From assembly GCF_019972315.1 (NCBI RefSeq), contig NZ_BLIZ01000001.1:2100513-2164512 (forward strand): a stretch of DNA of 64,000 nt. The letters are read 5' to 3'. Source of the stretch: Geobacter sp. AOG1 (lineage in GTDB: Bacteria > Desulfobacterota > Desulfuromonadia > Geobacterales > Geobacteraceae). Positions within the stretch are counted from its first letter, which is position 1; each line of letters opens with the position of its first letter. Under the pieces are notes generated by a model. That model had not been told where the DNA came from, searched no databases, and was given only the letters and a program-made list of their open reading frames with translations. Position numbers and translations under genes: made by a program. Shown in pieces: positions 1 to 64,000 of this stretch.

Positions 1-71
1 ATGCCTGTGATGTATCGGGTGAAAAGTATTGTGCCGAGTATTCCGGCACTACACCGTAGCCAGGACAGGAA

Positions 72-821
72 ATGCTGATGAGCCATCCCCTTGCCAAATA
101 CGTGAACGATGGTGGCCCTATCCCGGAGGAGCTGCTGGAGCAGCTCGCCTTCAGCGAAAAGATGGCGGAGATCGGCCAACTGGCCGCAGGGATGATCCAC
201 GAGCTCAACACCCCCCTCTCGGTGATTGTCTCCGCTGCCCAGATGATCATGCGCGAAGAGGAGCTGCCGGAGTTCGTCCGGGAGATGGTGGAACGGATCG
301 ATCAGGAGGCCCAGCGCCTCTCCCAGTTCACCAAGGGGCTCCTGACCTTTGCCCGTCGTGATGATGACGCCGGACGGGATGCCGACATCAACCAGGTGCT
401 CCGGGAGGTGATGACGTTCCTAAAATACGAGGCGCAGAAACGCTCCATCACGGTCGTCGAGGAGCTGGATTTCCATCTTCCCTCCGTGGCTGCCGATGGG
501 AACCGCCTGAAGCAGGTTTTTATCAACCTGGTGATGAATGCCCTGCAGGCGATGGAGCAGGGTGGGACGCTGCTGGTGCGGACCGCCATTGCTCCGGACG
601 GTTCGGTGGAGGCGCAGATCGCAGATACCGGACCGGGGATCGTACCGGCGGTGCTGCCGCGTATTTTCGAGCCGTTCTATTCCACCAAGGCTGCCGGTGA
701 GGGGACCGGCCTCGGTCTCTTCATCACTCGGACCATCGTGGAACTGATGGGGGGGCGGATCATGGTGCGGAGCGTCGAGGGAGAAGGGACAACCTTTACC
801 ACCATCATCCCTTCCGCCTGA
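72..821 (+). CDS. Soluble sensor histidine kinase without an input domain
   Basis: A 249-residue cytoplasmic histidine kinase made almost only of HisKA and HATPase_c domains. The phosphoacceptor is probably His43 in GMIHELNTPL, followed by the N-box (NRLKQVFINLVMNALQAM, about 142-159), the G1 box ADTGPGI and the G2 box GTGLGLFI. There is no membrane segment and no PAS or GAF domain. A sensory input may therefore come from a partner protein, possibly encoded upstream of this window. The start could also be the ATG at 78, which has AGGA seven bases upstream. The family is secure but the signal is unknown. Confidence 0.9.
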   Translation: MLMSHPLAKYVNDGGPIPEELLEQLAFSEKMAEIGQLAAGMIHELNTPLSVIVSAAQMIMREEELPEFVREMVERIDQEAQRLSQFTKGLLTFARRDDDAGRDADINQVLREVMTFLKYEAQKRSITVVEELDFHLPSVAADGNRLKQVFINLVMNALQAMEQGGTLLVRTAIAPDGSVEAQIADTGPGIVPAVLPRIFEPFYSTKAAGEGTGLGLFITRTIVELMGGRIMVRSVEGEGTTFTTIIPSA

Positions 822-954
822 ACTCGCCAATTCGACCAGTATGGATCCGTTGTATTTTGTTCCCTTCGATGCATCAACATACCTTCCTTCTTCTCTACTC
901 TTTGAGAATCCGAACGTCTTCCTGGATAACTCCCCGTTTCTGGCTATGCCGGGC

Positions 955-1097
955 GGGAACGGGGCTCTCCTTCCGAAAAGAGTCAAGCGTCACCGTCCGT
1001 CTCTCTCGCAAACTTTCTGGTTGTCTCCGCCGCCTTCCCTGTAAATTTCATTCGGTGGTTTCTTGCAGGACTCTTTTCTCCAGGAAAGCCCCGCTCC
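955..1097. repeat. Palindromic intergenic element, family A copy 1
   Basis: A roughly 143-bp element with imperfect inverted ends. The left arm is at 955-984 and the right arm at 1069-1097. The arm core GAAAAGAGTC on the left pairs with GACTCTTTTC on the right. AAGCGTCACC lies just inside the left arm and GGTG plus a T-rich stretch just inside the right arm. Copies 2 and 3 lie at 3534-3672 and 59311-59465. This element is the only structure seen in the 466-bp gap between the kinase and the radical SAM gene. Confidence 0.75.
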
Positions 1098-1287
1098 CTT
1101 CATCTGGAAATTTGATGAGCACCGGTCTTTCACCCGTATTTTCCTGGAGGGAGTTATGTGAAGAGGATTTGCCCCTTGATTTTTAGGGAGTAAACCGTTT
1201 AGCATGACCTGTCCGAATAATGAAGCAGGTTTTGGGGTGTACTTACCTCTACCCCTACCCATTACCTGTATTCCAAGAGGTGTTCCC

Positions 1288-2706
1288 GTGAAGGTCCTGT
1301 TTGTTCACCCCCATGGCAAGAACTGGATGGGGTCCATGAAGGATATCAGCACCATCTTTAACCTGATGCCGCCGCTGGGGATGATGAGCATCGCCGCGTT
1401 TCTTGAGCGACAGGGGGTTGAAATAGAGCTCCTGGACTGTTACGCTCACCCCGCGCCCCTGGAGGAACTGGTGGCGTCCATCGTCCGGCGGGCTCCCGAC
1501 GTGGTCGGCTTTTCCACCACCACTTCGTCATTCCTGGAGGGATACCAGATCGCCGAACGCCTGAAGGAAGAGGCGCCGCAGACCAGGATTGTATTCGGCG
1601 GCGCCCATGCCTGCTCCGTCGGGGTTTCGCTTCTCGATAGCTTTCCGGCCATCGACTACCTGGTCATTGGCGAGGGAGAGCGGACCTTTTACGAGCTGGT
1701 CAACGCCAACTTCCAAGGTGTGGAGGCCATTCCCGGCGTCGGCTACCGCCGGGACGGAAATGGTGTGCTGTCGGCGGTTCGGGAGAACATCGCCGACCTG
1801 GACACCATTCCTTTTCCCGCCTACCATCGACTCCCCGATTTCCCGCGGCGCTACAACCTCCCCCTCTTCAGCTATCCCAAGGCCCCCAACACGAGCATCA
1901 TCTCCAGCCGGGGGTGCCCCTACAACTGCAGTTACTGCGACCGGTCGGTGTTCAACCGGGGGTTCCGCTTCAATTCCCCCGGCTACATCCACGAGCACCT
2001 GGCCTATCTGCACCGGGACTTCGGCATCCGGCACGTCTTTTTCTACGACGACCTCTTCACCTTCGATCGCGGGAGGGTAGAGGAGCTCTGCCGGCTCCTG
2101 TCGGACAGCCGGCTGCCGGTGACCTACAACTGCATCGCCCGCCTGGAGCATGTGGACCGGGAACTGGTGGCGCTCCTGAAGAAGTCGGGGTGCTGGCAGG
2201 TGAACTTCGGCATCGAGTCGGGAGACCCGGAGGTCCTCAAGAAGCACCGCAAGTTCATGGAGCTGGACGATGTGCACCGTAAGCTCTCCATGGTGAAGGA
2301 GTCGGGGATGCGGGTGAAGGGGCTCTTCATGGTGGGCCTGCCGGGTGAGGACGAAGTGGCCATCCGCCGGACCATCGACTACGCCCTGACCCTCCCCTTG
2401 GACGAGATCAACGTCACCAAATTTACCCCGTTCCCCGGCGCCCCCATCTACCGGACCATCCGCGAGCAGGGGGAGTTCACCGAGGATTGGCCCTCCATGA
2501 ACTGCGTGAATTTCGTCTTCATCCCCCACGGCATGACGAAGGAGCGGCTGGAAGAGCTCTACGACGAGTTCATCCGCCGTTTCTTCCATCGTACCCGCAT
2601 CCACATGGGGTACGCGAAGATGATCTGGAAGTCCCCCCACAGCCTCTTCACGTTCCTGCGGAATCTGCCGGAGATATTGAAGTTCGAAATGAAGCAGAAG
2701 TGGTAG
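1288..2706 (+). CDS. B12-binding-type radical SAM protein
   Basis: A 472-residue protein of the cobalamin-binding radical SAM superfamily (BchE/HpnP/P-methylase type organisation). The N-terminal 140 residues have the Rossmann-like B12-binding fold (PPLGMMSIAAFLERQGVEIELLDCYAH) without an obvious DxHxxG motif. The radical SAM CxxxCxxC motif is GCPYNCSYCDRS at about 209-220. The start is placed at the GTG at 1288 because AGAGG lies eight bases upstream and homology-like sequence (VKVLFVHPHG) begins there; an upstream ATG at 1204 would add 28 residues with no family character. It is followed closely by the inositol monophosphatase gene, so the two may be cotranscribed. The substrate is unknown. 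Confidence 0.88.
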   Translation: MKVLFVHPHGKNWMGSMKDISTIFNLMPPLGMMSIAAFLERQGVEIELLDCYAHPAPLEELVASIVRRAPDVVGFSTTTSSFLEGYQIAERLKEEAPQTRIVFGGAHACSVGVSLLDSFPAIDYLVIGEGERTFYELVNANFQGVEAIPGVGYRRDGNGVLSAVRENIADLDTIPFPAYHRLPDFPRRYNLPLFSYPKAPNTSIISSRGCPYNCSYCDRSVFNRGFRFNSPGYIHEHLAYLHRDFGIRHVFFYDDLFTFDRGRVEELCRLLSDSRLPVTYNCIARLEHVDRELVALLKKSGCWQVNFGIESGDPEVLKKHRKFMELDDVHRKLSMVKESGMRVKGLFMVGLPGEDEVAIRRTIDYALTLPLDEINVTKFTPFPGAPIYRTIREQGEFTEDWPSMNCVNFVFIPHGMTKERLEELYDEFIRRFFHRTRIHMGYAKMIWKSPHSLFTFLRNLPEILKFEMKQKW

Positions 2707-2736
2707 AGGCAGTGAATAGTGAAAGGTGAATGTGGA

Positions 2737-3522
2737 ATGGGACTGAAACAGCACCTCGATATCGCCGTGCAGGCCGCCCGTGCGGCTGGGCAGTTTCAGC
2801 GGGAGCGGCTCTGGAGCGACTTTGCCATCGGCTTCAAGGGGGAGACCGACCTGGTCACCGAGGTGGACCGGGCCTGCGAGGAGCTGATCGTCGGCACCAT
2901 ACGGCAGGCGTTCCCCGCCCATGATATCCTTGCGGAGGAGAACGACTATGCATCCCTCTGCTCGTCCCACAAGTGGATCATCGATCCCCTGGACGGTACT
3001 ACCAACTACGCCCACGGCTTCCCCTGGTTCGGTGTTTCCATCGCCCTGGAGGTCGAAGGAGAGGTGCTGCTTGGCGTGATCTGTCATCCCATGATGGACG
3101 AGTTGTTCACGGTGGTCAGGGGTGAGGGGGCGTTTCTCAACGGCAGACGGCTCGCGGTTTCCCGCCGTGCCCCCCTGCGGCAGTGTCTGCTTGCCACCGG
3201 CTTCCCCTACGACCGGACCCGGGACAACGAGAACAATTTCACCCATTTCATGAATTTCCAGATGGCGGCGCGGGCGGTGCGGAGGGCCGGAGCGGCGGCC
3301 CTGGATCTTGCCTATGTGGCTGCCGGGCGGTTGGACGGTTACTGGGAGTGCAAGCTGAAACCATGGGATGTGGCGGCGGGACAACTGCTGGTGACCGAAG
3401 CGGGGGGTATGGTGACCAATCACGGGGGTGGGGCCTGGTCGGTCTACGACCACCGGATTCTTGCCTCTAACGGTCTGATCCACGATGAGATGGTGGCGGT
3501 GCTGACGGGGAGAAGTGCTTGA
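2737..3522 (+). CDS. suhB: Inositol-1-monophosphatase family phosphatase (SuhB-like)
   Basis: A 261-residue Mg-dependent, Li-sensitive-type phosphatase that hydrolyses inositol monophosphate or related sugar phosphates. The metal-binding motifs are visible: AEENDY near residue 65, DPLDGTTNYAHG near 84, and WDVAAGQLLVTEAGG near 210. The ATG at 2737 is preferred over the GTG at 2719 because AAAGGTGA sits about eight bases upstream. It lies 30 bp behind the radical SAM gene and ends against a family A palindrome that may act as a bidirectional terminator. The family is firm; the natural substrate is not. Confidence 0.9.
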   Translation: MGLKQHLDIAVQAARAAGQFQRERLWSDFAIGFKGETDLVTEVDRACEELIVGTIRQAFPAHDILAEENDYASLCSSHKWIIDPLDGTTNYAHGFPWFGVSIALEVEGEVLLGVICHPMMDELFTVVRGEGAFLNGRRLAVSRRAPLRQCLLATGFPYDRTRDNENNFTHFMNFQMAARAVRRAGAAALDLAYVAAGRLDGYWECKLKPWDVAAGQLLVTEAGGMVTNHGGGAWSVYDHRILASNGLIHDEMVAVLTGRSA

Positions 3523-3533
3523 AATTGATTGGC

Positions 3534-3672
3534 GCGGGAGCCCTCCCTCCGAAAAGGGTCAAGCGTCACCATCTGCCTTTCTGAACAACTCCAATGCTGA
3601 TTCAGAAGCTTTCCCTTAGAAGACCTTGAGGTGCTTTTTTGCGGGACCCTTTTCTCCAGGAGAGCCCCAGCC
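3534..3672. repeat. Palindromic intergenic element, family A copy 2
   Basis: The same architecture as the element at 955-1097. The left arm ends in GAAAAGGGTC (3551-3560) and the right arm begins GACCCTTTTC (3645-3654). AAGCGTCACC lies inside the left arm and GGTGCTTTTTTGCGG before the right arm. The A to G change in the left arm relative to copy 1 is matched by T to C in the right arm, which preserves pairing. It lies between two convergent genes, where it could terminate both transcripts. Confidence 0.75.
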
Positions 3673-3703
3673 CTATCTGCGTACTTTTCTGAAATATGTA
3701 GAG

Positions 3704-5722
3704 CTAGGCCGAAGGCGGGGTGGCTGAACCGTTGCAACAGGCTGCGGTTGTTCGCATTTCGGGGGTGTAGAACATGTAGGTATTGCGGCTGAACTGCTTG
3801 GCGTTGTACATGGCCAGGTCGGCATTCCTGAGGAGGGTCTCGTCGTCCCGCCCGTCGAAGGGGTAGATGGCGATACCGATACTGGCATGGGCCGCCACCT
3901 GGTGACCCTCAAGATCGAAGGGTGACTGGAGGGCATCGACTATCTTGCGGGCAATCACGCTGGGAATATCTGGCCCCGCGATGTCGGTCAGCATGATGAT
4001 GAACTCGTCCCCGCCGAGTCGGGCCACCGTGTCGCTTTTGCGGACGCAGCCGACCAAGGTGTCGGCGAAGGCTTTGAGGAGCTGGTCGCCGATGGCGTGG
4101 CCGAGGGTGTCGTTGACCTGTTTGAAATGATCCAGGTCGATGAACAGAAGTCCGATCGTTGCCTGGTGGCGTTCCGCGTGGGCCAGCTGCTGGTTCAGCC
4201 GGTCCTGGAGGAGGTTGCGGTTGGCGAGACCGGTGAGATTGTCGAGCATGGCCATGTTCATCAGCCTCGTCTCGGCTTCCTTCCGGGCAGTAATGTCCTC
4301 CTGCATGCTGAGAAAATGCGTGATCTCCCCCGCTTCATTCCGGATGCCGGTAATGGATGCGGCTGCCCAGTAACAGCTGCCGTCTTTCCGCTTGTTGTGG
4401 AATTCACCCCGCCATTCCTCACCTGCCACAATATGTTCCCACAACTGACGGTAGGTTGCTGGGTCCATTTCACCCGACTTCAGGATGCGCGGGTTCTCCC
4501 CCATCGCTTCTTCCCTGCTGTACCCCGTTACCTCGCAGAATTTCGGATTGACGTACTCGATCACCCCCGTCGCGTCGGTGATCACCACGATGCTCGGACT
4601 TTGCTCCACCGCGACGGAGAGCTTTTTGACGGCGGTTTCCTTTTCGCCCAGCGAGGCAATCATCCGGTTGAACGTTTCCGCCAGTTCGGCAATCTCGTCG
4701 TTGCAATCAAGGTGGAGCGGTTTTTTCATGCCGCTGCGGGAGATTTCACGCATGTGACGGTTCAACTGGTTGAGGGGAATGGTGAGGCGCTTGACGAAGA
4801 GCCAGGTGGCGATGATGGCGCAGCAGGCCACGATGAGGGTGGCTGCCAGCCAGTACCGCCGGGCTCTAGCGATGGGGGCGTAGGCTTCAGCTTCCGGGTA
4901 GGTGGCGCCCAGTATCCAGTTCTTCGTCGTAAGGCGCTTCACGCTCGTCACCATGCGTAACCCGTCCGTGGTGACAGTGGTGCCGGTCCCCTCGAATCCC
5001 CTGACAGAGGCGTCGAAGAATTTCTTCGACCCGGCCGGCATCTCTCTGCGAAGGACCATGAGCTGGTTCGGATGCATGATCATAGTCCCTTTGGTGTCGT
5101 AGAGATAAAGATAACCGTCGTGGGCAATCCTGATCCGGGAGAGTTCCCCGAAGAAGCTGTCGGACATGAGGTCGAGGCTTCCTCCCAGAATGGCGATAAT
5201 GGTGTCGTTTTCATCGATGATCGGGGCGGTGAACATGATGACCGTGGGATGGTGGGCCTGCGTGGAGTAGTACGGATCGGATATTTCCGGATCGCGGGTT
5301 TTCAGAGTCTCCTTGAAAAAGGTGCGGGAGGAGTAGTCCTGTCCGCGATGTCCCGGCTGAAAAGGGGATTCGGCCAACAGACGACCGGTGGGGGAGAAGA
5401 GATAGACCCCGTTATCGAAGACGGGGAAGGCCCCCAGATGGGTGTCGAGAAACTGCTGCACCTTGTCGGGGGAGTTGACGATGGTGGGGGGGAAATTGTC
5501 CACCATGGTGAGGAGCGTCTTCTGAGCCGCCCTGAGCTTGTCGTCCACCTGTTCCGCCAGCCCTTTTACGAGGGTTTCCTGCTGGCTCGCTATGGTCTTC
5601 TTGAACTCGGTCCTGAAATAACCGAAAAAGACCAGGGAAAAGATGGTCAGGAGGATGACCACCAGGGAGGAAACCGCCAGTGCCAGCTTGGCTTTCAGGG
5701 AGAGGGCGGGAGCTTCAGGCAT
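3704..5722 (-). CDS. Membrane diguanylate cyclase (Cache-HAMP-PAS-GGDEF)
   Basis: A 672-residue enzyme predicted to make cyclic di-GMP. In order: N-terminal membrane segment (about 12-34), extracytoplasmic double-Cache sensor (about 35-285), second membrane segment, HAMP, PAS/PAC (about 350-470) and GGDEF (about 490-650). The active-site motif is an intact GGDEF near residue 570, with an I-site RKSD five residues before it, which suggests product inhibition. The GHAIGD segment keeps the Asp that contacts guanine, so it looks like an ordinary c-di-GMP synthase and not a cGAMP-making Hypr variant. No EAL domain is present. It is transcribed convergently with suhB. Confidence 0.92.
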   Translation of the reverse strand: MPEAPALSLKAKLALAVSSLVVILLTIFSLVFFGYFRTEFKKTIASQQETLVKGLAEQVDDKLRAAQKTLLTMVDNFPPTIVNSPDKVQQFLDTHLGAFPVFDNGVYLFSPTGRLLAESPFQPGHRGQDYSSRTFFKETLKTRDPEISDPYYSTQAHHPTVIMFTAPIIDENDTIIAILGGSLDLMSDSFFGELSRIRIAHDGYLYLYDTKGTMIMHPNQLMVLRREMPAGSKKFFDASVRGFEGTGTTVTTDGLRMVTSVKRLTTKNWILGATYPEAEAYAPIARARRYWLAATLIVACCAIIATWLFVKRLTIPLNQLNRHMREISRSGMKKPLHLDCNDEIAELAETFNRMIASLGEKETAVKKLSVAVEQSPSIVVITDATGVIEYVNPKFCEVTGYSREEAMGENPRILKSGEMDPATYRQLWEHIVAGEEWRGEFHNKRKDGSCYWAAASITGIRNEAGEITHFLSMQEDITARKEAETRLMNMAMLDNLTGLANRNLLQDRLNQQLAHAERHQATIGLLFIDLDHFKQVNDTLGHAIGDQLLKAFADTLVGCVRKSDTVARLGGDEFIIMLTDIAGPDIPSVIARKIVDALQSPFDLEGHQVAAHASIGIAIYPFDGRDDETLLRNADLAMYNAKQFSRNTYMFYTPEMRTTAACCNGSATPPSA

Positions 5723-5941
5723 GGCCGATTACCTTTGGGGACATGGGTTCTCCTGCGGTGGAAGGGCTTTCCGGAGCCCGCAATCGGGCGCGGTCAAAAC
5801 CGTTTTTCAATTCTACCCCAAACATCAGGGATTAACAATATATCATAATCTAAAGCGACCGTCACCGCATCGGGGTCATACTCCTTGACTTTGCCACGAC
5901 GTTTACATAATATCCATTAATTCCGCGCATAAAGGCCTTCC

Positions 5942-7909
5942 ATGCACAGGTACCTGTTCGGTTTCATCGATAACATGAAGCTCCGCTGGAAACTCCTGGT
6001 GGTGGTTATCCCACTGATCATCATTCCCATTTTTCTGGTGGGGGGGGTGATCGGCTATATCTCGACCCGCCAGGCCTACCTGGGTATCACCCATACTTCC
6101 AAAGACGACCTGGCCCACCTGGCCGACTTCACCATCGACCTTCTCAATTCCCACTACCAGCAATTCCAGGTCTACAAGCAGGACAAGCAGCGCAGCTTCA
6201 ACATGGAACTGGCTACCCTCACCAACCTGGCCTACAATGTCGTTGAGGCGCAGAACCGCCAGTACCGGAGCGGCCGCCTCGACCTGCGCACGGCAAAGAT
6301 GGAAGCCAACAAGGCCCTGAAGAAGGTGAACGTGGGGGAGACCGGTTACATCTACGCCATGACCAGCAAGGGGGACCTGACGGTCCATGTGGCACGGGAA
6401 GGGGAGAACGTCTATAACGAGAAGGACGAGAACGGCCGTTACTTCATCAGGGTAATGTGCGAAAACGCCCTGAAGTCCAAGCCGGGAGAGGTCCTCTACA
6501 TCATCTACCCCTGGCGCAACGCGGTCCTCGGTGACAAGAGGCCGCGCAACAAGGTAGTGGCCTACCGTTATTTCAAGGAGTGGGACTGGATCGTTGCGAC
6601 AGGCGGATATCTTGAGGAAACCTACGAGGATGAGGCATTCGAACGCCGCTCCTTCGAGGAGTTGAAGGATAAGATCAAAACCAAGAAGGTGGGACAGACA
6701 GGTTACATCTTCTGCATGGACAGCAAGGGGAACTTCACCATTCATCCGGACGGGGAAGGGAAGAACTTCTACACCGCCAAGGATTTCAACGGGCTACCCT
6801 TCATCAAGGAGATGTGCCAGAACAAGAACGGCTGGATTCGTTATCCCTGGAAGAACGTCGGCGACCGTACCCCCCGGATGAAGATCGTCCGCTACGAGTA
6901 CTTCAAGCCGTGGGACTGGATCGTGGCGGTCGGCTCCTACGAGGACGAATTCTACAAAGAGGCGAACGAGATCAAGGGGCGGATCACCGAGAGCATGATC
7001 GTTCTCACCATCTTTGTCTGCATCATCGCCGTCGGCCTGGTCTACCTCGCCTCTAAGATCATCACCGAGCCGATCGGCCACATGATGGAGGTAATCCGCA
7101 AGGTGAAGAAAGGGCGGCTCGACGAGCGGATGGAGGTGGATTCAACCGATGAACTGGGAGAGCTGGCCGCCGCCTTCAACCGGATGACCCAGATTATCAA
7201 GCGGAACAAGGATATGGAGTCGAACCTGGCTCAGCAGGGGAAAATGGCATCCCTCGGCGTCCTTTCCTCCGGCGTGGCCCACGAGATCAATAACCCCCTC
7301 GGCGTGATTCTCGGCTACGCCAGCTACCTGGAAGGGCGGCTGGACGAGAGCGACCCCAACTACCATTACATCCACGAGATCAAGCGAGAGAGCAAGCGGT
7401 GCAAGAAGATCGTCCAGGACCTCCTCTCCTATGCCCGTACCCCCAAGCCGACCCTGGAGGATACGGACATCAACGACCTCCTGGATCAGATTGTCGATTT
7501 CGCCGCCAACCACACGGACATGTACCACGTGACCGTGATAAAAGAGTTCGCCCCGAACCTCCCCCATATCCAGGCGGATGGCGATCAGATGCGGCAGGTG
7601 GCGATCAACCTGATTCTCAATGCCGGCTCCGCCATGGAGAAAGGGGGCAAATTGGTGGTGGGCACCTCCCTCGACAGCGATGGGTACATCGTCATTCGCT
7701 TTGCCGACAACGGCGCCGGTATCGCGCCGGAGAACCTGGAAAAGATCTTCGAGCCGTTCTTCACCACCAAGGTCAAGGGGACCGGCCTCGGCCTCGCCAT
7801 CACCAAGCAGATCGTCGAACAGCACCAAGGGAAGATCGTCATTGCCAGCGTGGTGGGGGAGGGGACGACGGTCACGGTGAGGTTGCCGGTGGAGCGGGAG
7901 GTGCTGTAA
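5942..7909 (+). CDS. Double-Cache sensor histidine kinase
   Basis: A 655-residue membrane kinase. The first membrane helix is at about 13-37, followed by an extracytoplasmic region with two similar Cache modules: GETGYIYAMTSKGDLTVH with FKEWDWIVATGGY, and GQTGYIFCMDSKGNFTIH with FKPWDWIVAVGSY. A second helix near 348-370 leads to HAMP, HisKA with His near 447 in SGVAHEINNP, and HATPase_c (DNGAGI, GTGLGLAI). The tandem Cache pair points to detection of a small ligand outside the cytoplasm. Two genes later comes an NtrC-family regulator in the same orientation, a plausible partner although no direct evidence links them. Confidence 0.93.
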   Translation: MHRYLFGFIDNMKLRWKLLVVVIPLIIIPIFLVGGVIGYISTRQAYLGITHTSKDDLAHLADFTIDLLNSHYQQFQVYKQDKQRSFNMELATLTNLAYNVVEAQNRQYRSGRLDLRTAKMEANKALKKVNVGETGYIYAMTSKGDLTVHVAREGENVYNEKDENGRYFIRVMCENALKSKPGEVLYIIYPWRNAVLGDKRPRNKVVAYRYFKEWDWIVATGGYLEETYEDEAFERRSFEELKDKIKTKKVGQTGYIFCMDSKGNFTIHPDGEGKNFYTAKDFNGLPFIKEMCQNKNGWIRYPWKNVGDRTPRMKIVRYEYFKPWDWIVAVGSYEDEFYKEANEIKGRITESMIVLTIFVCIIAVGLVYLASKIITEPIGHMMEVIRKVKKGRLDERMEVDSTDELGELAAAFNRMTQIIKRNKDMESNLAQQGKMASLGVLSSGVAHEINNPLGVILGYASYLEGRLDESDPNYHYIHEIKRESKRCKKIVQDLLSYARTPKPTLEDTDINDLLDQIVDFAANHTDMYHVTVIKEFAPNLPHIQADGDQMRQVAINLILNAGSAMEKGGKLVVGTSLDSDGYIVIRFADNGAGIAPENLEKIFEPFFTTKVKGTGLGLAITKQIVEQHQGKIVIASVVGEGTTVTVRLPVEREVL

Positions 7910-7942
7910 CTGGAAACGCGGAGTTCAAGAGGAGACAAGTCG

Positions 7943-8023
7943 ATTGCGGATATTTCTCCTGCGGTTACCGTACCTTTGCAGATATTCAATAAGGATAATG
8001 GATGCAAGCTAAATTGCAGATAT
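7943..8023 (+). promoter_or_regulatory. Three spaced TTGC(A/G)GATAT repeats upstream of the SPFH gene
   Basis: ATTGCGGATAT occurs at 7943-7953, TTTGCAGATAT at 7975-7985 and ATTGCAGATAT at 8013-8023, all within 170 bp of the SPFH gene start. Each resembles one half of the TTTGCA-N4-TGCAAA repeats found after the NtrC-family gene. They could be weaker sites for the same regulator. No well-spaced sigma-54 promoter was found between them and the gene. Confidence 0.4.
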
Positions 8024-8111
8024 GTAACTGCTCGGGATGAAAAGATGGATTTAGCGTGATAGTGGGAATTGCCAATTACTGAGGTCCAACAAATCGTGAC
8101 AGGAGCAAGCC

Positions 8112-9215
8112 ATGACCCTATGGGAAAAAGCCAAAGCGGAACTGATCGACATCATCGAATGGACCGACGATTCAAGCGACACCATGGTCTGGAGGTTCCC
8201 ACGGTTCGAAAACGAGATCAAGCATGGCGCACAGCTGATCGTGCGGCAGTCACAGGCCGCCGTTTTCGTGAACCAGGGGGAAATTGCCGATGTGTTCCCA
8301 CCGGGGCAGCACCAGCTGACGACCAAAAACCTCCCGATCCTCACTACCCTCATGGGGTGGCAGTACGGGTTTCAGAGCCCCTTCAAGGCCGAAGTCTACT
8401 TCGTCAACACCCGGAACTTCACGAATCTCAAGTGGGGGACGAGCAATCCCGTCATGCTGCGCGACCCGGAGTTCGGGCCGGTGCGGCTGCGATCGTTCGG
8501 GACCTATGTGGTACGGGTGAGCGACCCGGCGAAGTTCATCAGGGAGATCGTCGGCACGGGGGGGCATTTCACCCTCAATGACGTTGCCGATCAGCTAAGA
8601 AACCTGGTGGTCACCCGGTTCTCGGATATGCTCGGTGAGAGCAAAATCCCCCTGCTTGACCTGTCCGCCAGGTACGATGAGCTTTCCTCCTCCCTTACCC
8701 AAAAAATAGCCCCCGAGTTTCTTGAGTACGGCCTGGAAGTAACAAAACTACTGGTGGAGAACATATCCCTCCCCCGGGAGGTCGAAGAGGCGCTGGACAA
8801 AAAAAGCAGCATGGGGATTGTGGGGAATCTGGACAACTATGTGAAGTTCCAGAGTGCGAATGCCATGGAGGCGGCGGCGAAAAATCCGGGTGGCGATGCC
8901 TCGGCCGGGGTGGGGATGGGTATGGGGTTCGCCATGGCCAACCAGTTGGGAAAGGCACTGACCACCCCCCAGGAGGCATCGCAGGGAGTGCCGCAGCCGC
9001 CACCCCTCCCCCATTCAGAGACATATTACGTGGGGAAAAACGGTAAACAGGCCGGCCCCTTCGATAAAACGGCGATCCTCGGTTACATAACCAAGGGGGC
9101 CATAACGAAGGAGACCCTGATGTGGAAAGAGGGGATGGCGGAATGGCAAACGGCTGCGCAGTTCGGCGAGTTTGCATCGCTGTTCCGGACGACACCGCCA
9201 CCGCTGCCGAAATGA
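8112..9215 (+). CDS. SPFH-domain protein with C-terminal GYF_2 domain
   Basis: A 367-residue protein of the 'virion core protein-like' SPFH family. The SPFH/Band-7 region covers about residues 30-240, a Gly-rich linker follows (GGDASAGVGMGMGFAMANQL), and the C-terminal 55 residues are a GYF_2 module (YYVGKNGKQAGPFD ... TLMWKEGMAEW). SPFH proteins form membrane-associated oligomers, but this one lacks a clear N-terminal membrane anchor. GYF_2 modules are thought to bind peptides. The start follows CAGGAG. It is probably cotranscribed with the zinc-ribbon gene downstream, which is frequently found beside this family. The biochemical role is unknown. Confidence 0.88.
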   Translation: MTLWEKAKAELIDIIEWTDDSSDTMVWRFPRFENEIKHGAQLIVRQSQAAVFVNQGEIADVFPPGQHQLTTKNLPILTTLMGWQYGFQSPFKAEVYFVNTRNFTNLKWGTSNPVMLRDPEFGPVRLRSFGTYVVRVSDPAKFIREIVGTGGHFTLNDVADQLRNLVVTRFSDMLGESKIPLLDLSARYDELSSSLTQKIAPEFLEYGLEVTKLLVENISLPREVEEALDKKSSMGIVGNLDNYVKFQSANAMEAAAKNPGGDASAGVGMGMGFAMANQLGKALTTPQEASQGVPQPPPLPHSETYYVGKNGKQAGPFDKTAILGYITKGAITKETLMWKEGMAEWQTAAQFGEFASLFRTTPPPLPK

Positions 9216-9284
9216 TTCAAACCCTGCTGCAGGGGCACCTCTTGCGGGTGCCTAGGGGGCGGACGCAAAGCCCGCCCCTACGAT
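9216..9284. repeat. GC-rich intergenic repeat, family D copy 1
   Basis: It begins with CAAACCCTGCTG and ends with CCCGCCCCTACG, and it shares most positions with 16326-16395. It contains two nested dyads: GGGGCACC with GGGTGCC, and GGGGCGG with CCGCCCC. It sits between the SPFH and zinc-ribbon genes and would be carried in their transcript as a hairpin. Confidence 0.7.
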
Positions 9285-9302
9285 TATCACCCCGGAGGTA
9301 CC

Positions 9303-10010
9303 GTGGCAAACTGCTCCAACTGTTCGGCACCCCTGCCGCCAAATTCGATCCGCTGCGATTATTGCGGAAGCCGGAATGACATCGACCTCAAAGGGATAAA
9401 CTACTATACGACCCACGAGGTCGATTCCACCCGCGTATGTCCGCGGTGCGCCATCCCGCTGCAGACCATCGACCTGAAACTGGATGGCAGGTTTCTGATC
9501 GAACGGTGCGATGAGTGCCTGGGGCTTTTTTTCGATCCGGGGGAACTGGAAGCGCTCCTGGAGGCTACGGTTGCCAATGTGTTCGCCATTGACCGGAGCC
9601 GGCTGGACACCATCAACACCGCGCTGAGGCCCAATGACTACGGCGTTTCCTACGTCAAGTGCCCGGTCTGTGCCACTATCATGAACCGTATCAATTTCGG
9701 GACAAAGAGCGGCGTTATCGTCGATCGCTGCAAGGAGCACGGCGTCTGGCTCGACGGCGGCGAACTGCGGCATCTGTTCGAATGGATGAAGGCGGGGGGG
9801 AAACTGCTGGATCAGGAACGGCAGGAGCAGCGCAAAAAAAACGAGGCGGAGCAGGAACGGGAGCGGCGCGACAGGCTCGCCCAACCCATCCCCGGCGGGA
9901 ATTATCAGGGTGACGATTCCTCTTTCGACGACTACGGAAGCGTCCTGAGGATGGGAGATCCCGATCTCTTCCACCTCATCAGGAAAGCGATCGATTTTTT
10001 CACCAGATAA
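9303..10010 (+). CDS. TFIIB-type zinc-ribbon protein
   Basis: A 235-residue soluble protein with stacked zinc ribbons. The N-terminal pair is CSNC..CDYC (residues 3-22). The first zf-TFIIB unit is CPRC..CDEC, followed by LGLFFDPGELEALL. The second is CPVC, then a Cys-His zinc ligand pair (RCKEHGVWLDGGELRHLF). Residues 165-195 form a charged helical or coiled segment rich in Gln, Glu and Arg. The start is a GTG at 9303 with CGGAGGT just upstream. It is linked to the SPFH gene. Family membership is clear; no function is established. Confidence 0.85.
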   Translation: MANCSNCSAPLPPNSIRCDYCGSRNDIDLKGINYYTTHEVDSTRVCPRCAIPLQTIDLKLDGRFLIERCDECLGLFFDPGELEALLEATVANVFAIDRSRLDTINTALRPNDYGVSYVKCPVCATIMNRINFGTKSGVIVDRCKEHGVWLDGGELRHLFEWMKAGGKLLDQERQEQRKKNEAEQERERRDRLAQPIPGGNYQGDDSSFDDYGSVLRMGDPDLFHLIRKAIDFFTR

Positions 10011-10052
10011 TTTTTACTTTTTTACCTTTTTACTTTTCACGAGGTTTACAAC

Positions 10053-11435
<1,383 letters not shown>

Positions 11436-11469
11436 TTCTGCACCGGCAAAGGCGTCGTCTCTTCCTTTA

Positions 11470-11485
11470 TTTGCACATCTGCAAA
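11470..11485. promoter_or_regulatory. Inverted repeat TTTGCA-CATC-TGCAAA (site 1)
   Basis: A perfect dyad with flanking A and T that extend it to seven-base arms. It lies 35 bp after the NtrC-family stop codon and 266 bp before the -12 element of the sigma-54 promoter. The form (inverted repeat, N4 spacer) is typical of enhancer-binding-protein sites. Confidence 0.65.
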
Positions 11486-11499
11486 TCATCGCCGTTCCC

Positions 11500-11515
11500 T
11501 TTGCAGTGCTGCAAA
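11500..11515. promoter_or_regulatory. Inverted repeat TTTGCA-GTGC-TGCAAA (site 2)
   Basis: It has the same arms as site 1, and the two site starts are exactly 30 bp apart. That is close to three helical turns and would place two activator dimers on the same face of the DNA. Confidence 0.65.
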
Positions 11516-11634
11516 TCCCACCCCGTCATGATGGTCGATATATCCTAACGGTTTGTAATTACTAACAAAACAAAGCCGATATCGGTTCCTGTCGTACTGT
11601 TGCGGTTTTCCACCGGCCGGAGGAGTGTGCCGAT

Positions 11635-11650
11635 TTTGCATCCCTGCAAA
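11635..11650. promoter_or_regulatory. Inverted repeat TTTGCA-TCCC-TGCAAA (site 3)
   Basis: The third perfect copy; flanking T and A extend the arms to seven bases. It lies about 113 bp upstream of the -12 element of the sigma-54 promoter, a usual distance for an enhancer. Confidence 0.65.
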
Positions 11651-11750
11651 AACGGTCGTGCTCTGTCCTGTTGTCGCTGCCATTCCGTGGGCCATGCAAC
11701 ATGCTTAAATCATTAGAGAATAAAATAAATTAGGGTGGTTTGTGAAACAT

Positions 11751-11765
11751 TGGTATGCAGGTTGC
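11751..11765 (+). promoter_or_regulatory. Sigma-54 promoter (-24/-12)
   Basis: TGGTAT-GCAGG-TTGC matches the TGGCAC-N5-TTGC consensus, with the essential GG and GC exactly 10 bases apart. The predicted start of transcription is near 11777, about 100 bp before the Cys-rich small gene. Three enhancer-like dyads lie upstream. Confidence 0.7.
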
Positions 11766-11802
11766 TCTTACCAAGACAGTTACTCCTTCGTAAATGGGGG
11801 CA

Positions 11803-11868
11803 GCCGGAACCGTTGGGAGGCGGTTCCGGCCAAACCCGGCGAACTTTCAAACGGGCTGGACGACAGCC
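11803..11868 (+). promoter_or_regulatory. Structured 5' leader of the small-protein operon
   Basis: A perfect 10-bp stem (GCCGGAACCG at 11803-11812 with CGGTTCCGGC at 11821-11830, loop TTGGGAGG) is followed by a short CCCG/CGGG stem (11835-11855). Partly alternative to that is GGCTG/CAGCC (11854-11868) with loop GACGA. Two loops expose GGA. This could be an mRNA control element such as a CsrA/RsmA target or an undescribed riboswitch; it does not match a riboswitch class I can name. Confidence 0.45.
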
Positions 11869-11879
11869 ATGAGGTAGGT

Positions 11880-12071
11880 ATGAAGGCAGCGATAGTGTGC
11901 CCCTTCTATGGCAAGAGCGATGATTACTGCGATGTTGGCTGTGGATACATATCACCTTACGATGTGAACATGATTATCAGGTACTGCAGTTGCCGCCACA
12001 AGGAATGCCTCAAATACCAGGAACTGGCCGACCGGTTCCCCTCCGAGGCTTTGGATCTGATCAAGTGTTAA
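11880..12071 (+). CDS. Cys-rich small protein, first gene of the sigma-54 operon
   Basis: A 63-residue soluble protein with nine cysteines (CPFYG, YCDVGCGYIS, YCSCRHKECLKY and a C-terminal Cys). The clustered C-x-C and C-x3-C spacings suggest metal or Fe-S binding, or redox sensing, but no named domain was recognised. The start at 11880 is chosen over the in-frame ATG at 11742, because that upstream ATG precedes the sigma-54 promoter and GAGGTAGGT sits directly before 11880. It heads a run of small genes ending in a multipass membrane protein. Confidence 0.7.
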   Translation: MKAAIVCPFYGKSDDYCDVGCGYISPYDVNMIIRYCSCRHKECLKYQELADRFPSEALDLIKC

Positions 12072-12083
12072 CAGGGAGGCTTT

Positions 12084-12206
12084 ATGCTGTACAACATTAC
12101 TCTGCATCTTAACGTGGTCCTCGTGACGTTCGCCTTGACGGCAGCAACGGCTTTCGTACTTATTTCCATCGCAAAGGAGAAGAGAGATGAGCGAAAAAGA
12201 GCTTGA
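12084..12206 (+). CDS. Predicted 40-residue single-pass membrane peptide
   Basis: ATG at 12084 follows an AGGGAGG ribosome site by a few bases. The peptide is almost one hydrophobic helix (about residues 7-30: LHLNVVLVTFALTAATAFVL) ending in a basic and acidic tail (KEKRDERKRA). Its last 20 bases overlap the start of the next gene, which suggests translational coupling. No homologue was recognised. The position inside a compact operon, the good ribosome site and the coupling support a real gene. Confidence 0.6.
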   Translation: MLYNITLHLNVVLVTFALTAATAFVLISIAKEKRDERKRA

Positions 12207-12438
12207 ACTGCTTGAACGGATAGAGGAGCTGGAACGGCACACTTGGCGTAACAGTGCCATCCTGCGTGCCGTGGCGATGGTGGCATTCACCGCAATGATC
12301 GGCATCATCGTGGCTTCCGGCGTGGTCGGCGGCGGGCGTGGCAGTCACTGGTCGGGCCCGGCCTGGAACACCATGTGGCTCTACGGCCTGTTTGCGGCGA
12401 ATGCGGTGTCTATGTTCTGGACCACCCACAAGAACTAA
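12187..12438 (+). CDS. Small membrane protein with N-terminal coiled coil
   Basis: An 83-residue protein. Residues 1-20 form a Glu/Leu-rich amphipathic helix (EKELELLERIEELERH). A transmembrane helix spans about 25-46, then a Gly-rich turn (GGGRGSHWSGP), and a second hydrophobic stretch spans about 60-78. The ribosome site GGAGAAGAGAG overlaps the preceding 40-codon gene. It probably interacts with its two membrane-protein neighbours. No family was recognised. Confidence 0.72.
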   Translation: MSEKELELLERIEELERHTWRNSAILRAVAMVAFTAMIGIIVASGVVGGGRGSHWSGPAWNTMWLYGLFAANAVSMFWTTHKN

Positions 12439-12440
12439 AC

Positions 12441-12474
12441 GGTAACGCCGCTTTTCCGCTCTGGCGGCGTTACC
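12441..12474 (+). terminator. Perfect 11-bp hairpin after the small-protein genes
   Basis: GGTAACGCCGC (12441-12451) pairs with GCGGCGTTACC (12464-12474) around a 12-base loop. No T-run follows, so it may attenuate or stabilise mRNA between the small genes and the 349-residue gene instead of terminating fully. Confidence 0.5.
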
Positions 12475-12477
12475 CTT

Positions 12478-12560
12478 CGGAATCCCTTGTGCGGCGTACT
12501 TCCAGTACGCCTCCGCACGATTTCTTGGGTGCCTTGCCAGAACGAAAAATCGACGTTCCT
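12478..12560. repeat. Intergenic element with GTAC core, family B copy
   Basis: The central dyad GGCGTACTTCCAGTACGCC lies at 12493-12511, followed by CTCCGCA and GCCTTGCC. The core and the GCCTTGC flank are shared with 43338-43457. Related GTAC cores are at 14402-14528, 17642-17765 and 60853-60930. Confidence 0.55.
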
Positions 12561-12592
12561 GCTGATGTCAGACAATAACGGAGGATACTCCT

Positions 12593-13642
12593 ATGCCAAT
12601 GAAAATTTCCAACGCGATCCTGTTGCTTGTGGTGGTTACGCTCTGTGCCACCTTCTCCATGCGGATATTCCAGGGGTTGGACGAGATGATGGGGGACCAG
12701 TACTGGGTTGTTGACACCACCCAGGGGGATCACGGCTGGTACGCCATGGGGATCCTTCCCCACGTCAAGAAGATGCCCAAGGATGTGGTCAAGGCTGCCA
12801 ATTTGGACCCGGCCAGCAAGGAGAAATACGTTATCTATTCCCAGGCGGGTGATTTTGCCGGCGACTCCGTGTACGGCATCTGCTTCGGCATTCCGCTCAT
12901 CATGTATCTGATCTGGTTCGCCTTTATTCTTGGCTTCCCTGACCGGGTCGATCCCTATCTGCTCCCCCGGCGCATCTTCACCATAGCGGTCATCATGACC
13001 TGCTCCATCATCGTCAACCTCTTTCTAATGCGGATTGCCGCCGACTTCGCCCGCGACCCGATGGCCCGCATCGCCAACGTGGCCGGCAATCATGCCTCGC
13101 TCCTCTTCCACAATGCCGGCATCTGGTTCGCTATCCTCTTCTCCGCCCTTGGGACCCATTCCCACTCGGCACAGGAGAGCGCTGCACCCGACAGCCGCAA
13201 ATGGCAGACCCAGGCCAACGAAAAGTTTTCCTGGATGTTCACCCTGCTGGGTGCCGTGACCGTTCTCGAACTGGTGCTCGTGAAGAGCAAGCTGGCCCTT
13301 CCCGACGCCGCCGTCGATTACTCGGTCTGGATCATCTGGGTCGTCATCTTCATGCGGATGTTCGGTTTCTCCCCCAAATACTGGGTGAAGCGGGGGCGCG
13401 GCATTGCCATCATGGTGGTCGGCACCCTTCTCACGTTGCCAATATTCTATCTCCTGGAGCGTGCCACCGGCACCCTCGGTGCGGGATTTGCCTCCCCGAT
13501 CCTGGCCAAGGCTCTTGGGCCCGAGAATCAGAATATCGGCCTGTCGCTCATGGTCTCCATCTACCTGGTCTTCTGGATGGAATTTGCCGCGGCGATACGG
13601 ATGAACGGTCCCACCAAAGCCTCGGCGATCGAGAAGCACTAA
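12593..13642 (+). CDS. Multipass membrane protein of unknown function
   Basis: A 349-residue integral membrane protein with about eight hydrophobic helices. Helix 1 is at 5-25. It is followed by an extracytoplasmic loop of about 70 residues with conserved-looking aromatic and charged residues (DQYWVVDTTQGDHGWYAMGILPHV). The remaining helices lie between about 100 and 335. His residues occur inside or near helices (GNHASLLFHNAG, GTHSHS), but no cytochrome, transporter or protease motif is convincing. The ribosome site GGAGGAT precedes 12593. It is the last and largest gene behind the sigma-54 promoter and is followed by a strong terminator. Confidence 0.8.
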   Translation: MPMKISNAILLLVVVTLCATFSMRIFQGLDEMMGDQYWVVDTTQGDHGWYAMGILPHVKKMPKDVVKAANLDPASKEKYVIYSQAGDFAGDSVYGICFGIPLIMYLIWFAFILGFPDRVDPYLLPRRIFTIAVIMTCSIIVNLFLMRIAADFARDPMARIANVAGNHASLLFHNAGIWFAILFSALGTHSHSAQESAAPDSRKWQTQANEKFSWMFTLLGAVTVLELVLVKSKLALPDAAVDYSVWIIWVVIFMRMFGFSPKYWVKRGRGIAIMVVGTLLTLPIFYLLERATGTLGAGFASPILAKALGPENQNIGLSLMVSIYLVFWMEFAAAIRMNGPTKASAIEKH

Positions 13643-13684
13643 GCAGTAGCAGGCAACCGAACGGACGGCACAGAGGCCGTCGGA

Positions 13685-13711
13685 AAGGGACCGGAAACGG
13701 TCCCTTTTTTT
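13685..13711 (+). terminator. Rho-independent terminator of the sigma-54 operon
   Basis: AAGGGACCG-gaaa-CGGTCCCTT followed by seven T residues, 43 bp after the 349-residue membrane protein gene. Confidence 0.9.
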
Positions 13712-13814
13712 ATGCCGGTCATGTAGCCTATGCGGTGCATCCTTGATTTTCACCCCGTCATACCCTAGACTGGATAGTGACGGATAGACCCTATTCCATG
13801 GCGGGAGAGGCCTT

Positions 13815-14396
13815 ATGCGAAGAATCTGTGTGTTTTGCGGCTCCAGTCGGGGAGCCTCCCCCGAGTATGCCCGTGCGGCGCGGGAAATGGGGTGCCTCCT
13901 GGTTGCCATGGGTTTGGGACTGGTCTACGGCGGAGCAAGCGGCGGATTGATGGGAGTCGTTGCGGACGCTGTTCTTGGGGAAGGAGGGGAGGTCCACGGC
14001 GTATTGCCGAGGGTGCTGGAGACCAAGGAGACCCCCCATCCGGGTTTGACTACCCTTCACCGCGTTGGTTCCATGCACGAGCGCAAGGCGCTCATGGCCG
14101 ATCTGTCCGACGGATTCATTGCCCTTCCCGGCGGGCTCGGCACCCTTGAGGAGTTCTTCGAGGTCCTTACCTGGGCGCAGCTCGGCATGCATGCCAAGCC
14201 GTGCGGACTGCTCAATGTTGGCGGCTATTATGACCGGCTCGTGGCGTTTCTCGACCATGCCCATGCGGAGCAGTTTGTCAGGGAGCGTCACCGTGCTGGC
14301 TTGCTTGTGGCGGCAACCCCGTCAGAACTGCTGGCCAAGTTCGCCGGATTCGCCGCACCGGAGGTGGAAAAGGTGCTGGATGTCAGGAGTATCTGA
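13815..14396 (+). CDS. LOG-family (TIGR00730) nucleoside-monophosphate phosphoribohydrolase
   Basis: A 193-residue Rossmann-fold protein of the LONELY GUY or 'lysine decarboxylase-like' family. Characterised members release free bases such as cytokinins from nucleoside 5'-monophosphates. The signature PGGLGTLEE lies near residues 108-116, and the N-terminal VFCGSS and YGGASGGLMG motifs are present. No decarboxylase activity should be assumed. It stands alone, bounded by a terminator upstream and a family B repeat downstream. Confidence 0.9.
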   Translation: MRRICVFCGSSRGASPEYARAAREMGCLLVAMGLGLVYGGASGGLMGVVADAVLGEGGEVHGVLPRVLETKETPHPGLTTLHRVGSMHERKALMADLSDGFIALPGGLGTLEEFFEVLTWAQLGMHAKPCGLLNVGGYYDRLVAFLDHAHAEQFVRERHRAGLLVAATPSELLAKFAGFAAPEVEKVLDVRSI

Positions 14397-14401
14397 GTTG
14401 T

Positions 14402-14528
14402 TATACCAATTTCAGATCAAGGATGAAATCAAGGCGGCGAGGATTGAGGCGACGCAGGCGTACAGACAGTACGTTGAGGAGCCGAAGACGAGCCAACGCA
14501 GATAGCGCCTTGATGTGGAATTGGTATT
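14402..14528. repeat. Palindrome-ended intergenic element, family B copy
   Basis: The ends are ATACCAATT (14403-14411) and AATTGGTAT (14519-14527). The interior carries GGCGGCGAGGA, AGGCGTACAGACAGTACG and TTGAGGAGCC. The reverse complement of 17642-17765 shares the ends' layout and the interior, so both belong to one family. Confidence 0.75.
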
Positions 14529-14554
14529 ATTCGCGAACGGACAAGGAGATGTAA

Positions 14555-15505
14555 ATGGATAAGGTAGCACTTGGCTCAACCGGACTAACAATCAACCCGC
14601 TGGTCTACGGTACCCTCCCCCTCGGCCCGCTGCAGGCCGGTCTTAGCCCTGAAGAGGGGGGACTCCTGATTCGCCACGCCCTTGAGCGGGGGGTGACCAT
14701 GATCGACACGGCCGAGCTGTACGAGACCTACTCCCACGTACGTGCCGGGCTGGAAGGGTTCCGGGGGGACGTCGTCGTGGTCACCAAAACCCACGCGGCC
14801 GATGCCCCGACCGCCCGTGCCCATGTGGAGCGGGCTCTCCGGGAATTGGGGCGTGAGCGGCTCGATATCGTCCACCTTCACGGGGCAAGGATTGCGGATC
14901 CTTTCACGGAACGGGCCGATGTCCTGGCGGAACTTCTGCGCATGAAGGGAGAAGGGAAGATCGGCCATGTCGGCATCTCCTCCCACTACATTGCGGCCTT
15001 CCGTAAAGCGGTGGCTCATCCGGAGATCGAGGTGGTCCACCCTCTCATCAATCGTACGGGAATGGGTATCCTCGACGGCAGTGCGGCGGAAATGGGGGCG
15101 GCCATCTCGGCGTGTGCAGGGGCCGGCAAGGGTGTCTATGCAATGAAGGCCCTGGCGGGGGGGAACCTGATCAGCGAGGCGCGCGACAGCATCCGTTACG
15201 TGCTGGGGCTGGAAGGGATTCACGGGGTGGCGATCGGCATGCTCTCCACTGCGGAGATCGATGCCAACCTGGAGCTGTTCCGGGACGGTACGGCCGACGA
15301 GGCGGTCTGGCAGAAGCTGGAAAGTCGACGGCGCAGGCTGCGGATCATGGAGAAGTTCTGCAAAGGGTGCGGGTTCTGCGTCGAAGCCTGTGCCAGCAAC
15401 GCCCTCAGCGTGGTGGACGGGGTTGCCAGGGTTGACGAGGAAGCCTGCATCCTCTGTGGTTACTGCGGGGCTGCCTGTCCGGAGTTCATGATTCGGGTGG
15501 TGTGA
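14555..15505 (+). CDS. Aldo/keto reductase with C-terminal ferredoxin domain
   Basis: A 316-residue fusion. The aldo/keto reductase barrel has the catalytic-type Asp and Tyr in MIDTAELYETY (about 49-59), with HLHGAR further on. The last 55 residues hold two four-cysteine clusters (CKGCGFCVEAC and CILCGYCGAAC) typical of a 2[4Fe-4S] ferredoxin. Such fusions are common in strict anaerobes and imply electron transfer through clusters instead of, or besides, NAD(P)H. It ends 20 bp inside the convergent gene at 15486. The substrate is unknown. Confidence 0.9.
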   Translation: MDKVALGSTGLTINPLVYGTLPLGPLQAGLSPEEGGLLIRHALERGVTMIDTAELYETYSHVRAGLEGFRGDVVVVTKTHAADAPTARAHVERALRELGRERLDIVHLHGARIADPFTERADVLAELLRMKGEGKIGHVGISSHYIAAFRKAVAHPEIEVVHPLINRTGMGILDGSAAEMGAAISACAGAGKGVYAMKALAGGNLISEARDSIRYVLGLEGIHGVAIGMLSTAEIDANLELFRDGTADEAVWQKLESRRRRLRIMEKFCKGCGFCVEACASNALSVVDGVARVDEEACILCGYCGAACPEFMIRVV

Positions 15506-16136
15506 CGACCTTTTCCAGTTCCCCTTCCAGGTAACCGATGAGTCCCGCGAGCTGCTCCCCGTACCCTCCCGGCAGGTTGGCTACCCCGCGCAACGACGTA
15601 TCGAGGCGGTGGGCGGCCGCCAGGCTTGCCTTGAGCGGTGTTGCCGGGTCCACCGGGACTCCCGTCCGGCCGGTCGTCACCTCCTTGAAGCGTTTCAGTA
15701 CGGTCGGGTGGCTTCGTTCCTCTTCCACCGCGCTTTTCCGCAACGTGGCGTATTCCTCGTCGGAAAATCCCTTTTCCTCGCGTGCCTGACGCAGGAGATC
15801 GACGGTCCGGAAATCGGGGAGCGGGCGTGGTTCATCCCGGCGGGCCAAGAGTGCCGGCTCATGCCGTTCCATGAAACGGTAGGCCAGGGTCAGCTTCTCT
15901 GCGGTCTGTTTTCTGATCCGGATTTCCTGTACGCAGTACTCCTCGAAGCTCTGGTAGCCCCATTCCCGGTACATGGTGCTGCCGCTCACCCTGAGCAGCT
16001 TGTCCCCCAGTTCCACCCACGAGGACTTGAACCGCTTTGCCGTGTCGAGGACCTGATAGCGTTCCGACGCCGGATCAAGTTCTTCCATGATTTTTTCGAT
16101 ATGGCGCTCGCCGCTGGAATGGGGGGTCGTCTCCAT
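15486..16136 (-). CDS. Conserved hypothetical protein, helical
   Basis: A 216-residue protein with no membrane segment or signal. It is charged and mostly helical (HIEKIMEELDPASERYQVLDTAKRF..., then REWGYQSFEEYC, then RTVDLLRQAREEKGFSDEEYATLR). The segment SMYREWGYQSFEEYCVQEI resembles short helical units seen in some DNA- or replication-associated proteins, but I cannot name a family. The start at 16136 has AGGAG eight bases upstream; the earlier in-frame ATG at 16184 lacks one. It overlaps the aldo/keto reductase gene by 20 bp, tail to tail. Confidence 0.7.
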   Translation of the reverse strand: METTPHSSGERHIEKIMEELDPASERYQVLDTAKRFKSSWVELGDKLLRVSGSTMYREWGYQSFEEYCVQEIRIRKQTAEKLTLAYRFMERHEPALLARRDEPRPLPDFRTVDLLRQAREEKGFSDEEYATLRKSAVEEERSHPTVLKRFKEVTTGRTGVPVDPATPLKASLAAAHRLDTSLRGVANLPGGYGEQLAGLIGYLEGELEKVVTPPES

Positions 16137-16325
16137 GAAGTGTGCTCCTGTCCGTGTGGTTAATGTGCTACGGTTTAATAGCATGTTTCCGTCAGGATGG
16201 GAACGTCTGTCCTGTGTTTTTACCTTGGAGCCGGGAGCCTGTTGGGGTAGAATCGTGCGCGTCAGGCAGGTGCAACTGTCCTGCGTTCGCTCCGGGAGCG
16301 CCTTCGGTGTTCAAGCTGTTGTTCA

Positions 16326-16395
16326 ATTCAAACCCTGCTGTAGGGGCACCCCTAGCGGTGCCCGAGTGGGCGGACGCAAGGCCCGCCCCTACGAT
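16326..16395. repeat. GC-rich intergenic repeat, family D copy 2
   Basis: It matches 9216-9284 closely: CAAACCCTGCTGTAGGGGC at the start, GGCGGACGCAAGGCCCGCCC near the end, then CTACGAT. It lies 41 bp before the methyltransferase gene. Confidence 0.7.
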
Positions 16396-16436
16396 GAGAA
16401 TATTTCCCCCCTCGTATTATAGGTGCGGAGGACTTC

Positions 16437-17642
16437 ATGACAGAACGGATACGGTGCACCGTCGGACCGGAATCGGTGCGGATGCTGGAATTGGGGCATC
16501 CGTGGCTCATTGCCGATGTCTGGACGAAAAAGTGGCCGAAGGGGCGGGCCGGTGCCCTGGTGGAATTGGTGGATGACAGGGGACGCCTGCTGGCCACGGC
16601 TCTCCTCGACCCCGGCGAGCGGGTGGTTGCCCGGGTGCTTGAGTTCGGCACCATGGAGCTGGACCGGGGGTGGCTGAACCGGCGTCTCGAGCAGGCACTG
16701 CGACTGCGTCGGGACCATTTGGAGCTGACCGGTACCACCGCATACCGGCTGGTCAACGGTGAGGGTGACGGGCTTCCCGGCCTGACGGTGGACCGCTATG
16801 GTGATTACCTGATGGTACAGCTCTACGGCGAAGGGTGGCGTCCCCATCTGCCGTTGATCGTACAGTGCCTCCAGCAGCAGCTCTCCCCCGTCGGTATCTA
16901 TGAAAAGACCCGACCCCGGAATACCCGGGAACTGGAGGCACAGAGTGATTCCAAGGATTACGGTCGTCTTCTCGCCGGTCATCTGGCTCCTCCTCGCCTT
17001 GCGGTGCAGGAGAACGGTCTCACCTTCCTGGTGAGTCTGGAGCAGGGGCTGAATACCGGCCTGTTCCTCGATCAGCGCGAGAACCGGCGCGATCTGATGC
17101 ACCGGGCCACGGGGAAGCGGGTGCTCAACCTGTTCGCCTATACCGCCGCCTTTTCCGTGGCGGCGGCCGCCGCCGGAGCGACGCTGGTGACGAGCGTGGA
17201 CGCCTCTCCCGGCTATACGGCGTGGGGGAGGGAGAATTTCGGCGCCAACCGCCTCAATCCGAAACGGCACGAGTTCATCGTCGGCGACTGTTTTCGGGTG
17301 CTCGAAGAGCTTGCCGCGGCGGGGAAAACCTTCGACATCATCCTGATGGATCCTCCCTCCTTTTCCACCACCGCCAAGAGCCGCTTCACCACCCGGGGGG
17401 GGACATCGGACCTGGTGGCCGCCGCCCTGCCGCTCCTGACAGTGGGGGGGCTTCTCATCACCTCCTCCAACCACCAGAAGGTGGAGGTCTCCGACTACCT
17501 CAAGGAGCTGCGGCGCGGCGCTCTCAAGGGAGGAGCTGAGTTACGGGTCATCGCCTGTGTCGGCCAGCCGGGTGATTTCCCCTACCCGGTGACATTTCCC
17601 GAGGGGCGCTATCTCAAGTACATTATCAGTGTGAAGGGGTGA
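16437..17642 (+). CDS. Class I rRNA large-subunit methyltransferase, RlmI type
   Basis: A 401-residue protein with an N-terminal PUA-like domain (about 1-80, RCTVGPESVRMLELGHPWL) and a C-terminal SAM-dependent methyltransferase. The SAM-binding loop is VLNLFAYTAAFSVAAAAAGA near 224-243. The catalytic-type motif ILMDPPSFS near 301-309 is characteristic of the RlmI/RlmK family, which makes 5-methylcytosine in 23S rRNA. The length fits RlmI. It is monocistronic and flanked on both sides by intergenic repeats. Confidence 0.88.
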   Translation: MTERIRCTVGPESVRMLELGHPWLIADVWTKKWPKGRAGALVELVDDRGRLLATALLDPGERVVARVLEFGTMELDRGWLNRRLEQALRLRRDHLELTGTTAYRLVNGEGDGLPGLTVDRYGDYLMVQLYGEGWRPHLPLIVQCLQQQLSPVGIYEKTRPRNTRELEAQSDSKDYGRLLAGHLAPPRLAVQENGLTFLVSLEQGLNTGLFLDQRENRRDLMHRATGKRVLNLFAYTAAFSVAAAAAGATLVTSVDASPGYTAWGRENFGANRLNPKRHEFIVGDCFRVLEELAAAGKTFDIILMDPPSFSTTAKSRFTTRGGTSDLVAAALPLLTVGGLLITSSNHQKVEVSDYLKELRRGALKGGAELRVIACVGQPGDFPYPVTFPEGRYLKYIISVKG

Positions 17643-17765
17643 TACCGAGTCGCAATCAAACGATTACGTTGTTGGCTTCGTCAGGGACTCCTCAACGTAC
17701 TTTCATGTGCGCCTACGTCGTCCCTTCCTCGCCGCCTAGTACTCATTTTGATTGCAACTCGTTAT
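17642..17765. repeat. Palindrome-ended intergenic element, family B, inverted relative to 14402
   Basis: The outer arms ATACCGAGTCGCAATCAAA and TTTTGATTGCAACTCGTTAT pair. On the opposite strand the interior (GGCGGCGAGGAAGGGACG, AAGTACGTTGAGGAGTCC) matches the element at 14402-14528. Confidence 0.75.
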
Positions 17766-17778
17766 AAAGGAGGGCGGG

Positions 17779-17985
17779 ATGACGGAACAGAGGATCACCG
17801 ATCTGGAAATCCACCTGATGCACCAGGAGGATACCATCCAGCAGCTGAACGAGGTGGTTTACCAGCAGCAACAGCAGTTGGACCGGCTGTCGGCGGAAGT
17901 TGAGTTGCTCAAACAACAGCTCCAGTGCATGGCACCGTCCACCGTGCGGGAGCCGGCTGACGAGGAACCGCCGCCACATTATTGA
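17779..17985 (+). CDS. slyX: SlyX family protein
   Basis: A 68-residue coiled-coil protein (ITDLEIHLMHQEDTIQQLN, then Q-rich heptads to about residue 45). Length and N-terminal pattern match SlyX, a small protein of unknown biochemical role first seen beside slyD. AAAGGAGG lies six bases before the ATG at 17779; longer in-frame starts lie in the repeat. It ends in a PPHY tail, as in other family members. Confidence 0.85.
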   Translation: MTEQRITDLEIHLMHQEDTIQQLNEVVYQQQQQLDRLSAEVELLKQQLQCMAPSTVREPADEEPPPHY

Positions 17986-17990
17986 TAGGC

Positions 17991-18042
17991 GGCAATAGGC
18001 TGGGAGGACTGGTTTTCCCCCACGCCCCTTGCCTATTGCCTT
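17991..18042. terminator. Likely terminator between slyX and the DUF2721 gene
   Basis: GGCAATAGG (17991-17999) pairs with CCTATTGCC, followed by six T residues ending at 18042. The loop is long (about 29 bases), so efficiency is uncertain. It overlaps the end of the convergent gene. Confidence 0.55.
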
Positions 18043-18551
18043 TTTTGGTTGTGCTGATCCTGCAGGAACTGGATGAAGTCCAGGTGTCGGCTGACGAACC
18101 TCAGGTTGAAGCGGCTTTCGTAGAGCAGGATGGCGCTTGCGATGAAGAGGAAAACGCCGCCCATGAGGGCAATGGCCGTGGGAATCCAGGCGGTGTCGGC
18201 TGTGCCGTACGCCACGTTAAAGGCGATGGCGAGGCTTGCCGCCACGAAGAGGGCGGTGGCGGTATAGAGGGCAGCCATTGCCTTCTGGATGAGGCCGGCG
18301 CGGACCCGCTGAAGTTGGAACTGGTCGTGCAGAAAGGCGATTCGCTCCTCAGGGAAAGAGGTCTGATTGGCCAGCACACCCTCCAGTTCACCCTTCAATG
18401 CGTTGACCCGGTCGAATATCCTCCCCAGTCGGGCCGACGTGGAAAAGATCAGGCTGCCGCAGGCGGATATGAGCACCGCCGGGGTGATCATGGAGGAGAG
18501 AATGCGGGTGCTGGTGAGAGCGTCCAGCAGTTCTTTTTCGTGGATGGGCAT
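18033..18551 (-). CDS. DUF2721 membrane protein
   Basis: A 172-residue protein. Residues 20-38 (MITPAVLISACGSLIFSTS) form the first hydrophobic helix. A helical cytoplasmic stretch with RVNALKGELE follows, and then two membrane helices at about 90-112 and 120-145. The SARLGRIFDRVNAL segment is characteristic of DUF2721. Function is unknown. It follows aguB on the same strand with 17 bp between them and could be in the same transcript. Confidence 0.82.
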   Translation of the reverse strand: MPIHEKELLDALTSTRILSSMITPAVLISACGSLIFSTSARLGRIFDRVNALKGELEGVLANQTSFPEERIAFLHDQFQLQRVRAGLIQKAMAALYTATALFVAASLAIAFNVAYGTADTAWIPTAIALMGGVFLFIASAILLYESRFNLRFVSRHLDFIQFLQDQHNQKRQ

Positions 18552-18568
18552 GTTTTGACCTCTCGACC

Positions 18569-19453
18569 TTAATCCCGATAACGCTTCAGCAAATCTCCGT
18601 AGGCATCGATGCGGCGATCGCGCAGGAACGGCCAGATACGGCGCACCGACTCGCTCCGCCCCCTGTCGATCTCAACCACCAGCAACTCCTCCCGGTCGTT
18701 TGCCGCCTGGGCCAGGAATTCCCCCTGGCATCCCGCCACGAAACTGCTCCCCCAGAAGGTGATACCGTGACTTGCCCCAGCCGGGTCCGGTTCGAAGCCG
18801 ACCCGGTTGACGCTCACCACCGGAACGCCGTTGGCCACGGCATGGGCACGCTGGATGGTGATCCACGCCTCCTTCTGGCGGATCTTCTCCTCGTCCGGAT
18901 CGGTGGGGTCCCAGCCGATGGCGGTGGGGTAGATGAGGAGCTCCGCACCGGCCATCGCCATGAGCCGTGCCCCCTCCGGGTACCACTGGTCCCAGCAGAC
19001 CAGCACGCCGAGCCGGCCGACGGAGGTGTCGATGGGGGTGAATCCTCGGTCGCCGGGGGTGAAGTAGAACTTTTCGTAGAATCCCGGGTCGTCCGGGATG
19101 TGCATCTTGCGGTAGGTGCCGGCGATGGTACCATCCTTCTCGAAGACCACGGCGGTGTTGTGATAGAGTCCCGGTGCGCGCCGCTCGAAGAGGGAGGAGA
19201 CGAGGACCACCCCGAATTCCTTCGCCACGTCGCCCAGGTTGTCGCTGGTAGGTCCGGGTATCGGTTCCGCCATGTCGAAACGGTCGGTATCCTCGGTCTG
19301 GCAGAAGTAGACGCCGGCGTGGAGTTCCTGGAGCACCACCAGTTTGGCGCCGAGGGCGCTTGCCTGGCGGATGCTCTCGATGCTCTTGGCCAGGTTGAGA
19401 TCCTTGTCCTCGCCGCAGCTCTGCTGGACAAGGGCGACAGTCAGGTTATTCAC
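18569..19453 (-). CDS. aguB: N-carbamoylputrescine amidase
   Basis: A 294-residue nitrilase-superfamily enzyme that hydrolyses N-carbamoylputrescine to putrescine, CO2 and ammonia. The catalytic triad is visible: Glu in VVLQELHAG near 43, Lys in YRKMHIPD near 120, and Cys in LVCWDQWYPE near 155. Its start overlaps the stop of aguA by four bases, so the two are translationally coupled. Together they convert agmatine to putrescine, a polyamine route that avoids urea. Length and motifs fit the family well. Confidence 0.94.
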   Translation of the reverse strand: MNNLTVALVQQSCGEDKDLNLAKSIESIRQASALGAKLVVLQELHAGVYFCQTEDTDRFDMAEPIPGPTSDNLGDVAKEFGVVLVSSLFERRAPGLYHNTAVVFEKDGTIAGTYRKMHIPDDPGFYEKFYFTPGDRGFTPIDTSVGRLGVLVCWDQWYPEGARLMAMAGAELLIYPTAIGWDPTDPDEEKIRQKEAWITIQRAHAVANGVPVVSVNRVGFEPDPAGASHGITFWGSSFVAGCQGEFLAQAANDREELLVVEIDRGRSESVRRIWPFLRDRRIDAYGDLLKRYRD

Positions 19454-20472
19454 GAGAGTACTCCTTTGGGCAGTTGCATGGTGACGCAGTGCAGTGAGCC
19501 GTGCTGCAGGATGAGGGGCGAGCAGTCGATGCCGATGACCTCCCGGTCGGGGAATGCTGACCGGATTACGGCGAGTGCCGCCCCGTCATTCTTGTCCCCA
19601 TACGTCGGAACGAGCAGAGCCCGGTTGATGATGAGGAAGTTGGCGTAGGTTGCGGGGAGCCGCTGTCCGTCATCGTCGAAGCGCGCTTCCGGCCAGGGGA
19701 GGGGAAGGAGCCGATAGGGGTGTCCATCCCTGGTGCGGAAGGCCGCAAGTTCGTCGGCCATGGCGCTGAGCGCTCCGTAGTGTTCGTCGGCCGGATCGTC
19801 GCACGCCTGGTAGACGATAGTATCGTCCGGGCAGAGCCGTGCCAGGGTATCCACGTGGGAGTCGGTGTCGTCCCCGGCGAGATAGCCGTTCTCCAGCCAG
19901 AGGACCCTGCCGGTCCCCAGTTTCCGTGCCAGCTCCGCCTCTATCTCCAACCGGGAAAGATGGGGATTGCGGTTGGGGGAGAGGAGGCACTCGGCCGTGG
20001 TCAGAATGGTGCCGCTGCCGTCGCTCTCCAGGCTTCCCCCTTCCATGATCAGCCCGACTATCTGCCGCTCTGCCCGGAATGCCCCCAGCTGACAGAGTCG
20101 GCCGGTGATCAGGTTGTCCAGGTCGGCGGGGAATTTAAGCCCCCAGCCGTTGAAACCGAAGTCGAGGAGGAGCGGCTGCCCGTTCTCCGTCACCGTCACG
20201 GGGCCGAAATCCCGCGCCCAGGTGTCGTTACTCTCTACGGGGAAAAGCCGGACGTTGGCCATCTCCGCACCCGCATCGGCCAACCGTCGTTCAACCTCCA
20301 GCTCGTCGGGGACCACAAGGATCACCCTCTCGAAGCGGCTGATCGACCGGACGATCTCCGTGAACACCGGCTCCACCAGGTCCAGGTGGAGTCGCCAGTC
20401 GGTGGATTCGTGGGGCCATGCGAGCAGCACCCCGTCCTGCTCTTCCCATTCGGCGGGAAAACGTCTCGTCAT
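19450..20472 (-). CDS. aguA: Agmatine deiminase
   Basis: A 340-residue guanidino-modifying enzyme that converts agmatine to N-carbamoylputrescine and ammonia. Motifs include WARDFGPV near 90, the substrate-pocket segment EGGSLESDG near 145, the His-containing segment GDDTDSHVDTLARL near 205-220, and the catalytic Cys in HGSLHCVTMQ near 330. It is the first gene of the aguA-aguB pair. Start: ATG at 20472 (TRRFPAEWEEQDG). Confidence 0.95.
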   Translation of the reverse strand: MTRRFPAEWEEQDGVLLAWPHESTDWRLHLDLVEPVFTEIVRSISRFERVILVVPDELEVERRLADAGAEMANVRLFPVESNDTWARDFGPVTVTENGQPLLLDFGFNGWGLKFPADLDNLITGRLCQLGAFRAERQIVGLIMEGGSLESDGSGTILTTAECLLSPNRNPHLSRLEIEAELARKLGTGRVLWLENGYLAGDDTDSHVDTLARLCPDDTIVYQACDDPADEHYGALSAMADELAAFRTRDGHPYRLLPLPWPEARFDDDGQRLPATYANFLIINRALLVPTYGDKNDGAALAVIRSAFPDREVIGIDCSPLILQHGSLHCVTMQLPKGVLS

Positions 20473-20636
20473 GCGCGTTCCTCGTTTTAGTTCATAAACA
20501 AAGATGACTCCAGAAATACGCTCTTCTCACCTCTACCACACCCCCGTACCATATCATCGCCGCCGCGGGAATTCAAGGGCAAGCGGGAGCAAAAAGGGTT
20601 GCGTCCAGTTACCAATCCGGTATGCTATCACAGAAA

Positions 20637-20782
20637 TTCTGACCCGTGAGTAATGGCCCCCGTTACGCTCAGAGCCCCCTCGTTCCGCCGCTGTACGGCT
20701 TAGGTTCATTTCGCCTGCCTCGGCTGGCACTCGGGTACATTCGCGTCACGGGACACCCCTTACTCACTGATTTGTGAAATGT
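20637..20782. repeat. Intergenic element, family C copy 1
   Basis: Shared with 44085-44232: CCCCTCG-N2-CCGCCGCTGT-N-CGGCT, then TTTCGCCT, CGGCTG-CACTCGG, ACATTCGC and CACGGGA. The ends GTGAGTAA and TTACTCAC are inverted. It fills much of the 325-bp gap between aguA and nudC; apart from it only a short AT-poor stretch is present. Confidence 0.65.
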
Positions 20783-20797
20783 TGACAGGAGGCAGGT

Positions 20798-21667
20798 ATG
20801 CGGTATCCGGAGGCGGTCAATCTCCCTTTCAACGGTGCCATCATCCGGGAAGGGTTTCGGTCGCTCAGACCCGGCGAAGCGGTGCCGGACGGTAAGTCCC
20901 TCTGGGTCATGGTGCGGGGGAACTATCTGGTGTTGGTCGAGGAAAAAGGTGAATTGCAGTTCCTCGAGGGGGGACGGCCCGAATGGCTCGGGGAAGGGGT
21001 GGACGGGATCTGCTTCGGTACCTGGTACGGCGCGCCGCTCCGTGCTGTGCTGCTGTCGCGCAAGGTGGAAATTCCGGCCGGCATGGTGGCCGAACCGTTC
21101 AACGCCATGGAGGAGCGGCTCGACGAACGGCTGTTGACCCTGGGAGGACTGGCCCACCAGGTCCTCTCCTGGGACCGGCACAGTGCCCTCTGCTCCCGCT
21201 GTGGCGGCTCGCTGGAGAGGATTCCTCTCAGCTGGGGGAAGCGCTGCACCGGCTGCGGACACGAGCATTTCCCCCACATCCACCCCTGCATTATCGTGCT
21301 GGTGCGTAAAAACGGCGAGTTTCTGCTGGGGAGAAAGAGTGCGTGGCCGGCGGGGCGCTACAGCCTAGTGGCCGGTTTTCTCGATTTCGGCGAATCGCTG
21401 GAGGAGTGTGTTCATCGGGAGGTGCTTGAGGAGACCGGCATCCTGATTCGCAACCTGCGGTATGTCGGGAGCCAGAACTGGCCGTTCCCGAGCCAGCTCA
21501 TGGCCGGCTTCGTGGCGGATTATGCCGGTGGGGAGATCGTGGTGGACCGGGAGGAGCTGGAGGATGCCCGCTGGTTCTGCCGGGAGACCATGCCGGCGTC
21601 GTTGCCGGGGAGGAGGAGCATAGCGCGCTGGATCATCGATACCTATGCGTTGGAAAGTGTTTCCTGA
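20798..21667 (+). CDS. nudC: NAD(+) diphosphatase (NADH pyrophosphatase / RNA decapping)
   Basis: A 289-residue NudC. The zinc ribbon is CSRCGG...CTGCG near 128-150. The Nudix box is GFLDFGESLEECVHREVLEETGI near 192-214, followed by the NudC-specific SQNWPFPSQLM. It cleaves NAD(H) to NMN and AMP, and in characterised homologues removes NAD caps from RNA. AGGAGG precedes the ATG. Together with pncA and pncB at 57-59 kb it gives this window three NAD-metabolism genes, though they are not linked. Confidence 0.95.
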   Translation: MRYPEAVNLPFNGAIIREGFRSLRPGEAVPDGKSLWVMVRGNYLVLVEEKGELQFLEGGRPEWLGEGVDGICFGTWYGAPLRAVLLSRKVEIPAGMVAEPFNAMEERLDERLLTLGGLAHQVLSWDRHSALCSRCGGSLERIPLSWGKRCTGCGHEHFPHIHPCIIVLVRKNGEFLLGRKSAWPAGRYSLVAGFLDFGESLEECVHREVLEETGILIRNLRYVGSQNWPFPSQLMAGFVADYAGGEIVVDREELEDARWFCRETMPASLPGRRSIARWIIDTYALESVS

Positions 21668-21693
21668 CCCGGTCCCTTGCGTTGCCACAAATG

Positions 21694-21723
21694 AAAAAGC
21701 CACCCGTTGCCGGGTGGCTTTTT
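21694..21723. terminator. Bidirectional terminator between nudC and the heme-Ig protein gene
   Basis: AAAAAGCCACCCG-ttgc-CGGGTGGCTTTTT: 13-bp symmetrical arms with A- and T-runs on both sides, placed between two convergent genes. Confidence 0.92.
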
Positions 21724-21744
21724 CGTCTTTTAATCTAGTGCAAC

Positions 21745-24564
21745 TTAATCGTCATTGCGGTTATAGCCAGGACGGTAGATCACGTTACGAACGACCGTGC
21801 TGGTGTTGCCCGCGGCATCCACGGCGGTCACGGTGATGGCATACAGCTTGGGAGTGGTGAAGGTGAGCCGCTGAGTGAATGCGCCATCGTCGATCGCGGG
21901 GGTGTAGGTCTTGCCGTTCATGGTAATCGTGACGGTTACGTGCTCGCTGTCGACAACCTTACCCTTGAGGACCAGGTACGGGTACTTGGTGGTGATGTCC
22001 TGAATGGGGTAGGTGACCGCAAGCGAGAGGTTGCTATTGGTGGCGGCGGTGTAGGTTACCGTCCGCTTTACGGTGGTGGTGTTGCCGGCCAGGTCGGTGG
22101 CGTTGATGGTAATGGTGTTGACGCCTGCCACCAGGTAGACGGTGGTGCTGTAGGTAGTGCCGGATACGGAGGCGGATTGCAGTGGGCCGCCGTTGACGCT
22201 GACACTGACCGTTGAGGTTTCGTTGATGGTGCCGTTCAAGGTAATGAACGACTGGCTGGTCGTGCTGTTGTCGGCCGGCGCGGAGACAGTCAGGACCGGT
22301 GCGGCCGGGTCAAAGGTTATGGTACGGGTATCGGTCTTCTGGGTGCCGGCATTGTCGGTGGCGATGACCGTAACGGTGTTGGCTCCGACCTGGAGGGTAA
22401 GGGCGTAGCTGAAGGAGCCATCGGCATTGACGGTGACAGGCTGGCCGTTGACGGTGACAGACTTGATGCCGGCTGTATCAACTGCGCTGCCGCTGATGTT
22501 CAGGGTGCCGTTGTTGGTGTACATACCGTTGGCCAGGGCTGACACGGTCAGGTTGAGAGTCGCCTGGGTGATCGTGATGGTTACCGTGGCGCTCTTGGCT
22601 GCGGAGACATTACCCGCGGCGTCCTTAGCCCAGGCGTAGAAAGTGTTGCTGCCGGCAACGGCGGTGACGCTGGCCGGTGCGGTGGTGCTCCAGCCGGTGG
22701 CGGATGCTGCCGGAGCGGTGGAGCTCGTGGTGATCAGGTAACCGGTGACCCCAACGTTGTCGGTGGCGGTAAAGGAGCTGACCGGCACGGTGAGGCTGGT
22801 GGAAGTGGCCGGCAGGGTGAAGGCGCTCACCACGGGAGCGGTGGTGTCAGCCGCCGGGGGTAGTGTTACGCTTACACTGGCGCTTTTGGCGAGGGATACG
22901 TTACCTGCCGCATCCTTGGCCCAGGCGTAGAAGGTGTTGCTGCCGGCAACGGCGGTGACGCTGGCCGGTGCGGTGGCAGTCCAGCCGATGACAGATGCTG
23001 CCGGAGCGGTGGAGCTCGTGGTGATCAGGTAGCCGGTGACCCCAACGTTGTCAGTGGCGGTAAAGGAGCTGACCGGCACGGTGAGGCTAGTGGAAGTGGC
23101 CGGCAGGGTGAAGGCGCTCACGACTGGAGCAGTGGTGTCGGGGAGGGTGACGGTCACGCTGGCGCTTTTGGCGAGGGATACGTTACCCGCTGCATCCTTG
23201 GCCCAGGCGTAGAAGGTGTTGCTGCCGGCAACGGCGGTGACGCTGGCCGGGGCGGTGGCAGTCCAGCCTGCGGTGGAAGCTGCCGGGGCGGTGGAGCTCG
23301 TGGTGATCAGGTAGCCGGTAACCCCAACGTTGTCAGTGGCGGTAAGGGAGCTGACCGGCACGGTGAGGCTGGTGGCGGTGGCCGGCAGGGTGAAGGCACT
23401 CACCACGGGAGCGGTGGTGTCGGGGAGGGTGACGGTCACGCTGGCGCTCTTGGCGAGGGATACGTTACCTGCCGCATCCTTGGCCCAGGCGTAGAAGGTG
23501 TTGCTGCCGGTAACGGCGGTGACGCTTGTCGGTGCTGTGGCGGTCCAGCCGGTGGCGGAAGCAGCCGGGACGGTGGAGCTCGTGGTGATCAGGTAGCCAG
23601 TAACCCCAACGTTGTCGGTAGCGGTAAAGGAGCTGACCGGCACGGTGAGGCTGGTGGCAGTGGCCGGCAGGGTAAAGGCGCTCACGACGGGAGCGGTGGT
23701 GTCGGGGAGGGTGACGGTCACGCTGGCGCTCTTGGCGAGGGATACGTTACCTGCCGCATCCTTGGCCCAGGCGTAGAAGGTGTTGCTGCCGGCAACGGCA
23801 GTGACACTGGCCGGTGCGGTGGCAGTCCAGCCGGTGGCGGAAGCAGCCGGGGCGGTGGAGCTCGTGGTGATCAGGTAACCGGTTACGGCTACGTTGTCGG
23901 TAGCGGTAAGGGAGCTGACCGGCACGGTGAGGCTGGTGGCGGTGGCCGGCAGGGTGAAGGTGCCGACGACCGGAGCGGTGGTGTCAGCTGCGGCGACAAC
24001 GGTGAAGGAATTGGTGCTCACGACTTCATAGCCGTGCTCAGGGTTGTTCGGGTCTGGAGTCCAACCGGTGCCGAATGTGGCCCCTGACGCATCATACTGG
24101 TTGCCATACCACCCTACTTTCCAGGTGTAGGTGCCCGGCGTGGTCGGCGCCTTCGCGGTCAACGTCACGGGATAGGTCGCATCCCAGCCCATGTCACTTG
24201 CGTTGCCGGTAGGCCTTGCCAGCACTACCATGTTCTGGTCGTAGAGAATTGCCCCAATCCATCCGGTGCGATAGCCGCCGGTGATGGTCACCGTCACGGT
24301 CGCGCCGGGTGCATAGGAAGTCGCGTTGGTGACGCCCTTCACGTTGATGTCGTTTTTCGTGCTCGTTGAATGGGTACCGTGGGCATGGCAGCCATTGCAG
24401 GTGGCGACTGCCGGGGCTGTATGGCAGCCGGAGCAGCCCATGCTGGTGAAGTATGATGATTGCGCCACTGCCTCCGTCTCTTTAAGCTGAGAAACTACCA
24501 GAGCAGATGCTCCCAGCGCCACTGCAAACAAGAAGTGCCCTGACGCTTTCCTGACATTCTTCAT
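21745..24564 (-). CDS. Secreted di-heme protein with tandem Ig-like repeats
   Basis: A 939-residue exported protein. A signal peptide (residues 1-36, ending near AVAQ) is followed by two c-type heme motifs, CSGCH and CNGCH, about residues 43-60. A beta-rich domain runs to about 190. Then come five nearly identical 94-residue repeats beginning DTTAPVV and containing FYAWAKDAAGNVS. The end carries three bacterial Ig-like or Big-type domains (VTVNGQPVTVNADGSFS, LVAGVNTITINATDLAGNTTT). The start is the ATG at 24564, with AAAAGGAG upstream. The layout suggests a cell-surface or extracellular cytochrome-like protein held out on a stalk. Expression is probably controlled by two riboswitches directly upstream. 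The heme function is inferred from motifs only. Confidence 0.88.
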   Translation of the reverse strand: MKNVRKASGHFLFAVALGASALVVSQLKETEAVAQSSYFTSMGCSGCHTAPAVATCNGCHAHGTHSTSTKNDINVKGVTNATSYAPGATVTVTITGGYRTGWIGAILYDQNMVVLARPTGNASDMGWDATYPVTLTAKAPTTPGTYTWKVGWYGNQYDASGATFGTGWTPDPNNPEHGYEVVSTNSFTVVAAADTTAPVVGTFTLPATATSLTVPVSSLTATDNVAVTGYLITTSSTAPAASATGWTATAPASVTAVAGSNTFYAWAKDAAGNVSLAKSASVTVTLPDTTAPVVSAFTLPATATSLTVPVSSFTATDNVGVTGYLITTSSTVPAASATGWTATAPTSVTAVTGSNTFYAWAKDAAGNVSLAKSASVTVTLPDTTAPVVSAFTLPATATSLTVPVSSLTATDNVGVTGYLITTSSTAPAASTAGWTATAPASVTAVAGSNTFYAWAKDAAGNVSLAKSASVTVTLPDTTAPVVSAFTLPATSTSLTVPVSSFTATDNVGVTGYLITTSSTAPAASVIGWTATAPASVTAVAGSNTFYAWAKDAAGNVSLAKSASVSVTLPPAADTTAPVVSAFTLPATSTSLTVPVSSFTATDNVGVTGYLITTSSTAPAASATGWSTTAPASVTAVAGSNTFYAWAKDAAGNVSAAKSATVTITITQATLNLTVSALANGMYTNNGTLNISGSAVDTAGIKSVTVNGQPVTVNADGSFSYALTLQVGANTVTVIATDNAGTQKTDTRTITFDPAAPVLTVSAPADNSTTSQSFITLNGTINETSTVSVSVNGGPLQSASVSGTTYSTTVYLVAGVNTITINATDLAGNTTTVKRTVTYTAATNSNLSLAVTYPIQDITTKYPYLVLKGKVVDSEHVTVTITMNGKTYTPAIDDGAFTQRLTFTTPKLYAITVTAVDAAGNTSTVVRNVIYRPGYNRNDD
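22570..23985 (-). repeat. Five tandem 282-bp coding repeats
   Basis: Repeat starts on the minus strand are at 23985, 23703, 23421, 23139 and 22848. The first three units are exactly 282 bp, the fourth is 291 bp (extra PPA codons), and the fifth degenerates near 22570. Nucleotide identity is very high, which indicates recent duplication or gene conversion. Confidence 0.9.
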
Positions 24565-24703
24565 GATTACTCCTTTTGTTGTTTGTTCGGAACAATACGT
24601 TCCCTCGTGCGGCTGCTCTTCATCGGTGAGCGGAAGTGATGAACTCTTCCTTTCCTTCACGTTTCCTCCATGTGCTTGGGGTTAGGCCCGGAGATTCTGC
24701 ATA

Positions 24704-24812
24704 CAAAAAAACCGGGGCCGATATCGTGTGATATTTCGGCAACCCGGCTGTCTCTTTGAGACCCTGTAGGCTTTCCGCCCCATCCTCACGGATGGTTTAG
24801 TATTATCGTGTA
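24704..24812 (-). promoter_or_regulatory. GEMM-I riboswitch, gene-proximal copy, with terminator
   Basis: Read on the minus strand it has the GEMM-I pieces in order: UACUAAACC, a CAUCC-GUGA-GGAUG stem with a GNRA tetraloop, GGGGCGGAAAGCC, a GUCUC-aaa-GAGAC stem, and GCCGGGUUGCCG. An overlapping hairpin (CCGGGUUGCCGA with UCGGCCCCGG) followed by seven U residues is a terminator. Position 20 appears to be A, and the 21/46 pair is C-G in place of G-C, as judged by eye against Vc2. That is the signature linked to cGAMP-sensing GEMM-Ib riboswitches of Geobacter. Ligand binding should favour read-through. Confidence 0.85.
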
Positions 24813-24924
24813 CCACCTGCTGAATCATGCCGAGTATGCAACGACTGCAAGTCGGCAGGATACTTACGCCTTTTTCAGGCGCGTGCTACATGTTTTTCCA
24901 AAACGCTCCTTTTGATAGCGGACA

Positions 24925-25036
24925 CAAAAAAGCCGGGTCCGAATCTCGCGCGATTTTCGGTAACCCGGCTGTCTCTTTGAGACCCTGTAGGCTTTCCGCC
25001 CCACCCTCGCGGATGGTTTAGTATTATCGTGTATCA
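24925..25036 (-). promoter_or_regulatory. GEMM-I riboswitch, distal copy, with terminator
   Basis: A second aptamer with the same core as the proximal copy and a GCGA tetraloop in place of GUGA. One stem pair is changed from U-A to U-G, consistent with selection on RNA structure. Its own terminator (CCGGGUUACCGA with UUCGGACCCGG plus U6) follows. Two complete aptamer-terminator units in series should give a steeper or gated response. Confidence 0.85.
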
Positions 25037-25071
25037 CAACTGTTATTGTGTTGTTATTGATGTGTGGTTAC

Positions 25072-25101
25072 TTTATGCCTTAATCTGGTAGACAAAGTCA
25101 A
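25072..25101 (-). promoter_or_regulatory. Sigma-70-type promoter of the riboswitch-controlled gene
   Basis: On the minus strand, TTGACT (25101-25096), an 18-base spacer, then CATAAA (25077-25072). It lies about 35 bp upstream of the distal riboswitch, so both aptamers would be in the transcript. Confidence 0.55.
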
Positions 25102-25217
25102 AAAAAATCTTTCTAATTTTAATCGAAGGTATCGTAGCTGGGAAAAGAGTGGTATTACTATGTGTGGGGTCGCTGGTGATTGACCACCTGTAGCCGCCAA
25201 ACAAAAGGAGATACCGC

Positions 25218-25658
25218 GTGCAGATCATATCCGTGACATACCGCCTTGCCGTTGCCCTCTGGGTCGGCGGGGTTGCCATCTTTACCTTCGTTCTCACCCC
25301 GATCCTCTTCAAGAGCCAGCCCCGTGACCTGGCGGGGATGATCGTAGGCGTTCTTTTCCCCGGTTATTTCCGGTGGGGGCTCGCCTGCGGTTCAGTGGCG
25401 CTTGCGACCCTTCTCTTGGAGAGGGGAAAGCACTTCACCGTTGCCCTGGCGCTCATTGTGCTGATGCTGGCGGCGACCGCCTTCCAGGCGTTCTACATCG
25501 AACCGAAGGCGGCTGAAATCAAGAAGGATATCCCTTCGTTCGAAACGACCCCCAAGGATCATCCGAAACGGCAGGAGTTTTCCAGACTCCACGGCATCTC
25601 AGCGGTCTGCAATCTGGTGGTGTTCGGCGGCGGGGTGGTGCTGGTAGTGTTGCTATAA
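25218..25658 (+). CDS. DUF4149 / TMEM205-like membrane protein
   Basis: A 146-residue protein with four hydrophobic helices: 7-30 (ALWVGGVAIFTFVLTPILF), about 40-62, about 68-90 and 120-145. A charged loop with KAAEIKKDIPSFE lies between helices 3 and 4. The WVGG-F-TPxLF pattern in helix 1 is typical of DUF4149. The GTG start has AAAGGAG upstream. The role is unknown. It ends one base from the end of the convergent beta-barrel gene. Confidence 0.82.
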   Translation: MQIISVTYRLAVALWVGGVAIFTFVLTPILFKSQPRDLAGMIVGVLFPGYFRWGLACGSVALATLLLERGKHFTVALALIVLMLAATAFQAFYIEPKAAEIKKDIPSFETTPKDHPKRQEFSRLHGISAVCNLVVFGGGVVLVVLL

Positions 25659-25659
25659 G

Positions 25660-26541
25660 CTAGAAATCGTAGGTGAAGCCGAGCGTGGAATATATGTACT
25701 GATAGCCGGAACCGACCTGATTCGCCTCGGCTCGGCCGGCGATCAGCCAGTGGTCGTCGATTCTCCAGGTAATCCGGACATCTTCAAGCGCTCCGATATG
25801 CGTCGTGTATTTATCGTATTGAGAGATGGGGCCTGCCCATATCCTCAGTCTCAGCCTGTCGAAGAACGAATCGGCGTACCCTACGAGGATGGCATGCTGG
25901 TCGAAGTGTTGCGGGCTGTAATATTCTGGGACTCTCTCACTGTTCCTGATCGCCCGGTACCGGTACTGGGCGTGGAAATTGTCGGTGAAGCTGTAGACCG
26001 CCCTCCCGACGAAAAGGTCGCGGCTGTTGTCGTCGGATGACCAGCGGCGCCAGTACCCGCCGGTAATGGTGAAGTTCTTCACCAGTTCCCAGTCGAGGGA
26101 GCCGCCGACGGACCAGAAGTCTATGCGCGCATCATACGCCTTTACCGAGTCGATGGTGCCATGGTCGACGCTTTCCTCCAGGCGAAATGGCCCCAGTGTC
26201 TGGGATGAAGCGAGGGAGAGGGGAGTCTTGACCTCGTCGTTCCATTTTATGAGCTTCAATTGCCCCGTAAAGTCCACATTTTCCAACTTTTTGTATCCCT
26301 CAAACAACCCGCCGGCGAAAAACCTGCTTCCTCCCGATTCGTTGATAACGGTTTCGGTGGCACCGACACCAACCTTCGTCGTTTTGTCCTTCCAGTGGAA
26401 AACCTGGTCTAACCCCAGGCTGTGGGTTCCGTCATTATCGTTGAAAATTTCGGATCTTATCTCCAGGTCATGCTGCTCAAAAGCATAGGCGCTGGGGGGC
26501 ATGGTCAGTACCAGTGCCGTCAAGAGTGCTGTCAGTCTCAT
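25660..26541 (-). CDS. Predicted outer-membrane beta-barrel of an exopolysaccharide operon
   Basis: A 293-residue exported protein. The signal peptide is MRLTALLTALVLTMPPSAYA. Alternating polar and hydrophobic strands fill the rest (LDWELVKNFTITGGYW, HAQYRYRAIRNSE, RLRLRIWAGPIS), and the chain ends in an aromatic residue (LGFTYDF), as outer-membrane barrels do. Its ATG overlaps the stop of the glycosyltransferase gene as TAATG, so translation is coupled. By position it could export polysaccharide, but it is shorter than PgaA and lacks TPRs. The function is inferred. Confidence 0.72.
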   Translation of the reverse strand: MRLTALLTALVLTMPPSAYAFEQHDLEIRSEIFNDNDGTHSLGLDQVFHWKDKTTKVGVGATETVINESGGSRFFAGGLFEGYKKLENVDFTGQLKLIKWNDEVKTPLSLASSQTLGPFRLEESVDHGTIDSVKAYDARIDFWSVGGSLDWELVKNFTITGGYWRRWSSDDNSRDLFVGRAVYSFTDNFHAQYRYRAIRNSERVPEYYSPQHFDQHAILVGYADSFFDRLRLRIWAGPISQYDKYTTHIGALEDVRITWRIDDHWLIAGRAEANQVGSGYQYIYSTLGFTYDF

Positions 26542-27860
26542 TATTTGGTCCCCCATTTTTTTGCCATGTTCAGGATTTCACTCAGGTATCCCGTAACCGT
26601 CGCCGGAGCCATGATTGCCTGGTAGCCGAGCAGGTAGACAAAAAACCCGAAGGGATTCATCCTCACCTTCAGTCCGTACTCCGAGAATATCCTTTTCTGC
26701 TGCCAGTAGAAGAGTCCGTTGGCAATAAGTGCAAGGGGGAGGAGGAGCACCGTCATCATGCCGACGATGAGATAGTTCTGGAAAAAGATCGCGGCGATCA
26801 GTCCCGGCAGGAAGAAGAGCAGGTAGGCACTGTCGACCAGCGGGAAGAAGAGATTGTACCAGATGAAGGGGGAATTCATCCTTACCTTGACCAGGGTGGA
26901 GGGGTAAGACTTGAATGCCTCGATGAGGCCGCGCGACCAGCGCTTTCTCTGCCGGAAGAACTGCCGGTACGTCTCCGGGACCATGGTGAAGCAGAAGGCG
27001 TTTTCGGCATAGCCGACCCTGTATCCCAGGTCGCGCAGACCCCAGGTGAGGACGATGTCTTCCCCGATTTTCGGGGGCCAGCCATTGAGGCGTTTTACGG
27101 CCGCGGTGCGATAGATGGAGAAAGCTCCCTGGGCCACGAGGGTCCCCTGGTACAGGGACTGCACCCGCTTGATGACCGCGATGCCATGGAAATAGTCCCA
27201 TTCCTGGAGCTTGGTCATCATGTTTTCCCGGGAATTGCGGACCAGGACGTTTCCTGCCACAGCAGCCGTCTGTTTCGGACCGAGCACGATGTTCCTGGCC
27301 AGGTTTTCGATTGCCCTCTCGTACAGGTAGGAATCCGCGTCGATGGTGATGACGAACTCGGTCGTCACCGTTTCCAGTCCCGTGGAGAGGGCGGCGGCCT
27401 TGCACATGTTTTCCTGATGGCGGATCAATTCGAAGGACTTGCCCGTTGTTGGGTGCTGCTGGATGAACTCCATGACCTTCTCGGCGGTCCGATCCGTCGA
27501 GCCGTCATCGATGACCACTACCCGCACATGTGCCGGGTACTGCTGGAGCCAGACGGACATGAGCGTATCGAAGATCTTGTCCTCTTCGTTGTAGGCAGCG
27601 ATGAGCAATGTCAGCGGCGGGGCGACGAACGGCTTCTCGACGTACTTGGGTCGCCGGTCCAGGAGCAGGGAGAAGATCATGAAGGACATGGCCCATCCCG
27701 GTATGATGGCGAGCCCTAGCACGATCAATGCCGGCAGGGGATGGTACATCCGGGCCGACAGACCTACGTACCAGGGGATTGCGAGGTAGATGGAGGTGAG
27801 CGTCCAGAGGCCCGACAGGATGAGTGCCAGGGTGAATTTTACCCGTACATAGACGTACAT
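26541..27860 (-). CDS. GT2 glycosyltransferase, PgaC/IcaA-like polysaccharide synthase
   Basis: A 439-residue processive family-2 glycosyltransferase. Two N-terminal membrane helices (about 8-30 and 42-68) precede the catalytic domain, and further helices lie between about 320 and 435. Catalytic signatures are LLIAAYNEED, VVIDDGSTD, ITIDADSYL (DxD), GEDIVLTW and QRKRW (Q/RxxRW). This architecture polymerises and extrudes beta-linked polymers such as poly-N-acetylglucosamine at the inner membrane. A secreted Pro/Ala-rich protein precedes it and a beta-barrel follows. No PgaB deacetylase is present, so the polymer identity is open. Confidence 0.88.
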   Translation of the reverse strand: MYVYVRVKFTLALILSGLWTLTSIYLAIPWYVGLSARMYHPLPALIVLGLAIIPGWAMSFMIFSLLLDRRPKYVEKPFVAPPLTLLIAAYNEEDKIFDTLMSVWLQQYPAHVRVVVIDDGSTDRTAEKVMEFIQQHPTTGKSFELIRHQENMCKAAALSTGLETVTTEFVITIDADSYLYERAIENLARNIVLGPKQTAAVAGNVLVRNSRENMMTKLQEWDYFHGIAVIKRVQSLYQGTLVAQGAFSIYRTAAVKRLNGWPPKIGEDIVLTWGLRDLGYRVGYAENAFCFTMVPETYRQFFRQRKRWSRGLIEAFKSYPSTLVKVRMNSPFIWYNLFFPLVDSAYLLFFLPGLIAAIFFQNYLIVGMMTVLLLPLALIANGLFYWQQKRIFSEYGLKVRMNPFGFFVYLLGYQAIMAPATVTGYLSEILNMAKKWGTK

Positions 27861-27876
27861 GTGAGCTCCTGCTGCA

Positions 27877-28323
27877 TCATCTGCTGGTTTTATGCCCGTG
27901 ACGCCGTGAAGGTTTCTTTTGGATCTTCTTTACGGGTTTCGTGGGACGGGGCTTCTCATCGTCAGCCACCATCCTGATCACCTTCGGGTTCCCGTCCGCG
28001 CTTTCCACACGCTTCGAATACCGGGGAGGGACGTCGCTCAGGTTGTTCGTCGCACGCAGGACATTCCCCTCTTTCCAGACGAAAATCTGCGAGTCGTTTG
28101 CTCCGGGAGCTGCTGGAGCCGCGGCCTGCCCGGCCGGGACGGGCTGGGAAGGCGAGGGGACTGGTGCGCTGGGGGCAGGTGCCGGTGGCGGGACAGCTGC
28201 AGGGGGAGCCGGTTCCTGTCCTTCTGCGCCCCTCCCCCCGGCCACAGGCCTGTATGACCTGGCATCTGCGCTGCCATACATGACTGTCACGAAGATGATC
28301 ATTGCCGAAAACCATTTTTTCAT
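27877..28323 (-). CDS. Secreted Pro/Ala-rich protein with DUF4124-like segment
   Basis: A 148-residue exported protein. The signal peptide is MKKWFSAMIIFVTVMYGSADA. A low-complexity Pro/Ala/Gln region spans about 30-80. The segment IFVWKEGNVLRATNNLSDVPPRYSKRV resembles DUF4124 units, in which a Trp-Lys stretch is followed by a 'DxPP' turn. The C terminus is strongly basic (RPTKPVKKIQKKPSRRHGHKTSR), which could bind an acidic polymer or the cell surface. It is the first gene of the polysaccharide operon, 16 bp before the synthase gene. Confidence 0.75.
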   Translation of the reverse strand: MKKWFSAMIIFVTVMYGSADARSYRPVAGGRGAEGQEPAPPAAVPPPAPAPSAPVPSPSQPVPAGQAAAPAAPGANDSQIFVWKEGNVLRATNNLSDVPPRYSKRVESADGNPKVIRMVADDEKPRPTKPVKKIQKKPSRRHGHKTSR

Positions 28324-28638
28324 GGTGCCTTACCCTTGCGAACTTCATGGCCGATCCCTTCAGGGAGCCGACCGGAGTATGTGGTGAAACATTCTACGAC
28401 CCGCATTACTGTTTTAGATATTGCAGGGAGATGAAGTAACCGGTCCACCGTTATCTGTATTTTAATACTAATTACACTATTTACCATTAACTTGCCGCAA
28501 AAACAACAGTTTTTATGATATTTCTAATGTGAGGTATGTCTCAGAAATACGAAACAGGTTGTTCACTCATTAATTAGCGTAATAATTCAGCTACCGTCGG
28601 GTGATTTGGTATACTTTTATCTCCCGAAGGAGACGACC
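28324..28638. other. Divergent AT-rich intergenic region
   Basis: A 315-bp gap between the polysaccharide operon (leftward) and the DUF2156 gene (rightward). It is markedly AT-rich around 28400-28600 and must hold both promoters. On the minus strand TTGTTT with a 17-base spacer and TAAATA is a weak sigma-70 candidate. No operator dyad or small gene was recognised. Confidence 0.4.
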
Positions 28639-29523
28639 ATGAACATCCCCTCTTACCCCGCAGCCCGCGAGCTTGCCCTGGGCGACAAGACGATCCTTGA
28701 CGACCTTTTTGTCCTGCTCCAGCCCCGGGTTTCCGAGTTTACCTTTGCCAATCTCTATCTGTTCCGTACTCCCCATGCCTACCGACTGACCATGGTGGGT
28801 GATTCCCTCGTGGTACTGGGACGGGGGTACGGGGGTGAAGAGTATTTCCTCCCCCCCCTGACCGGAGAGAGGAGGGCTGCCCTTCACTTCCTGCTGGAGA
28901 GGGGGCTGACCATGGCGGTGGCCGATGGAGCATTCATCGAGGCGCATCTGACCGGAGAGGGGGTGGAGATTGTCGAGGACCGGGACAATTTCGATTATCT
29001 CTATCTCCGCCAGGAGTTGGCGGAGCTTGCCGGCAACCGGTTCCACAAGAAAAAGAACCGGGTGAACTACTTTGCGGGCAGGTACGGGCACGAGGTGGAA
29101 CTCTACGGCAGGAACCATCTGGCTGGCTCGCTGGCGCTTCTGGATGAGTGGTTCCGGGTGCGTGGCAAGATGGAGAGCACGTCCGTTGTCCAGGAAGTTG
29201 CAGCGACCCGGGAGGCTCTGGAACTGGCCGACAGTCTGGGGCTTGCGGGGGTGGTGGTGCTGGTTGAGGGGGTGGTGAAGGCATTTGCGTTGGGGGAACG
29301 GCTGAACGGAACGACGTCGGTCTGCCACTTCGAAAAGTCCGACCCGTTCCTGGAAGGAATCTCACAACTGGTGGACCGGGAGTTCAACCGGCTCCTCTTC
29401 ACCGACTGCCTGTTCGTCAACCGGGAGCAGGACCTTGGGGAGCCCGGATTGAGGAGCGCCAAGCTCTCCTACCATCCCGTCGAACTGGTGAAAAAATTCC
29501 GGGTCAGGAAGCAGAAGGGGTGA
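28639..29523 (+). CDS. DUF2156 (GNAT-fold) protein
   Basis: A 294-residue soluble protein of DUF2156, the GNAT-like double domain also found at the C terminus of lysylphosphatidylglycerol synthases. Typical segments are FTFANLYLFR near 30, DNFDYLYLRQELAELAGNRFHKKKNRVNYF near 115-145, and ALGERLNGTTSVCHFEKSDPFLEGI near 220. The start at 28639 has AAGGAG six to ten bases upstream; the earlier in-frame ATG at 28606 lies in the leader. It is probably an aminoacyl or acyl transferase with unknown acceptor. It overlaps the convergent mocA-like gene by 20 bp. Confidence 0.85.
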   Translation: MNIPSYPAARELALGDKTILDDLFVLLQPRVSEFTFANLYLFRTPHAYRLTMVGDSLVVLGRGYGGEEYFLPPLTGERRAALHFLLERGLTMAVADGAFIEAHLTGEGVEIVEDRDNFDYLYLRQELAELAGNRFHKKKNRVNYFAGRYGHEVELYGRNHLAGSLALLDEWFRVRGKMESTSVVQEVAATREALELADSLGLAGVVVLVEGVVKAFALGERLNGTTSVCHFEKSDPFLEGISQLVDREFNRLLFTDCLFVNREQDLGEPGLRSAKLSYHPVELVKKFRVRKQKG

Positions 29524-30103
29524 GGAGGGAGACCAGCCGCCGGTAGTCTTCTGGCGTGTCCATCTCTTCCACAACCCACGGATCGTCCACGTTCAAGAGT
29601 TGCACCCGCTCGGCATGGGACTGGATGACGTCACGCAGGGTGGGGTGACGGTCGATGGTGGCGAGGATCGACCGGGGGAAGAGGGTGGGGTGCCCCTTGC
29701 GCTCCCGGTGGACAGGGATGAGGATGGCGTCCGGGTGGTGCCGGTGTTGTTCCTGCAGGAACCGGCAGGTCTCTCCCCTTACCAGCGGGGTGTCGGCAAG
29801 GGCGATGAGTACGCCGCTTGTCGTTGTGGCTACTTTTGCCAGGCCGACCCGCACCGATCCCGCCATGTCGCTGTCGGAAGCCCCGTTCACGGTGACCGTC
29901 ACCGGCAGGTGGGAGATGGCCGCTGCCACCTCCTCCCCCGCCGGGTTGATCACCATGACGACCTCGTCCACCCCCCCCGCCAGCAGGCTTTCTACGCTCC
30001 GGACGATGGCCGGCCGCCCGTCAAGGGGGAGGAGCTGCTTGCAGCATCCCATCCGCCGTGACATCCCGGCGGCCAGGAGTATGGCCGACACTTGCGGCTG
30101 CAT
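29504..30103 (-). CDS. mocA: MocA-type molybdenum cofactor nucleotidyltransferase
   Basis: A 199-residue NTP-transferase of the MobA/MocA family. The signature LLAAGMSRRMG lies near residues 8-18, KQLLPLDGRPAI near 21-32, and ALADTPLV near 93-100. It would attach CMP (or GMP) to molybdopterin for a xanthine-oxidase-family enzyme. The ATG at 30103 has AAAGGAGG upstream. Its first 83 bases lie inside the end of xdhC, so the two are coupled. It completes the maturation set for the molybdenum hydroxylase encoded just upstream. Confidence 0.85.
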   Translation of the reverse strand: MQPQVSAILLAAGMSRRMGCCKQLLPLDGRPAIVRSVESLLAGGVDEVVMVINPAGEEVAAAISHLPVTVTVNGASDSDMAGSVRVGLAKVATTTSGVLIALADTPLVRGETCRFLQEQHRHHPDAILIPVHRERKGHPTLFPRSILATIDRHPTLRDVIQSHAERVQLLNVDDPWVVEEMDTPEDYRRLVSLLTPSAS

Positions 30104-30866
30104 GGCTCCTCCTTTCTTGAACCAGTTGAGCGACGATGCTGACGGCGATCTCCGCCGGCGTTTCGGCACCGATGGCAAGTCCCACCGGCGTCACGACGCG
30201 GGCCCGGTCCTCCGTTGAAAAACCTTCCCGTTCCAGCGTTTGCAGCAGTACCTCCCGCTTGCGCTTGCTCCCGAGCAACCCGACGAACCCTGCCCGGGTC
30301 CGGAGCGCCCCTCGCACCGCCTGGAAATCCAGGTCGTGACCAGTGGTGGCGATGACGATGGCCGTCTTCTCCGTGACGGTCAATGTGGCAAAGGCGTTAT
30401 CGGCGGTGGCGCATATGATGTCTGCCGCCGCGGGGATCGCCTGCCGGTTGGCCATTTCCGGCCTCTCGTCCACGACGGTGACGTGGAAGCCGCACCCCGC
30501 CGCCAGTTCCGTTACCGCCTTTCCCACGTGCCCTCCGCCGAACATGACGAGCCGCCGGCTGTTGCCATGGGGCTCGATGTAGACACGGAGGGCGCCACCG
30601 CAGACAAAGCCGTGTTCCTCCGTCAGTTCGAACGGCAGGGTCAACGGCACACCGGTTGTCATGGCGGCCAGGGCGGCCTGGACGGTTTCCGCCTCCACCC
30701 GTCCCCCCCCCACGGTACCGAGGGTCGTGCCGTCATCCCGAACGAGCATCTTCGCCCCCGGCTTGCGGGGGGACGAACCGCTGCTGGCGATGACCGTGGT
30801 GAGGGCAAAGGGTGTCCCGGCCCGTGTCAGCCGGATCAGTTCTTCGTAAATATCCAGGTCGGTCAT
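30021..30866 (-). CDS. xdhC: XdhC-family molybdenum hydroxylase maturation factor
   Basis: A 281-residue protein. The N-terminal XdhC/CoxI domain has TVIASSGSSPRKPGAKMLV near 23-41 and GTVGGGRVEAE near 50. The C-terminal Rossmann domain has MFGGGHVGKAV near 105 and FVGLLGSKRKRE near 195. XdhC proteins bind the molybdenum cofactor, promote its sulfuration and insert it into xanthine-dehydrogenase-type enzymes. It lies two bases after the catalytic subunit gene and overlaps mocA by 83 bp. Its C-terminal 28 residues, read over the mocA start, look unlike a conserved domain. Confidence 0.92.
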   Translation of the reverse strand: MTDLDIYEELIRLTRAGTPFALTTVIASSGSSPRKPGAKMLVRDDGTTLGTVGGGRVEAETVQAALAAMTTGVPLTLPFELTEEHGFVCGGALRVYIEPHGNSRRLVMFGGGHVGKAVTELAAGCGFHVTVVDERPEMANRQAIPAAADIICATADNAFATLTVTEKTAIVIATTGHDLDFQAVRGALRTRAGFVGLLGSKRKREVLLQTLEREGFSTEDRARVVTPVGLAIGAETPAEIAVSIVAQLVQERRSHAAASVGHTPGRRDVTADGMLQAAPPP

Positions 30867-30868
30867 GG

Positions 30869-33040
30869 CTACCCCTTCCCCATCCCGTCCTGAAGGGTCT
30901 TTGTATTAAAGGGGAGGGTACGGAGCCTGACGCCGGTGGCGGCAAACACCCCGTTGGCGACGGCCGGTGCGATGGGGGGGACTCCCGGTTCACCGACTCC
31001 TCCCGGCGGTTCGGTGCTCGGCATGATGTGTACCTCGATGGTGGGGGATTCGTTCATCCGCACGACCGGGTAGCCATCGAAATTGTCCTGCTCCACCCGG
31101 CCGTTCTTGAAGGTAATGGCGCCATGAAGGGCAGCGGAAAGGCCGAAAACGATCCCTGATTCCATCTGTGCCCTGATGGTGTCCGGGTTCACGATCCGGC
31201 CGCAGTCGATGGCGCAGACCACCCGGTGGACCTTGATGGTCCCCTTCTTGTCCACCGATACCTCTGCAACCTGGGCGATGAAGCTGCCGAAGGACTCGTG
31301 TACGGCAATCCCACGGCTGTGGCCTGCGGGGAGCGGTTTCCCCCAGTCCGCCTTAGCGGCTGCCAGCTCCAGCACCCCCCTGTTGCGGGGATGCTTTGCC
31401 AAAAGCGCGCGGCGGAACGCGAAGGGGTCTTTCCCGGCGGCGTGGGCCGCTTCGTCGATAAAGCTCTCCACCACGAAGGCGGTGTGGGAGTGGCCGACGG
31501 AACGCCACCAGAGAACGGGTACCAGGAGCTTGGTGGTGTGGAGGTCCACCTGGAGGTTGGGAATGGCGTAGGGGATCTCCGCCGCCCCTTCCACGGACGA
31601 CTCGTCGATGCCGTTTTTCACCATGGCCGCCTCGAAGGGGGTACCGGCGATGATGGACTGGCCGACGATAGTGTGCTGCCAGGCGGTCAGGTTCCCCGTA
31701 TCGTCGAGGCCGGCACTGATCCGGTCGTACCAGAAGGGGCGGTAGTATCCCCCCTTCATGTCGTCGTCCCGCGTCCAGATGACCTTGACGGGCTTTCCGG
31801 CCGCTTTCGCAACGTGAACCGCCTCCCGGACGAAGTCGGACGCGGGGTTGGCCCGGCGACCGAATCCCCCACCGAGGAAGGTGGTGTGGAGATGCACCTG
31901 TTCCGGCTTGAGCCCGGCCACCTCTGCCGCGCTGTTCCGGTCCACGGTCTGGAACTGGGTACCGGTCCAGATATTGCAGCGGTCGCTCTTCAGGTCGACG
32001 CAGCAGTTGAGGGGTTCCATGGGGGCGTGGGCGAGGAAGGGGGTCTCGAATTCGGCGGTGAGTTGTTTGGCTGCCTGCCGCACGGCCTGGGCCGGCTCAC
32101 CCTCTTTTCGGGCGACGAGACCGGGGGATTGGGCGAGGGAGGCATACCGTTCCCGGAGAGCCGGCGTTGCCAGCCCCCCCTCGGGGCCGTCGTCCCAGAC
32201 GATCTCCAGGAGTTCCCGCCCCTTTTTTGCAGGCCAGAAGCCGGTGGCGATCACCGCCACCCCTGACGGGACCTGCACAACATCCACCACGCCGGGAACT
32301 TTTTTCGCCTTGTCCGCCGTGAAACTCGCCACCTTGCCGCCGAAAACCGGCGGCCGGGCCACCATGGCGGTCAGGAGCCCCGGCAGCTGTGCATCGATGC
32401 CGAATACCGCCGTCCCGTCGATCTTGGCCGGGCTGTCCAGTCGATGGCGCGGCTTGCCGACGATGGTGTAACGGGCTGGGTCCTTCAGGCGGACTTCCTT
32501 GGGGACCGGCAGTTTTGCCGTTCTGTCGGCCAGCTGGCCGTAGGAGAGCTTTTTGCCGCCGGAGTGGAGGACGAAGCCGTTCTCTGCTCTGCAGGTAGCC
32601 GGATCGACCTTCCATTGCTTGGCGGCGGCGGCAACGAGCATCTCCCGGGCCGTTGCCCCCGCTTTCGAGAGCCGCTCCCATTCCGTCCGGACGCTGGTGC
32701 TCCCCCCCGTCACCTGGAGGCCGAAGACCGTATGGTTGTAAACCGGGTCCACCGGCGCTGCTTCGATGCGGATCATTTTCCAGTCGCACGCCAGTTCCTC
32801 GGCGATCAGCATGGGGAGAGAGGTGTAGACCCCTTGACCCATCTCGGACTTGTTGATGATGAGGGTGACGGTGTCGTCGCTGCCGACCCTGATAAAGGCG
32901 TTGGGGGCAAAGGTGGTTGCGGGATCGGCCGCACCTGCGGAGTTGCCGAACGGCAGATAGCAGCCGAGTACCAGCCCCCCCCCGAGGACAGCACCGGTCT
33001 TGAGGAAGTCACGGCGGCTCAACTTTATGATCTCGCTCAT
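30869..33040 (-). CDS. Tat-exported molybdenum hydroxylase large subunit (IorB/xanthine dehydrogenase family)
   Basis: A 723-residue molybdopterin-binding subunit. The N terminus carries a Tat signal (LSRRDFLKTGAVLGGGLVLG), so the enzyme works outside the cytoplasm. The aldehyde-oxidase/xanthine-dehydrogenase domain follows from about residue 40, with FLGGGFGRRANPASDFV near 385, GVGEPGVPPIAPAVANGVFAATG near the C terminus and IDCGRIVNPDTIRAQMESG before it. The layout matches isoquinoline 1-oxidoreductase or aldehyde oxidoreductase IorB types, without an FAD subunit. Its partner 2Fe-2S subunit is five bases upstream and XdhC and MocA follow. The start at 33040 is set by the Tat motif. The substrate is unknown. 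Confidence 0.9.
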   Translation of the reverse strand: MSEIIKLSRRDFLKTGAVLGGGLVLGCYLPFGNSAGAADPATTFAPNAFIRVGSDDTVTLIINKSEMGQGVYTSLPMLIAEELACDWKMIRIEAAPVDPVYNHTVFGLQVTGGSTSVRTEWERLSKAGATAREMLVAAAAKQWKVDPATCRAENGFVLHSGGKKLSYGQLADRTAKLPVPKEVRLKDPARYTIVGKPRHRLDSPAKIDGTAVFGIDAQLPGLLTAMVARPPVFGGKVASFTADKAKKVPGVVDVVQVPSGVAVIATGFWPAKKGRELLEIVWDDGPEGGLATPALRERYASLAQSPGLVARKEGEPAQAVRQAAKQLTAEFETPFLAHAPMEPLNCCVDLKSDRCNIWTGTQFQTVDRNSAAEVAGLKPEQVHLHTTFLGGGFGRRANPASDFVREAVHVAKAAGKPVKVIWTRDDDMKGGYYRPFWYDRISAGLDDTGNLTAWQHTIVGQSIIAGTPFEAAMVKNGIDESSVEGAAEIPYAIPNLQVDLHTTKLLVPVLWWRSVGHSHTAFVVESFIDEAAHAAGKDPFAFRRALLAKHPRNRGVLELAAAKADWGKPLPAGHSRGIAVHESFGSFIAQVAEVSVDKKGTIKVHRVVCAIDCGRIVNPDTIRAQMESGIVFGLSAALHGAITFKNGRVEQDNFDGYPVVRMNESPTIEVHIMPSTEPPGGVGEPGVPPIAPAVANGVFAATGVRLRTLPFNTKTLQDGMGKG

Positions 33041-33045
33041 GGTTT

Positions 33046-33501
33046 TCACCCTTTCTTTTTTGCCCCGGCGGCCCGGTGGATGGCGATGCGGATGCGCGGA
33101 TAGGTCCCGCAGCGGCAGATATTCCCCGACATGGCGCTGTCGATGTCGCCATCGGTCGGTTTGGGGTGCTTTTTCAGCAGGGCAACGGCGGACATGACCT
33201 GCCCCGGCTGGCAGTACCCGCACTGGGAGACCTCCTCGGCAAGCCATGCCTGCTTGACCGGATGTCTGACAGGGATACCTTCGATGGTGACGATCTTCTT
33301 TCCCCGGACATCGCCAACCGGTGTGATGCAGGAGCGGATAGGTTCACCGTCCACATGGACCGTGCAGGCGCCGCACAGCCCTTCGCCGCAGCCGAACTTG
33401 GTGCCGGTCAGTTTCAACTGCTCCCTGATGACCCAGAGGAGCGGCACCTCCGGCTCCACATCGACCTGGTACGTTTTGCCGTTCACGTTCAACGGTATCA
33501 T
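33046..33501 (-). CDS. 2Fe-2S subunit of the molybdenum hydroxylase
   Basis: A 151-residue protein carrying two [2Fe-2S] clusters. The plant-type ferredoxin motif is [21 protein letters not shown] near 39-59. The helical second cluster is CGYCQPG near 98 with CRCG near 132. It passes electrons from the molybdenum site. The ATG at 33501 has GGAGGCACC directly upstream; a 16-residue longer reading is unlikely. It has no signal peptide of its own and would be exported as a folded complex with the Tat-bearing large subunit. First gene of the operon. Confidence 0.92.
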
Positions 33502-33884
33502 GGTGCCTCCTTTTTCTGCCCTGTGGCCGTTCGATTGACGGGATGACACGGTTACTGTTCTATGGTAGCATGGATTGTCCGGCGTGCAATGGCGCTATCT
33601 GCTTGAGTCTTCTGCCGATCTGACGCGAATGAGATAGGCTAGAGATCAGCTGCACGAGACCGCTGTGCGGGGCGGAATTCAATGTCGGCTACAGATATGT
33701 AATCAAATACGCCCCAAATCCGGACGTGATACCTGACGTAAGGAAATTCTAAGTAAAAAAGAAAAAAATAGACCGCACGGGAACTTTTCTTCCGTCCTTC
33801 CTGTCTAAGTGTGTAAAGGCGTAACGCTCAGCTCGGCAGTGAAGAACCAGGCCATTGGAATAACGGATAGGAGGTATCTCCGGA
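33502..33884. other. Intergenic region before the DUF4139 gene
   Basis: A 383-bp gap between divergent transcription units. It contains the barrel-like coding remnant described separately and an AT-rich, A-run segment at about 33752-33775. GGAGG stands at 33871-33875 before the next gene. No clear promoter hexamers or dyads were found. Confidence 0.4.
33672..33752 (+). pseudogene. Possible remnant of an outer-membrane barrel C terminus
   Basis: One frame reads AEFNVGYRYVIKYAPNPDV-IPDVRKF then stop. The alternating aromatic pattern and terminal Phe resemble the last strand of an outer-membrane barrel. It is closed upstream by a stop at about 33628 with no good start, so it would be a fragment. 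Weakly supported. Confidence 0.25.
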
Positions 33885-35588
33885 ATGAAATCGCGAACAA
33901 TGATGAGGCTGATCATCGGCTTCGGCACAGTGGCATCGGTAACGTTTTCCGCCCTGCCGGCGATTGTTTCTCCGGCACTTGCAACTAATGAGGGACCGTC
34001 CCGTATCCAGGCTGCGCCCCGCATCACCGCCGTCACCGTCTACCCGGACCGGGCGATGACCACCCGCAATGCCACACTCACCCTCAAGCCGGGGAGCTAC
34101 GTCGTCTCCTTCGAAGGGTTGCCCGTCCTGATCCAGGATGACTCGGTGCGGGTTACGGGAATAGGGAGCGCCGCGGCGACGATCCTCGGGGTGGAAGTAA
34201 AGAGGAGTTTCGCCGAACAGGTGCCCGAGAAGCGGGCAATGGAGCTGGAGCAGGAAATCCGGGAAATGGAGCGGAAGGTTTCCGGCATCGATGCCAAAAA
34301 GGCGGCCCTGGCGGCGCAGAAAAATTTTATCGATTCCATCAAGGTTGCCTGGGGAGACCGGATTTCAAAAGAGCTGGCGGTGGGGAAGCCGACGGCGGCC
34401 GAGCTGAACGAGGCGCTGGCTTTTGTCGGTACCGGTGTGAACCGGGTCGAGGACCAGAGCGGGGACCTGGACGAGGAGAAGCGGCAGCTTAACGAGCGCA
34501 TCGATAAACTGCGGCGGGAGCGGGAAGAAGCGATCGGTTCCCGGCGAAAGGAAACCAAGACCGTGGAGGTGGGCCTGGAGGTCACCAAGGAAGGAAAGCT
34601 GGGCCTAGATCTGACCAGCATCACCCCCCAGGCAAGCTGGGAGCCGTCGTACGATGCCCGTCTGGCGCCTGACGGCAAATCCGCGGAGCTGGTGTTTCGG
34701 GCGCTGGTGCGCCAGCAGACCGGCGAGGACTGGCATGACGTGAGCCTTTCTCTTTCCACCGCCAGACCGGCACTGGGGGGAGCGCCTCCCGAGCTTTCCC
34801 CCTGGCTCGTCTCATTCTACAGGCCTTCGCCGCCGATGCCAGCACCCCGCGCATACGAGGTCGGGCAGGGACTGATGGCCGCGAAGGTCGCGGCGAAGAG
34901 AGACCCATCGCTTGATTCCGGCGGGGCTGCGCCCGCCGAAGCGCCCGCGCAGTATTTGACCGCCCAGGTGGCCGAGGAGCAGAACTCCGTGTCCTTCCAG
35001 GTTCCCCGGCCAGTAGACATCCCCGCAGACGGCACCCGGCACGGCAACGTCGTGGCGACCGAAAACCTCCCCCTGACGCTTGAGTTCCTGGCGGTGCCAA
35101 AGCTGTCGCCGAGCGTCTTTCTCAGGTCCGAGATCGTCAATCGTGCTCCGTATCCCCTGCTTCCCGGCCGGGTCAACATATTCACCGGGGGGAACTACGC
35201 CGGCAATTCCCAACTGAAGAAGGTCGCTTCGGGCGAAAAGTTCGACCTCTTCTTCGGCACCGACGACCAGGTCACGGTGAAGCGCGAGGAGATCAAGAGC
35301 CACAAGGAGGCGGGGCTCTTCGGCAAGAACCGCATGGCGTATCGCTATCGTATCGAGGTGCAGAACTTCCGCAAGGAACCCCAGACGATCACGGTTCGTG
35401 ACCAGCTGCCTATGGCTGGCGATGACGAGATCAAGGTAACCCTGGATGAGCCGAGCATCCAACCGGCTGAGCAAAAGCCCGATGGCACCCTGAGCTGGAA
35501 GTTGCCTGTGCTGCCGGGCGAAAAGAAGACGATCACCTTCGGCATTTTGGTGGAGTATCCAAAAGACCGAGTGGTTACGGGATTGTGA
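33885..35588 (+). CDS. DUF4139 (MuiA-like) secreted protein
   Basis: A 567-residue exported protein. A hydrophobic signal is at about 8-34. A DUF4140 N-terminal domain follows (ITAVTVYPDRAMTTRNATLTL). A long coiled coil spans about 115-220 (EIREMERKVSGIDAKKAAL, LDEEKRQLNERIDKLRREREEA). The DUF4139 domain runs from about 220 to the end (ASWEPSYDARL, GRVNIFTGGNYAGNSQLK). This is the family of the so-called mucoidy inhibitor A. Biochemical function is unknown. It is monocistronic; GGAGG precedes the ATG. Confidence 0.88.
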   Translation: MKSRTMMRLIIGFGTVASVTFSALPAIVSPALATNEGPSRIQAAPRITAVTVYPDRAMTTRNATLTLKPGSYVVSFEGLPVLIQDDSVRVTGIGSAAATILGVEVKRSFAEQVPEKRAMELEQEIREMERKVSGIDAKKAALAAQKNFIDSIKVAWGDRISKELAVGKPTAAELNEALAFVGTGVNRVEDQSGDLDEEKRQLNERIDKLRREREEAIGSRRKETKTVEVGLEVTKEGKLGLDLTSITPQASWEPSYDARLAPDGKSAELVFRALVRQQTGEDWHDVSLSLSTARPALGGAPPELSPWLVSFYRPSPPMPAPRAYEVGQGLMAAKVAAKRDPSLDSGGAAPAEAPAQYLTAQVAEEQNSVSFQVPRPVDIPADGTRHGNVVATENLPLTLEFLAVPKLSPSVFLRSEIVNRAPYPLLPGRVNIFTGGNYAGNSQLKKVASGEKFDLFFGTDDQVTVKREEIKSHKEAGLFGKNRMAYRYRIEVQNFRKEPQTITVRDQLPMAGDDEIKVTLDEPSIQPAEQKPDGTLSWKLPVLPGEKKTITFGILVEYPKDRVVTGL

Positions 35589-35678
35589 GTACTACGCAAG
35601 GGGGTATGCACAGATAGAAATGTGCGAGAAAGCCTCAGTGCCGACCGGCCCATCGGCCACAGCCGGGGATTTTGAGTT

Positions 35679-36713
35679 TCAATCTGATACTACGAACCGT
35701 TCCCGGAGCTGCCGTTCCAGCTCTTCGCCGGCAGTAGTGAAATCCTCAAGGGAAAGGGTGAAATCTTCCGTCCAGTCCCGGGTCTTGTAGTAGAGCCGGT
35801 CGTAGTAGCCGGTCATGAGCTCGGCCATGAACGGCTCCAGTTCCCAGCGTTCCAGGTAGCCGGCGATTTCCGCATACTTTTCCCCGCCGAGCCTTTTCTT
35901 GATCCTGTCCAGCGCCGCCCCCATCCCGTCTTTGTAGTCGGGCCTGCCGTACTCGTCGATGAGCCGGGCAACCCGGGTTTCCAGGGAGGCGTTACCCCAG
36001 ACCAGTGTCCCTTCCCGCATCACTTCGTAGAAATTGCCGGGGAGTGATATCTTGCCGATCCGCCGGCTCTCCCCTTCGAGAATAATCGGCATGCCCTGTG
36101 GGACCTGCCTGAGGGCGTCCCAGAGGAGTGTTTCGAAGCGCTTCTGGGTCAGGTCCTGGGTGAGCCCCAGTTCGCCGAAGGCGGAACCCCGGTGGCAGGC
36201 GAGCCCTTCCAGGTCGATGACACGCCAGATGTCGGTCCTCAGGCCGAGGAGAAAGGTGGTTTTGCCGATGCCGGTCATGCCGTGGAGGACCACCAGCGGG
36301 CCAGAGGGGACGTAGGGGGTAAAGAAGGCAGCCACGTGGTCGCGGAAGGCGCGGTATCCCCCCTGCAACTGGACCGCCCGGTGTCCGGTCAGATCCAGTA
36401 TGCTCGTGACGGTCTTGCTTCGCAGTCCCCCCCGCCAGCAGTAGACCAGGATGGGACGGCCGGCAGCGGCTTCCGCTATTTCAGCAACCATGGCTGGATA
36501 ACGGTGGGCGGTCAGTTCCAGCCCACGGCGGCGGGCCTCGTAAGGGCCGGTCTGTTTGTAGAGGGTGCCAATCTCAACCCGCTCCTCGTTGGAAAGGAGC
36601 GGCACGTTCATGGCGCCGGGAATATGGTCGTCGGCGAACTCCAGCGGAGTGCGCACATCCACCACCAGGTGGCTTTCCAGCAGTGATGCGTCAAATGGCA
36701 CGGTATCGGGCAA
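35679..36713 (-). CDS. mnmH: tRNA 2-selenouridine synthase
   Basis: A 344-residue protein that replaces sulfur with selenium at wobble 2-thiouridine of Lys, Glu and Gln tRNAs via a geranylated intermediate. The N-terminal rhodanese domain has catalytic Cys in LVYCWRGGLRS near 92-102. The P-loop domain has HGMTGIGKTTFLLG near 144-157 for the bound geranyl or phosphate chemistry. Presence of this gene implies a selenophosphate supply (selD), which is not in this window. Length and domain order are normal. Confidence 0.93.
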   Translation of the reverse strand: MPDTVPFDASLLESHLVVDVRTPLEFADDHIPGAMNVPLLSNEERVEIGTLYKQTGPYEARRRGLELTAHRYPAMVAEIAEAAAGRPILVYCWRGGLRSKTVTSILDLTGHRAVQLQGGYRAFRDHVAAFFTPYVPSGPLVVLHGMTGIGKTTFLLGLRTDIWRVIDLEGLACHRGSAFGELGLTQDLTQKRFETLLWDALRQVPQGMPIILEGESRRIGKISLPGNFYEVMREGTLVWGNASLETRVARLIDEYGRPDYKDGMGAALDRIKKRLGGEKYAEIAGYLERWELEPFMAELMTGYYDRLYYKTRDWTEDFTLSLEDFTTAGEELERQLRERFVVSD

Positions 36714-36843
36714 GGGGAACCTCCGGAAACGGTCGGTACATTATAGAGGAGAGGGGAGGGGAAATGCAAGGGAGGTGAAGATATAGCGGCAGATTAGTGA
36801 CTTATGGGGAGTGGGGGATACAATTAATACGTGAAAAAAACAG

Positions 36844-36928
36844 TTTCACGCAACGAACGCGACGAACGCAACGTAACATCGAGCGATTGATTTGAATTTC
36901 GTAGCGTTCGTTGCGTCGTCGCGTGAGC
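36844..36928. repeat. Imperfect palindromic intergenic repeat
   Basis: The left part (TTTCACGCAACGAACGCGAC) and right part (GTTGCGTCGTCGCGTGAGC) pair with one insertion. Repeated ACGAACGC units are visible on both strands. It is followed by CTCTGCGCCTCTGCGT. This 300-bp gap before the P-type ATPase holds no gene. Confidence 0.6.
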
Positions 36929-37018
36929 AAATGGCTTTCAAAATAAAAAATACATAAAACATCGTCTCTGCGCCTCTGCGTCAACAGATTGTTTTTGCTC
37001 ATGTAAGGCGAGGATTCC

Positions 37019-39718
37019 ATGCACCAGGTCCCCCTTCCCGAATTCTGCCACCGGCTCCACACCGACCCGGCAAACGGACTTTCCAGCCGGGAGGCTGTCC
37101 TGCGCCTGGCGCACGACGGTCCCAATACCCTCCGGCAGCGGAAGAAAGAGCCGGAACTGGTGAAATTCCTCCGCCAGCTCACCAACCTGTTCGCCCTTCT
37201 CCTCTGGGCAGGTGCGGCCTTTTCCTTCACGGCCGAATGGCTTCGTCCCGGCGAGGGGAACATCTTCATCGGGGTGGCGCTGGTGGGGGTGGTGGTGCTG
37301 AATGGTCTCTTCAGCTACTACCAGCAGCACAAGGCCGAGCGGATCATGGCCGGCTTCCGCGACATGCTCCCCCAGATGGCGCGGGTGGTGCGTGACGGGA
37401 TACTTTCTGAGATACCCGCTGCCCAGCTGGTAAGGGGGGATGTGATTCTCCTGGAAGAGGGAGAGCAGGTCCCGGCGGACGCCCGCCTGGTAGAGGTAGC
37501 GGGGCTGAAGGTGGATAATTCCTCCCTGACCGGCGAATCGGAGCCCCAGCTCCGCACCACCTATCCCACCGACAAGCGCCTGCTGGAGAGCCGCAACGTG
37601 GTCTTTTCCGGCACGACGGTCCAGGCGGGAGATGGGAAAGGGATTGTCTTCGCTACCGCCATGAAGACCCAGATCGGCCGCACCGCCGATCTCACCCAGT
37701 CGGTGGCGGTACAGGAAATCCCGATCCGCCGGGAGATCCTCCACTTCACCCGGATCATTTCCGCCATTGCCGTCGTCATGGGGGTGGCGGTCTTCCTCGT
37801 CAGCTTCTTTATCCTCGACAACCCTCTCCCGGCCAAGCTGATCTTTGCCATCGGCATCATCGTCGCCAACGTCCCGGAAGGGCTCCTCCCGACGGTGACC
37901 CTCTGCCTCTCCCTGGCGGCGCGACGCATGGCGGACAACCAGGCGCTCGTCAAGAACCTGGAGTCGGTGGAGACCCTCGGCTGCACCACGGTCATCTGCA
38001 CCGACAAGACCGGCACCCTGACTATGAACCGGATGGCGGTGAAACGGCTCTTCCTCAACGAGTGCATACACAGCGAGGCAGACAAGTCCTTCGAGCGGGA
38101 AGAGCTGGAGAAACTGCTGATGGTGGCGACCCTCTGCAACAACGCACATGTGAAGGGTGGCGGTTCCTACGTTGGCGATCCGACGGAAGTGGCTCTGTTG
38201 CAGTTCGTGACACGGTTCCATGACGTGGGTGAGGTGCAGGCGGCATCACCACGCCTGTTCGAGGAACCGTTTACCGGCAGGACCAAGCTGATGGTGACCG
38301 TCAACCGGGTGGAGGGGAGCCAGGTGGCGTGCCTCAAGGGTGCACCCGACGTCGCCATCGGGTTCTGCGATGCCATCCTCATCGACGGAACGGCCGTCCC
38401 CCTGTCCGATGACCACCGGAGGGCCTACCTTTCCGCCTACGAGGAACTGGCCCGCAAGGGTGAGCGGGTGCTCCTCCTCGCCTGGCGGGAGGTGGAACCC
38501 CGTGAGGTCTGGCATGAGGAGGACCTGCCGACATCGGGATACGTCTTCATCGGACTCATCGGGATGCTCGACCCGCCGCGCCCCGAAGTGCCGGAAGCGG
38601 TGAAGGCGATCCGCTCTGCCGGGGTCAGGGTAGTGATGGTGACCGGCGACTACCAGACAACCGCCGAGGCCATCGGCCGGATGGTGGGGATCGTCACGGG
38701 GGACCAGCCGGCCGTCATCACCGGCGAACAGCTCCGCACCATGGGTGACGCCATGCTGGAGTGGGAGCTGGAGCAGGAGGAGGTCATCTTCGCCCGCACC
38801 TCGCCGGAACAGAAGCTGCGCATCGTTCAGGCCCTGCAGCGACGCGGCGATGTGGTGGCCGTGACCGGCGACGGGGTGAACGATGCCCCCGCCCTGAAGC
38901 AGGCCGATATCGGCGTCGCCATGGGGCTTGCCGGCACCGACGTGGCCCGGGAAGCGGCGGATATGGTGCTTCTGGACGACAATTTTGCCACCCTTCTCCC
39001 CGCTATCCGGGAAGGACGGACCATCTTCGACAACCTGAAGAAATCCATTGCCTACACCGTCACCCACGCGGTTCCCGAGGTGGCTCCCTACCTCGCTTTC
39101 CTCCTCCTCGGCATCCCCCTGCCTCTCACGGTCATGCTCATCCTCTCAATCGACCTGGGGACCGACATGCTTCCGGCCATCTCGCTCGGGATGGAGCGGG
39201 CGGAGCGGGACATTATGCAGATTCCGCCCCGCTCCCGCAAGGAGCGGCTGGTGAACCGGCGCCTCCTCTTCACCTCCTATGCCTTGCACGGAGTGATCGA
39301 AGCGGCGGCAGGCTTCTATGCGTACTTCACCGTCCTTCATGCCGGTGGCTGGCAGTGGGGAGATGCGCTGGTACCGGGCAATCCCCTTTACCTGCAAGGG
39401 ATCTCCGCCTTCTTTGCCGCCATCGTGGTCTGCCAAGTTGCCAATGCCTTCATGGCAAAGACCCATCGCCAGTCGCTCTTCCATCAGGGTATACTGTCCA
39501 ACCGCTGGCTCCTCGTCGGCATCGCCGTCGAACTGGTTCTGGCCGTCTCCATTATCGGCCTGGAACCGCTCCACACCCTATTCGGCAATGCCGGCCTGAC
39601 GGCGGGCGAGTTCTTCCTCGCCTGGCCCTTTGCCGTCGGGATGATCCTGCTTGACGAACTGCGCCGGTGGCTTATTCGCCGGAACGTCAGATGGGTCGTT
39701 GACCTGACGGGGAGCTGA
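37019..39718 (+). CDS. Cation-transporting P-type ATPase, type II (IIC-like)
   Basis: An 899-residue P-type ATPase. The cation-ATPase N domain starts at residue 1 (CHRLHTDPANGLSSREAVLRL). Helices M1-M2 are near 55-100. The actuator TGES motif is at about 177 (SSLTGESEP). The M4 signature ANVPEGLLPTV is near 285. The phosphorylation site CTDKTGTLT is near 327 and the hinge TGDGVNDAP near 622. Six helices follow. The M4 sequence resembles Na/K-ATPase-like or Ca-ATPase-like type II pumps more than heavy-metal CPx pumps, so Na, K or Ca are candidates. The exact ion is uncertain. It stands alone. Confidence 0.9.
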   Translation: MHQVPLPEFCHRLHTDPANGLSSREAVLRLAHDGPNTLRQRKKEPELVKFLRQLTNLFALLLWAGAAFSFTAEWLRPGEGNIFIGVALVGVVVLNGLFSYYQQHKAERIMAGFRDMLPQMARVVRDGILSEIPAAQLVRGDVILLEEGEQVPADARLVEVAGLKVDNSSLTGESEPQLRTTYPTDKRLLESRNVVFSGTTVQAGDGKGIVFATAMKTQIGRTADLTQSVAVQEIPIRREILHFTRIISAIAVVMGVAVFLVSFFILDNPLPAKLIFAIGIIVANVPEGLLPTVTLCLSLAARRMADNQALVKNLESVETLGCTTVICTDKTGTLTMNRMAVKRLFLNECIHSEADKSFEREELEKLLMVATLCNNAHVKGGGSYVGDPTEVALLQFVTRFHDVGEVQAASPRLFEEPFTGRTKLMVTVNRVEGSQVACLKGAPDVAIGFCDAILIDGTAVPLSDDHRRAYLSAYEELARKGERVLLLAWREVEPREVWHEEDLPTSGYVFIGLIGMLDPPRPEVPEAVKAIRSAGVRVVMVTGDYQTTAEAIGRMVGIVTGDQPAVITGEQLRTMGDAMLEWELEQEEVIFARTSPEQKLRIVQALQRRGDVVAVTGDGVNDAPALKQADIGVAMGLAGTDVAREAADMVLLDDNFATLLPAIREGRTIFDNLKKSIAYTVTHAVPEVAPYLAFLLLGIPLPLTVMLILSIDLGTDMLPAISLGMERAERDIMQIPPRSRKERLVNRRLLFTSYALHGVIEAAAGFYAYFTVLHAGGWQWGDALVPGNPLYLQGISAFFAAIVVCQVANAFMAKTHRQSLFHQGILSNRWLLVGIAVELVLAVSIIGLEPLHTLFGNAGLTAGEFFLAWPFAVGMILLDELRRWLIRRNVRWVVDLTGS

Positions 39719-39740
39719 CCCCCTGGACGCGCATTCACCC

Positions 39741-39769
39741 TTGATTTTTAAGGGTTAAAGTGCTATAAG
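39741..39769 (+). promoter_or_regulatory. Sigma-70-type promoter of the aldolase gene
   Basis: TTGATT (39741-39746), 17-base spacer, TATAAG (39764-39769), 60 bp before the aldolase start codon. Confidence 0.65.
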
Positions 39770-39828
39770 GTGATGCGTTTTTTTTGTTATCCGAAAAATT
39801 TTCACTAATACTGAAAAAGGAGTGTGCA

Positions 39829-41100
39829 ATGGCAGATTTCGACAAGGCTCTGGCGGTTGGGCGCCCCGCCAACATCCGGAAACTCTTCCCCAATTCCAAG
39901 GCCCTCATCGTCAGCGGCAAGGTGATCGACCGGGCCATGCTCGCCAAGGGTAACGCCCTGGCGCTGGCCGCCAACGGCCGCAACTACTTCGTCATCCGTG
40001 GGGTGCTGAAGGCAGCCCAGCGGGCGAATGCGGCGGTGATCATCGAAATCGCCAAGTCGGAGGGGGGGCAGAAGTCCTACTGCGCCGTGAACTACTGGAA
40101 CATGGCCCGCATCGTCGATGCCATCTGCAACGAGCTTTCCATAACCGTCCCGGTGGCGATCCACGCCGACCACTACGGCATCAAGAACGACAAGGACCTG
40201 GCCGCCGCCAAGGTGGAAGTACCGACCATGTTCGAGGCGGGGATCACCTCCATCGCCATCGACGCCTCCCACCTCCCCGACGACGAGAACCTGCTGGCCA
40301 ACCTCGCTCTCAACCCCTACATCCCCGCCTGGGCCGGACTGGAGACCGAAGTTGGCGAGATCAAGGGGAACCAGGGGCTCTCCACCGTGGAGGAGGCAAA
40401 GTTCCTCATCCAGGGACTGAACGCCAACGGCATCTTCCCCGACTGGATCGCCCTCAACAACGGTACCACCCATGGCCTCGAAGCCTCCGACGCCGGTATC
40501 CAGGTTGGACTCACCGCCGACATCCACAAGGCCCTCACCCCCTACAAGGTGAGCGGTGCCCAGCATGGCACCTCCGGCAACAGCTCGGAGCGTCTCCGGG
40601 AGATCGCCGCCAAGACCAGGACCACCAAGGCAAACGTTGCCACTGCCCTGCAGATGATCTCCTGGGGGCTGGAAGTGAACGACTACGGCAACGCCCAGCT
40701 GGATGCCAACGGCAACTTCATCAAGGTGAAGGGTGAGGGGATGACCGAGGAGCTATGGGCCGAGATGGTCGCTCTTGCCGAGTCCAAGGGGTGGAAGAAG
40801 GGGGATTACAAGAACCTGAACCTCCCCTTCGAGAACAAGCTGCTGGCGCAGCCTGAAGAAATCCGGGAGCGGATGGCGAAGCGGGTGGAGGATTTTGCCT
40901 ACAAGATGATCACTGAGGTGTTCAACTCGAAGGATACCGCACCCCTGGCCGTGGCGGCGATTCTCAAGGCCGATTCCGCCGACGTGGGGCCCAAGGGGAG
41001 CCAGATCGAGGATCCGGCCCACTGGACCGAGGACCAGATCCGGGAGCGGGCGAAGAGCCTGGCAGGTGACAAGGGAGCGGCGGGGAACTTCGACGACTAG
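39829..41100 (+). CDS. Class II fructose-bisphosphate aldolase family protein
   Basis: A 423-residue class II (zinc-dependent) aldolase. Metal-binding and active-site segments are AIHADHYGIKND near 108-119, DASHLPDDENLL near 145, LALNNGTTHG near 208, and VSGAQHGTSGNSSE near 242 with its phosphate-binding loop. It is longer than FbaA of E. coli and could equally be a tagatose- or sedoheptulose-bisphosphate aldolase. The glycolytic or gluconeogenic role is the simplest reading. AAAAAGGAG precedes the ATG at 39829. It has its own promoter and terminator, so it is monocistronic. Confidence 0.85.
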   Translation: MADFDKALAVGRPANIRKLFPNSKALIVSGKVIDRAMLAKGNALALAANGRNYFVIRGVLKAAQRANAAVIIEIAKSEGGQKSYCAVNYWNMARIVDAICNELSITVPVAIHADHYGIKNDKDLAAAKVEVPTMFEAGITSIAIDASHLPDDENLLANLALNPYIPAWAGLETEVGEIKGNQGLSTVEEAKFLIQGLNANGIFPDWIALNNGTTHGLEASDAGIQVGLTADIHKALTPYKVSGAQHGTSGNSSERLREIAAKTRTTKANVATALQMISWGLEVNDYGNAQLDANGNFIKVKGEGMTEELWAEMVALAESKGWKKGDYKNLNLPFENKLLAQPEEIRERMAKRVEDFAYKMITEVFNSKDTAPLAVAAILKADSADVGPKGSQIEDPAHWTEDQIRERAKSLAGDKGAAGNFDD

Positions 41101-41141
41101 TCCCGATCCGTCTCGCCGCGTAATCGAATCGAAGTAGAATA

Positions 41142-41165
41142 GGGGGCTCTCGCAGCCCCCTTTTT
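41142..41165 (+). terminator. Rho-independent terminator of the aldolase gene
   Basis: GGGGGCT-ctcgc-AGCCCCC followed by five T residues, 41 bp after the stop codon. Confidence 0.92.
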
Positions 41166-41200
41166 GTCAGACAGAATCCTAATCACGGGCTGGTATATCA

Positions 41201-41467
41201 ATGAACGATTCACCGCAAACCGCCGGGCCATCCCGGCGCTCTTTCATCTATGCCGGCATCGTCGTCGGCGTTCTCGTCAGTATCTGGTATATCCACAAGA
41301 ATCATACCATCGGAACCATTGCGGGCGGAGCGGTGGTTCCGGACCCCGTCTGGACCCAGTTCGTTAATGTCTCCCTCATCATGTTCGCCGCTATCTTCCA
41401 GTTCAGCCTCCTCCACAAGCTGGTGGCCTGGGTGGCAAGGCTCCTGAAGGGGAAGAGGGGCGCCTGA
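41201..41467 (+). CDS. Small two-helix membrane protein
   Basis: An 88-residue protein with hydrophobic helices at about 15-34 (IYAGIVVGVLVSIWYIH) and 55-75 (VSLIMFAAIFQFSLLHKLV). A basic C terminus (RLLKGKRGA) is probably cytoplasmic. No family was recognised. It ends five bases before the HD-domain gene, so both are probably translated from one transcript; the link hints at a membrane partner for that enzyme. Confidence 0.7.
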   Translation: MNDSPQTAGPSRRSFIYAGIVVGVLVSIWYIHKNHTIGTIAGGAVVPDPVWTQFVNVSLIMFAAIFQFSLLHKLVAWVARLLKGKRGA

Positions 41468-41472
41468 TCGCC

Positions 41473-42258
41473 ATGGAACCCGCCGACCTGACCCGACTGC
41501 GCGACTGGTTCGACCGCTACTGCCGGACCTTTTACGTCGACGATGCGGAAGCCCAGCGCAACATTGCCCTCAAGGAGGAGCATACCCGCCGGGTCTGCGC
41601 CAACATGGAACTGCTTGTGGAGAGCCTCGGCCTGGAGGAGGGGAGCCGGCGACTGGCCATGACGGTCGCCCTGTTCCACGACGTGGGGCGGTTCGAGCAG
41701 TACCGCCGTTACGGCACCTTCAAGGATGCGGACTCGGTGAACCATGCCGCCCTGGGAGCACGGGTCCTCGCCGAAGAGCGGGTCCTGGACCGTCTTCCCA
41801 CGGCGGAGCAGTCCCTCATCGTCCGTGCAGTTGCCCTCCACAACGCCTTTATCCTCCCCGCGGACCTAGATAGCACGACTGGTCTCTATGTGCGCCTCAT
41901 CCGGGATGCGGACAAGCTGGACATCTGGCGAGTCTTCCTCGACTACTACCGGGCACCTGCCGAGGAGCGGGCGTCGGCCGTCTCCCTCGGCTTTGCCGAC
42001 CGCCCCGCCTGCTCGCCCGACGTGCTGGCCTGCCTGCGGGAAGGGAAGATGGTGAACTTGAGCCAGCTCGCCACCCTCAACGACTTCAAGCTCCTCCAGC
42101 TCTCGTGGGTGCATGACCTGAACTTCCCCGCGTCCTTCCGGCTGGCCCGAGAGCAGGGGTACCTGGCGGGTATCGCCGCCACCCTTCCTGCCGTTCCCGC
42201 AGTGCAGGTGGTGGTGCTGGCGGTGCTGGCGGAACTGGAGCGGAGGGGAACTCTGTAG
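41473..42258 (+). CDS. HD-domain phosphohydrolase
   Basis: A 261-residue soluble protein. The HD motif is LFHDVGRFEQYRRYGTF near residues 69-85, with an upstream His (EEHTRRVCANMEL) and the downstream DSVNHAALGARVL and RDADKLDIWRVFLDYY. This is the general metal-dependent HD phosphohydrolase core, of the simple HDc type and not HD-GYP. The substrate is unknown; nucleotides are typical for the superfamily. Confidence 0.83.
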   Translation: MEPADLTRLRDWFDRYCRTFYVDDAEAQRNIALKEEHTRRVCANMELLVESLGLEEGSRRLAMTVALFHDVGRFEQYRRYGTFKDADSVNHAALGARVLAEERVLDRLPTAEQSLIVRAVALHNAFILPADLDSTTGLYVRLIRDADKLDIWRVFLDYYRAPAEERASAVSLGFADRPACSPDVLACLREGKMVNLSQLATLNDFKLLQLSWVHDLNFPASFRLAREQGYLAGIAATLPAVPAVQVVVLAVLAELERRGTL

Positions 42259-42374
42259 TAGCCCCTCAGGTTGACAGAGGCGAAAACAGTAATTAATTTG
42301 CAGTAAATCCCGGAAAAAATGCTACACTTCCCCCCGATGAATGAAACCCCACAACCCATGGAGAACTTTGAACA

Positions 42375-43334
42375 ATGAAAAGAAAAACAGGACAACTCTT
42401 TGCAATGGCAATCGCCGTACTGTTTCTTTCCCTGAGCGTCATGGAGATGGAGGCGTCGGCCCGGGCCGGTGGCGGACGGTCCTTCGGGAGCCGCGGCTCC
42501 CGAAGCTATTCAACCCCTGCAAGCCCGTCCAGCCAGCCAGCTCCGTCTCGGCAGGTTGCGCCTCCGTCGCAGCCAACCTCGCCGCCACCCTTCCAGCAGC
42601 CCCAGCCTGCGGGGGGCGGTTTCCTGCGGAATATGGCAGGAGGGCTGGTCGGCGGTATGCTCGGTGGCATGCTGTTCCGTAGCCTCGGTTTCGGTGGTGG
42701 CGGCGGCATGGGGAGGAGTGGCATCGGCCTGTTCGAGATCCTGCTCCTGGCGGGGATCGGCTACTTCATCTACCGGATAGTGAAGAGCAGGAGAGAGGCG
42801 TCCGAGTCGAGCCAGACCTATTACAGTCAAGGTGGATATCAACAGCCGGTACAGGCGGTTCCCCAGAGCTATGAGCCGGAACCGGCCGACGTGGCGACGG
42901 GGTTGGCACACATCCGCCAGATGGACGCATCCTTCGACGAGAACCGCTTCAACGACAACGTCATGGACATCTTCTTCAAGATCCAGGGGGCCTGGATGAA
43001 CCGGGACCTGGCACCGGTGACGAACCTTCTCACCGACGAGATGCGGCGGATATTCCAGGAGGATATCGGCAAACTCCTGGCTGACAAGAAAGTGAACCGG
43101 CTCGAGAACATCGCCGTCCGGAGCGTGGAGGTGGCGGAGGCGTGGCAGGAGTCGGGGCAGGATTTCATCACCGCCCTGATCTACGCCAACCTCCTGGACT
43201 ACACCACCGACGATACCACCGGCCAGGTGGTGGCGGGAAGCAAGACCGACCCGGTGAAATTCGAGGAGTACTGGACCTTTACGAGACCGGTGGGGAATAA
43301 TCCCTGGAAGCTCTCGGGGATCGACCAGAAGTAG
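42375..43334 (+). CDS. Tim44-like domain membrane protein
   Basis: A 319-residue protein. The signal peptide or N-terminal anchor is at about 9-29. A low-complexity Ser/Pro/Gln segment follows (40-75), then a Gly-rich stretch (GGMLGGMLFRSLGFGGGGGMG), a membrane helix at about 118-138 (FEILLLAGIGYFIYRIV), and a C-terminal Tim44/MRPL45 domain (about 185-319, LLTDEMRRIFQEDIGKLLADKK...). The bacterial members are membrane-associated with unknown partners. A perfect 18-bp bidirectional terminator follows the intergenic repeat downstream. Confidence 0.87.
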   Translation: MKRKTGQLFAMAIAVLFLSLSVMEMEASARAGGGRSFGSRGSRSYSTPASPSSQPAPSRQVAPPSQPTSPPPFQQPQPAGGGFLRNMAGGLVGGMLGGMLFRSLGFGGGGGMGRSGIGLFEILLLAGIGYFIYRIVKSRREASESSQTYYSQGGYQQPVQAVPQSYEPEPADVATGLAHIRQMDASFDENRFNDNVMDIFFKIQGAWMNRDLAPVTNLLTDEMRRIFQEDIGKLLADKKVNRLENIAVRSVEVAEAWQESGQDFITALIYANLLDYTTDDTTGQVVAGSKTDPVKFEEYWTFTRPVGNNPWKLSGIDQK

Positions 43335-43337
43335 TCG

Positions 43338-43457
43338 CGGCTGCGGAAAAAGTCCATCTGCTGCGTTACGCTCGCCATGGGTCACTGCGGCGTACTTTAT
43401 GTACGCCTCATTCCCCATGACTCGCAAGCCTTGCAGCTGGAGCTTTTTGCACAGCCG
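43338..43457. repeat. Palindrome-ended intergenic element, family B copy
   Basis: The outer arms CGGCTGCGGAAAAAGTCCA and TGGAGCTTTTTGCACAGCCG pair. The central dyad is GGCGTACTTTATGTACGCC at 43389-43407, and GCCTTGC follows as at 12478. Confidence 0.7.
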
Positions 43458-43474
43458 AATGAGGTTTCACATCC

Positions 43475-43515
43475 AAACAAAGAAGGGCAGGCTCATCGCC
43501 TGCCCTTCTTTGTTT
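43475..43515. terminator. Bidirectional terminator with perfect 18-bp arms
   Basis: AAACAAAGAAGGGCAGGC, loop tcatc, GCCTGCCCTTCTTTGTTT. It stands between the convergent Tim44 and trmL genes. Confidence 0.93.
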
Positions 43516-43538
43516 AGGTTGGTTGCTTTTCCAGGTCC

Positions 43539-44033
43539 CTAATCCCCGGTCCCTGACCCCTCGTTTTCCAGTTGTCCCGTCTGGCGCAGCGCTTCGTAGA
43601 GGACGATGCCCGCGGCGGTGGAGAGGTTGAGGCTCCGGACCGAGCCCGTTATGGGAATCCGGACGCTCGTGGCGGGATTGGCGTCGATGAGGGAATCGGG
43701 AAGCCCTTTGGTCTCCTTGCCGAAGACGAGGAAGTCACCCGCTTCATACCGGATGGCCACGTGGGACAGGGCCGCCTTCTTGCTGGTGTAGATGAAGCGT
43801 GCTGCGGGATAGGCTGCCTGGAGGGCGGGAAGGTCTGGCCAGTAGTGGATCTCCACCGCGGCCCAGTAGTCGAGGCCGGCCCTTTTCAGCTGCCGGTCGT
43901 CGGTGGAGAAGCCGAGCTTCCCCACCAGGTGGAGGACGGTGCCGGTGGCGCCGCAGAGGCGGGCGATGTTGCCGGTGTTGGGGGGGATTTCCGGCTCCAC
44001 GAGGACGATGTGAAAGGGTTTGTAAGGTTTCAT
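43539..44033 (-). CDS. trmL: tRNA (cytidine(34)-2'-O)-methyltransferase
   Basis: A SPOUT-family methyltransferase of about 164 residues that methylates the 2'-hydroxyl at wobble position 34 of leucine tRNAs. The N-terminal motif VLVEPEIPPNTGNIARLCGATG and the knot region FGKETKGLPDSLI and IPITGSVRSLNLSTAAGIVLYEALRQ are diagnostic. The start is uncertain: ATG at 44033 gives the usual length, ATG at 44054 would add seven residues, and neither has a strong ribosome site. Confidence 0.92.
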   Translation of the reverse strand: MKPYKPFHIVLVEPEIPPNTGNIARLCGATGTVLHLVGKLGFSTDDRQLKRAGLDYWAAVEIHYWPDLPALQAAYPAARFIYTSKKAALSHVAIRYEAGDFLVFGKETKGLPDSLIDANPATSVRIPITGSVRSLNLSTAAGIVLYEALRQTGQLENEGSGTGD

Positions 44034-44084
44034 GGGAAGGCTCACTGCCATCAATTACCGCTTTTTGCGCTTCAGGTGGGTTTC

Positions 44085-44232
44085 CCGTTCTGCTCAAGGT
44101 CCCCTCGCGCCGCCGCTGTTCGGCTCATTCGCGCCGGCCGATCGGCCGGCTCTGCTCAATTTCGCCTACATCGGCTGACACTCGGTCACATTCGCTCCAC
44201 GGGATACCCCCCTCGCGGATTCGACAAGTGTA
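44085..44232. repeat. Intergenic element, family C copy 2
   Basis: It matches 20637-20782 through the CCGCCGCTGT, TTTCGCCT, CGGCTGACACTCGG, ACATTCGC and CACGGGATACCCC blocks. It carries an extra internal palindrome GCCGGCCGATCGGCCGGC at 44134-44151 that is absent from the first copy. It lies between divergent trmL and serA. Confidence 0.65.
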
Positions 44233-44363
44233 TACCACGAATCGGGGCGGCCGGTCTTGCAATTTTTTGCCGACGGGTCTATTATGCTCCTTTCTTTCCG
44301 GACGACGATGCGCCGTACGGTTCCATGGCGCACATTTCCAAATCTCTTATCCAAGGAGCGGCA

Positions 44364-45992
44364 ATGAAGGTTATCGTTACCGACGAGGTGGCCCAGGAAG
44401 GGCTGACACTGCTGAAACAGGACCCCCGGGTCGAGATGGACGTCCGGCTCGGACTGAAGAAGGAAGAGCTGCTCAACGTCATCGGAGACTATGACGTCAT
44501 CATCACCCGGAGCGGCACCACGGTGGACAAGGACGTCCTGGATGCGGGCAAGAAGCTTAAGCTGGTGGCCCGGGCCGGGGTTGGCATCGACAACGTGGAT
44601 GTTGACTACGCCAGTTCCCGCGGGGTGATCGTGGTGAATGCCCCCTTCGGCAATACCAACAGTGCCGCCGAGCATGCCATGGCGCTCCTCCTCGCCTTCT
44701 GTCGCAATATCACCAAGGCCAACGCCAGTCTGAAGAGCGGCGAATGGAAGCGCGCCCCCTTCACCGGCGTCGAGCTGAAGGGAAAGACCGCCGGCGTCAT
44801 CGGCCTCGGCAAGGTGGGTGGTCGTGTCGCCACGCGCCTCAAGGCGTTCGAGTGCGACGTGCTCGCCTGCGACCCCTACATTGCCGTCAAGCGCGCCCAC
44901 GACTTGGGAGTGAAGCTCGTATCCCACGACGAGATCTACAAGAACTGCGACATCATCACACTTCACACCCCCCTGAATGACGAAACCCGGGACATGATCG
45001 GCGAGCGGGAACTGGCCATGATGAAACACGGTGTCATCCTCGTCAACGCCGCCCGCGGCGGCATCATCAACGAGGCGGCCCTGCTGGCGGGACTGAAGAG
45101 CGGCAAGGTCTTCGGCGCGGCGGTGGACGTCTGGAGCGAGGAACCGCCGAAGACGGACATCCTTAAGGAGCTGATCGCCCAGGAAAAACTGGTGGTCACC
45201 CCGCACTTGGGGGCCAACACCGTCGAAGCCCAGATCAACGTGGCGGTGGACGTCTCCCGGGAGATTCTCAACTACCTGGACGAGATGCCGCTGGAGAATG
45301 CGGTCAACATTCCTCGCTTCGACATGGCCCTCATGGACCAGATGCGGCCATTCCTCAACCTGATGAGCGTCATGTGCGACCTGGGGATCCAGCTGGTGGA
45401 CAGCAACCTGGAGAAGGTCACCTTCGGCTACGCCGGCAACATCGCCCACTACGACTGCACTCCCCTTTCGGTCTGCGGCCTGTCGGCGCTCCTCAATCGC
45501 AGGGTGGACCAGGACGTGAACATGGTCAACGCCACCCTCATCGCCGAGCAGATGGGGATCGCCATCGAGGAGACCAAATCGACCCAGACCGACGCCTTCT
45601 CCAACCTGATCACGCTGGTCATCGAAGGAGAGGGGGGGAAGCGGAAAGTCATCTCCGGCACCCTGTTCGAAGGGGCGCCGCGTATCGTCCGGCTGCGGGA
45701 CTACGCCATGGACTTCGCCCCGGCGGAGCACATGCTGCTCCTGAACTACGAGGACCGTCCGGGCATGATCGGCCGGATCGGCACCATCATGGGACAGCAC
45801 GACATCAACATCGGCTCCATGAACCTGGGGCGGCGGGAGAAACAGGGTGAGGCGATGGTCATCCTTTCCCTCGACTCGTCGGTTCCCCAGAATGTGGTGG
45901 ACGAACTCCGCAAGGCGGCCGATGCCACTTTCGTCAAGGCGCTCCACATGCCGACCGCCAAGTGCAATCGCGGCTGCGGTTGCGGCATATAG
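44364..45992 (+). CDS. serA: D-3-phosphoglycerate dehydrogenase with Cys-rich tail
   Basis: A 542-residue enzyme for the first step of serine synthesis. The substrate domain and NAD-binding domain (VIGLGKVGGRVATRLKAF near 143-160) are followed by the catalytic Arg/Glu/His region, an intervening domain, and a C-terminal ACT domain for serine (MLLLNYEDRPGMIGRIGTIMGQHDINIGSMNLGR). AAGGAGC precedes the ATG at 44364. The chain continues past the ACT domain into AKCNRGCGCGI, a three-cysteine tail not typical of the family. A longer in-frame reading back to 43572 lacks a start signal. Tandem terminators follow. Confidence 0.95.
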   Translation: MKVIVTDEVAQEGLTLLKQDPRVEMDVRLGLKKEELLNVIGDYDVIITRSGTTVDKDVLDAGKKLKLVARAGVGIDNVDVDYASSRGVIVVNAPFGNTNSAAEHAMALLLAFCRNITKANASLKSGEWKRAPFTGVELKGKTAGVIGLGKVGGRVATRLKAFECDVLACDPYIAVKRAHDLGVKLVSHDEIYKNCDIITLHTPLNDETRDMIGERELAMMKHGVILVNAARGGIINEAALLAGLKSGKVFGAAVDVWSEEPPKTDILKELIAQEKLVVTPHLGANTVEAQINVAVDVSREILNYLDEMPLENAVNIPRFDMALMDQMRPFLNLMSVMCDLGIQLVDSNLEKVTFGYAGNIAHYDCTPLSVCGLSALLNRRVDQDVNMVNATLIAEQMGIAIEETKSTQTDAFSNLITLVIEGEGGKRKVISGTLFEGAPRIVRLRDYAMDFAPAEHMLLLNYEDRPGMIGRIGTIMGQHDINIGSMNLGRREKQGEAMVILSLDSSVPQNVVDELRKAADATFVKALHMPTAKCNRGCGCGI

Positions 45993-46015
45993 GCTTTTAT
46001 GGATTCGTGGATAAC

Positions 46016-46045
46016 AAAAGCCCCTCCAAAAAGGAGGGGCTTTTT
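46016..46045. terminator. Bidirectional terminator after serA
   Basis: AAAAGCCCCTCC-aaaaa-GGAGGGGCTTTTT, 24 bp after the serA stop codon. Confidence 0.93.
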
Positions 46046-46056
46046 ACTACCAATAG

Positions 46057-46083
46057 ACCCCGCCTTTGTTCAGGCGGGGTTTT
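46057..46083. terminator. Second terminator between serA and the secreted-protein operon
   Basis: ACCCCGCCT-ttgttc-AGGCGGGGT then TTT. The tandem arrangement separates two convergent transcription units. Confidence 0.8.
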
Positions 46084-46113
46084 CCGTTTACGGGCAACGA
46101 TGGTGTCCCACAT

Positions 46114-46551
46114 TCATTGCCCAGGCGCGATCTTCAGCAACTCCGATGACAGCCTGTTTATTTTCCTGAGTTTCCCCTCTGCCTCGCGCTGCCTGCGCTC
46201 AGCCTGGTCGGCAGTCTCCCCTTCCCGTGGAGTCATCAACTCGCTGCGCAGCCCCTGCAATCGTTGTATCTCCTTCTCCATGGATGCCCGCCGTTCGGCA
46301 GGTGCGACAGGTTGCGGATCATTGTCAAAGTTGGTGACAGGCCTTGCCGCAACGGCCGGAGCCCTGCTTTCCTGCTCGGGTGCGGGCACTGTCCTGGCGG
46401 GAGGCGCACTCCCTTCACGGGAAGGCGCGGATTTTGCCTCGGCGGTTCCGGTCGATTCGACATAATAATGGTCCGGATATTCGATGATTACCGTTTCCGC
46501 TGCGGCCGTGGCTGCCGAAAGGACAATGGCACAGAGTAGGGCGAATTTCAT
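46114..46551 (-). CDS. Small secreted protein, helical C terminus
   Basis: A 145-residue exported protein. The signal peptide is MKFALLCAIVLSAATAAA. The mature N terminus is VIIEYPDHYYVEST. A Pro/Ala/Glu-rich linker spans about 35-85. The last 60 residues form a charged helix (ASMEKEIQRLQGLRSEL, QAERRQREAEGKLRKINRLSSEL) suitable for coiled-coil assembly. No family was recognised. It is the last gene of the minus-strand secreted operon, 11 bp after the paralog at 46563. Confidence 0.72.
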   Translation of the reverse strand: MKFALLCAIVLSAATAAAETVIIEYPDHYYVESTGTAEAKSAPSREGSAPPARTVPAPEQESRAPAVAARPVTNFDNDPQPVAPAERRASMEKEIQRLQGLRSELMTPREGETADQAERRQREAEGKLRKINRLSSELLKIAPGQ

Positions 46552-46562
46552 GGGTATCCCCG

Positions 46563-47348
46563 TTACCTGTAGGAAACTATGTCCACCGTCTTGTTTTCAC
46601 CCATGTGCATCGAAACGGGTTGCGGATAACCGGTACCTATGATCGGGGCGGCGCAATACCCCGAGCAACCGGGCGTGGTGTCCCAACTGGAAAAGGTGCT
46701 GAGATAATAGGTGCCGGGATCTCTCAGTACGATCGTGTACCTGCCGTTGGCGTCGGTGGGCTGCAGGGCCAGGAACTTGACCGGGCCACACTGGTTGGGG
46801 CCGTAATCAAACCCCCCTTCAAGGCACGGCTCCGTCTGTGCCCTTACATAACGGCCCGCCAGGGGCGTTCCACTCGAATTCTTTATGGTGCCGGTAATGG
46901 TGATGGTCGATCCGAAAGGATTGGCGTATTGGGTGCCGAGATCCAGGGTACTGCCGGCCGTGATGGTAATGGGTGACGTCTGGAACCAGGTGAGATCTCC
47001 CGCCTCCGGTGGCCCGTACGGCCTTGTGGCCCCCCCTATGACCTTTCTCTGCACGATGCGGATGTAATATTTCCCTGCCGGGACATTCTGGTCCAGATAG
47101 TTGCCGTTACCAAAAGAACGACAGCTGATATAATCCGCCTTGGTAAAAAATTTCTCCATGGGGGGTGGTTTGGTTGCATCGTGGAGATAGACGAACCCGT
47201 AGGGAAGGTTCGTTTCTACCCCGGTAGCCGGGTCCTTGTATTTGAAGGTATATTTCAGCGTGCCATTGGCGGCTTCTGCCAGGCCGATGGAGAACATGGT
47301 CAACAGCGCACATAGTGATAGAACAACCCACGGTTTCGTCTTCATCAT
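46563..47348 (-). CDS. Secreted beta-sandwich protein, paralog 2
   Basis: About 261 residues. The signal peptide is MMKTKPWVVLSLCALLTMFSIGLAEA. The mature region opens with ANGTLKYTFKYKDPATGVETNLPYGFVYLHDA, repeated almost exactly in the neighbouring paralog. The second half looks like a carboxypeptidase-regulatory (CarboxypepD_reg) beta-sandwich: ITITGTIKNSSGTPLAGRYV, then LALQPTDANGRYTIVLRDPGTYYLS. Two cysteines (TEPC, NQCGP) are shared with the paralog and two more are near the end. The start is ATG at 47348 or 47345. It is a probable surface or extracellular matrix protein. Confidence 0.75.
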   Translation of the reverse strand: MMKTKPWVVLSLCALLTMFSIGLAEAANGTLKYTFKYKDPATGVETNLPYGFVYLHDATKPPPMEKFFTKADYISCRSFGNGNYLDQNVPAGKYYIRIVQRKVIGGATRPYGPPEAGDLTWFQTSPITITAGSTLDLGTQYANPFGSTITITGTIKNSSGTPLAGRYVRAQTEPCLEGGFDYGPNQCGPVKFLALQPTDANGRYTIVLRDPGTYYLSTFSSWDTTPGCSGYCAAPIIGTGYPQPVSMHMGENKTVDIVSYR

Positions 47349-47460
47349 TGCCCCCCTGTTACCCACGATTATTGTCGGTAGGCGCCATCCCTTCGTTATT
47401 TGTAAAGAGTTACTTGCTTGTCGTCTCAAATCCGTGACGGTTTCTCCCCCACGGCATGTG

Positions 47461-48234
47461 TCAGGGAGCTACCAGGTCAACCGTCTTGACATCCCTTATT
47501 TTGACTGTTACGGGATTCGTCGGAGCGGCCGTGTAGCCGCACCGGTTGCCGGTGTATGCCGAGTAGTCGGCGGTAATGCAGGGAGAGGTGTACAGGTAAT
47601 AGGTGCCGGGATCTTTTATCTGCAGCGTATAGGCGCCGTTGGCGTCGGTGGGCTGCAGGGCCAGGAGCTTGACCGGACCACACTGGTTGATATCGTAATT
47701 ATAGCCGTCGTCTCTGCACGGTTCGGTTTGTGCCCGTACGTAACGGCCCGCCAGGGGCGTGCCGGTCTGCGACTTGACGGTGCCGGTGATGGTGATGGGC
47801 GCTGCCGTAAACGGATAGGCGTAGAGCGTACCGAGGTTCAGCGTGCTGCCGGCCGTGACCGTAATGGGGGCCGTTTGCATCCAGGTGTAGTCACCGATTT
47901 CCGGCGGCCCATAGGGTCTTATGGCCCCTTTTCTCTGTATGATGCGGATGTACCAGGTTCCCGCAGGGACATTCGGATCCGAGTAGGTGCCGTTACCGAA
48001 AGAAACCAGGCTGATATAATCCGCCTTGGTGAAAAATTTCTCCATGGGGGGCGGTTTGGTCGCATCGTGGAGATAGAGGTACCCATAGGGCAGATTCGTT
48101 TCAACCCCGGTGGCAGGGTCCTTGTATTTCAAGGTATATTTCAGCGTGCCATTGGCAGCTTCCGCCAGGCCGGCGGAGAACAAGAGTACCATCGCACAGA
48201 AAGAAACGAGAGTAGCCCATTGCTGTGTCTTCAT
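47461..48234 (-). CDS. Secreted beta-sandwich protein, paralog 1
   Basis: A 257-residue exported protein with signal peptide MKTQQWATLVSFCAMVLLFSAGLAEA. It shares its whole length with the product of 46563-47348: ANGTLKYTLKYKDPATG at the mature start, PPMEKFFTKADYIS, a TEPC...NQCGPVK pair, and LQPTDANGAYTLQIKDPGTYYL. The two are a tandem duplication. GGAGGCATTACCG precedes the ATG. It lies 214 bp behind the 20-codon peptide gene on the same strand and is probably in the same transcript. Confidence 0.76.
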   Translation of the reverse strand: MKTQQWATLVSFCAMVLLFSAGLAEAANGTLKYTLKYKDPATGVETNLPYGYLYLHDATKPPPMEKFFTKADYISLVSFGNGTYSDPNVPAGTWYIRIIQRKGAIRPYGPPEIGDYTWMQTAPITVTAGSTLNLGTLYAYPFTAAPITITGTVKSQTGTPLAGRYVRAQTEPCRDDGYNYDINQCGPVKLLALQPTDANGAYTLQIKDPGTYYLYTSPCITADYSAYTGNRCGYTAAPTNPVTVKIRDVKTVDLVAP

Positions 48235-48399
48235 CGGTAATGCCTCCTCGTACGTGCGAGCCGGTCAGACCTCGTCGTACGTACGCAGAATAGTGGGTTC
48301 TTTATGTCCGGTTGCCGGAAACGCAAAAAAGGTGCGGGGTTATGGTAGTGTGGTCAGCGGAATGTACCCGACGGTACGTGCATCCTGCGATGATGTGAG

Positions 48400-48435
48400 G
48401 CACCGGGTACGTGCGCGTTCGCCTGTACCCGGTGC
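48400..48435 (-). other. Strong RNA hairpin behind the 20-codon gene
   Basis: GCACCGGGTAC (48400-48410) and GTACCCGGTGC (48425-48435) form a perfect 11-bp stem with a 14-base loop, 13 bases after the peptide stop codon on the minus strand. No U-run follows, so partial termination or mRNA stabilisation is more likely than full termination. A smaller dyad, GTACC-cgac-GGTAC, follows at 48364-48377. Confidence 0.55.
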
Positions 48436-48447
48436 GGCCCATGTCTC

Positions 48448-48510
48448 TCAACAAGGATGGACGGTGGCACTGCCGACAACCTTTGGGGCAACGTATTTGG
48501 CTTTTTTCAT
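48448..48510 (-). CDS. 20-residue Cys-terminal peptide, candidate RiPP precursor or leader peptide
   Basis: ATG at 48510 has a near-ideal ribosome site (AAAGGAG, six bases upstream). It encodes MKKAKYVAPKVVGSATVHPC, then TGA. The peptide has a basic N terminus and a HPC C terminus, with no membrane segment. The strong start signals make chance translation unlikely. Its style recalls the short Geobacter peptides predicted to be matured by radical SAM enzymes ('geopeptide' type), but no maturase lies nearby and I cannot confirm family membership from sequence alone. Alternatively it could be a leader peptide controlling the secreted-protein genes behind it. Confidence 0.62.
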   Translation of the reverse strand: MKKAKYVAPKVVGSATVHPC

Positions 48511-48845
48511 CGGTTTCTCCTTTCTCTCCCCAGGGAGTCAATGGTAGCGGTAACGGAAATCCAAGTCTGATACATCCCAGCATGAACTCCCAATTCTGGA
48601 TGTATACACGATGCAAGTTTTAATACTTCGTAACTTTTTGTCAAATGGTTTTTTGCCGGTTTTAGTGAATTTATGCTTATAAAACAGCTATTTAATTGCA
48701 CAGTGCTATTTCATGTTTCTGTAATGTATTGACGGCTAATTGAAATATTTTGCACTGACCCTCGCGAAAGGAACGACACCGCTCTTGACAATGGTCTTCG
48801 TCCCGTTCATGTTCAAGGCATTACAGGTAGGAGGAGGACCATTCC
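48511..48845. other. AT-rich divergent control region
   Basis: A 335-bp region upstream of both the 20-codon gene (leftward) and the PPC-domain gene (rightward). On the minus strand TTGACA lies at 48644-48639, with only a weak -10 (TAAAAC) 16 bases on. A transcript from there would carry the hairpin ATACATCC (48570-48577) with GGATGTAT (48598-48605) before the peptide gene. Confidence 0.4.
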
Positions 48846-49280
48846 ATGGACTACCAGCTAGGAACTCCGGGCCGCATCGTGGTGGCCCGGTTCAATCATG
48901 GCGAGGACGTCCTGGCCGGACTCGAAGAGATCGCCAGCCGGGAGGGGCTTCATGCTGCCGCCTTTCACCTCGTGGGGGCACTCCAGGGAGGGCGCTTCGT
49001 GGTGGGGCCGGAAACGGAGGAGATGCCACCTGTCCCGGTCTGGCGCCAGCTGGCTGAAAGCCACGAGGCGGTGGGCTTCGGTACCATATTCTGGGAAGGG
49101 GACCGGCCGAAGGTCCACTTCCACGGCTCCTTCGGCAAGGGTGATGCGGTGCGGGTCGGCTGTCTGCGGGAAGCTTCCGAGGTGTTCCTGGTCCTCGAAG
49201 CGGTCATCACCGAGATCACGGGGGTCACGGCCGTCCGGGAGTACGACCCTGCGTCGGGGATGGTGCTGCTGAAGCTGTGA
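48846..49280 (+). CDS. PPC (DUF296) domain protein
   Basis: A 144-residue single-domain PPC protein. The characteristic blocks are FNHGEDVLAGLEEIASREG near 16-34, HLVGALQGGRFVVG near 40-53, and KVHFHGSFGKGD near 90-101 (the metal-binding-type HxHxS). In plants this fold is joined to AT-hooks; bacterial stand-alone members form trimers of unknown role. AGGAGGACC precedes the ATG. It is followed by a perfect terminator, so it is monocistronic. Confidence 0.87.
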   Translation: MDYQLGTPGRIVVARFNHGEDVLAGLEEIASREGLHAAAFHLVGALQGGRFVVGPETEEMPPVPVWRQLAESHEAVGFGTIFWEGDRPKVHFHGSFGKGDAVRVGCLREASEVFLVLEAVITEITGVTAVREYDPASGMVLLKL

Positions 49281-49292
49281 TGCGGTGACAGA

Positions 49293-49322
49293 AAAGGCCC
49301 CGCCGGGATTGGCGGGGCCTTT
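49293..49322. terminator. Bidirectional terminator after the PPC-domain gene
   Basis: AAAGGCCCCGCC-gggatt-GGCGGGGCCTTT, between convergent genes. Confidence 0.92.
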
Positions 49323-49355
49323 CGTGGTACCGGTGTCAGGTACTGTCTGTTCAAA

Positions 49356-49541
49356 TCACTTGTACGTGACGATCATTTCACTCATGGATTCCTTGATCCG
49401 TTTGACCTCCTCCGTAAGGTCCTTGCGGGTTATCAACCCCTTCCGTTCAAGGATGTTGAAGAGGGCGGCAATCTCATAGGTGTTGTTGATGACCGCTTCT
49501 TCCAGGGCGACGGTCTGATGGTCAGTCAGTGTTTCGGGCAT
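49356..49541 (-). CDS. Small helical conserved protein
   Basis: A 61-residue soluble protein predicted to be almost wholly helical (LTDHQTVALEEAVINNTYEIAALFNILERKGLITRKDLTEEVKRIKES). The pattern 'NILERKGLITRKDL' resembles the short helical unit seen at the N terminus of some regulators and in small Geobacter hypothetical proteins. GGAGGAG lies nine bases before the ATG. No function is assigned. It is followed on the opposite strand by a terminator. Confidence 0.75.
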   Translation of the reverse strand: MPETLTDHQTVALEEAVINNTYEIAALFNILERKGLITRKDLTEEVKRIKESMSEMIVTYK

Positions 49542-49604
49542 AATGGGTCACTCCTCCTTCACATGTCAAACCTGCTGGGTGACAAGAGCCGTTTGTGGGC
49601 GACC

Positions 49605-51863
49605 TCACTCCGGTTTGCGCCCGCGGATACTGGAGCGGTGGGCATCGACTATATTTGCGACATACCAGATCGGTGCCATGACCACCAGCGTGCCGATGTT
49701 GAGTTTCTGGCCGAGGTTCAGGTCGGCCCCTTCGAAAAACCACTCCTTGATCCCGAGATAGCCTACCAAAAGGGAAATTACGGTCATGACGGTGAACATG
49801 AGCCCCTTCTGGAGCTCGCCGTTACGCAGTTGCCCCAGGCCGGGGAAAAGGAACGACAGCCACATCGCCCGCTGGTCGGGGGCCAGCTTCGTGGCGCAGG
49901 TGGCGCAATATTTGTCCTGGAACATCTGGAGGCAGGAGAGACAGAGATCCCCCTGGGGGAGGCCGCTCGCCCTGCCGAGCCGCCCGGAGAACTCCCGCTC
50001 CAGGAGCCGGAGAAAATCGGTTTTCTGGTCGTAGTACTTGAAGGTGCGGGTCGGGCCGTTGGCGATGAACGTCACCTGCAGGCTGTGCAGTAGGGTGAAC
50101 ATCCCCTCCGGCGGCGGCTTGACCTCGCGGAGCGCCTCGAAGGGGATCTGTTCGATGCGCACTATCCTCCCCCAGTTGAGGAAATAGTGGAGCAGGCGCC
50201 TGTCGGTAAAGATGACCAGCACCAGGGCCTGGGCCGACTGGCCGTGCTGGGCGAGGGCCACCCGTTCCAGCCGTTCGCCCGGCAGCAGTGCCAGCTTGCC
50301 GTCCCGGATTATGCGCTGCAGGGTTTTCGACGTCTGCTTACGTTTCCAGTTGGAGAAGCCGCCGGACCTGATAAGGAGGATGAACCCCCCGAGAAAGGCG
50401 ATCATGGCGACGAATATGGCGGATATCTGGTATGACAGGGGGAGGGACAGCCCGGCGAACGCCGCAGTCAGGGTGATGAACACTGCGCCGGTGCCGAGGA
50501 GGGCCAGGCCGATTATATGCAGCCTCTCATGCTGGGGCGTTCCCAGGACCAACTCAGCGGAAGGGGCGACCGCCGCTTCACGGTTGCTTTTGCCGGCCAG
50601 CGGCCCCACATCCACGCGGGAGAGTTCCTTCGTCTCCTCCCGTTTCATTCGCAGGTAGAAAAAGATGACCGGCGCGCAGAACAGGAACAGGGCCACCAGC
50701 GACCCCAGGGAAATTCTCTTGAACAAGGCGGCTTCCCGCCGCCATTCCGCACACTTTGCGGCAAACTGGGGGCTGACCGGGCCGAGGGGGCGCAGGTCCG
50801 CCAGGGAAAACGCAAGGAGCTGCCGCCCCGCGCAATCGCTCAGGTAGATTCGCTCCCCATCGACAACGAGATCCCCCACCACGCTCACGGTTCCCAGGGA
50901 CAGATCGCCGGTTTTCCCTCCGTTGCGGTCATAGGTTCTGACCTTCGCGCGCTCCAGGAAGCCGTCGTTTTCAAGGACCACCAGCCGGTCCGGGGTCAGG
51001 GCGAAATCGGTCGGATAGCGGTAGACCCTGTCCCCGGAAGGGGTCACCAGCGTGCTCACGTACTGGCCTTCGGGGGTGTACACCTCGATGGACGGGAGTT
51101 TGGTGTTGGCTATCAGCAGCCGTCCCGCTTCGTCGAAGGCCAGTTCGTTCGGGAAACGGAACTCCCCCGGGCCTTTCCCTTCCCGGCCGAAGCTGCGCAG
51201 GAATGTCCCCGCCTCGTCGAAGACGAGAATCCGGTGACTGGCGCTGTCGCTGACGAAGAGACGGCCGGTGCCCGGTTCGCGGGCGACCTTGAACTGGGCG
51301 TTGATGGTTGCCCCGGTGAGTTTCCGCACAGTATTGGCGGCGGGTGAGAGGATGACGATGGTTTTGCTCTTCAGGTCGCCGAGGCAAAGGGCGCCTTTGT
51401 CCCAGAAGAGCTGGGTGGGGAGGATGTCGGCGGAAATGGGGTAGGTGCGGGAAAGCGTCCCGTCCGGCGCAAAGAGGTAGACTGCCTGGCCGCTGACGAC
51501 GGCGACTCCATCGGCGGATGCGGCCAGCAGGTTGGGGTAGGGGACGGCCCTGTAGCGGGCATCGGCCCAGAGCCTTACGCCGACCGTGACCAGGATCAGC
51601 ACCAGGAAAAGGGAGAACAGGAGCTTGTTGGCCCGGGCGTCAATCCCCCCCTTGAGGGTTATCCGCTCTTCATCCGGCTCCTGCGGGGGTTGCGGAGGCT
51701 TTGTGCCGACTGTCGGCGCATCCTGCGCCAGGCGGGCGGGGTCAAAAGAGAAAACATGCTTGCACCTGGGGCAGGTGGCGTTGACGCGCTGGCGCGGCAA
51801 GGCGGAGGCGGGCTTTTCCACCGTGAACCCGCACTGATCGCAGACAATCCGAATGAGCGGCAT
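49605..51863 (-). CDS. Zinc-ribbon / beta-propeller membrane protein
   Basis: A 752-residue protein. The N-terminal MJ0042-type zinc ribbon is CDQCGF...CPRCKHVFSFD (residues 8-45). A first membrane helix is near 88-108. An extracytoplasmic NHL-like beta-propeller follows, with repeats such as GRLFVSDSASHRILVFDEAGTFLRSFG and LAFDEAGRLLIANTKLPSIEVY. Further helices lie near 400, 465-480 and 485-505. A PH-like segment precedes a second zinc ribbon (CLSCLQMFQDKYCATC) and C-terminal TM2-like helices (FLFPGLGQLRNGELQKG). The combination is unusual. The lipoprotein gene upstream is on the same strand. Confidence 0.82.
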   Translation of the reverse strand: MPLIRIVCDQCGFTVEKPASALPRQRVNATCPRCKHVFSFDPARLAQDAPTVGTKPPQPPQEPDEERITLKGGIDARANKLLFSLFLVLILVTVGVRLWADARYRAVPYPNLLAASADGVAVVSGQAVYLFAPDGTLSRTYPISADILPTQLFWDKGALCLGDLKSKTIVILSPAANTVRKLTGATINAQFKVAREPGTGRLFVSDSASHRILVFDEAGTFLRSFGREGKGPGEFRFPNELAFDEAGRLLIANTKLPSIEVYTPEGQYVSTLVTPSGDRVYRYPTDFALTPDRLVVLENDGFLERAKVRTYDRNGGKTGDLSLGTVSVVGDLVVDGERIYLSDCAGRQLLAFSLADLRPLGPVSPQFAAKCAEWRREAALFKRISLGSLVALFLFCAPVIFFYLRMKREETKELSRVDVGPLAGKSNREAAVAPSAELVLGTPQHERLHIIGLALLGTGAVFITLTAAFAGLSLPLSYQISAIFVAMIAFLGGFILLIRSGGFSNWKRKQTSKTLQRIIRDGKLALLPGERLERVALAQHGQSAQALVLVIFTDRRLLHYFLNWGRIVRIEQIPFEALREVKPPPEGMFTLLHSLQVTFIANGPTRTFKYYDQKTDFLRLLEREFSGRLGRASGLPQGDLCLSCLQMFQDKYCATCATKLAPDQRAMWLSFLFPGLGQLRNGELQKGLMFTVMTVISLLVGYLGIKEWFFEGADLNLGQKLNIGTLVVMAPIWYVANIVDAHRSSIRGRKPE

Positions 51864-51956
51864 GAGTGTACCCCCCGTAGAAATTCACGTGCTTTTTTAC
51901 CGTTGAGTTGATGCCAAAGGGTCGATCCCTTGCGCTTGGAGACGCGACCCTTCTCC

Positions 51957-52787
51957 TCAGGGCTTCCCTTTCTCAAAAACCACCGTCACCTTTTCGTTCA
52001 AATCAAACATTACGCCCGGGATGTTTTTCGCGAGTTCCATTGCATCTTCGAGCGAACCGCTCTTCATCAGGCCCAACTTCTCCAGTTCATCCGGTGTCGC
52101 GTTGCCAAGCTTGCCGAGGTCGAAATCGACGATAGTCACGCGATTCCCGTCGCGGTGGGTGGCATTGGTGCTGAGGATGGTGCCGTTCACTTCGACGGCA
52201 AGGGCAAACTTCATCCCCATGAACATCTCCATCAATTCCTTCGTTTTTTCGTTGGACATCCGGGGGGGGATGTCGGCAGGGGGGGCCGGTTCCCCGTCGG
52301 GCACGGCAGGGGCTGTCTTGGATGTGTCCGTCTTGGGCTGCAGGATGGTCAGGGTTGCCGTCGGCCCTTTTTTGAAGCGGAAATTCAGGGGGAGGGACTT
52401 GGCTTCATTGTTGCCGGTCGGGGTGCCACTTTGCTGGCTGAGCTTGAGCGTGTTGATGTCCCTGAATGCATACGTTACCGTATAGCCCGAATAGTCCGGG
52501 GTTTCCGCTTTTTCCCCCGCACGGTAGGTGACACCCTTCCCCATGGAGCGGGCATGTTCCTTGAGCTGGTCCGGTTGGAACAGATCGAAGGGTTTGCCCT
52601 TTCCCTTGTCACCGTCAAAGCTGCGCACTATTTCCTCGATCTGGGCGACTATCTTTTTGCTGAGGAGCACCCGTTCTTCGACCGTACCGCTTCCGTCGGG
52701 ATTGACGCGAACGACCGTCGTCACCTGAAAACAGCCGGCAAGCAGAAACAGCATACAACCGGTAACGAACAGTCGAAGCAGCTTCAT
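51957..52787 (-). CDS. Lipoprotein of unknown function
   Basis: A 276-residue lipoprotein. The lipobox is MLFLLAGC with Cys near residue 18. The mature N terminus reads FQVTTVVRVNPDGSGTVEERVLLSKK, a pattern seen in a family of bacterial lipoproteins with an alpha/beta domain. Middle segments are YTVTYAFRDINTLKLS and LTILQPKTD, then a Pro-rich linker. The C-terminal segment is FMGMKFALAVEVNGTILSTNATHRDGNRVTIVDFDLGKL. The ATG at 52787 has CGGAGGG upstream. It is probably cotranscribed with the zinc-ribbon/propeller gene 93 bp downstream. Confidence 0.8.
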   Translation of the reverse strand: MKLLRLFVTGCMLFLLAGCFQVTTVVRVNPDGSGTVEERVLLSKKIVAQIEEIVRSFDGDKGKGKPFDLFQPDQLKEHARSMGKGVTYRAGEKAETPDYSGYTVTYAFRDINTLKLSQQSGTPTGNNEAKSLPLNFRFKKGPTATLTILQPKTDTSKTAPAVPDGEPAPPADIPPRMSNEKTKELMEMFMGMKFALAVEVNGTILSTNATHRDGNRVTIVDFDLGKLGNATPDELEKLGLMKSGSLEDAMELAKNIPGVMFDLNEKVTVVFEKGKP

Positions 52788-52954
52788 AAGCAACCCTCCG
52801 TTTTGGGTGGGGAATAACGGCGTGGGGGCGAACAAGCGCGTCAGCGCCTGTGTGCCGCCGCTGGTTAGCTGTTGCATTTATCTAGCATTGCCGCCAAGTG
52901 CTACAAAAATTGATTTATCAGGATGGTTCCGACAAGGCCTGCACATGAATAGGG

Positions 52955-53010
52955 GGTCTCAACTCTCAACACATACTGACTGAATCTGTTTATTGTTAAT
53001 GGTTGAGACC
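52955..53010. repeat. Inverted repeat at the edge of the AT-rich patch
   Basis: GGTCTCAAC (52955-52963) and GTTGAGACC (53002-53010) are perfect 9-bp arms, 38 bp apart, with inner AACA/TGTT matches. It lies 52 bp after the stop of the gene at 53062. It could be a degenerate attC-like fold or the boundary of acquired DNA. Confidence 0.45.
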
Positions 53011-53061
53011 TGATAATCATATAATGCTCTTTATAATCTTACTCGTAAAAGATCACAGTAC

Positions 53062-53445
53062 TCATAGCCAACGCTTTACCGCCGCTGCTGTATCGCTCGG
53101 CATCGTATTGAAGCACAGCTTGGCTTGAGGTGCATGTTCATGCACCACGTTGATTAACTTCTCAAACAGCATGAAGTTACTTGGATTCGTTCGTACACCG
53201 GCCCCGATAAGGATGCAATTGAACCGCTTCTGCTTGAGTTGGCTTTGAACAACTGCCTCCGCAGTTTCGCCAAAGTCGGTTAAACATAATTGCACACTGT
53301 ACCCGAGACGAGTCAATTCGTCTTCAGAGGACTTGAGACCAGCAAGTACCTTCGTTGCGTCCATGCCCGGCGCGTAGCCGGGTTGTGAGAAATCAATCAG
53401 TGTTGGATCCAGACCAATCACGAGTACGCTTTTCTCGTCTGTCAT
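53062..53445 (-). CDS. Hypothetical protein with Rossmann-like fold
   Basis: A 127-residue soluble protein. It opens with a hydrophobic strand (KSVLVIGLDPTLIDFSQP). Later segments alternate strands and helices (GYSVQLCLTDFGETAEAVVQSQL, FNCILIGAGVRTNPSNFMLFEKLINVV), suggesting an alpha/beta fold like receiver or flavodoxin proteins without their active sites. GGAGGCAGCT precedes the ATG at 53445. Base composition is AT-richer than its neighbours, consistent with acquisition. No function is assigned. Confidence 0.72.
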   Translation of the reverse strand: MTDEKSVLVIGLDPTLIDFSQPGYAPGMDATKVLAGLKSSEDELTRLGYSVQLCLTDFGETAEAVVQSQLKQKRFNCILIGAGVRTNPSNFMLFEKLINVVHEHAPQAKLCFNTMPSDTAAAVKRWL

Positions 53446-53521
53446 AGCTGCCTCCATGTAGTTGCCTGACGAAACACAGGCACGCCTTCAATTATGCATG
53501 TATGGGAGTGCCATCGCTGCT

Positions 53522-53582
53522 GCCCAACGGTGTGGGAGATCACCTGACGGCTTTTGAATCAGGTGTATCTTCCTGGTTATGC
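53522..53582 (-). other. attC-like imperfect palindrome (possible integron cassette site)
   Basis: On the minus strand GCATAAC, then arms GGAAGATA-CACCTGA and TCAGGTG-ATCTCCC around an 11-base spacer, then GTTGGGC, 61 bases in all. GTTGGGC fits the attC core GTTRRRY; GCATAAC differs from RYYYAAC at one position. The stop codon of the gene at 53540 lies inside it, as is common for cassette genes. No integrase gene is in the window. Confidence 0.45.
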
Positions 53583-53989
53583 GCTGATTTTGACTTCTTC
53601 AAACACAAGTACCCAGTGAAGGCGTAAAATGCTGAGAGAGCAATGTAAGTCACAGGTTCGCCATAGCTGGCATCATAGTTTAAATATGCTTTACCAATAG
53701 TATGCGCGAATCCTTGAGCAAGAAGTGGTGTCATGTGTCGTAGCATACAGTAAAAAAGTAATCCAGCCGAGGTAAGCCACCCTAGTCGGCGGTTGCTTAA
53801 GATTGCTTCTTTCGCAAGCCATATCGAAAAACCACCGAATAGTACTGCTCCAATGATTAATTCGACAGAATCGGAAATCTCTTTCTTGATAGCAACCTTC
53901 ACACTTGAATAGGCAAGCCAACCACCCACAAAGGAAAGTGTTAAAGGGAGTAGTCGTTCTAATCGATTTATCATCATTTCTTTTCGCAT
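53540..53989 (-). CDS. Hypothetical four-helix membrane protein
   Basis: A 149-residue protein with hydrophobic helices at about 13-31, 40-62, 70-92 and 112-130, and a polar C terminus (KKSKSAHNQEDTPDSKAVR). No domain was recognised. Codon use is AT-rich relative to the core genes of this window. The gene ends inside an attC-like palindrome and shares orientation with the small gene at 53062, which together suggest cassette origin. The start could also be the Met at residue 5 or 6. Confidence 0.65.
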   Translation of the reverse strand: MRKEMMINRLERLLPLTLSFVGGWLAYSSVKVAIKKEISDSVELIIGAVLFGGFSIWLAKEAILSNRRLGWLTSAGLLFYCMLRHMTPLLAQGFAHTIGKAYLNYDASYGEPVTYIALSAFYAFTGYLCLKKSKSAHNQEDTPDSKAVR

Positions 53990-54000
53990 AACTCGTAAAT

Positions 54001-54046
54001 CACCGGTTAGGCCGGTGTATCTATATTTAGATGCAAGTATCTAAAT
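54001..54046. repeat. Two adjacent short dyads upstream of the membrane gene
   Basis: CACCGG-ttagg-CCGGTG (54001-54017) and ATTTAGAT-gcaagt-ATCTAAAT (54025-54046). The first contains GTTAGGC. They may be operators or remnants of a recombination site. Confidence 0.4.
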
Positions 54047-54056
54047 CTAGATGCTT

Positions 54057-54413
54057 TTACAATTCCGTTCCGTCGTATTGCCCTGTCGAATTAAGATTAG
54101 GGTAATCAACTAAACCCGTTTCCTGTGTATGAATTGACACGAAAAACGCCCGCACGGCATTGAGCCGGTGCGGGCGGTCTGGTTGAGGGCGTTGGGCTGG
54201 TCCATGCAACTCTTCCCCTGTGCATACAGTTATCTCTTCGATTAGATGGTTGTAATCCTCTCCGTGGCGGGTGTCAAGGAAGATTTTACCCCTGCGTCCG
54301 CACACTGTGGGCAATCGCGAGGAGGGGAGCTGTAACGGCAGGAAGCGGCGGTTTCTGTAGACAAGCTGCAATTGCCGGATGAGAGCGACAGCGGGATCGA
54401 ATTCAGGCGGCAT
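54057..54413 (-). other. Doubtful open frame, 118 codons
   Basis: The frame starts MPPEFDPAVALIRQLQLVYRN and includes GKIFLDTRHGEDYNHL. Its last third runs through a strong terminator hairpin at 54142-54176 (read as DRPHRLNAVRAF), which argues against a normal gene end there. No ribosome site of note precedes it. It may be a decayed gene whose true end lay before the terminator. The rest of 54057-54623 holds no other convincing gene. Confidence 0.3.
54142..54176 (-). terminator. Minus-strand terminator with no clear gene in front
   Basis: On the minus strand CGCCCGCACCGGC-tcaat-GCCGTGCGGGCG (one bulge) followed by TTTTT. It is a strong terminator by shape, yet the only candidate upstream is the doubtful frame at 54413. 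Confidence 0.75.
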
Positions 54414-54623
54414 GCCCACTCTCTTTACGAATGACCTTGCGCGAATACGGGCTGCAAATGGCTCCCATAAATTTGATGGTGGTAGGCAGGAGACGGGCAA
54501 AAATATTCAAGGAACCTAACAAATTTTTCGTATTCTGATATAAATAGGGAGTGCTGGTAGTGACACGCGACGTGTAGTGCACTGTACCGGCAAGAGTTAC
54601 GTCAACGATGAGGTGGGGCACAT

Positions 54624-55760
54624 ATGAATAATAGTGTTCTTCGACGGTTACTTGTTGTTTCAGTGATTCTGGGCTCAACAGCGATTGCCGGGGCAGAGCC
54701 GATTACCAAACCGGCTGATGCACCCGCTCAAACCCGGGAGGAGCAGACACATTGGGTGGCAAAGAAGGACACCGTCAAGTCGTTTAAAGGGAAAAAAGTG
54801 CTCATCAGGATGATCGTTCAGGCTAACACGCTGGAGATGGTATTAACAGGGACGGTCTCTTACGAGAAACGCACTGTTCTTTCCCCGCCGGCCCGCCTTG
54901 AAATTGATATCCCTCATGCGGCAAATGCTCTGGGTGCAGACATGATCGATATCAACAAAATAGGTATCGCCAAGGTTTTATTCGTTAATAATGACGACTT
55001 TCTAAGAGTCATCGTGGTGCCAACGGAAGGGACGCCACTTCCCTCCCGTATCGAGGCAACACATAATTCCCGTGGGTTGCTGATCAACATGGCGGCCCGA
55101 CCGACGGAGCCTTATTCTGTGCCTGTCACGGATAAGCCGGCAATCCCGGCCGCTTCGGCTTTACCGACTGAAACGGTTACGCCGTCTACTCCGGCTGTGA
55201 AGTCGACACCTTCTCCGCTCCCCGTAACTACCGGAATCCTGTCTGACAAAGTTGCCCCGGTGGCTACGCCACGGGCAAAATCGCACGAGCGCATTTTTCT
55301 GGTAGTTGGGGAATCGGTGAACCGGAAAAAGCTCGACGCTGTCGTGAAAAAAGTGAGAGCCGCTGGCGTGAAGCCGGATGTGACCGCAGCAACAAAACAG
55401 GTAGAGGTCTTCCGTTTGCTCGTTGCCAGCTACGCCGAAACAAAGCCGGCCGAGCTGAGACGGGCCCAGGTTGCCCGCCACACCAAGAATGCATTCATAG
55501 CCAGGGATGGCGACTCTTATTGCGTATGTGCAGGCTCTCTCATGTCAGAGGAAAGCGCCAGGAGGGAACAGAAACGGCTTGCGGCTAAAGGACTGGAAGG
55601 ACTGCAAATCGTCAGAGTCTTGGTCCCGCTGAAAGTCTGGCGGGTAACTGCCGGATGCGATGCCGATGTGCGCCAAGCGCTGAAATTACACCAGGCACTC
55701 ACAAAACGTGGCATCAAGGTTAGTAGTTCAGAAATGAGAGTTGTCGAGACTGGTACCTGA
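54624..55760 (+). CDS. Secreted AMIN-domain protein with SPOR-like C terminus
   Basis: A 378-residue exported protein. The signal peptide is at about 1-24. An AMIN-like beta domain covers about 45-150 (VLIRMIVQANTLEMVLTGTVSYEKRTVLSPPARLEIDIPHA), a fold used by cell-wall amidases and secretins to bind peptidoglycan or the septum. A Pro/Thr-rich linker spans about 165-215. The C-terminal region (about 225-375) has two SPOR-like halves (RIFLVVGESVNRKKLDAVVKKVRAAG, SYCVCAGSLMSEESARREQKRLAAKGLEGLQIV), though glycan-strand binding is unproven. It is monocistronic with a perfect terminator. Confidence 0.8.
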   Translation: MNNSVLRRLLVVSVILGSTAIAGAEPITKPADAPAQTREEQTHWVAKKDTVKSFKGKKVLIRMIVQANTLEMVLTGTVSYEKRTVLSPPARLEIDIPHAANALGADMIDINKIGIAKVLFVNNDDFLRVIVVPTEGTPLPSRIEATHNSRGLLINMAARPTEPYSVPVTDKPAIPAASALPTETVTPSTPAVKSTPSPLPVTTGILSDKVAPVATPRAKSHERIFLVVGESVNRKKLDAVVKKVRAAGVKPDVTAATKQVEVFRLLVASYAETKPAELRRAQVARHTKNAFIARDGDSYCVCAGSLMSEESARREQKRLAAKGLEGLQIVRVLVPLKVWRVTAGCDADVRQALKLHQALTKRGIKVSSSEMRVVETGT

Positions 55761-55810
55761 ATCCCCGGTTTTTCTTGTTCTCCGTACGCCACCGGTATCC
55801 TCCATGACAC

Positions 55811-55850
55811 AACAAAAAAGGCCCCTTCGCCTGAAGGAGCCTTTTTTGTT
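55811..55850. terminator. Bidirectional terminator between the AMIN gene and the DAHP synthase gene
   Basis: AACAAAAAAGGC-CCTTC-gcct-GAAGG-GCCTTTTTTGTT with one mismatch pair, flanked by A and T runs on both sides. Confidence 0.9.
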
Positions 55851-55870
55851 GCATAGATAGTGGGGAAGTC

Positions 55871-56935
<1,065 letters not shown>

Positions 56936-57020
56936 GGCGTTCGGGGCTTCCTTGCATAGATGGAATGAAGGATGGACGGAACCCCATATATACGCCGTTT
57001 AGCGGGTAAATGCAATGAAA

Positions 57021-57614
57021 TTAACCTTTTGCGGCCAACTCCACCAGGGAAGCCGTGCCTGCTCCCGCCCGGGCCATCTCCGCCTCGGCCTTTTCCGTGT
57101 CTTCCGGCTGGAGATTGACCCCCCGGCAGGCGTCTGCCAGGTAGACCATGGTGAACCCCCGGGCGATTCCTTCCAGCACCGATTCCTTGACGCAGTAGTC
57201 GGTGGCGAGTCCCCCCACGTAGACCTTCCTGACCCCGTGCTGCCGCAGGAGGTCGGGAAGGGGTGTGCCGTCCGGAGCGATGCCGTGGAGGGCGGAGTAG
57301 TCGTCCCGGGACGGGTCCATCCCCTTGGAGATGATGACGGCATGGGGGGGGAGTTTAAGGTCCGGGTGAAAGGCGGCCCCTGTGCTACCCTGCACGCAGT
57401 GGACCGGCCAGACGCCGCCGAAAGCCTTGAAATGGGAGGTCATGGCGGGGTGCCAGTCACGGGTCGCGAAGACGGGTAGTCCCTGGGTCGTGAACAGCTC
57501 GATGTAGCGGTTCAGCACCGGTACGACCAGGTCCCCCTCCGTAACGCCGAGGGCGCCGCCGGGGCAGAAATCGTTCTGGACGTCGACGATCAAAAGGGCG
57601 GAATCATTGGTCAT
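57021..57614 (-). CDS. pncA: Nicotinamidase
   Basis: A 197-residue cysteine hydrolase that deamidates nicotinamide to nicotinic acid. The catalytic Asp is in LIVDVQNDFCPGGAL near 10, the metal ligands in FATRDWHPAMTSHF near 47-60, and the Cys in GGLATDYCVKESVLEG near 150. The gene follows pncB on the same strand. Together they form a short NAD salvage operon from nicotinamide to nicotinate mononucleotide. The intervening 148 bp hold a long inverted repeat. Confidence 0.94.
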   Translation of the reverse strand: MTNDSALLIVDVQNDFCPGGALGVTEGDLVVPVLNRYIELFTTQGLPVFATRDWHPAMTSHFKAFGGVWPVHCVQGSTGAAFHPDLKLPPHAVIISKGMDPSRDDYSALHGIAPDGTPLPDLLRQHGVRKVYVGGLATDYCVKESVLEGIARGFTMVYLADACRGVNLQPEDTEKAEAEMARAGAGTASLVELAAKG

Positions 57615-57658
57615 GGATGTACCTCAAAAGTGTTTCGATAAGGTGAAATCAACGGCAG

Positions 57659-57743
57659 ATTAACAGGGATATTCAGGATGAACAGGATTCTACACCAGTC
57701 TGGTTTTGAATTTATCCTGAATATCCTGTCCATCCCTGTTAAT
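57659..57743. repeat. Long inverted repeat between pncA and pncB
   Basis: ATTAACAGGGAT (57659-57670) pairs with ATCCCTGTTAAT (57732-57743). Inside, both arms carry ATTCAGGAT and ACAGGAT units in swapped order. The tandem CAGGAT units suggest a repeat grown by internal duplication. Confidence 0.7.
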
Positions 57744-57762
57744 TGATCATCATCGTTCTGGG

Positions 57763-59190
57763 TCAGTTGTACCCCTGTTCCACCTCCTCCATGAGCCGGT
57801 TGCGGAGGTCGTTGAGTCCGCGGCTGATGGAGACCTTGTAGATGTGGGGGTTGACGTGGCGCAGGCACCCTTGGGGGAGGCGGGCGCGCTGGTCGGTGCA
57901 GCGGTCGGCCATGGTGTCCAGGGTCGGCGTCATGCCGGTCCGCTTTCCGTCCGTCATCACCACCTGCCGCAGCTCCTCAAGTCGGGCATCGGCGGGAATC
58001 TGCTTGCGCTCCAGGGGGTTGGCCGGGTTGTAGACCAAGTCCCCCGGCTGCACCGTTTCGTCCTGGAGGGTCATGATGTCCATGAGGTATGCACCGTCGG
58101 GGGCCACGGCCCGTAGCAGGCGCTTCCGGTCGGGGAGGGTGGCCTTGGCGATGTCGCTCGTCACCTTGAGTTTGGGCTGGTCGCCGATCCTGACCAGCTT
58201 GTACACCCCTCCCAGTGCCCCGCCCCCTTCGCCCATGCCGGTGGCGAGCTTGGTCCCGACGCCGTAGACGTCCACTTTCCCCCCTTCGGAGAGGATGGAG
58301 TCGATGACGTACTCGTCGATCTCGTTGGAGGCGACAATCTTCGCCTGGGGGAAACCGGCCGCGTCGAACATCCGGCGTGCCTCCCGGCTGAGATAGGCCA
58401 GGTCCCCCGAGTCGATCCGTACCCCCACGAGCTCGTGTCCCCGCTCCCGCAACTCTTTCGCCACGGTGATGGCGTGGGGGATGCCGCTCTTCAGGGTGTC
58501 GTAGGTGTCCACCAGGAGGATGCACGAGTCGGGGAAGACTTCGGCGTACTTGCGGAAAGCGGTCAGTTCGTCCGGGAAGGCCATGATCCAGCTGTGGGCG
58601 TGGGTCCCCTTGACCGGGATGCCGAACCGGTGGCCGGCTTCCACGTTGCTCGTGCTCCGTGCCCCGCCGATGTAAGCAGCCCGGGCGACCGATAACCCGC
58701 CGTCCGGCCCGTGGGCGCGGCGCAGGCCGAACTCGATGACCGCGGCCTTCCCCGCCATCTGGCAGACCCGGGCCGCCTTGGTGGCGATGAGGGTCTGGAA
58801 GTTGAGGATGTTGAGGAGCGCCGTCTCCACGAACTGGGCTTCCGCCAGGGTTCCCTCGACGGTGACCAGCGGCTCCCGGCCGAAGACGACGGTCCCCTCA
58901 GGGATGGCGGTGATGGTTCCCCGGAAACGGAATCCGCGCAGGTAATCGATGAAGGCGGGGCGGAAGAGGCCGAGCCCGGCCAGGTAGGTCAATTCCTCCT
59001 CGGTGAACCGGAGCTCCTCCAGGTAGGCGAGGGCGGTGTCGAGGCCGGCGAAGACCGCGTACCCCCCTTTGAACGGGTTGTTACGGAAGAAGAGGTCGAA
59101 GACGGCGGGGGTGTCGTCCATCCCCTCGTCCAGGTAGCCGGCCAGCATGGTCAGTTCGTAGAGGTCGGTGATGAGAGGCGAGTAGCGCAT
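57763..59190 (-). CDS. pncB: Nicotinate phosphoribosyltransferase
   Basis: A 475-residue enzyme forming nicotinate mononucleotide from nicotinate and phosphoribosyl pyrophosphate. The N terminus is MRYSPLITDLYELTMLAGYLDEGM. Key segments are EFGLRRAHGPDGGLSVARAAYIGG near 165-188, GTHAHSWIMAF near 206-216 with the phosphorylatable-type His, VRIDSGDLAYLSREARRM near 280, and YGVGTKLATG near 335. The ATG at 59190 has GGAGCACCC upstream; longer readings lack sense. It precedes pncA. A family A palindrome lies between enolase and this gene. Confidence 0.94.
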   Translation of the reverse strand: MRYSPLITDLYELTMLAGYLDEGMDDTPAVFDLFFRNNPFKGGYAVFAGLDTALAYLEELRFTEEELTYLAGLGLFRPAFIDYLRGFRFRGTITAIPEGTVVFGREPLVTVEGTLAEAQFVETALLNILNFQTLIATKAARVCQMAGKAAVIEFGLRRAHGPDGGLSVARAAYIGGARSTSNVEAGHRFGIPVKGTHAHSWIMAFPDELTAFRKYAEVFPDSCILLVDTYDTLKSGIPHAITVAKELRERGHELVGVRIDSGDLAYLSREARRMFDAAGFPQAKIVASNEIDEYVIDSILSEGGKVDVYGVGTKLATGMGEGGGALGGVYKLVRIGDQPKLKVTSDIAKATLPDRKRLLRAVAPDGAYLMDIMTLQDETVQPGDLVYNPANPLERKQIPADARLEELRQVVMTDGKRTGMTPTLDTMADRCTDQRARLPQGCLRHVNPHIYKVSISRGLNDLRNRLMEEVEQGYN

Positions 59191-59310
59191 GGGTGCTCCT
59201 TGGTTGGGGTATCGGTGCCTCCAAGTATACCATAGCCGGCAGGTGTGATGGGGGCGGACGGAAAAAGGGGCCGACACGGATGTCGGCCCCTTCGTTGGGG
59301 TTTGTGTGTA

Positions 59311-59465
59311 AGGAGGGGGCGGGGGCTCCCCCTCCGCAAAGCGTCAAGCGTCACCGGTTGGCATTCCTACAGGCTGAACCTCTGTTTCGAATGGTTTCCT
59401 TCCCAACCTCTGCCGGTGTTTTTTGCGGGACCCTTTGCTCCGGGAGAGCCCCCGGCTCCTCCCCG
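59311..59465. repeat. Palindromic intergenic element, family A copy 3
   Basis: The longest copy. The left arm ends in GCAAAGCGTC (59335-59344) and the right arm begins GACCCTTTGC (59429-59438). The arms continue outward as GGGGCTCCCCCTCC and CGGGAGAGCCCCC. AAGCGTCACC and GGTGTTTTTTGCGG are conserved inside. The C in GCAAAG and the G in CTTTGC are changed together relative to copies 1 and 2. Confidence 0.75.
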
Positions 59466-59489
59466 TGGAGTCCGACAAAAGAAAGTTAG

Positions 59490-60827
<1,338 letters not shown>

Positions 60828-60852
60828 CTACAGTTATATACAACGCCCGATT

Positions 60853-60930
60853 CGATTATTCACGTCGCATGCCTCCCCGACGTACCAGTGGTACGCTTCC
60901 GGGTGCCCTCTTCCGCTGCCTCGTGACTAT
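60853..60930. repeat. GTAC-core intergenic element, family B-like
   Basis: GACGTACCAGTGGTACGCTTC near 60878-60898 has the same dyad core (CGTAC-N4-GTACG) as the elements at 12478 and 43338. The outer arms TTCACGTCGCATG and TGCCTCGTGA are partly inverted. It occupies part of the 341-bp gap between enolase and pgpH. Confidence 0.5.
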
Positions 60931-61035
60931 CCCCAATCCGGGGTTGTAGTATAAACGTTTTTTTATATATACCAGACGGGACTGAAAGGGAAGGATTTTT
61001 CCGTAATCGTGGGGTGTTAGGCTGGATGGTTTGAG

Positions 61036-61064
61036 TTGACAGCTATCGGTGATAAGGCTATAGT
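61036..61064 (+). promoter_or_regulatory. Sigma-70 promoter of the pgpH-ybeY-dgkA operon
   Basis: TTGACA (61036-61041), 17-base spacer, TATAGT (61059-61064). This is the closest match to consensus in the window, 56 bp before the start codon. Confidence 0.8.
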
Positions 61065-61120
61065 AGGCCTTTACGCAACCCACCGCCACGGCAGTACAGA
61101 CGGGGTTTGAACACACACAC

Positions 61121-63520
61121 ATGCCCACCCAGACTGGTGACAAGAATAAACCTGCCCGGAATTCCCTGGTACTCATCGCCGAACACTTTCTCGATTCCCT
61201 GGTGGAAAGGTTTGCCGGTGGCCGACATGAGCAACGCAACCGCTTCATCCTCCTCTTTCTTGCAGCCGCCATTCTCGCCTTCCTCATTATCCCGGGACAG
61301 CAGTTCCGTGCGGTCAGTTATAAAGTGGGGGATATCGCCACTTCCGACATCCGTGCCACCCAGGACTACCTGCTGGAAGACCGTCCCCTGACCGATAAAA
61401 AACGGGCGGAAGCGGAATCCGTCGTCCCCTTCGTCTACGATTACAACGTCAGTGCGGCCACGGAACTCACCCAGCGGTTCGAAAAAGGGCTGGCTCTGGT
61501 GCGCGAGGCGATGGCGCAGGAGGAAGGGCCCGACATCAAGAGCCTGCGGGATGTGGTTTCCAAATCCCTCGCTGTGGAACTGTCTCCGGTGGAACTCGGG
61601 GCACTCCTGGCCGTCAGGTCGGACCGGGCACTTCTGCTGGAAATCAGCCGCATTACCGGCCAGCTTTACAGCCAAAGGATCGTCGTCGGTCGTCAGGTAT
61701 TTGCCTCGGACCTGGAGCATGGAATCCTCATCGTCGATGCGGACAGCCGGCAGGTCATTGCCACCGGCAATTCAACCCCTTACATAGGGCTGGCGGAAGC
61801 GCGTGGCTTACTGGAACGGGCCCGGATATCGCAAGGGGGGGGGCAGCAAACCCTGACAACCGTGAAGGAAATCCTCGCACGGATGCTGAAGCCGAACCTG
61901 ACCTTCAACCGCGAGGCGACGGACGAAAAGAGGCGGCAGGCGCGTGAGACGGTGCGGCCGGTACTGTTCCAGCTGAAGCAAGGGGAGATGATCGTCCGGG
62001 TCGGGGAGCGGGTTACCGCCGAACAGGCACTCAAGCTGCAGAAGATAGCCGAAGCGCGCAAGGGGATGAACCGGGTGGTCGGCGGGGTCGGCATCTACGG
62101 TCTCGTGCTGGTCCTGTTCTATCTCCCCTACCGCTTTGCCCGCAAGAACATCCGCAAATTCAATCCGTCCAACAAGGATCTGTTGCTCCTGGCGTTTATC
62201 ACCATCTGTTCCTTCCTGCTTCTGAAGACCGTCTACATCGTCTCCACGGTGATGGGGGGTATATTCCCCTCCATCGACACCGCCAACTACTTTTACCTGT
62301 TCCCCTTCGCCGTCGGCGCCATCCTCGTGCGGATCATCCTCAACTCAGAGGTAGCCCTGGTTCATACCGCCATCTGCGCCCCCCTCTTCGGGATCATGTT
62401 CAACAACAGTCTCCCGGTGGTCATCTACTCCCTCCTCGGCGGGGTGGTCGGCGCCCACGGGGTTCGGCAGTGCAAGGACCGCGGGACCATCTACAAGGCG
62501 GGGATGAAGGTGAGCGTCGCGAACCTGGCCCTGGCCATCTCCTTCCAGATAGTCGGGGACAGCCTCTTCTCCATGCAGTCCCTTTACTGCATCCTATTCG
62601 CCCTGGCCGGCGGTGTCATCAACGCGGCCTTCGTCACCGGCATCATTCCCATTCTGGAGGGGCTTTTCCATTACACCACCGACATCAAACTCCTGGAACT
62701 TGCCAACCTCAACTCTCCCATCCTGCGGGAGCTGATGATCCGGGCTCCCGGTACCTACCACCACAGCGTGCTGGTCGGTAACATGGTGGAGTCCGCGGCG
62801 GAGGCGATCAACGCCAACCCTCTGCTGGCCCGGGTGGCAGCCTACTACCATGACGTGGGGAAGATATCCAAGCCGCTCTACTTCATAGAGAACGTGGCGG
62901 GGGGGGAAAACCGCCACGACAAGCTTTCCCCCAACATGAGCGCCCTCATCCTCATAGCCCACGTCAAGGAGGGGGTGGAACTGGCGCGGGAGCACCGGCT
63001 CGGCCTTCCCATCATCGACATCATCCGTCAGTCCCATGGCACCAGCCTCATCACCTTTTTCTACGACAAGGCGAAAAAGCTGGCGGGGGAGGGGAAGGTC
63101 GTGGACGAGCGGGAATTCCGCTATCCGGGCCCCAAACCCCAGACCCGCGAGGCGGGGCTCGTGCTTCTGGCCGACTGCGTGGAGGCGGCATCCCGCACCC
63201 TCACCGACCCGACACCGGCCCGCATCCAGGGGCTCGTGCAGAAGATCATCAACAAGGTGTTCATCGACGGCCAGCTTGATGAGTGCGAACTGACCCTGAA
63301 AAACCTCCATGGGATCGCCAAGAGCTTCAACCGGATCCTGGGAGCCATCTACCACCATCGCATCGATTACCCGGAGCCGGCGTACAAGGAAAAAATTGCG
63401 GGAGGGAAGAAGACCCTTGAAGATAGCCATCGAGAACCGCCAGAGGCGCCATCCGATCAGCATCAGGAACCTGAGAAAAGTGGCGGAGAGGATCTTAAGC
63501 GCCTTGGGATTACCCACTAG
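61121..63520 (+). CDS. pgpH: 7TM-HD phosphodiesterase, PgpH/YqfF family
   Basis: A 799-residue membrane protein. The N-terminal helix is at about 44-62. A large extracytoplasmic 7TMR-HDED domain runs to about 320. Seven membrane helices follow (about 325-520). The C-terminal cytoplasmic HD domain has HHSVLVGNMVESAAEAI near 548-564 and YYHDVGKISKP near 577-587, with HGTSLITFFYDKA near 640. Characterised PgpH proteins hydrolyse cyclic di-AMP, so a c-di-AMP or related nucleotide role is probable; no c-di-AMP cyclase gene is in the window. It is first in an operon with ybeY and dgkA and overlaps ybeY by about 104 bases. Confidence 0.92.
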   Translation: MPTQTGDKNKPARNSLVLIAEHFLDSLVERFAGGRHEQRNRFILLFLAAAILAFLIIPGQQFRAVSYKVGDIATSDIRATQDYLLEDRPLTDKKRAEAESVVPFVYDYNVSAATELTQRFEKGLALVREAMAQEEGPDIKSLRDVVSKSLAVELSPVELGALLAVRSDRALLLEISRITGQLYSQRIVVGRQVFASDLEHGILIVDADSRQVIATGNSTPYIGLAEARGLLERARISQGGGQQTLTTVKEILARMLKPNLTFNREATDEKRRQARETVRPVLFQLKQGEMIVRVGERVTAEQALKLQKIAEARKGMNRVVGGVGIYGLVLVLFYLPYRFARKNIRKFNPSNKDLLLLAFITICSFLLLKTVYIVSTVMGGIFPSIDTANYFYLFPFAVGAILVRIILNSEVALVHTAICAPLFGIMFNNSLPVVIYSLLGGVVGAHGVRQCKDRGTIYKAGMKVSVANLALAISFQIVGDSLFSMQSLYCILFALAGGVINAAFVTGIIPILEGLFHYTTDIKLLELANLNSPILRELMIRAPGTYHHSVLVGNMVESAAEAINANPLLARVAAYYHDVGKISKPLYFIENVAGGENRHDKLSPNMSALILIAHVKEGVELAREHRLGLPIIDIIRQSHGTSLITFFYDKAKKLAGEGKVVDEREFRYPGPKPQTREAGLVLLADCVEAASRTLTDPTPARIQGLVQKIINKVFIDGQLDECELTLKNLHGIAKSFNRILGAIYHHRIDYPEPAYKEKIAGGKKTLEDSHREPPEAPSDQHQEPEKSGGEDLKRLGITH

Positions 63521-63869
63521 CGAGCTGTCGGTCGTCGTCGTCGGCGACCGGAGTATCCGCATCCTGAACCGGGAATACCTGGGACGGGACAAGGCCACCA
63601 ACGTCATCTCCTTCTCCATGCAGGAGGGGGAGTTCGGAGGGGTGTCCCCCGACGTGCTCGGTGATGTGGCGATTTCGGCCGACACTTGTGCACGGGAGGC
63701 TGCGGAAGGGGATATCTCCTTCACTGCCCGGCTCGACTTCCTCCTCCTGCACGGTATCCTCCACCTCGCCGGCTACGACCACGAGCGGAGCGGCGAAGCG
63801 GAAGCCCGGCGCATGGAGAAGAAGGAGCGGGAGATATTCGCGCTGTTGCAGGGGGAAGGATTGGTGTAG
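63417..63869 (+). CDS. ybeY: Endoribonuclease YbeY (16S rRNA maturation and quality control)
   Basis: About 150 residues. The zinc site [12 protein letters not shown] near residues 112-123 is the family signature; the N-terminal core is [38 protein letters not shown]. YbeY trims or degrades rRNA in concert with RNase R in bacteria. The start is inferred as the TTG at 63417 (GGAGGG about ten bases upstream); this places the first 104 bases inside pgpH. An upstream ATG at 63309 gives residues with no family resemblance. The gene order pgpH-ybeY-dgkA is conserved in many bacteria. Confidence 0.9.
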   Translation: [150 protein letters not shown]

Positions 63870-63939
63870 CGCGGAAGATCGGAAGCGCGAAGGTTACAAG
63901 TCTTTCCTTCCCGCCTTCCTCTCTTCCGCACTTCCGCGC
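63869..63939. repeat. Palindromic repeat between ybeY and dgkA
   Basis: GCGCGGAAGATCGGAAGCGC (63869-63888) and CTCTTCCGCACTTCCGCGC (63921-63939) are imperfect inverted arms with GCGGAAG units repeated. A hairpin here sits inside the operon transcript. Confidence 0.6.
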
Positions 63940-63955
63940 AATGAACGGAGTTCAT

Positions 63956-64000
63956 GTGAAACCGACGCGCTTCATAGATTCCGTCAACTGTGCCATCGAG
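63956..64000 (+). CDS. dgkA: Diacylglycerol kinase, N-terminal fragment
   Basis: The window ends after 15 codons: VKPTRFIDSVNCAIE from a GTG start preceded by GGAG. The FIDSVNCAIEG-type opening is typical of prokaryotic undecaprenol or diacylglycerol kinases (DgkA), and the position after ybeY supports this. The rest is outside the window. Confidence 0.6.
   Translation, partial: MKPTRFIDSVNCAIE

Follow-up and report, generated by a model that had tools for sequence, protein, structure and literature searches.

The window, by which is meant the whole stretch of 64,000 nucleotides (64 kb) of Geobacter sp. AOG1 that was analysed, contains four successive open reading frames encoding proteins of 63, 40, 83 and 349 amino acids, preceded by a predicted sigma-54 control region and, further upstream, by the genes of a sensor histidine kinase and an NtrC-family activator (Table 1). 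All four frames are present as an earlier reading made from the sequence only (hereafter the sequence-only reading) had listed them, and its statement that none of the products belongs to a recognised family also stands. The 63-, 40- and 83-aa proteins have no match above curated cut-offs in Pfam, NCBIfam or PHROGs, while the 349-aa protein matches nothing in these three collections or among PDB sequences, a PDB profile search being likewise empty, and tblastn against plasmids returned nothing. Literature searches found no account of this operon.

Table 1. Positions of genes and predicted control elements in the window
Feature	Position	Strand	Basis or remark
Sensor histidine kinase with two tandem Cache modules, HAMP, HisKA, HATPase	5942..7909	+	Pfam
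SPFH/Band-7 + GYF_2 protein	8112..9215	+	Pfam
TFIIB-type zinc-ribbon protein	9303..10010	+	Pfam
NtrC-family sigma-54 activator, predicted dyad binder	10053..11435	+	Pfam, NCBIfam
Enhancer dyad 1 (predicted)	11470..11485	.	TTTGCACATCTGCAAA, perfect
Enhancer dyad 2 (predicted)	11500..11515	.	TTTGCAGTGCTGCAAA, perfect; 30 bp from dyad 1
Enhancer dyad 3 (predicted)	11635..11650	.	TTTGCATCCCTGCAAA, perfect; centre 122 bp upstream of -12 element
Sigma-54 promoter, -24/-12	11751..11765	+	TGGTATGCAGGTTGC; predicted start ~11777
63-aa protein, five invariant Cys (C7, C17, C21, C36, C43)	11880..12071	+	Alignment
40-aa single-span membrane peptide	12084..12206	+	Overlaps next start codon; optional
83-aa two-span membrane protein	12187..12438	+	75-98% identity across the order
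Dispersed hairpin repeat, ~110-120 bp	12439..12592	.	Between 83-aa and 349-aa genes
349-aa eight-helix inner-membrane protein	12593..13642	+	73-96% identity; long loop after helix 1
Intrinsic terminator	13682..13711	+	GGGACCG-GAAA-CGGTCCC then T7, z -6.4

The operon and its control region

The lowest pN/pS values are those of the 83-aa protein (median 0.09) and the 349-aa protein (0.17), which places this pair under the strongest constraint; the 63-aa protein has 0.26 and the 40-aa peptide 0.47 outside its overlap. The eight-span alignment of the 349-aa protein contains conserved charged residues, and invariant or near-invariant histidines can be found in both members of the pair (H167, H173 and H191 in the 349-aa protein; H18 and H81 in the 83-aa protein). 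Neither a CXXCH haem motif nor a match to a cofactor family is present in the membrane proteins. The distribution of charges suggests that both termini of the 349-aa protein are cytoplasmic and that the 65-residue loop following helix 1 lies outside. Its AlphaFold model, made with 38 sequences, displays eight long helices at low confidence (pLDDT 50, pTM 0.35), and that of the 63-aa protein reaches a pLDDT of 57.

The sequence-only reading took the four genes as one system, within which they are not equal. As judged by comparison of the loci, the constant core is made up of the 83-aa and 349-aa genes. The weakly constrained 40-aa gene is missing or cannot be recognised in about 14 loci, mostly of the Geomonas type, in which the gap leading to the 83-aa gene is shorter than 90 bp; a whole genus group is without it. 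The 63-aa gene goes with the regulator (see below). The 154 bp that separate the 83-aa gene from the 349-aa gene consist of a dispersed repeat with two strong hairpins, which has 38 matches in its own genome, itself included; in many relatives this gap measures 6-15 bp.

Upstream of the operon, the three perfect TTTGCA-N4-TGCAAA dyads noticed earlier were recovered at 11470, 11500 and 11635 and are the only ones in the window, a single match with two mismatches being located elsewhere. The site at 11751, TGGTATGCAGGTTGC, conforms to TGG-N8-TTGC at -24/-12 and, as had been claimed, is an exact sigma-54 site; it is the sole exact match in the window. The dyad centres lie 287, 257 and 122 bp from the -12 element, and the activator gene does end just before the first dyad, 34 bp ahead of it. 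The terminator hairpin folds well and runs into T7, in agreement with its description as strong. With regard to the structured leader, the hairpin is real (z -2.6), but the promoter and the first start codon are about 27 to 141 bp apart, depending on the species, and neither the leader nor the operon has an Rfam match above gathering scores, so that conservation of the structure is unsupported. A riboswitch in the leader was considered and dropped, the promoter-to-gene distance being too variable.

The promoter architecture is widely maintained. Among the 75 readable homologous operon promoters, 72 have a sigma-54 site (TGGYRY-N5-NTGC), compared with a rate of 0.7% in shuffled sequence, and 70 combine such a site with a dyad; spacings of 29-33 bp between paired dyads are common among relatives. 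Sites of the family f4 are only apparently missing, as they are TTGGCACG-N4-(A/G)TGC variants.

Distribution and a predicted regulon with a monocarboxylate transporter

The 349-aa protein was found in 91 of 117 relatives. A scan with one genome per species gave 80 loci of its gene at 74-96% identity, all in Geobacter-like or related deltaproteobacteria, and a sample of 395 genomes from the whole phylum contributed no more than a single outlying family (f34); in the genomes covered, the 349-aa family is seen only in Geobacterales and that outlying family. The order 63-83-349 aa is maintained across loci and the operon genes stay together across Geobacterales instead of being scattered. No conserved redox genes were found in the neighbourhood.

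In the complete genome sequence (3,677,207 bp, one contig), five perfect dyads can be found and none of the reversed control pattern. Three belong to the operon. The fourth is 42 kb upstream of the operon, ahead of a gene for an SfMCT-type L-lactate/monocarboxylate MFS transporter, where it is flanked by two dyads with one mismatch and followed by the sigma-54 site TGGTATGCAAGTTGCT, near-identical to that of the operon; the distances between dyad centres and -12 element are 249, 220 and 117 bp, a spacing similar to that of the operon. The fifth precedes a GSU0071-family gene and is not accompanied by a sigma-54 site. Six further dyads with one mismatch, none near a sigma-54 site, look like background, the reversed pattern giving 2. 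Each of the 30 transporter loci examined has dyad-like sites and, about 63 bp ahead of the start, a sigma-54 site. By these shared control elements, the regulon also takes in the SfMCT-type transporter gene, which gives a functional direction that was absent from the sequence-only reading. The genome G008, from which the activator and 349-aa genes are missing, has 0 dyads; in G005, the transporter dyads and promoter are present and the activator was not detected. At GSU0071-family genes the dyads are conserved and no sigma-54 site accompanies them. As this extends to the activator-less genome G021, another protein may bind such dyads; these copies are either recognised by that other protein or remnants.

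The transporter scores 402 bits against NCBIfam NF049980 (SfMCT L-lactate), above the curated cut-off of 320, and among solved structures the L-lactate transporter PDB 6g9x comes closest to it (1e-48). The likeness to SfMCT thus reaches the equivalog level, but the substrate of the Geobacterales protein is a prediction and its gene lies outside the window in this genome. In 29 of the 80 loci, the transporter gene is directly 3' of the 349-aa gene with a gap of at most 102 bp or a slight overlap, and such short distances indicate that both targets form one operon there. Genome G073 has the kinase and activator genes adjoining the transporter gene and distant from the 349-aa gene, and in the outlying family the entire kinase-activator-63-83-349-transporter cassette is contained within about 6.6 kb. 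A close copy of the transporter is missing in 22 of the 91 genomes carrying the 349-aa gene, which argues against the membrane pair being a mere accessory of the transporter. Near 13 other operon loci, a monocarboxylate/acetate symporter gene is found, with the MFS gene adjacent in none of these; this SSS/DUF485 symporter was considered as a member of the regulon and rejected, its own promoter having neither dyads nor a sigma-54 site.

The predicted sensor, the activator and the Cys-rich protein

The kinase matches dCache_2 (4e-61), sCache_2, HAMP, HisKA and HATPase_c in Pfam, and the solved sensors closest to its sensor region are 2qhk/4exo, 5g4y and 4k08. The sensor of PscD binds glycolate, acetate, propionate and pyruvate, its carboxylate-binding residues including Tyr90, His103 and Lys156, and the crystals 4K08 and 4EXO contain acetate and pyruvate, respectively (PMC5062169). 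Mapped from PscD by alignment and by the 13-residue spacing between Tyr and His, this triad can be found in both modules of the kinase (Y136/H149/K204 and Y255/H268/K314), and each of its residues is conserved in 25-27 of the 29 kinases that were aligned. Because both modules keep a PscD-type triad, the best guess is that the kinase is a sensor of a C2/C3 monocarboxylate, for example lactate, pyruvate or acetate. The Cache fold family and the triad are shared with the carboxylate-sensing domains of PscD from Pseudomonas syringae, McpP and Adeh_3718 (PMC5062169), but those have one module on a chemoreceptor whereas two tandem modules with a predicted ligand are carried here by a histidine kinase.

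The activator has a receiver with Asp55, an AAA+ domain with GAFTGA and a conserved Fis-type HTH. Like NtrBC/AtoSC-type systems, the locus combines a receiver-AAA+-HTH activator of this kind with a cognate kinase, paired upstream dyads and a -24/-12 promoter; unlike them, it has its own dyad sequence and its own sensor, and the activator falls far below NCBIfam equivalog cut-offs (for AtoC, 445 vs 714 bits). Across 117 genomes, the activator and 349-aa genes are both present in 87, both missing in 24 and discordant in 4 and 2, a distribution whose Fisher value ignores phylogeny and is descriptive only, G070 and G074 being incomplete assemblies. The comparative evidence, namely a gene order kept across Geobacterales, conserved promoter and dyads and a co-occurring regulator, lends good support to the earlier proposal of a single regulated system controlled by the neighbouring NtrC-family regulator and double-Cache kinase. 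This system reaches beyond the piece first described (11436-13711), taking in the kinase and activator genes of the window and the transporter gene 42 kb upstream. The SPFH/Band-7 and zinc-ribbon genes are found at this place only in the loci L006, L007 and L011 of the window's genus and, by that comparison, are outside the conserved system.

In its distribution, the 63-aa gene goes with the activator, with one exceptional genome each way, and not with the 349-aa gene. Extra copies of it occur next to the activator in G049 and, with their own dyad and promoter, next to the transporter in G004. In the genus g15, the genomes G048, G054 and G057 have kept the 349-aa gene but have neither the activator nor the 63-aa gene, and neither dyads nor a promoter were seen at L079 and L080, two loci of this lineage; as these losses all fall in one genus, they count as roughly one evolutionary event.

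Proposed function and competing explanations

The reading that is favoured here, at a probability of roughly 0.6, is that the kinase and activator sense a short monocarboxylate and induce both the transporter and the inner-membrane pair of 83-aa and 349-aa proteins. Binding of an extracellular C2/C3 monocarboxylate would alter the activity of the double-Cache kinase, and the phosphorylated activator would bind the paired TTTGCA-N4-TGCAAA enhancers about 115-290 bp upstream and open the sigma-54 promoters at two targets, the 63/(40)/83/349-aa operon and the MFS transporter gene. The 83-aa and 349-aa proteins would probably form one inner-membrane complex for carboxylate uptake or use; since structure prediction failed (pLDDT 50), we infer this complex and its role from gene order and conservation. 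The 63-aa Cys-rich protein would probably act in the cytoplasm and modulate the circuit or serve as its adaptor, an assignment of low confidence. That the pair represents a new type of inner-membrane complex for monocarboxylate uptake or energised use, with feedback or redox modulation of the circuit by the 63-aa protein, is put forward tentatively, at odds short of even. The control circuit by itself is of a known kind, and the new elements are the orphan pair of membrane proteins and a defined regulon. In the related bacterium G. sulfurreducens, the RpoN regulon includes a carboxylate transporter under sigma-54 control (dcuB), but the oxalate-formate antiporter GSU2490 was given an RpoD promoter and the present operon is not described there (PMC2725144).

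Within the same regulon, the pair could itself be a new family of carboxylate permeases acting in parallel to the MFS transporter or replacing it. The eight spans with conserved charged residues, the strong constraint (pN/pS 0.09-0.17), the retention of the pair in the 22 genomes without a close MFS copy and the 13 loci at which a symporter is nearby would all fit a permease; its resemblance to no transporter family or solved structure speaks against it, and because the symporter genes are without dyads or a sigma-54 site of their own, their proximity may be plain synteny, which leaves this explanation rather unlikely. Somewhat more doubtful is a role of the membrane proteins in energy metabolism or stress protection during carboxylate use (handling of quinone, haem, metal or protons) instead of transport. 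The respiratory electron transfer on which the host order depends, the several (nearly) invariant histidines of both proteins and the co-regulation of a Cys-rich protein are consistent with such a role, but no CXXCH motif, cofactor family match or conserved neighbouring redox gene points to it.

Two other explanations concern the regulator. Considering the abundance of activator-like genes (a first look gave 91 candidates in the own genome) and the dyads upstream of the GSU0071-family gene in G021, the dyads and promoter could be real and be served by a different NtrC-family protein, with the neighbouring kinase and activator acting elsewhere. This is improbable in view of the near-perfect co-occurrence of activator and operon, the joint movement of the activator with its targets in two arrangements and the concerted losses in g15, where members without the activator are also without the 63-aa gene and L079 and L080 have neither dyads nor promoter. 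It can also be imagined that a repressor or nucleoid protein, and not the activator, occupies the dyads and that the sigma-54 promoter uses other, unseen enhancers: TTTGCA-N4-TGCAAA was nowhere found described as an enhancer motif in the literature searched, and the GSU0071-family sites occur without sigma-54. The loss of the dyads along with the activator in g15 and their enhancer-like placement at both targets, as pairs about 30 bp apart and some 115-290 bp upstream of the -12 element, make this explanation very improbable indeed.

Acetate, lactate and pyruvate are among the main electron donors of Geobacter-type metal reducers. If the favoured reading of a monocarboxylate-sensing circuit holds, a sensor-regulator-transporter unit with a near-invariant orphan membrane pair, present in most of the order and missing from some lineages, would provide a genetic handle on how these donors are detected and taken up. 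It would also offer the first testable functional hypotheses for the unannotated protein families, together with a regulon motif that may be used throughout the order.

Dyads beyond the operon

The TTTGCA-N4-TGCAAA dyads are also found at other genes. Each of the two solo extra copies of the gene for the 63-aa Cys-rich protein has its own dyads and sigma-54 promoter, one copy lying close to the gene for the SfMCT-type transporter and the other immediately 3' of that for the NtrC-family activator. In genome G005 (locus L133), the transporter gene itself carries dyads and a sigma-54 promoter; the activator and the 349-aa gene both went undetected in this genome, an absence attributable either to recent loss or to an assembly gap. 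Two dyads, 31 bp apart, precede a GSU0071-family gene of the AOG1 genome, where no sigma-54 site was found, and they are kept in several genera, including one genome devoid of the activator. In genome G004, a perfect dyad at L174:9421, immediately 5' of the double-Cache kinase gene, suggests autoregulation in some species.

Features associated with the cassette
Feature	Coordinates	Position
Solo extra 63-aa genes with their dyads and promoters	L175:8219-8786; L178:5537-6104	
SPFH/Band-7-GYF_2 and zinc-ribbon genes	window 8112-10010	between kinase and activator
GSU0071-family gene (NF045710)	L173:4506-5222 (AOG1 genome about 1504505-1505221)	downstream of dyads
Dispersed REP/MITE-like hairpin repeat	window 12437-12594	fills gap between 83-aa and 349-aa genes

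Possible transfer and local features

Family f34, which lies outside the window's class, harbors the complete cassette (kinase-activator-63-83-349-transporter; L182, genome G142) at 71-80% identity, and this suggests horizontal transfer. The SPFH/Band-7-GYF_2 and zinc-ribbon genes separate kinase from activator in the window's genus alone; in loci outside it, kinase and activator genes adjoin. In many other genera, 6-15 bp separate the 83-aa gene from the 349-aa gene. The hairpin repeat occupying this interval here, which has 38 matches across the AOG1 genome (itself included), may change how the 349-aa gene is expressed in this organism.

Follow-up and report, generated by a model that had tools for sequence, protein, structure and literature searches.

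The closest described systems to the locus analysed here are the GEMM-Ib riboswitches of Geobacter, such as those preceding pgcA (GSU1761) and pilM (PMC6456294, PMC9262584, PMC8835794). The mechanism of the pilM switch has been measured, and there the terminator captures the C of the aptamer that pairs with the ligand (PMC9262584). G. sulfurreducens possesses 17 GEMM-I elements, several of which are in tandem, and at one of these tandems, ahead of OmcAHG (GSU2885), deletion of gacA leads to a loss of RNA by the second switch (PMC6456294). An A20G swap turns such a switch to c-di-GMP (PMC6456294). In Geobacter, there are GEMM-I elements that bind c-di-GMP and others that bind both ligands, and a response to cGAMP as well as to c-di-GMP was reported for the OmcST switch (PMC6456294). 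By analogy with these cases, A20 is to be read as biasing selectivity without guaranteeing a preference for cGAMP. Tandem arrangements have also been catalogued for c-di-GMP-I riboswitches, where 347 doublets and 12 triplets were explained as pseudo-cooperative (PMC9481103), and a triple, Bc3-5, has been described (PMC4759541). Already in 2009, conserved leader elements that overlap predicted c-di-GMP riboswitches were noted before Geobacter cytochrome genes (PMC2700814).

In the 64 kb window (the whole stretch of DNA that was analysed), we find a tandem that we read, with a probability of about 0.9, as two GEMM-Ib (3',3'-cGAMP) transcriptional ON switches in series in the leader of a gene that encodes a secreted protein with two heme sites and Ig-like repeats. 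It has in common with the pgcA and pilM switches the A20 pocket, the contact residues, a C-capturing terminator and the predicted ON logic, and it likewise belongs to a set of elements keeping company with electron-transfer and surface genes in a genome that encodes GacA. It differs from them in its downstream gene and in that its ligand is predicted. Two complete serial switches are also found at OmcAHG, although the gene and the species differ. As in the pseudo-cooperative c-di-GMP-I tandems, independent aptamer-plus-expression-platform units appear to serve one ligand and one gene, but those tandems are discussed as sensing c-di-GMP, whereas the pocket here is of the cGAMP type. Tandem GEMM-Ib switches and cGAMP-dependent read-through are already published for G. 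sulfurreducens and the present locus is a further instance; its additions are the gene family that is targeted and a view of how widely the tandem is spread in the Geobacteraceae.

Results and discussion

Two complete GEMM-I units in series

A scan of the whole window at the Rfam gathering threshold returned only two matches, both to RF01051 (c-di-GMP-I/GEMM-I; gathering cut-off, 35 bits) and both on the minus strand. Each aptamer covers the full model (positions 1-87) and scores above the cut-off, which places both units in the GEMM-I class (Table 1). The tandem occupies the minus strand of 24704-25041, with the 5' unit of the transcript at the higher coordinates; measured from P1 to the U-run, unit 1 spans about 25038-24926 and unit 2 about 24816-24705. 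The two aptamers are 96% identical, the tetraloop on P2 is of the GNRA type in both, and each is followed by a terminator of its own. They are separated by 144 nt, within the gap of <300 nt that defines a tandem, and the open reading frame list holds no ORF of at least 80 aa in the inter-unit stretch. The first-pass annotation had described two complete aptamer-plus-terminator units with GNRA tetraloops and near-identical cores at 24704-25036. That description holds throughout: its range is right to a few bases, and the strand, which it left unstated, is the minus strand. The GGTGGTA motif in the P1 region of unit 2 is kept in all six aligned tandem pairs.

Table 1. Positions of the tandem riboswitch, its surroundings and the GacA orthologue (window coordinates unless a contig is named).
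Feature	Position	Strand	Details
Candidate sigma-70-like promoter	25072..25101	-	TTGACT, 18 nt, CATAAA; upstream of unit 1; read from sequence
P1 5' strand, unit 1	25033..25038	-	UGUGAU, pairs with AUCGCG past the junction in folds of nascent 96-100 nt
Unit 1 aptamer (5' unit)	24956..25032	-	RF01051, 46.8 bits, E 5.3e-6; GCGA tetraloop; A20, C21-G46, A47, C92
Intrinsic terminator, unit 1	24926..24970	-	5' arm AGCCGGGU, shared with the 3' strand of the aptamer; U-run 24926-24931; MFE -45.4 kcal/mol, z -4.3
Inter-unit spacer	24821..24920	-	two predicted hairpins; z -1.98, 6 of 200 shuffles as good
P1 5' strand, unit 2	24811..24816	-	GUGGUA, pairs with UAUCAC in folds of nascent 96-100 nt
Unit 2 aptamer (3' unit)	24735..24811	-	RF01051, 49.0 bits, E 1.5e-6; GUGA tetraloop; A20, C21-G46, A47, C92
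Intrinsic terminator, unit 2	24705..24749	-	5' arm AGCCGGG, shared with the 3' strand of the aptamer; U-run 24705-24711; MFE -42.5 kcal/mol, z -3.7
In-frame 32-codon N-terminal extension	24565..24660	-	GTG start with its own ribosome site GGAGGAAAC
Regulated gene	21745..24564	-	939 aa from ATG; two CXXCH near the N-terminus, then Ig-like repeats; Pfam Glucodextran_B, Big_13
GacA orthologue	G000:C1:2561948-2563336		463 aa; receiver domain and GGDEF, Ser at the Hypr position, GGDE motif; adjoins hisS

A ligand pocket of the cGAMP type

In the Rfam alignment, both units have A at model position 11, C and G at positions 12 and 37, A at position 38, and C at the equivalent of C92. With Vc2 numbering laid on the Rfam consensus, we take model positions 11, 12/37 and 38 to be Vc2 positions 20, 21/46 and 47. 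The covariance-model search and its alignment thereby confirm what had earlier been placed by eye, namely A rather than G at Vc2 position 20 and a C-G pair at 21/46, in two elements that match RF01051. The solved 3',3'-cGAMP riboswitch contacts its ligand through G8, A9, A11, A12, A14, C15, G40, A41, A42 and C75 (PMC6274999). All ten of these bases are matched in a by-eye comparison with the window sequence, as GAUAAUAC at positions 8-15 and GAAA at 40-43, and the string GAUAAUAC...GGAAA...(A/G)CC is present in both units.

Membership in a sister family was considered and rejected. In a narrow search, c-di-GMP-I-GGC (RF03167) was the top-scoring clan member for both units, slightly above RF01051 yet below its own cut-off of 59 bits (50.5 bits for unit 1 and 52.6 bits for unit 2), and it requires G47, where both units have A. 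Clan and fold are thus common to the two families, but the pocket is A20-A47 here and G20-G47 in RF03167.

Terminators that re-use the aptamer strand

Both units fold better than their shuffled counterparts, and in each the minimum-energy fold is the terminator, whose 5' arm is taken from the aptamer (Table 1). In predicted folds of the growing transcript, an aptamer-type P1 closes at about 96-100 nt and the terminator takes over from about 104-108 nt. With increasing length, these folds have the ligand-pairing C92 captured by the terminator to the exclusion of the aptamer, which is the arrangement of the pilM type of ON switch. Because the terminator re-uses the 3' strand of the aptamer including C92, as in pilM, we infer that the switches act by induction, and the earlier proposal that the gene is induced by cGAMP gains support from this analogy. 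Without ligand, the nascent RNA would commit the 3' arm of the aptamer, including C92, to the terminator, and transcription would stop. With cGAMP, for which the GacA orthologue is the likely source, the aptamer would keep its 3' arm, the terminator would be blocked and the polymerase would continue.

The TTGACT/CATAAA site upstream of unit 1 is probably the promoter of this leader, and both of its elements recur in L043 and L045, the nearest of the orthologous loci. An automatic promoter scan did not call the site because its -10 match is imperfect; the single hit of that scan was weak, and on the minus strand it placed no site between the units. The inter-unit spacer was also considered as a possible conserved extra RNA, a candidate that was dropped because it folds only weakly better than shuffles and its sequence varies between loci. 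At a permissive threshold, Rfam gave the spacer and its flanks chance-level matches only and assigned no family. A hairpin of the TGCCG...CGGCA type recurs in the spacers of related tandem pairs, and the spacer hairpins may serve simply to keep the two aptamers, which are nearly identical, from mispairing with one another.

Downstream of the tandem, the 939-aa protein has a signal-like N-terminus, which predicts secretion, and two heme sites, both read from the sequence. The extension that precedes its ATG is in frame in the closest relatives, L043 and L045, and is also readable upstream of L080 and L083, and its residues KE.K.SSL...SEQTTKG are kept in several relatives. It is possible that this extension marks the true start, giving the protein a long N-region, or that it is a translated leader.

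Conservation of the tandem among relatives

A scan of the genome collection with the downstream protein identified 13 relatives of it, whose hosts are Geobacter sp. H2geo, Geomobilimonas luticola, four Geomonas species, Pelotalea chapellei and several MAGs. A fourteenth match, in Rahnella, was a weak repeat match and was set aside. An A20 GEMM element lies upstream in 13 of 13 relatives; by pattern, it forms a tandem in eight, with a spacing of 194-230 nt, and is apparently single in five. A wider census of the family by pattern showed A20-A20 tandems in 23 of the 48 genomes searched and in 10 of 14 genera; they lie mainly ahead of L,D-transpeptidase-like lipoproteins and the diheme Ig-like family, and a U-run follows each unit in nearly all of them. 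The tandem is not a product of chance: the same arrangement lies 5' of orthologues in other species, and a reversed control pattern gave 0 matches in the 48 genomes. If these elements bind the predicted ligand, serial cGAMP switches are common in the Geobacteraceae, and a conserved target, the secreted diheme Ig-like family of Geobacteraceae and related genomes, joins the regulon through which cGAMP governs contact-dependent metal respiration.

The comparison between species also bears on whether the second unit could be a passive tandem duplicate, such that expression depends on one switch alone and having a pair makes no difference. The high identity of the two aptamers within the locus would be expected of such a duplicate, and since five relatives apparently have a single switch, the second unit is not essential. 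The terminators, however, are 68% alike between unit 1 and unit 2 within the locus but 96% alike between the same unit here and in the nearest species. Terminators therefore keep their unit identity between species, and the units are old and have been separately maintained. With A20-A20 tandems recurring in nearly half of the genomes of the census, ahead of unrelated genes, we consider a passive duplicate unlikely and retain two functional switches as the preferred reading. In this locus and in that of the closest relative, L071, the two units of a genome share one P3 loop sequence, which is not the same in the two genomes (UCAAAGA here, UCACAGA in L071), a pattern that, with terminators staying distinct, hints at gene conversion between the aptamers.

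Expected effect of two switches in series

As both units would have to be passed, expression is expected to follow the product of two read-through probabilities. In a model with identical, independent units, EC90/EC10 falls from 81 for a single switch to 40 with no leak, 50 with 10% leak and 61 with 20% leak. The dynamic range of the model is squared, so that, for example, a 9-fold range becomes 81-fold, and basal read-through is squared as well, at the cost of a lower maximum output and a higher midpoint. The series would thus leak very little, raise the effective threshold and steepen the response modestly, and tight repression through the squared leak is expected to be a larger effect than steepening. 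The steeper response put forward in the first-pass annotation is therefore right in its direction, while its size in the model is small.

The same serial arrangement could also be built from units that differ in affinity or timing, which would move or remodel the response more than it would sharpen it. The units do differ in their P1 helices, in position 91 (A or G) and in their terminators, but the weaker affinity dominates in two serial ON switches, leaving little gain beyond a lower leak, and such an inequality is to our mind improbable. It is more doubtful still that the A20 units have been tuned apart through these same features (P1, position 91 and the terminators) into one low-affinity and one high-affinity cGAMP gate, possibly with c-di-GMP cross-talk in one of them. 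Were this the case, the pair would control a costly extracellular heme protein in a thresholded, leak-proof manner.

GacA and the GEMM-I elements of the genome

GEMM-I elements number 19 in this genome (3.68 Mb, one contig); 17 of them are A20 and two are G20. Among the genes downstream are pilM and others for a lipoprotein L,D-transpeptidase, for multiheme and diheme proteins and for surface proteins, with functions that were read from translations and not all by search; on this footing they match the G. sulfurreducens cGAMP regulon (PMC6456294). The genome also encodes a GacA orthologue, a predicted Hypr GGDEF cGAMP synthase, with close relatives in 46 of 48 family genomes. Its best match in the PDB is 6d9m (258 bits; the next, 155 bits), the title of which fits the T4 lysozyme fusion of the G. 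metallireducens GacA GGDEF domain that has been described (PMC6456294). Because the contact residues match, a GacA orthologue is present and the regulon resembles the published one, cGAMP is the ligand that we infer for both units, in agreement with the original GEMM-Ib assignment.

It is very unlikely that, A20 notwithstanding, the switches sense both ligands or chiefly c-di-GMP, with the gene answering to total cyclic dinucleotide or to c-di-GMP, a reading for which the double sensitivity reported for OmcST, the demonstration of cGAMP binding for 12 of 17 G. sulfurreducens GEMM-I elements and the about 20 GGDEF domains of this genome, most with the canonical Asp, leave some room, but against which stand the match to all published cGAMP riboswitch contact residues, the A20-C21/G46-A47 pattern common to most of the regulon, and GacA itself.

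Among the GGDEF-type proteins, L062 (G000:C1:36785-37255, plus strand) and L069 (G000:C1:2875643-2875912, plus strand) are without the base-selecting Asp, having Thr and Ser, respectively, and may not be ordinary diguanylate cyclases. Elsewhere in the genome, a single A20 GEMM element (L014, G000:C1:2731740-2731816, plus strand) lies ahead of a paralogue of the diheme protein with CSGCH and CAGCH motifs and the same following segment.

A different kind of tandem is found at G000:C1:2518477-2518760 on the minus strand (L001, L009, L049 and L087), where a G20 (c-di-GMP-type) aptamer lies about 190 nt beyond an A20 (cGAMP-type) switch and its terminator. After the G20 aptamer, a hairpin pairs AGTACCTC with the Shine-Dalgarno sequence GGAGGTACT just before a GTG start, and the gene behind it encodes a secreted FN3-type protein. 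This mixed tandem is kept in two other species (L020/L085 and L021/L086), and thus in three of the four genomes of the genus, and an exact-pattern search found none in the other 44 of the 48 family genomes. If the ligands are as predicted, it would constitute a two-input gate for cGAMP and c-di-GMP acting at transcription and translation, and it is possible that it serves as a two-messenger logic gate. The pair of cGAMP and c-di-GMP is absent from the list of two-ligand tandems in PMC9481103, and the mixed tandem is less ordinary than the tandem of the window.
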